Below are positions 1 to 9,551 of a stretch of DNA of 9,551 bases, piece after piece. Both the position numbers and the translations under genes were made by a program. Numbering within the stretch: position 1 is the stretch's first letter; each line of letters begins with the position of its first letter. The notes under the pieces are model-generated. The model was not told where the DNA came from and ran no database searches. It saw only the letters and a list, made by a program, of their open reading frames with translations. Origin of the DNA: Ignavibacteria bacterium (GTDB lineage: Bacteria; Bacteroidota; Ignavibacteria; Ignavibacteriales; Melioribacteraceae); assembly GCA_003233295.1 (NCBI GenBank), contig QILJ01000403.1, positions 1 through 9,551 on the forward strand, read 5' to 3'.

Positions 1-87
1 AGATCCTGATCATCCATTGGAAGCGACACAAAACGCCCTTACCGTTGCTGAATGCTAGCAGCATATAAGTATTGTGTCCCCAGATAC
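1..87. other. Unassigned left-edge sequence
   Basis: No gene can be supported here. Two plus-strand frames are open from the window edge (one to TAG at 56-58, one to TAA at 66-68), but both are too short to identify. Either could be the tail of a gene outside the window. The sequence is unlike the integrase that should continue upstream of position 88, so a recombination breakpoint lies near 85-90. Confidence 0.3.
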
Positions 88-222
88 CTAATTTATCGAC
101 GAACAAAGAATCTAAGAGCAGTACAATTATTGCTCGGTCATACAAAACTGGAAAGTACCGTAAGGTATCTCGGTATTGAGGTTGACGATGCTCTTGAGAT
201 TGCTGAGCAAACAGAAGCTTAG
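88..222 (+). pseudogene. Tyrosine recombinase/integrase, C-terminal remnant
   Basis: The plus strand reads as the last ~44 residues of a small phage-type integrase (XerC/D-like tyrosine recombinase), ending in TAG at 220-222. Visible family features are the IYRRTKNLRAVQ segment, the LLGHT box whose His (codon 139-141) is an active-site residue, and the STVRYLGIEVDDAL segment carrying the nucleophilic Tyr (codon 166-168). The frame is open upstream only to a TGA at 49-51. The codons from 52 to about 87 do not resemble the family, so the Arg-containing N-terminal part of the catalytic domain is missing and the gene is a 5'-truncated relic. It converges on the caspase-fusion gene, whose stop codon is 30 bases away. 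Such small integrases often sit at the edges of accessory regions, so this probably marks an old recombination junction. Family assignment is from recognition of the motif string, without a search. Confidence 0.8.
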
Positions 223-252
223 GAGGAAATATAAAAGACTATACTTCATTAT

Positions 253-3200
253 CTAAGTACTAGATTGTGCAGACAATTCAACAACTAAATACTCACTATT
301 TGATTCGAAAATTGATCTAGGGTTTTGACTATAACCAAGTTGCTTATTAGCATATTCAGCAACGTTTTTTCCAAGATAATCACCCAGTGATCTATCAGTA
401 ATATACTTATTATTATCTATTACTTCATTCACCTCACCATTAATAGCCCTTACTAAATGATAAGTCCAAATCCCCTGTTCTAATTTATCACAGGAGTACG
501 AACTCTGCTCTAGTTGACAAGAGAAGTATGAAGCTAAATAATTAAGCTCACTACTTAAAATTCTAATTTCGTCGGCATCAATATTTGATAGTGTATTTCT
601 GCTATTTTCATCTTGAATGGATTGAGCACATGCATCAATAAAAATTATGGCAGTTTTACATTTAGATTGAGACAATGGATCTAATAATATTGTACGTAGT
701 GAAACTGCGGTTTCAGCAACATAGAAAGGATGCATATCATACGTTGACAAGTAATTATCTACACCATTGTGAAACCCGTGACCTACGTAATAAAATATAA
801 GACGATCTTCAGCAGTCAACTCATGAAATAGTCCTTTTAGATCATATTGCAAATCATTTTTTGATGCCTTTTCACCCAGAAAGATATGAATATTTTCTTC
901 TTTCACATTCATTTTTGTGATTAATATATTTTCAAATAAACGAACATCATTTTCTGCATATTTTACATCATCAATTTTATTTTCGTCCCTAGGTTTATAC
1001 TTTTCGATACCAATAACAATTGCTATTGTTCTTGCATATTCAGAAACTTTTATTTCTTTATTTTTATCAGAACTAGATTTTTCTTCAAGTATGGTACTGC
1101 TTCCACTTCTTATATATCTTTTATTCCCTAAAGTGATTTCAACTTCTGATTTATTTACTTTAATAACAAAAATAAATTCATCTCCAACATTTACCCAATC
1201 ATAGGAAACAATGGGTTTTGACGAAAGAAATGTAATAGATTTTTTGATGATTTCATCCACTCTAAAATCAGAACTAAGCCCTGTAATAGTATTTAACTCT
1301 GGAGAGAGTTCATTAATTCCAAAAATCAAAGAACCTCCTTCAGTATTAGCAAATGAAGAAATTATCTCAGCTGTCTTATATGGAGAAAATGGCACAGCAT
1401 TAAATTCATAATTAACCGATTTAGGCTTAATAAGTAACTCTTCAAACTCTAAACCAGTAAATGTAAAATTCGTTATCGGTATTCTATTAATTTCAGTCAT
1501 CTTTAATAGCTTACCTAATGTTATTTTATATGGAACATTAGAACCACCTTCACACCATAACTCCGCATCTACATACTCAAGAACATCAAACTCAGCAGTA
1601 TAGTAAAGCAATACCATGTCATTATCTGATGGTCTAGCAACAATTGTTATATCACTCCCATTCTTAGTAATTCCTCCGATGATACTTGGGGCTATTTCAT
1701 AATAATTAGCACAGTCATATTCTGACAACCCACTTAAATACTTAGTAATATTTGATACGGCTCTTGAAATTAAACCTTGCACAAATTTAAAACGCTCATA
1801 ATCTGATTTTGAGTTAAAGTAAAATTCTGGTGAAATAGAACCATTGCTAACAGCTTCGACAATCTCATCAAAAGATTTTACATCTCTACCTTTTAGAGGG
1901 TCTTGAACACTTTCATATGCATCTTCAACTTGATTTTCAATTAACGCAACACCTTCAGGAACAACAATACCTTCTTCATCGAAATACTCTTTTATTTCAG
2001 CATTTGTAGATCGCAAAAGAAAGTCTAATTCGTTATCGTGTCCAATTAAATAAAAATAACGACATAGAGATGTTGGAAGTTGTAGAAGCACCTTATTCGA
2101 TTTCCAAGGCTTTGTTACAAATAAATCATGACTGTTCAAGTGTACATTTACACTTTTAGTAAATTCAATATCACCATATTCAATTTGCAGGGTTTCTGCC
2201 TCATAAATACTTAAAGAAGCGACTTTATTATCCAATTCTGACAGCTTTCTTTGAGTCTCTTCATTATTACTTTCTACAGAAACCCAAGCCTTAAAATACG
2301 GAATAATATCTTTCAACCGTGATACCAAGCTTGTTCCAGGCTCTTTTTTATCATATATCAGTTCAAAGTCACTTTGTTTCAATGCAGTTACATTAAAAGC
2401 TTCTAACAATATTCCTATATTTTTATGTCGTTTGTTTTCAGCGTTAATTTCTAAAAAATCGACTTGATCCTGAAATATTGAATTATTTCCATCTAAAAAA
2501 TATTTTAGAGAAGAACATTCCATAAACTTATATTTCGTATTCAGCAACTTCCCTGAACCACCCCACGAAGAAACTTGTTGAATCTCAAGCCCATTCCAAT
2601 TACCACACTGATCCAATAGCTCTTTATAAATACCCTGTATTCTAGTGACATTTTCATTTTTTACTTTCCCTTTCTCAGTCATATCAGAAGATATTTCACT
2701 AAGTATTTTCAAGTAGTCAGATAATTTAAGACAGGTTTTGAACCCAAAGAAAGACTTCCAATCAGGAGACAAATCAACACCATCAAATACTGGCAGATAG
2801 CTCCCAGCAAGTGACTTTATTTCATCAGCATTCAAAAATACAGATGCAGTAATTTGACACTCTTTTGTTATAACAGGGATACATTTAACATTTTTAATGA
2901 ACCATGGAATATAATTTCCAACTTTATTGCCACTATTCCGCCCCGCAAATCCTGTCCGCCCCCAAAATGCTGTTGCAAGTTCAGATATTTTAGAGCATGA
3001 AACATTTTCAATCACATCAGCCCAAAACACCTTTGAAAAAGAATGTTCCTCAACGGTACTCTGGATGTGATTTAGAGTAGCAACCTCACTAAAATAGTCA
3101 GATGTAAACGTTGACACATATGGTGAAAACTTCTTATCCTCTTCTTCAAAATACGGCTTAAGAAAGCCTGATTTAATAAGTTCCTCTTTATCTATTTCTT

Positions 3201-5313
3201 CTTTATTTTTAGAACAAGATATACCTTCGCCTACACCTAAAAACTTGAAGAACCTTTTCCATTCATCTTTATCTTCAATTGTTGAAAAATATTTTTCGCT
3301 TATAAAAATATCAGCATCTAATACATCTTCAATCTCTAATCGAGGCGAATAAATATTGGACAAATAACAATCCTTAGCAGTAAGCAGAGTATCCTTTTGA
3401 GTAAGTAGCTTTAATTTTGACAATTGAGAAAGCAAATCATCCCTCAAATCACCTTTTTTATATAGATTAAAGAGATTCAAGATAGTTTGAATTGCATTCT
3501 CTTGTGTTATATAACTTTCTACATTAGGTATAATTGTTTTTCTGATAAAGCTAATATCTGTTTTTTCAATAACCCCAAGATCTTCAATCCAAGCTCTCAT
3601 ACCAGAATCCGAAGAAAGCCAGTCTTGCAACTCTTTATGTAAAAAAGATAATTCACTATCACTGGCATTCCAGTTAACGTCATCTGCTGTAGGGAAATAA
3701 ACTTGAGATGGGATATTTAATATATCCTTATGATCCCATATAAACGGCAACTCACTAAGCATTCCAGTTGAAACATATGCGACAGACTCCTTTTCAGAAA
3801 GATACTTAAGATGCTTTATTAACTCTATGTTATTTTCAATAGAATGAACATCAAGAAAACTTCTTGATTGTAGAAATTTTGTAAAATCGTTCCATTCAAA
3901 TCCAGTAACCCCAAGCCCCTTAAGCCTGCTCCAAAATTTGGAATACTTAATAAATACCTTTGAACTACTTGAGCCATCATTATTAAAATCATCAATAAAC
4001 TTTTTAATCAATGCTTCGCCAATAAATTCTTTTTCAGAAAGAAATGTAAAATCGATAAGTGCATCTTCAATTTTTACCAGCTTATCTTTCTTTGATACAA
4101 CGAAAGCTACAGTGTCAATAGCCTCTTTGATACTTTCATTGAAATATTTTCCCAGCTCATTCTCAAGTACTTTATTAGGAATTAAATTATAGGCTTGAAA
4201 TTGTATTTCACTCTTAACCAATTGTGAAATCCATTTGAAAATTTCAATTGCTATATTCTTGAATATCCAATGATTCCATTTTGAATCATCATGGAGATGC
4301 TCACGGTTAGCATTTGTCAGAAAACTGGTATTTACAAGAACTGGTAATGAATACTTAGTTTCATCTGTTGGCAAATATGAATAGAGAAGCCTTTCATCTG
4401 AAGCCAGATCGGCTATACCATCAGCATCCATTTTGGCTGCTAATGTTAACTCAATGGTATTCGCTGTTAATAGTTTCTTTGGAAAATTCCGCTCATCTTG
4501 AAGAGTTAACTTTAGCTCTTTCGGTACATTTAAATTGATAGTATTTATCAACCATTGGGCTTCATCAATTCCATTTTTCTTTAAAATTATTTTATCAGGT
4601 TCAGAACGGTTTATTTCTATGCAGCTTATCGCATTTATGTCAAAATTAATTTCAGAAATATTCTTAAGAAAAAGAAACATATTTACATTCTCTGACAACT
4701 CCTGAATTGCTTGAATAGTTTCTTCTTTATTATTCAGCTTAATTATTGTAGCTACATTTACTCTCTGAAGATAGCTATGAACCGATTCTGATACATCTTG
4801 CTTTTCTGTATATATTGGAATTATCTGCCAAGGGTAACTGAATTCTCGACCCTCTTTTTCCTCCCAAATATCTTTATTATCTTCCCATTTCCACTCAAAA
4901 GGATATGAAGAATCAAATCTGAAATATTCATTATTTGTAAATACGATAACTTTGTCAGATTGACCAAAAACAGATTTGAATCCGATACCTTTATAACCAG
5001 TTTTATTCGAATCCTCCTTCTTTGTTCCATCATTAACATTACAAAGCCCCCGTAAATCACGAGCATCAAAAGCTTTACCTGTATGAGCAACAATTAGATA
5101 ATCGTCAAAAGTTTTTATCCATACTTTTACTGTTTTATTTGGCTCAGATGAATCATCTGCATTCTGCAAAAGTTCATAGACAAATCGTTTAGAGTCAGTA
5201 TATAAATCAGTGGATAACGAAATTAAGGAACTAGCTTGATTTATGGATTGACTTGGATATGTATAGTTAGTATTACGATTGAATAGACCATTAATTTCTT
5301 CTTTTAACTTCAT
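253..5313 (-). CDS. Sacsin-like HSP90-type ATPase / AlbA_2 / caspase fusion protein
   Basis: Giant 1686-residue protein, probably a cytoplasmic defence sensor-effector. Residues ~30-215 form a GHKL (HSP90/sacsin-type) ATPase: the N-box is ELLQNADDS (47-55), the second glycine box is GYKGIGFKSVF (106-116), and HTG at 77-79 stands where sacsin relatives usually have HNG. Residues ~311-361 carry a sacsin-type segment (YLPT, NTSFLTNANRE, WN). The helical middle repeats a W-x(n)-LGV motif. Residues ~1180-1290 resemble the conserved tail of bacterial sacsin-like ATPases (IVARPSD, AELW, ITLGKLLKMTEINRIP). Residues ~1295-1412 look like an AlbA_2/Schlafen-type domain (FANTEGGSLIFGI at 1321-1333, YIRSGSST at the end). 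Residues 1427-1686 are a C14 caspase-like peptidase with His1512 in YVGHG and Cys1562 in DACA. ATG start at 5313 has AAGG 11 nt upstream. No signal peptide or membrane segment is seen. Targets and activating signal cannot be read from sequence. Confidence 0.9.
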   Translation of the reverse strand: MKLKEEINGLFNRNTNYTYPSQSINQASSLISLSTDLYTDSKRFVYELLQNADDSSEPNKTVKVWIKTFDDYLIVAHTGKAFDARDLRGLCNVNDGTKKEDSNKTGYKGIGFKSVFGQSDKVIVFTNNEYFRFDSSYPFEWKWEDNKDIWEEKEGREFSYPWQIIPIYTEKQDVSESVHSYLQRVNVATIIKLNNKEETIQAIQELSENVNMFLFLKNISEINFDINAISCIEINRSEPDKIILKKNGIDEAQWLINTINLNVPKELKLTLQDERNFPKKLLTANTIELTLAAKMDADGIADLASDERLLYSYLPTDETKYSLPVLVNTSFLTNANREHLHDDSKWNHWIFKNIAIEIFKWISQLVKSEIQFQAYNLIPNKVLENELGKYFNESIKEAIDTVAFVVSKKDKLVKIEDALIDFTFLSEKEFIGEALIKKFIDDFNNDGSSSSKVFIKYSKFWSRLKGLGVTGFEWNDFTKFLQSRSFLDVHSIENNIELIKHLKYLSEKESVAYVSTGMLSELPFIWDHKDILNIPSQVYFPTADDVNWNASDSELSFLHKELQDWLSSDSGMRAWIEDLGVIEKTDISFIRKTIIPNVESYITQENAIQTILNLFNLYKKGDLRDDLLSQLSKLKLLTQKDTLLTAKDCYLSNIYSPRLEIEDVLDADIFISEKYFSTIEDKDEWKRFFKFLGVGEGISCSKNKEEIDKEELIKSGFLKPYFEEEDKKFSPYVSTFTSDYFSEVATLNHIQSTVEEHSFSKVFWADVIENVSCSKISELATAFWGRTGFAGRNSGNKVGNYIPWFIKNVKCIPVITKECQITASVFLNADEIKSLAGSYLPVFDGVDLSPDWKSFFGFKTCLKLSDYLKILSEISSDMTEKGKVKNENVTRIQGIYKELLDQCGNWNGLEIQQVSSWGGSGKLLNTKYKFMECSSLKYFLDGNNSIFQDQVDFLEINAENKRHKNIGILLEAFNVTALKQSDFELIYDKKEPGTSLVSRLKDIIPYFKAWVSVESNNEETQRKLSELDNKVASLSIYEAETLQIEYGDIEFTKSVNVHLNSHDLFVTKPWKSNKVLLQLPTSLCRYFYLIGHDNELDFLLRSTNAEIKEYFDEEGIVVPEGVALIENQVEDAYESVQDPLKGRDVKSFDEIVEAVSNGSISPEFYFNSKSDYERFKFVQGLISRAVSNITKYLSGLSEYDCANYYEIAPSIIGGITKNGSDITIVARPSDNDMVLLYYTAEFDVLEYVDAELWCEGGSNVPYKITLGKLLKMTEINRIPITNFTFTGLEFEELLIKPKSVNYEFNAVPFSPYKTAEIISSFANTEGGSLIFGINELSPELNTITGLSSDFRVDEIIKKSITFLSSKPIVSYDWVNVGDEFIFVIKVNKSEVEITLGNKRYIRSGSSTILEEKSSSDKNKEIKVSEYARTIAIVIGIEKYKPRDENKIDDVKYAENDVRLFENILITKMNVKEENIHIFLGEKASKNDLQYDLKGLFHELTAEDRLIFYYVGHGFHNGVDNYLSTYDMHPFYVAETAVSLRTILLDPLSQSKCKTAIIFIDACAQSIQDENSRNTLSNIDADEIRILSSELNYLASYFSCQLEQSSYSCDKLEQGIWTYHLVRAINGEVNEVIDNNKYITDRSLGDYLGKNVAEYANKQLGYSQNPRSIFESNSEYLVVELSAQSST

Positions 5314-5383
5314 TTATTCATATACCTTACAATACTAATAGTGTTACCCACAGCCACCCTCTTTAATGATCATTTGGGGTTAT
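5310..5383 (-). promoter_or_regulatory. Leader between ABC ATPase and caspase-fusion gene
   Basis: The two genes are 70 nt apart. Reading the minus strand, an AAGG Shine-Dalgarno element (5325-5328) serves the giant gene. A three-codon open frame, ATG-AAT-AAA-TGA (5310-5321), sits between that site and the true start, and its TGA overlaps the ATG as ATGA. A perfect 10-nt palindrome, AATGATCATT, lies at 5365-5374. No GC-rich stem followed by a T run is present, so read-through from the ABC operon is plausible. No convincing -35/-10 pair was found, so an internal promoter cannot be claimed. Confidence 0.35.
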
Positions 5384-7315
5384 TCATTCATACCAATTCC
5401 TAGGGATTAGCGCTTTATTACCCCTCCATTTTGAATCAGTTACTGCTGATTGAAACCATATTTCATCGATATCGGCGTGGTCAGTAATAATAACCTGAAG
5501 ATCAGGTGAAAGTTCAGCAACGATCTTAAAAACCCATTTAAACATTCGCTTGACTGCTTCACGATCTTCATCTTTAGGTATTTCATCTAAGCTTCCCGTC
5601 ACATCCTGATCTGAAGGAAAATAAACCTGAGTTGGCTGATCAAAAAATATGAAACGACCGACTGGGCGTTTTTGCTCTATAAACCATTTAGCTAAAGCCA
5701 GATAAGCAACCAAATGGTAGCCAACCCAGTTTTCTCCACTTCCCATTCTATACAACGGAGTCCGGCCATGTGGAGTCTCTGCAACGACAGTTAATTTGGA
5801 AACATCAAGCCTTATTGGATGTTCACTATGTTCTAATCCAAGTTCCCGCGCCCACTTTGTCATATCTTCTGCAACGCAGCTAAGCTGTGATTCAAGTTTC
5901 TCTTTGAGCGCCGTAGGGTCTAATTGCTCTTCAAGATCTGTTATTTTTGGCTCAATTCTATTTAATTTATCTTGAAAAAAACTGGTATCATCACTCCATT
6001 CGACACTTTCAAGATATAAAGAAATTCTTCCAGCCGATCGCGACCTTCTATCATCAAGATCTGCTTTTGTGACAAGCTCAGTTTCTTTTTTTCTGAGAAC
6101 ATCCATTGCCTCACGGGTTTTTTTTATATTATCTGCTAGTAGCCTATCTTCCTCTCTTAATGTATTCAGGTATGAGTTAATTCGAGGCTTGTTTCTTGAT
6201 ACTCCTTCTAATTTACTATTAAGGTCTGCTACCGCAGAAGAAATAATAATTTCAGCTTTTGTAGTTTCTTCATGCTCTGATTCACAAATAGGGCAAAAAT
6301 CACTCGGAGTTAAACTTTTAAATAGTCCTATGGATTGCAACCGGAGTAATTGCTCGTTCAATTCACCTTCGAAACCACCTAGTGAACCAGCATACTCATT
6401 AGCGGCTCGAAGTTTTGATCGAACAATTTTCTTTCTCTCAGTAAGTTTTTGGTAATTATTATCAAGTTCGAAGAACGGATCATCTTCAAACTCATCCTCG
6501 AAAGCCCCTGAAGGAGACCATCTGCTTATTCGTTTGAGAATAGTCAAAAGTTCAGAGTCGGTAGGTATTAAGTTGGAATCATGGAGACCGATGCCCGATG
6601 CTTCCGACAGTAGATTAAACCCTTTCTGAAGACCTTGGCCTCTAATGCTTTCAATTTCCTTAATGCGCTTTAAAAGTCGTGCTTTATCGCGTTTCAAATT
6701 TCTCAATTTTTCTAAATCAGCTAACCGATTATCTTTTGCTGCCCCCATAAAATATGGCAATGTATCTTTTATGGCTTGGGGGATATGAGGCTCTGCTTGC
6801 CGATGAAATAATATACGTTTTGCTGCTACTTCGTCCTGCCCTTGAAAAAGATAGTATCTTGAATGCTTAAAACCAACCTTGATTCTTGAGCGAGTCTGTT
6901 CTTCCGGAACTTCAGTTATTTGCTCAGGTATTCCAACTTTACTAGTTAAGAAATCTACGACACTATTAATGTTTGTGGAATTTACAAGCTCCGTAGGTGC
7001 AGGAACTTCAATTTTATTGGCTATTAGCATATGACAAGCTGTATTAGATTTCTGACCATCCATAGGAGCTGATCTTGCGATAAATACTTCCGTATCTGGA
7101 AACTGCAAGAGCACCGCATACCAAGCAACAGTTTGTCTAATGTGTCCTTCAGCAACCGTACATTCACTTGAACCAAGACAATATTCAACTATATCAATCA
7201 GTGAAGATTTTCCTGTTTTTGATGCGCCAGTAATAATATTAACTTTCGATGGTAAAAAATCGACATCTCGTCGTTCTCCATTCTTACCATACAGCGATAT
7301 TTTTAATATTTGCAT
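5384..7315 (-). CDS. ABC-3C system ATPase, SMC/Rad50-like (DUF3732 type)
   Basis: This 643-residue protein is the ATPase of an ABC-three-component system. Walker A is GASKTGKSS (30-38). Coiled-coil stretches flank CPIC at 341-344, a CxxC motif placed like the Rad50 zinc hook. The ABC signature region is YRMGSGENWVGYH (522-534). Walker B is RFIFFDQPTQVYFP (554-567), with DQP where SMC proteins usually have DEP. The His switch is H613 in IITDHAD. This layout matches the DUF3732 family, which is smaller than true SMC proteins because its coils are short. ATP-driven head engagement on DNA is the family expectation, not shown here. The ATG lies 1 nt after the stop of the middle-component gene and has ATAAGG 7 nt upstream, so the two are probably translationally coupled. 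It ends with TGA at 5384-5386. Confidence 0.9.
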   Translation of the reverse strand: MQILKISLYGKNGERRDVDFLPSKVNIITGASKTGKSSLIDIVEYCLGSSECTVAEGHIRQTVAWYAVLLQFPDTEVFIARSAPMDGQKSNTACHMLIANKIEVPAPTELVNSTNINSVVDFLTSKVGIPEQITEVPEEQTRSRIKVGFKHSRYYLFQGQDEVAAKRILFHRQAEPHIPQAIKDTLPYFMGAAKDNRLADLEKLRNLKRDKARLLKRIKEIESIRGQGLQKGFNLLSEASGIGLHDSNLIPTDSELLTILKRISRWSPSGAFEDEFEDDPFFELDNNYQKLTERKKIVRSKLRAANEYAGSLGGFEGELNEQLLRLQSIGLFKSLTPSDFCPICESEHEETTKAEIIISSAVADLNSKLEGVSRNKPRINSYLNTLREEDRLLADNIKKTREAMDVLRKKETELVTKADLDDRRSRSAGRISLYLESVEWSDDTSFFQDKLNRIEPKITDLEEQLDPTALKEKLESQLSCVAEDMTKWARELGLEHSEHPIRLDVSKLTVVAETPHGRTPLYRMGSGENWVGYHLVAYLALAKWFIEQKRPVGRFIFFDQPTQVYFPSDQDVTGSLDEIPKDEDREAVKRMFKWVFKIVAELSPDLQVIITDHADIDEIWFQSAVTDSKWRGNKALIPRNWYE

Positions 7316-7316
7316 A

Positions 7317-7811
7317 TTATGGCCTTATCCCTAGTTGAGCAAAAATTGTTTCCGTAGAGGGGGCATGAGAAAACCACTTTCCTAAAAACCTAGAAGAATG
7401 CAGTGCTTTGGACATGTCGCTACTTTTTTTGAACAAGGCAGGGTTTTTCACTAGCTTATTTTCTGTTAACGAAAATAAGCCGTCATCATTAATCGATAAT
7501 ATTTCTCGATCTAACAAGAAGCTAATAGAGGCACGTACAATTGGAGTGTACGACTCAGCCTGTTCGGAGAAATCAGATAATAGGCCTTCATTTGATGCTA
7601 CCCAAGATGCGATCGGAGTTCTATAAGTGTTTGGCAAATTGGAAGAAATTATTTGATTCATCGCCATGGGAACAATGATAAATGTCAGAGCACAGTGTAC
7701 ACCTTCAGGTTTAAAAGCTATGAATTCGTTAATAGACGAATATAGAATAAAACCGATGTATGCGGGATTAAATAACCCAATCTCTTCTTCTGAATAAAGT
7801 GACTGATCCAA
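7317..7811 (-). CDS. Three-component ABC system middle component
   Basis: Small 164-residue protein matching the ABC-3C middle-component family in size, position and motifs. An N-terminal ...LFNPAYIGFILY segment (~14-25) is followed by a hydrophobic ALTFIIVPMAMNQ stretch (~41-53) and SNLPNTYRTPIASWV (~57-71). The C-terminus holds LGKWFSHA (~143-150) and ends in QLGIRP. Its role in the family is inferred to be bridging the ATPase and the effector protein; it has no catalytic motif. The start is TTG (7809-7811), preceded 10 nt upstream by AGGGGG (7822-7827). No ATG is available before the conserved LFNPA segment, which supports the TTG. It begins 2 nt after the stop of the upstream effector gene and ends 1 nt before the ATPase start, so the three genes form one tight operon. 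Confidence 0.85.
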   Translation of the reverse strand: MDQSLYSEEEIGLFNPAYIGFILYSSINEFIAFKPEGVHCALTFIIVPMAMNQIISSNLPNTYRTPIASWVASNEGLLSDFSEQAESYTPIVRASISFLLDREILSINDDGLFSLTENKLVKNPALFKKSSDMSKALHSSRFLGKWFSHAPSTETIFAQLGIRP

Positions 7812-7813
7812 CG

Positions 7814-9034
7814 TTATGCTGCCCCCTGTTCAGTTTCAGAGTCTAATAATTTTATATAATCAGGGTGCCATCCAATATCTTTTTTATCTGAAAGAGTGTG
7901 ATAAGAGCCTCTAGCAACATAAGTTGATTTGAATTCTGGCCTTATCGGTATTGCACTATCACTTTGACATATAGTGTAAAGCTGTTGCCCCGAAGAAACT
8001 TTTCCCTTTTCTTGTGAAAAATCATGAGCCATTTCAACTAGAGAAGATTGATTTTCCCATTCATCTTTCAGTCGATTTAAATATTTTTTAAGCTCTCCCG
8101 GTTTAACCAAGTTTTCCCTTGACCAACGGGAGCGTTGCTCAAACGCACGATAGTAATTAATAATTGCATTTCTTATGACGCGATTGGTAGCTCCAATTAA
8201 CAGCAATTGTGTAACGAACGTGCGTCCATCGTTTTCGATATCGATCTCCTCAGGATCTATATCATCAAAATCGGAAGGCAAGTTACTAGGTAAAAATTGA
8301 GATCTTAAGTCATCAATGAAGCCGACTAATTCGCCTATACTAATGGCATCATGGTCAGCCGAGGACATGACCTCAATTACTCTTTTAAACCAAAGCCCTT
8401 CTAATCTTGTAGTAAAAGCGCCTACATGGTGAGCAGAAGCACTGAATCGTATTTGTCTTTTTATTTTCCCTTCTATTTCGATGATATTAGGGGAGTTACT
8501 AATAATATAAATTGAATTTAACAGGCTTTCTTGCTGCCGACTCTCAAGAGATAAAAACGATTTATATGCAGTGGCATTTGTTTTATTATTAGTTTCTTGT
8601 GAAATTTTTCGCATCAGCTCCAATGCTGTGTGTATATTTCTAGAGTCCGAGTCAGTTCCTAAATAACAAGCGATACTCTCAGGTGCAGCACTTTCGGTGG
8701 TTAATAAGGTAAACGCAGCTTCTTCAAAAGCAGTGTTAGGGCTTTTAATAAAGTCTGACCACACTCTTATGGTCTTCCATAAGTCTGCACTTCTATCCGT
8801 CAAATTTCCGGGAGAGGCATGGTGTTTTGCTTGCAAAAGTTCGATGGGTTCGCCTTTCTCTTCGAACGCTATGTCATCAAGCTTTTCGATAGAAATAAAA
8901 CAATCGTCTGGATCGTTAGTATCTGCAATCTTTTTTAAAGCTAAATAAAGCGCATACCTTACTTGATAGATATAACCAAGAGCAGATGGTGTAGCATCAA
9001 ATATATTATTATTCGTCAATTTTAAGCGCCTCAC
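7814..9034 (-). CDS. ABC-3C effector: Cap4/DUF4297-like nuclease domain plus ABC-3C C-terminal domain
   Basis: This 406-residue protein has two parts. Residues ~10-215 look like a restriction-endonuclease-fold domain of the Cap4/DUF4297 kind: GYIYQ (20-24), ISIEKLDDIAFE (48-58) and ELLQAKHH (65-72). These supply the acidic residues and Q-x-K that form a PD-(D/E)xK-type active site in that superfamily. Residues ~270-395 match the ABC-three-component C-terminal domain, with NYYRAFEQRSRWSRENLV (293-310), a W-containing helix (~325), then GQQLYTIC, IPIRPEF and a terminal GSYHTLSDKKDIGWHPDY (376-393). The effector domain would act on DNA when the ABC ATPase signals; this is family inference. The start is uncertain: GTG at 9034 directly follows an in-frame TGA and has a weak ribosome site, while TTG at 9019 (codon 6) has GAGG 9 nt upstream and would give 401 residues. 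It is the first gene of the three-gene operon. Confidence 0.85.
   Translation of the reverse strand: MRRLKLTNNNIFDATPSALGYIYQVRYALYLALKKIADTNDPDDCFISIEKLDDIAFEEKGEPIELLQAKHHASPGNLTDRSADLWKTIRVWSDFIKSPNTAFEEAAFTLLTTESAAPESIACYLGTDSDSRNIHTALELMRKISQETNNKTNATAYKSFLSLESRQQESLLNSIYIISNSPNIIEIEGKIKRQIRFSASAHHVGAFTTRLEGLWFKRVIEVMSSADHDAISIGELVGFIDDLRSQFLPSNLPSDFDDIDPEEIDIENDGRTFVTQLLLIGATNRVIRNAIINYYRAFEQRSRWSRENLVKPGELKKYLNRLKDEWENQSSLVEMAHDFSQEKGKVSSGQQLYTICQSDSAIPIRPEFKSTYVARGSYHTLSDKKDIGWHPDYIKLLDSETEQGAA
9017..9032 (-). promoter_or_regulatory. Ribosome binding site suggesting an alternative TTG start
   Basis: On the minus strand GAGG (9029-9032) stands 9 nt before TTG (9017-9019), which is codon 6 of the effector frame. 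The GTG start at 9032-9034 has only weak purine-rich sequence upstream. The TTG start would still include the whole conserved GYIYQ region. Confidence 0.4.
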
Positions 9035-9142
9035 TCAATTATCATCTACCGAATATTATCTTGCTAAACGTCCGCTATGGGGTGAATTCAGGTACCATTT
9101 CAAATGTCGGCTATGGGCACGTTCCAGCCATCACTAAAAACC
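9035..9142 (-). promoter_or_regulatory. Upstream region of the ABC-3C operon
   Basis: This 108-nt gap between the helix-hairpin-helix gene and the ABC-3C operon should contain the operon promoter. On the minus strand an AT-rich -10-like stretch (GATAAT/TAATAT, 9053-9060) precedes the start, but no good -35 box lies 16-18 nt above it. The expected -35 position is occupied by one copy of a 16-nt repeat, which would fit activator-dependent transcription. No terminator hairpin for the upstream gene is visible, so read-through from it is possible. Confidence 0.3.
9066..9117. repeat. Pair of 16-nt imperfect direct repeats, 36-nt period
   Basis: AAACGTCCGCTATGGG at 9066-9081 and AAATGTCGGCTATGGG at 9102-9117 agree at 14 of 16 positions. 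They lie in the same orientation, 36 nt apart start to start, just upstream of the ABC-3C operon. They could be binding sites for a regulator or fragments of a dispersed intergenic repeat. Confidence 0.6.
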
Positions 9143-9436
9143 TCACATCCAACGCCGATCAGATTCCGTCCCCCCAAGCCTCCGCTTCCTCTCGTCCGTA
9201 AACTCCCACCATTTCTTAGGCGGGCCGCCTTCCATATACCTCACCGCAGAGATAAAAACACCCAGGACACAAGGATCATGCTTCTGCATCACGCGACAAA
9301 GCGCTTCATAAAGCTGATACGGGTCTCGGTCAACCAGGTCAGCAGGGCGCTTCATACCAAGCAAGACTAAATCTTGCTCCATCGCCTTGCCAATATTGGG
9401 GATATCAGTTAACCGTTTAAGCGATTTCCGTGACAT
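9143..9436 (-). CDS. Cdd1/McrB-like helix-hairpin-helix protein
   Basis: Small 97-residue protein of the 'pathogenicity locus' Cdd1 family, often annotated as mitomycin-resistance protein McrB or helix-hairpin-helix protein. The helix-hairpin-helix is LTDIPNIGKAMEQDLVLLGM (9-28), a non-specific DNA-binding element. It is followed by a family-typical segment with DPYQLYEALC (38-47), Cys56 and KKWWEFTDERK (74-84). Its cellular role is not established; a DNA-repair or DNA-binding accessory role is the usual guess. The ATG at 9434-9436 has a strong GAGGGAG site 5 nt upstream (9442-9448), which fixes the start. Base composition is more GC-rich than the genes to its left, so it may belong to a different genomic layer (flanking DNA or another cargo module). 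It runs in the same direction as the ABC-3C operon, with a 108-nt gap. Confidence 0.85.
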   Translation of the reverse strand: MSRKSLKRLTDIPNIGKAMEQDLVLLGMKRPADLVDRDPYQLYEALCRVMQKHDPCVLGVFISAVRYMEGGPPKKWWEFTDERKRRLGGTESDRRWM

Positions 9437-9496
9437 TGATGCTCCCTCAGCACGTTCGGCTCGGTAGTTGCCCTAATAAAACCCCATTGCATCCAA

Positions 9497-9522
9497 GTAT
9501 ACGTCATCGTATGCACTTATAC
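9497..9522. promoter_or_regulatory. Imperfect dyad (operator-like) upstream of the helix-hairpin-helix gene
   Basis: GTATACGT (9497-9504) and ACTTATAC (9515-9522) are inverted arms with a single mismatch and a 10-nt spacer. Within the element, ATACG-TCAT-CGTAT (9499-9512) is a perfect 5-bp inverted repeat with a 4-nt loop. It sits 61-86 nt before the ATG at 9436, a reasonable place for an operator. Chance occurrence in AT-rich DNA is not excluded. Confidence 0.3.
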
Positions 9523-9551
9523 ATAGCAAGCTTCGCATCTATATTAAAACG

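What the first reader, a model, noticed from the sequence alone, without database searches (positions are those of the whole stretch)
253..5313. Single protein joining a sacsin-type ATPase, an AlbA_2/Schlafen-like domain and a caspase-like protease
Seen: intact GHKL motifs at the N-terminus (ELLQNADD, GYKGIGFKSVF), an AlbA_2-like segment (FANTEGGSLIFGI, YIRSGSST) and a caspase His/Cys pair (His1512, Cys1562) at the C-terminus, in one uninterrupted 1686-residue frame. Known: each domain occurs separately in prokaryotic conflict systems, with caspase-like proteases as death effectors. Inference: the ATPase body senses infection, the AlbA_2 domain contacts nucleic acid, and the protease cuts host or self proteins. 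I do not recall this exact order as a characterised named system.
Basis: partly seen in the sequence, partly recalled or inferred. Interest (0 to 1): 0.72.

Follow-up and report, generated by a model that had tools for sequence, protein, structure and literature searches.

The report
Hsp90-like sensor fused to bacterial caspase
One giant bacterial protein joins an Hsp90/sacsin-like ATPase to a caspase-type protease; it belongs to a rare but widely scattered family that looks like an anti-virus alarm whose killing end can be swapped, and here that end is a relative of the enzymes that run cell death in animals.

Summary
One intact 1686-residue frame (253-5313, minus strand) carries a sacsin-type GHKL module, an AlbA_2 domain and a caspase domain with His1512/Cys1562. 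It is not unique: 118 of the 120 listed proteins (query included) are 1655-1706 aa long and align end to end, and QNADD, GIGFK, the His and the Cys are unchanged in 140 of 140 long ones. Fold models match Hsp90/sacsin and MALT1 paracaspase.

(1) Residues 1-1141 match TmtA, protein of the anti-phage system Tiamat; the rest of that model, NOV_C nuclease in the relatives checked, is replaced here. (2) The tail is a swappable module: relatives carry DarT or Toprim instead, one clade of eight proteins has this caspase tail on a DarT-type body, and a split three-gene version exchanges caspase for a CHAT-like protease. (3) A Lamassu trio lies directly upstream, as in 2 of 11 other comparable loci.

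The AlbA_2 domain has lost the first Schlafen-type acid and the lysine, so it is probably not a nuclease. Best reading: a Tiamat variant, an abortive-infection protein whose ATPase body releases a caspase. No function was tested.

The parts
253..5313 (-). TmtA-type protein with caspase tail, 1686 aa
   Evidence: one open frame; PADLOC TmtA PDLC03972 residues 1-1141, 1001.7 bits
1954..5313 (-). TmtA body, residues 1-1120 (conserved chassis shared with DarT-, Toprim- and NOV_C-tailed relatives)
   Evidence: BLASTP boundaries against the fetched loci; PADLOC
4636..5202 (-). sacsin-type GHKL ATPase module, residues 38-226
5173..5175 (-). Glu47, N-box glutamate of YELLQNADD
   Evidence: invariant in 140 of 140
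1444..1905 (-). conserved domain of unknown function, residues about 1137-1290 (called RPSD here after its ARPSD motif), linker between body and effector
   Evidence: R1227-P-S1229 in 140 of 140, A1226 and D1230 in 139 of 140; a 42% identical copy ends the sacsin-like protein of the split loci; 38.8% match in a Calothrix plasmid protein
1093..1410 (-). SLFN_AlbA_2 domain, residues 1302-1407, nuclease motif degenerate
   Evidence: Pfam above cut-off; motif comparison
274..1029 (-). caspase (C14) domain, residues 1429-1680
778..780 (-). catalytic His1512 codon
   Evidence: invariant in 140 of 140
628..630 (-). catalytic Cys1562 codon (Asp1560 at Cys-2 also invariant)
   Evidence: invariant in 140 of 140
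5384..7315 (-). LmuB, Rad50/SMC-like ATPase of the upstream Lamassu (ABC-3C) trio, 643 aa
   Evidence: PADLOC PDLC03859 476.1 bits; Pfam DUF3732, AAA_23
7317..7811 (-). LmuC, ABC-3C middle component 3, 164 aa
   Evidence: Pfam MC3 131.2 bits; PADLOC LmuC 55.7 bits
7814..9034 (-). LmuA, ABC-3C CTD7 protein, 406 aa; N-terminus possibly a nuclease
   Evidence: Pfam CTD7 138.3 bits; PADLOC LmuA 230.7 bits; only a sub-threshold Cap4_nuclease hit for the N-terminus

Best explanation
This is a caspase-tailed variant of the anti-phage protein TmtA (Tiamat). Shown by sequence and fold: a sacsin/Hsp90-like GHKL ATPase with a long conserved body (residues 1-1120) is joined through a conserved linker domain (about 1137-1290) and a degenerate AlbA_2 domain to a MALT1-like caspase. 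Shown by comparison: the body is a chassis on which the C-terminal effector is exchanged (NOV_C nuclease, DarT, Toprim, caspase), with at least one transfer of the linker-AlbA_2-caspase module onto a DarT-type body. Inferred: the ATPase body detects a product of infection (phage protein or aberrant nucleic acid) and changes conformation or oligomerises in an ATP-dependent way; this frees or pairs the caspase domains, which then cleave host proteins or activate a pro-enzyme, stopping growth or killing the cell before phage release. The AlbA_2 domain most likely acts as a structural or ligand-binding coupler rather than a nuclease. The invariant Asp at Cys-2 and the MALT1/metacaspase-like fold suggest cleavage after a basic residue (inference).
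For: TmtA body 1-1141 at 1001.7 bits. Defence-island setting: Lamassu trio upstream in the window, L002 and L003, Gabija helicase by L007, type I restriction genes by L008. Same length and end-to-end match in 118 of 120 listed proteins, query included, and invariant active-site residues in 140 of 140. Caspase and Hsp90/sacsin folds. Effector exchange: DarT in the three tails scanned, NOV_C above cut-off in four of the five such tails scanned, Toprim in L010, caspase tails on DarT-type bodies in eight proteins that form one clade inside the DarT types; one clade for all caspase-type bodies rejected at p 2.6e-41 in a 30-row set. Split operon with the same three modules where caspase is replaced by a CHAT-like protease while the partners stay 91% and 79% identical. 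Published parallels: bacterial caspases in type III CRISPR, gasdermin/CARD, NLR, Thoeris and Canu systems (PMC12799240, abstract and passages).
Against: No activity, ATP binding or phage protection was measured. Tiamat itself is called of unknown mechanism in the two papers where I saw this stated (PMC12926258, PMC10482375; passages), and I could not read the founding paper. The G1-box Asp is His77. The family is rare in samples: no genome other than the centre of 397 in each of two phyla, and in two family samples no complete fusion beyond loci already known. No substrate or trigger is known. AlphaFold pTM is only 0.51-0.53, so the arrangement of domains is not known. The LmuB model used for context also matches in 13 of 14 control genomes at E 1e-10, so only its strong hits count.
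Confidence: 0.7

Rival explanations
1. A four-gene joint system: the TmtA-caspase protein is a working part of the upstream Lamassu, for example its caspase cuts LmuA or LmuB to release the nuclease, as the Canu caspase activates its nuclease.
For: Same strand with gaps of 2, 1 and 70 bases; same order LmuA-LmuC-LmuB-TmtA in L002 (Cohnella) and L003 (Firmicutes MAG), best matches to the same PADLOC models in all three; caspase-nuclease precedent.
Against: Only 3 of 12 caspase-type loci with at least 3 kb upstream (window included) have the trio, judged by BLAST and the LmuB model. LmuA and LmuB of the three loci are only 20.6-26.3% identical to each other and LmuC hardly aligns, while the TmtA proteins are 52-68% identical, which fits separate recruitment or fast divergence better than tight co-evolution. 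Strong hits of this LmuB model lie on other contigs than TmtA in G007 and G1496.
Confidence: 0.15
2. A proteostasis or stress protein: an Hsp90/sacsin-like chaperone with an attached protease that degrades misfolded clients, not an immune protein.
For: Hsp90 NTD-MD and sacsin SR1 are the closest folds.
Against: Patchy distribution, defence neighbours, swappable toxin-like tails such as DarT and NOV_C, and the TmtA match. A housekeeping chaperone would hardly exchange its tail for a DNA-ADP-ribosyltransferase.
Confidence: 0.07
3. An AlbA_2-guided transcription regulator, as some database names suggest.
For: Several members are named 'putative transcriptional regulator' or similar.
Against: These names probably come from the AlbA_2 domain (inference); Pfam found no helix-turn-helix in the protein, and many of the invariant residues are those of the ATPase and the protease.
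Confidence: 0.03
4. The Schlafen/AlbA_2 domain is itself a second active effector (a nuclease) beside the caspase.
For: AlbA_2 is a Schlafen-type family; split relatives keep the E-x4-E-Y-K motif.
Against: In the fused family the first E is K/R in 136 of 140 and the following K is N or D in 129 of 140; the second acid is kept as E or D in 139 of 140.
Confidence: 0.05

Closest known systems
Tiamat (TmtA)
   Same: residues 1-1141 match TmtA model PDLC03972 at 1001.7 bits; same GHKL-sacsin body
   Different: the last part of the model (positions 1128-1302; NOV_C in L021, which matches the model end to end) is absent and replaced by linker-AlbA_2-caspase
Canu (CanABC; caspase-nuclease)
   Same: MALT1-like caspase in an anti-phage setting
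   Different: no MBL-fold hydrolase among the five genes scanned in the window and no Ig-like domain found by Pfam; the caspase is fused to its own ATPase body
Lamassu / ABC-3C
   Same: an LmuA-LmuC-LmuB trio sits directly upstream
   Different: TmtA is not a known Lamassu component and 9 of 12 caspase-type loci with enough upstream sequence lack the trio directly upstream
Eukaryotic sacsin
   Different: sacsin has DnaJ and HEPN domains (PMC3710099, passages); no caspase mentioned there
MALT1 paracaspase and metacaspases
   Same: fold, His/Cys dyad, Asp at Cys-2 (role in MALT1 recalled)
   Different: 14% identity to MALT1; no Pfam death or Ig domain in this protein
Schlafen-type AlbA_2 proteins
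   Same: AlbA_2 family
   Different: first acid and lysine of the motif lost in the fused family

Membership tests
Tiamat (TmtA) | TmtA body | tested here: met
   PDLC03972 residues 1-1141, 1001.7 bits, E 1.7e-301
Tiamat (TmtA) | C-terminal part of the TmtA model | tested here: not met
   match stops at model position 1127 of 1302, while NOV_C-tailed L021 matches 3-1302
Tiamat (TmtA) | protection against phage | not testable with these tools
   needs a phage challenge
GHKL ATPase | N-box Glu/Asn and glycine-rich G2 box | tested here: met
   E47, N51 and GIGFK invariant in 140 of 140
GHKL ATPase | G1-box Asp (DxGxG; motif recalled) | tested here: not met
   His77-x-Gly79 in 140 of 140 instead
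GHKL ATPase | Bergerat fold | tested here: met
Caspase family C14 | caspase fold | tested here: met
Caspase family C14 | His/Cys dyad | tested here: met
   H1512 and C1562 in 140 of 140
Caspase family C14 | proteolytic activity | not testable with these tools
   needs an assay
EACC1-associated caspase (NF047832) | curated score cut-off | tested here: not met
   49.5 bits against 140
SLFN_AlbA_2 family | Pfam score above cut-off | tested here: met
   37.8 bits against 25.3
SLFN_AlbA_2 family | fold match to a solved Schlafen-type structure | tested here: inconclusive
   the fold list was filled by caspases
Schlafen-type nuclease | acid/lysine motif (E-x4-E, K; role recalled) | tested here: not met
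   first E is K/R in 136 of 140; K is N/D in 129 of 140
Canu | partner MBL-fold pro-nuclease gene | tested here: not met
   Pfam on the five window genes shows none; genes outside the window were not seen
Lamassu | LmuB with LmuA/LmuC (the three upstream genes, not TmtA) | tested here: met
   PADLOC and Pfam

The most novel reading that the evidence does not exclude
TmtA is a general Hsp90/sacsin-type immune sensor that passes one kind of conformational signal to any of several exchangeable executioners (nuclease, DNA ADP-ribosyltransferase, Toprim, caspase, or a CHAT-like protease in trans), so that a bacterial Hsp90-like guard directly controls a MALT1-like caspase within one polypeptide, a prokaryotic counterpart of chaperone-gated cell death.
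Probability: 0.4. Interest if true: 0.78.

Novelty: new variant of a known kind. Interest (0 to 1): 0.6.

Why it matters
Tiamat is called a system of unknown mechanism in the papers where I saw this stated. A family that keeps the same body while changing the tail between enzymes of known chemistry makes the mechanism testable: if the caspase, DarT and nuclease versions respond to the same trigger, the body is the sensor and the tail the executioner. It would also add an Hsp90/sacsin-type ATPase to the short list of bacterial caspase activators (CRISPR, gasdermin/CARD, NLR, Thoeris, Canu), and the split operon with a caspase/CHAT exchange gives small, separable proteins for biochemistry.

Tried and rejected
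Looked for copies in E. coli genomes (no match in 'near' mode), plasmids (26 records with partial matches, none covering 80% of the query) and viral contigs (98 pattern matches, none confirmed): no evidence of a phage or plasmid carrier; the phage collection was not searched. Broad phylum samples found only the centre genomes (1 of 398 each); family samples gave 8 of 344 (two complete fusions, both already known as L002 and L005; six caspase-only) and 3 of 349 (the centre and two split loci). Prevalence can only be called low. Promoter- and terminator-like sites are at chance level (38 found, 37.3 expected; 6 found, 5.6 expected), so operon structure rests on spacing and order. No tRNA in the window. 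A search of solved structures with the family profile found only sacsin (4 rows, E 0.003). A single-sequence search with the caspase part gave MALT1 only at E 0.29, so the caspase assignment rests on Pfam and fold. The fold list of the C-terminal model was filled by caspases, so AlbA_2 and linker were not tested by fold. Considered and rejected: assembly chimera for the proteins with DarT-type body and caspase tail (eight proteins on contigs of eight different lengths); AlbA_2 as an active nuclease. The tail of L062 gave NOV_C only below cut-off (15.6 bits against 22.1). Test of one clade for the 19 caspase-type bodies without P0146 gave p 0.02, because the Toprim protein L010 lies inside; this is weak. 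The two body trees disagree on depth: with 53 rows caspase and DarT types are sister groups apart from P0146 and L010, with 42 rows the DarT types nest inside caspase types, so the direction of the first exchange is open. Three further Flavobacteriaceae relatives of the split-type sacsin protein have no match to linker, AlbA_2, caspase or CHAT in the stretch fetched; their C-termini look nuclease-like by eye only.

Full report
WHAT IS THERE. The frame 253-5313 is on the minus strand and encodes 1686 residues without a stop. Pfam places SACS at 38-226, SLFN_AlbA_2 at 1302-1407 and Peptidase_C14 at 1429-1628, each above its curated cut-off. NCBIfam adds P_loop_sacsin. The window appears to be a whole 9551-base contig, and no genome is held for it.

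IS IT REAL. A search of 5.8 billion proteins gave 340 matches; of the 120 listed (query included), 118 are 1655-1706 aa long and align over 99-100% of the query, the 117 others at 51-77% identity. Named members include Shewanella, Vibrio cyclitrophicus, Cohnella, Bacillus, Paenibacillus, Flavobacterium, Tenacibaculum and Belliella. Of the 152 distinct proteins from the two searches, the 140 longer than 1600 aa were aligned (12 shorter dropped): QNADD, GIGFK, H1512, D1560 and C1562 are identical in all 140. The classical G1-box Asp is His77, also in 140 of 140 (the motif is recalled).

THE TAIL IS A SWAPPABLE MODULE. An alignment scan of one genome per species kept the best 80 of 506 loci. By match boundaries, 13 are caspase-type (L001-L009, L012, L017, L019, L041; L006 and L012 are broken into two frames). 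Five (L013-L016, L018) share only the body; the three tails scanned (L013, L014, L016) carry DarT, and the database copies named Taibaiella chishuiensis and Pedobacter polysacchareus, the organisms of L015 and L018, do too. L010 (Arcobacter) shares body, linker and AlbA_2 but not the caspase: residues 1390-1623 match the Toprim part of RT-Toprim_I-C (E 1.3e-28). Relatives of about 1260-1350 aa match the body only; four such tails scanned (L021, L023, L026, L044) are NOV_C above cut-off, a fifth, longer protein (L062) only below it, and L021 covers the TmtA model end to end.

A 53-row tree of the body puts caspase, DarT and Toprim types in one clade (support 100) apart from the 27 short-tailed rows, with the caspase-type protein P0146 inside the DarT types next to L015 (support 100). 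In a 30-row set, holding the 20 caspase-type bodies in one clade is rejected (p 2.6e-41). Along P0146, identity to DarT-type L015 exceeds that to caspase-type L017 in 9 of the 11 hundred-residue windows up to 1100; from residue 1201 on, identity to L017 is 67-84%. A third search found seven more such proteins: all eight have bodies 43-47% identical to DarT-type P0153 and 37-40% to caspase-type P0114, tails 62-69% identical to P0114, and the GHG and DxC motifs. In a 42-row tree the eight form one clade (support 99) next to DarT-type P0158 (support 100), deep inside the DarT types. So the linker-AlbA_2-caspase module has moved onto a DarT-type body at least once. Five proteins (P0177, P0183, P0185, P0189, P0202) end right after the linker domain, with no fused effector.

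A SPLIT VERSION. In two Flavobacteriaceae genomes a shorter sacsin-like protein (849-854 aa) ends in the same linker domain and is followed at once by a separate AlbA_2 protein. In L096 the gene before them is a caspase (PF00656, E 1.5e-21); in L097 it is a CHAT-like protein (PF12770, 24.9 bits against a cut-off of 24, over 47 residues), while the other two genes are 91% and 79% identical between the loci. Both CHAT and caspase belong to protease clan CD (recalled). These two were the only linker-bearing matches among 397 sampled genomes (5 matched at E 1e-20). The same three modules thus occur fused or as neighbours, and the protease is the part exchanged between the two split loci.

THE AlbA_2 DOMAIN. 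In the split loci it keeps E-S-Q-T-L-E-Y-K, the Schlafen-type acid and lysine pattern (catalytic roles recalled). In the fused family the first E is K or R in 136 of 140, the second stays E or D in 139 of 140, and the K is N or D in 129 of 140. Schlafen-type cleavage is unlikely.

THE NEIGHBOURHOOD. LmuA, LmuC, LmuB and TmtA are all on the minus strand with gaps of 2, 1 and 70 bases. The same order occurs in L002 and L003. Of 12 caspase-type loci (window included) with at least 3 kb upstream, 3 have the trio by BLAST and by the LmuB model; L001 and L006 have too little upstream sequence, and the truncated L011 and L020 were not counted. The LmuB model also matches in 13 of 14 control genomes at E 1e-10, so only strong hits are informative. 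The TmtA proteins of the three loci are 52-68% identical, their LmuB proteins 24-26%, LmuA 21-24%, and LmuC hardly aligns. Other loci have a Gabija helicase (L007), type I restriction genes (L008) or conjugation genes (L019) nearby; L009 and L017 gave only weak defence-family matches. This suggests repeated recruitment into defence islands rather than one obligate four-gene system, but a functional link is not excluded.

HOW IT MOST LIKELY WORKS. Shown: architecture, folds, invariant active sites, exchange of effectors, defence setting. Inferred: the GHKL body senses infection and, on ATP-dependent rearrangement or oligomerisation, activates the C-terminal caspase, which cleaves host proteins or a pro-enzyme and stops the infected cell. 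Activation of a nuclease by a MALT1-like caspase is documented for Canu (PMC12799240; abstract and passages). Basic P1 specificity is suggested by Asp at Cys-2 (role recalled).

LITERATURE. In the listings and passages seen from ten searches of the held library there was no description of a sacsin or Tiamat protein with a caspase. Tiamat is listed as of unknown mechanism (PMC12926258, one passage; PMC10482375, two passages). The eLife survey of NTP-dependent conflict systems (PMC7159879) has no hit for Hsp90, sacsin, Schlafen or AlbA in a term search; PMC8195603 has one mention of sacsin, in fusions of a TRADD-N clade. The library lacks most subscription papers, and the founding Tiamat paper did not appear in the listings, so absence here is weak evidence.

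VERDICT. A real, conserved, rare and probably horizontally mobile variant of the Tiamat family with a caspase executioner. The exchange of executioners on one sensor body is the most useful new point.

Noticed in passing
L095 4081-4941 and 4938-6503 (Agrobacterium plasmid NZ_CP115927.1): A stand-alone caspase (33.7% identical to residues 1427-1680) overlaps by 4 bases the end of a predicted pPIWI-associating nuclease gene (PF18165, PF18166), a caspase-nuclease pair reminiscent of Canu with a different nuclease.
   Followed up: partly
L096 1645-6796 and L097 1285-6798: Three-gene split operon: protease (caspase or CHAT-like), sacsin-linker protein and AlbA_2 protein; the AlbA_2 protein's C-terminus looks HEPN-like by eye only.
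   Followed up: yes
window 9143-9436, minus: Cdd1-type gene upstream of LmuA, where GC rises from about 0.38 to 0.48; possibly the edge of the defence island.
   Followed up: no
L013-L016, L018 C-termini: TmtA bodies fused to DarT followed by a segment with an LHDIGKP motif that looks like an HD domain by eye; Pfam gave DarT only for the three tails scanned.
   Followed up: partly
L085-L090: Paenibacillaceae stand-alone caspases, 33-39% identical to this caspase, with about 190-235 extra C-terminal residues (L085 is a fragment) without a Pfam hit in the two scanned.
   Followed up: partly
L006, L012, L020: TmtA genes interrupted into two or more frames (L006 and L012 caspase-type, L020 truncated and its type not seen), so some copies are decaying or misassembled.
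   Followed up: no
L080 9986-20833: A sacsin-type protein of 1526 aa directly followed by a 2084-aa frame in Lutibacter litoralis.
   Followed up: no
L019 6526-9861: In Bacteroides neonati the gene follows a run of genes of which one is DUF4138, a family I associate with conjugative elements (recalled).
   Followed up: partly
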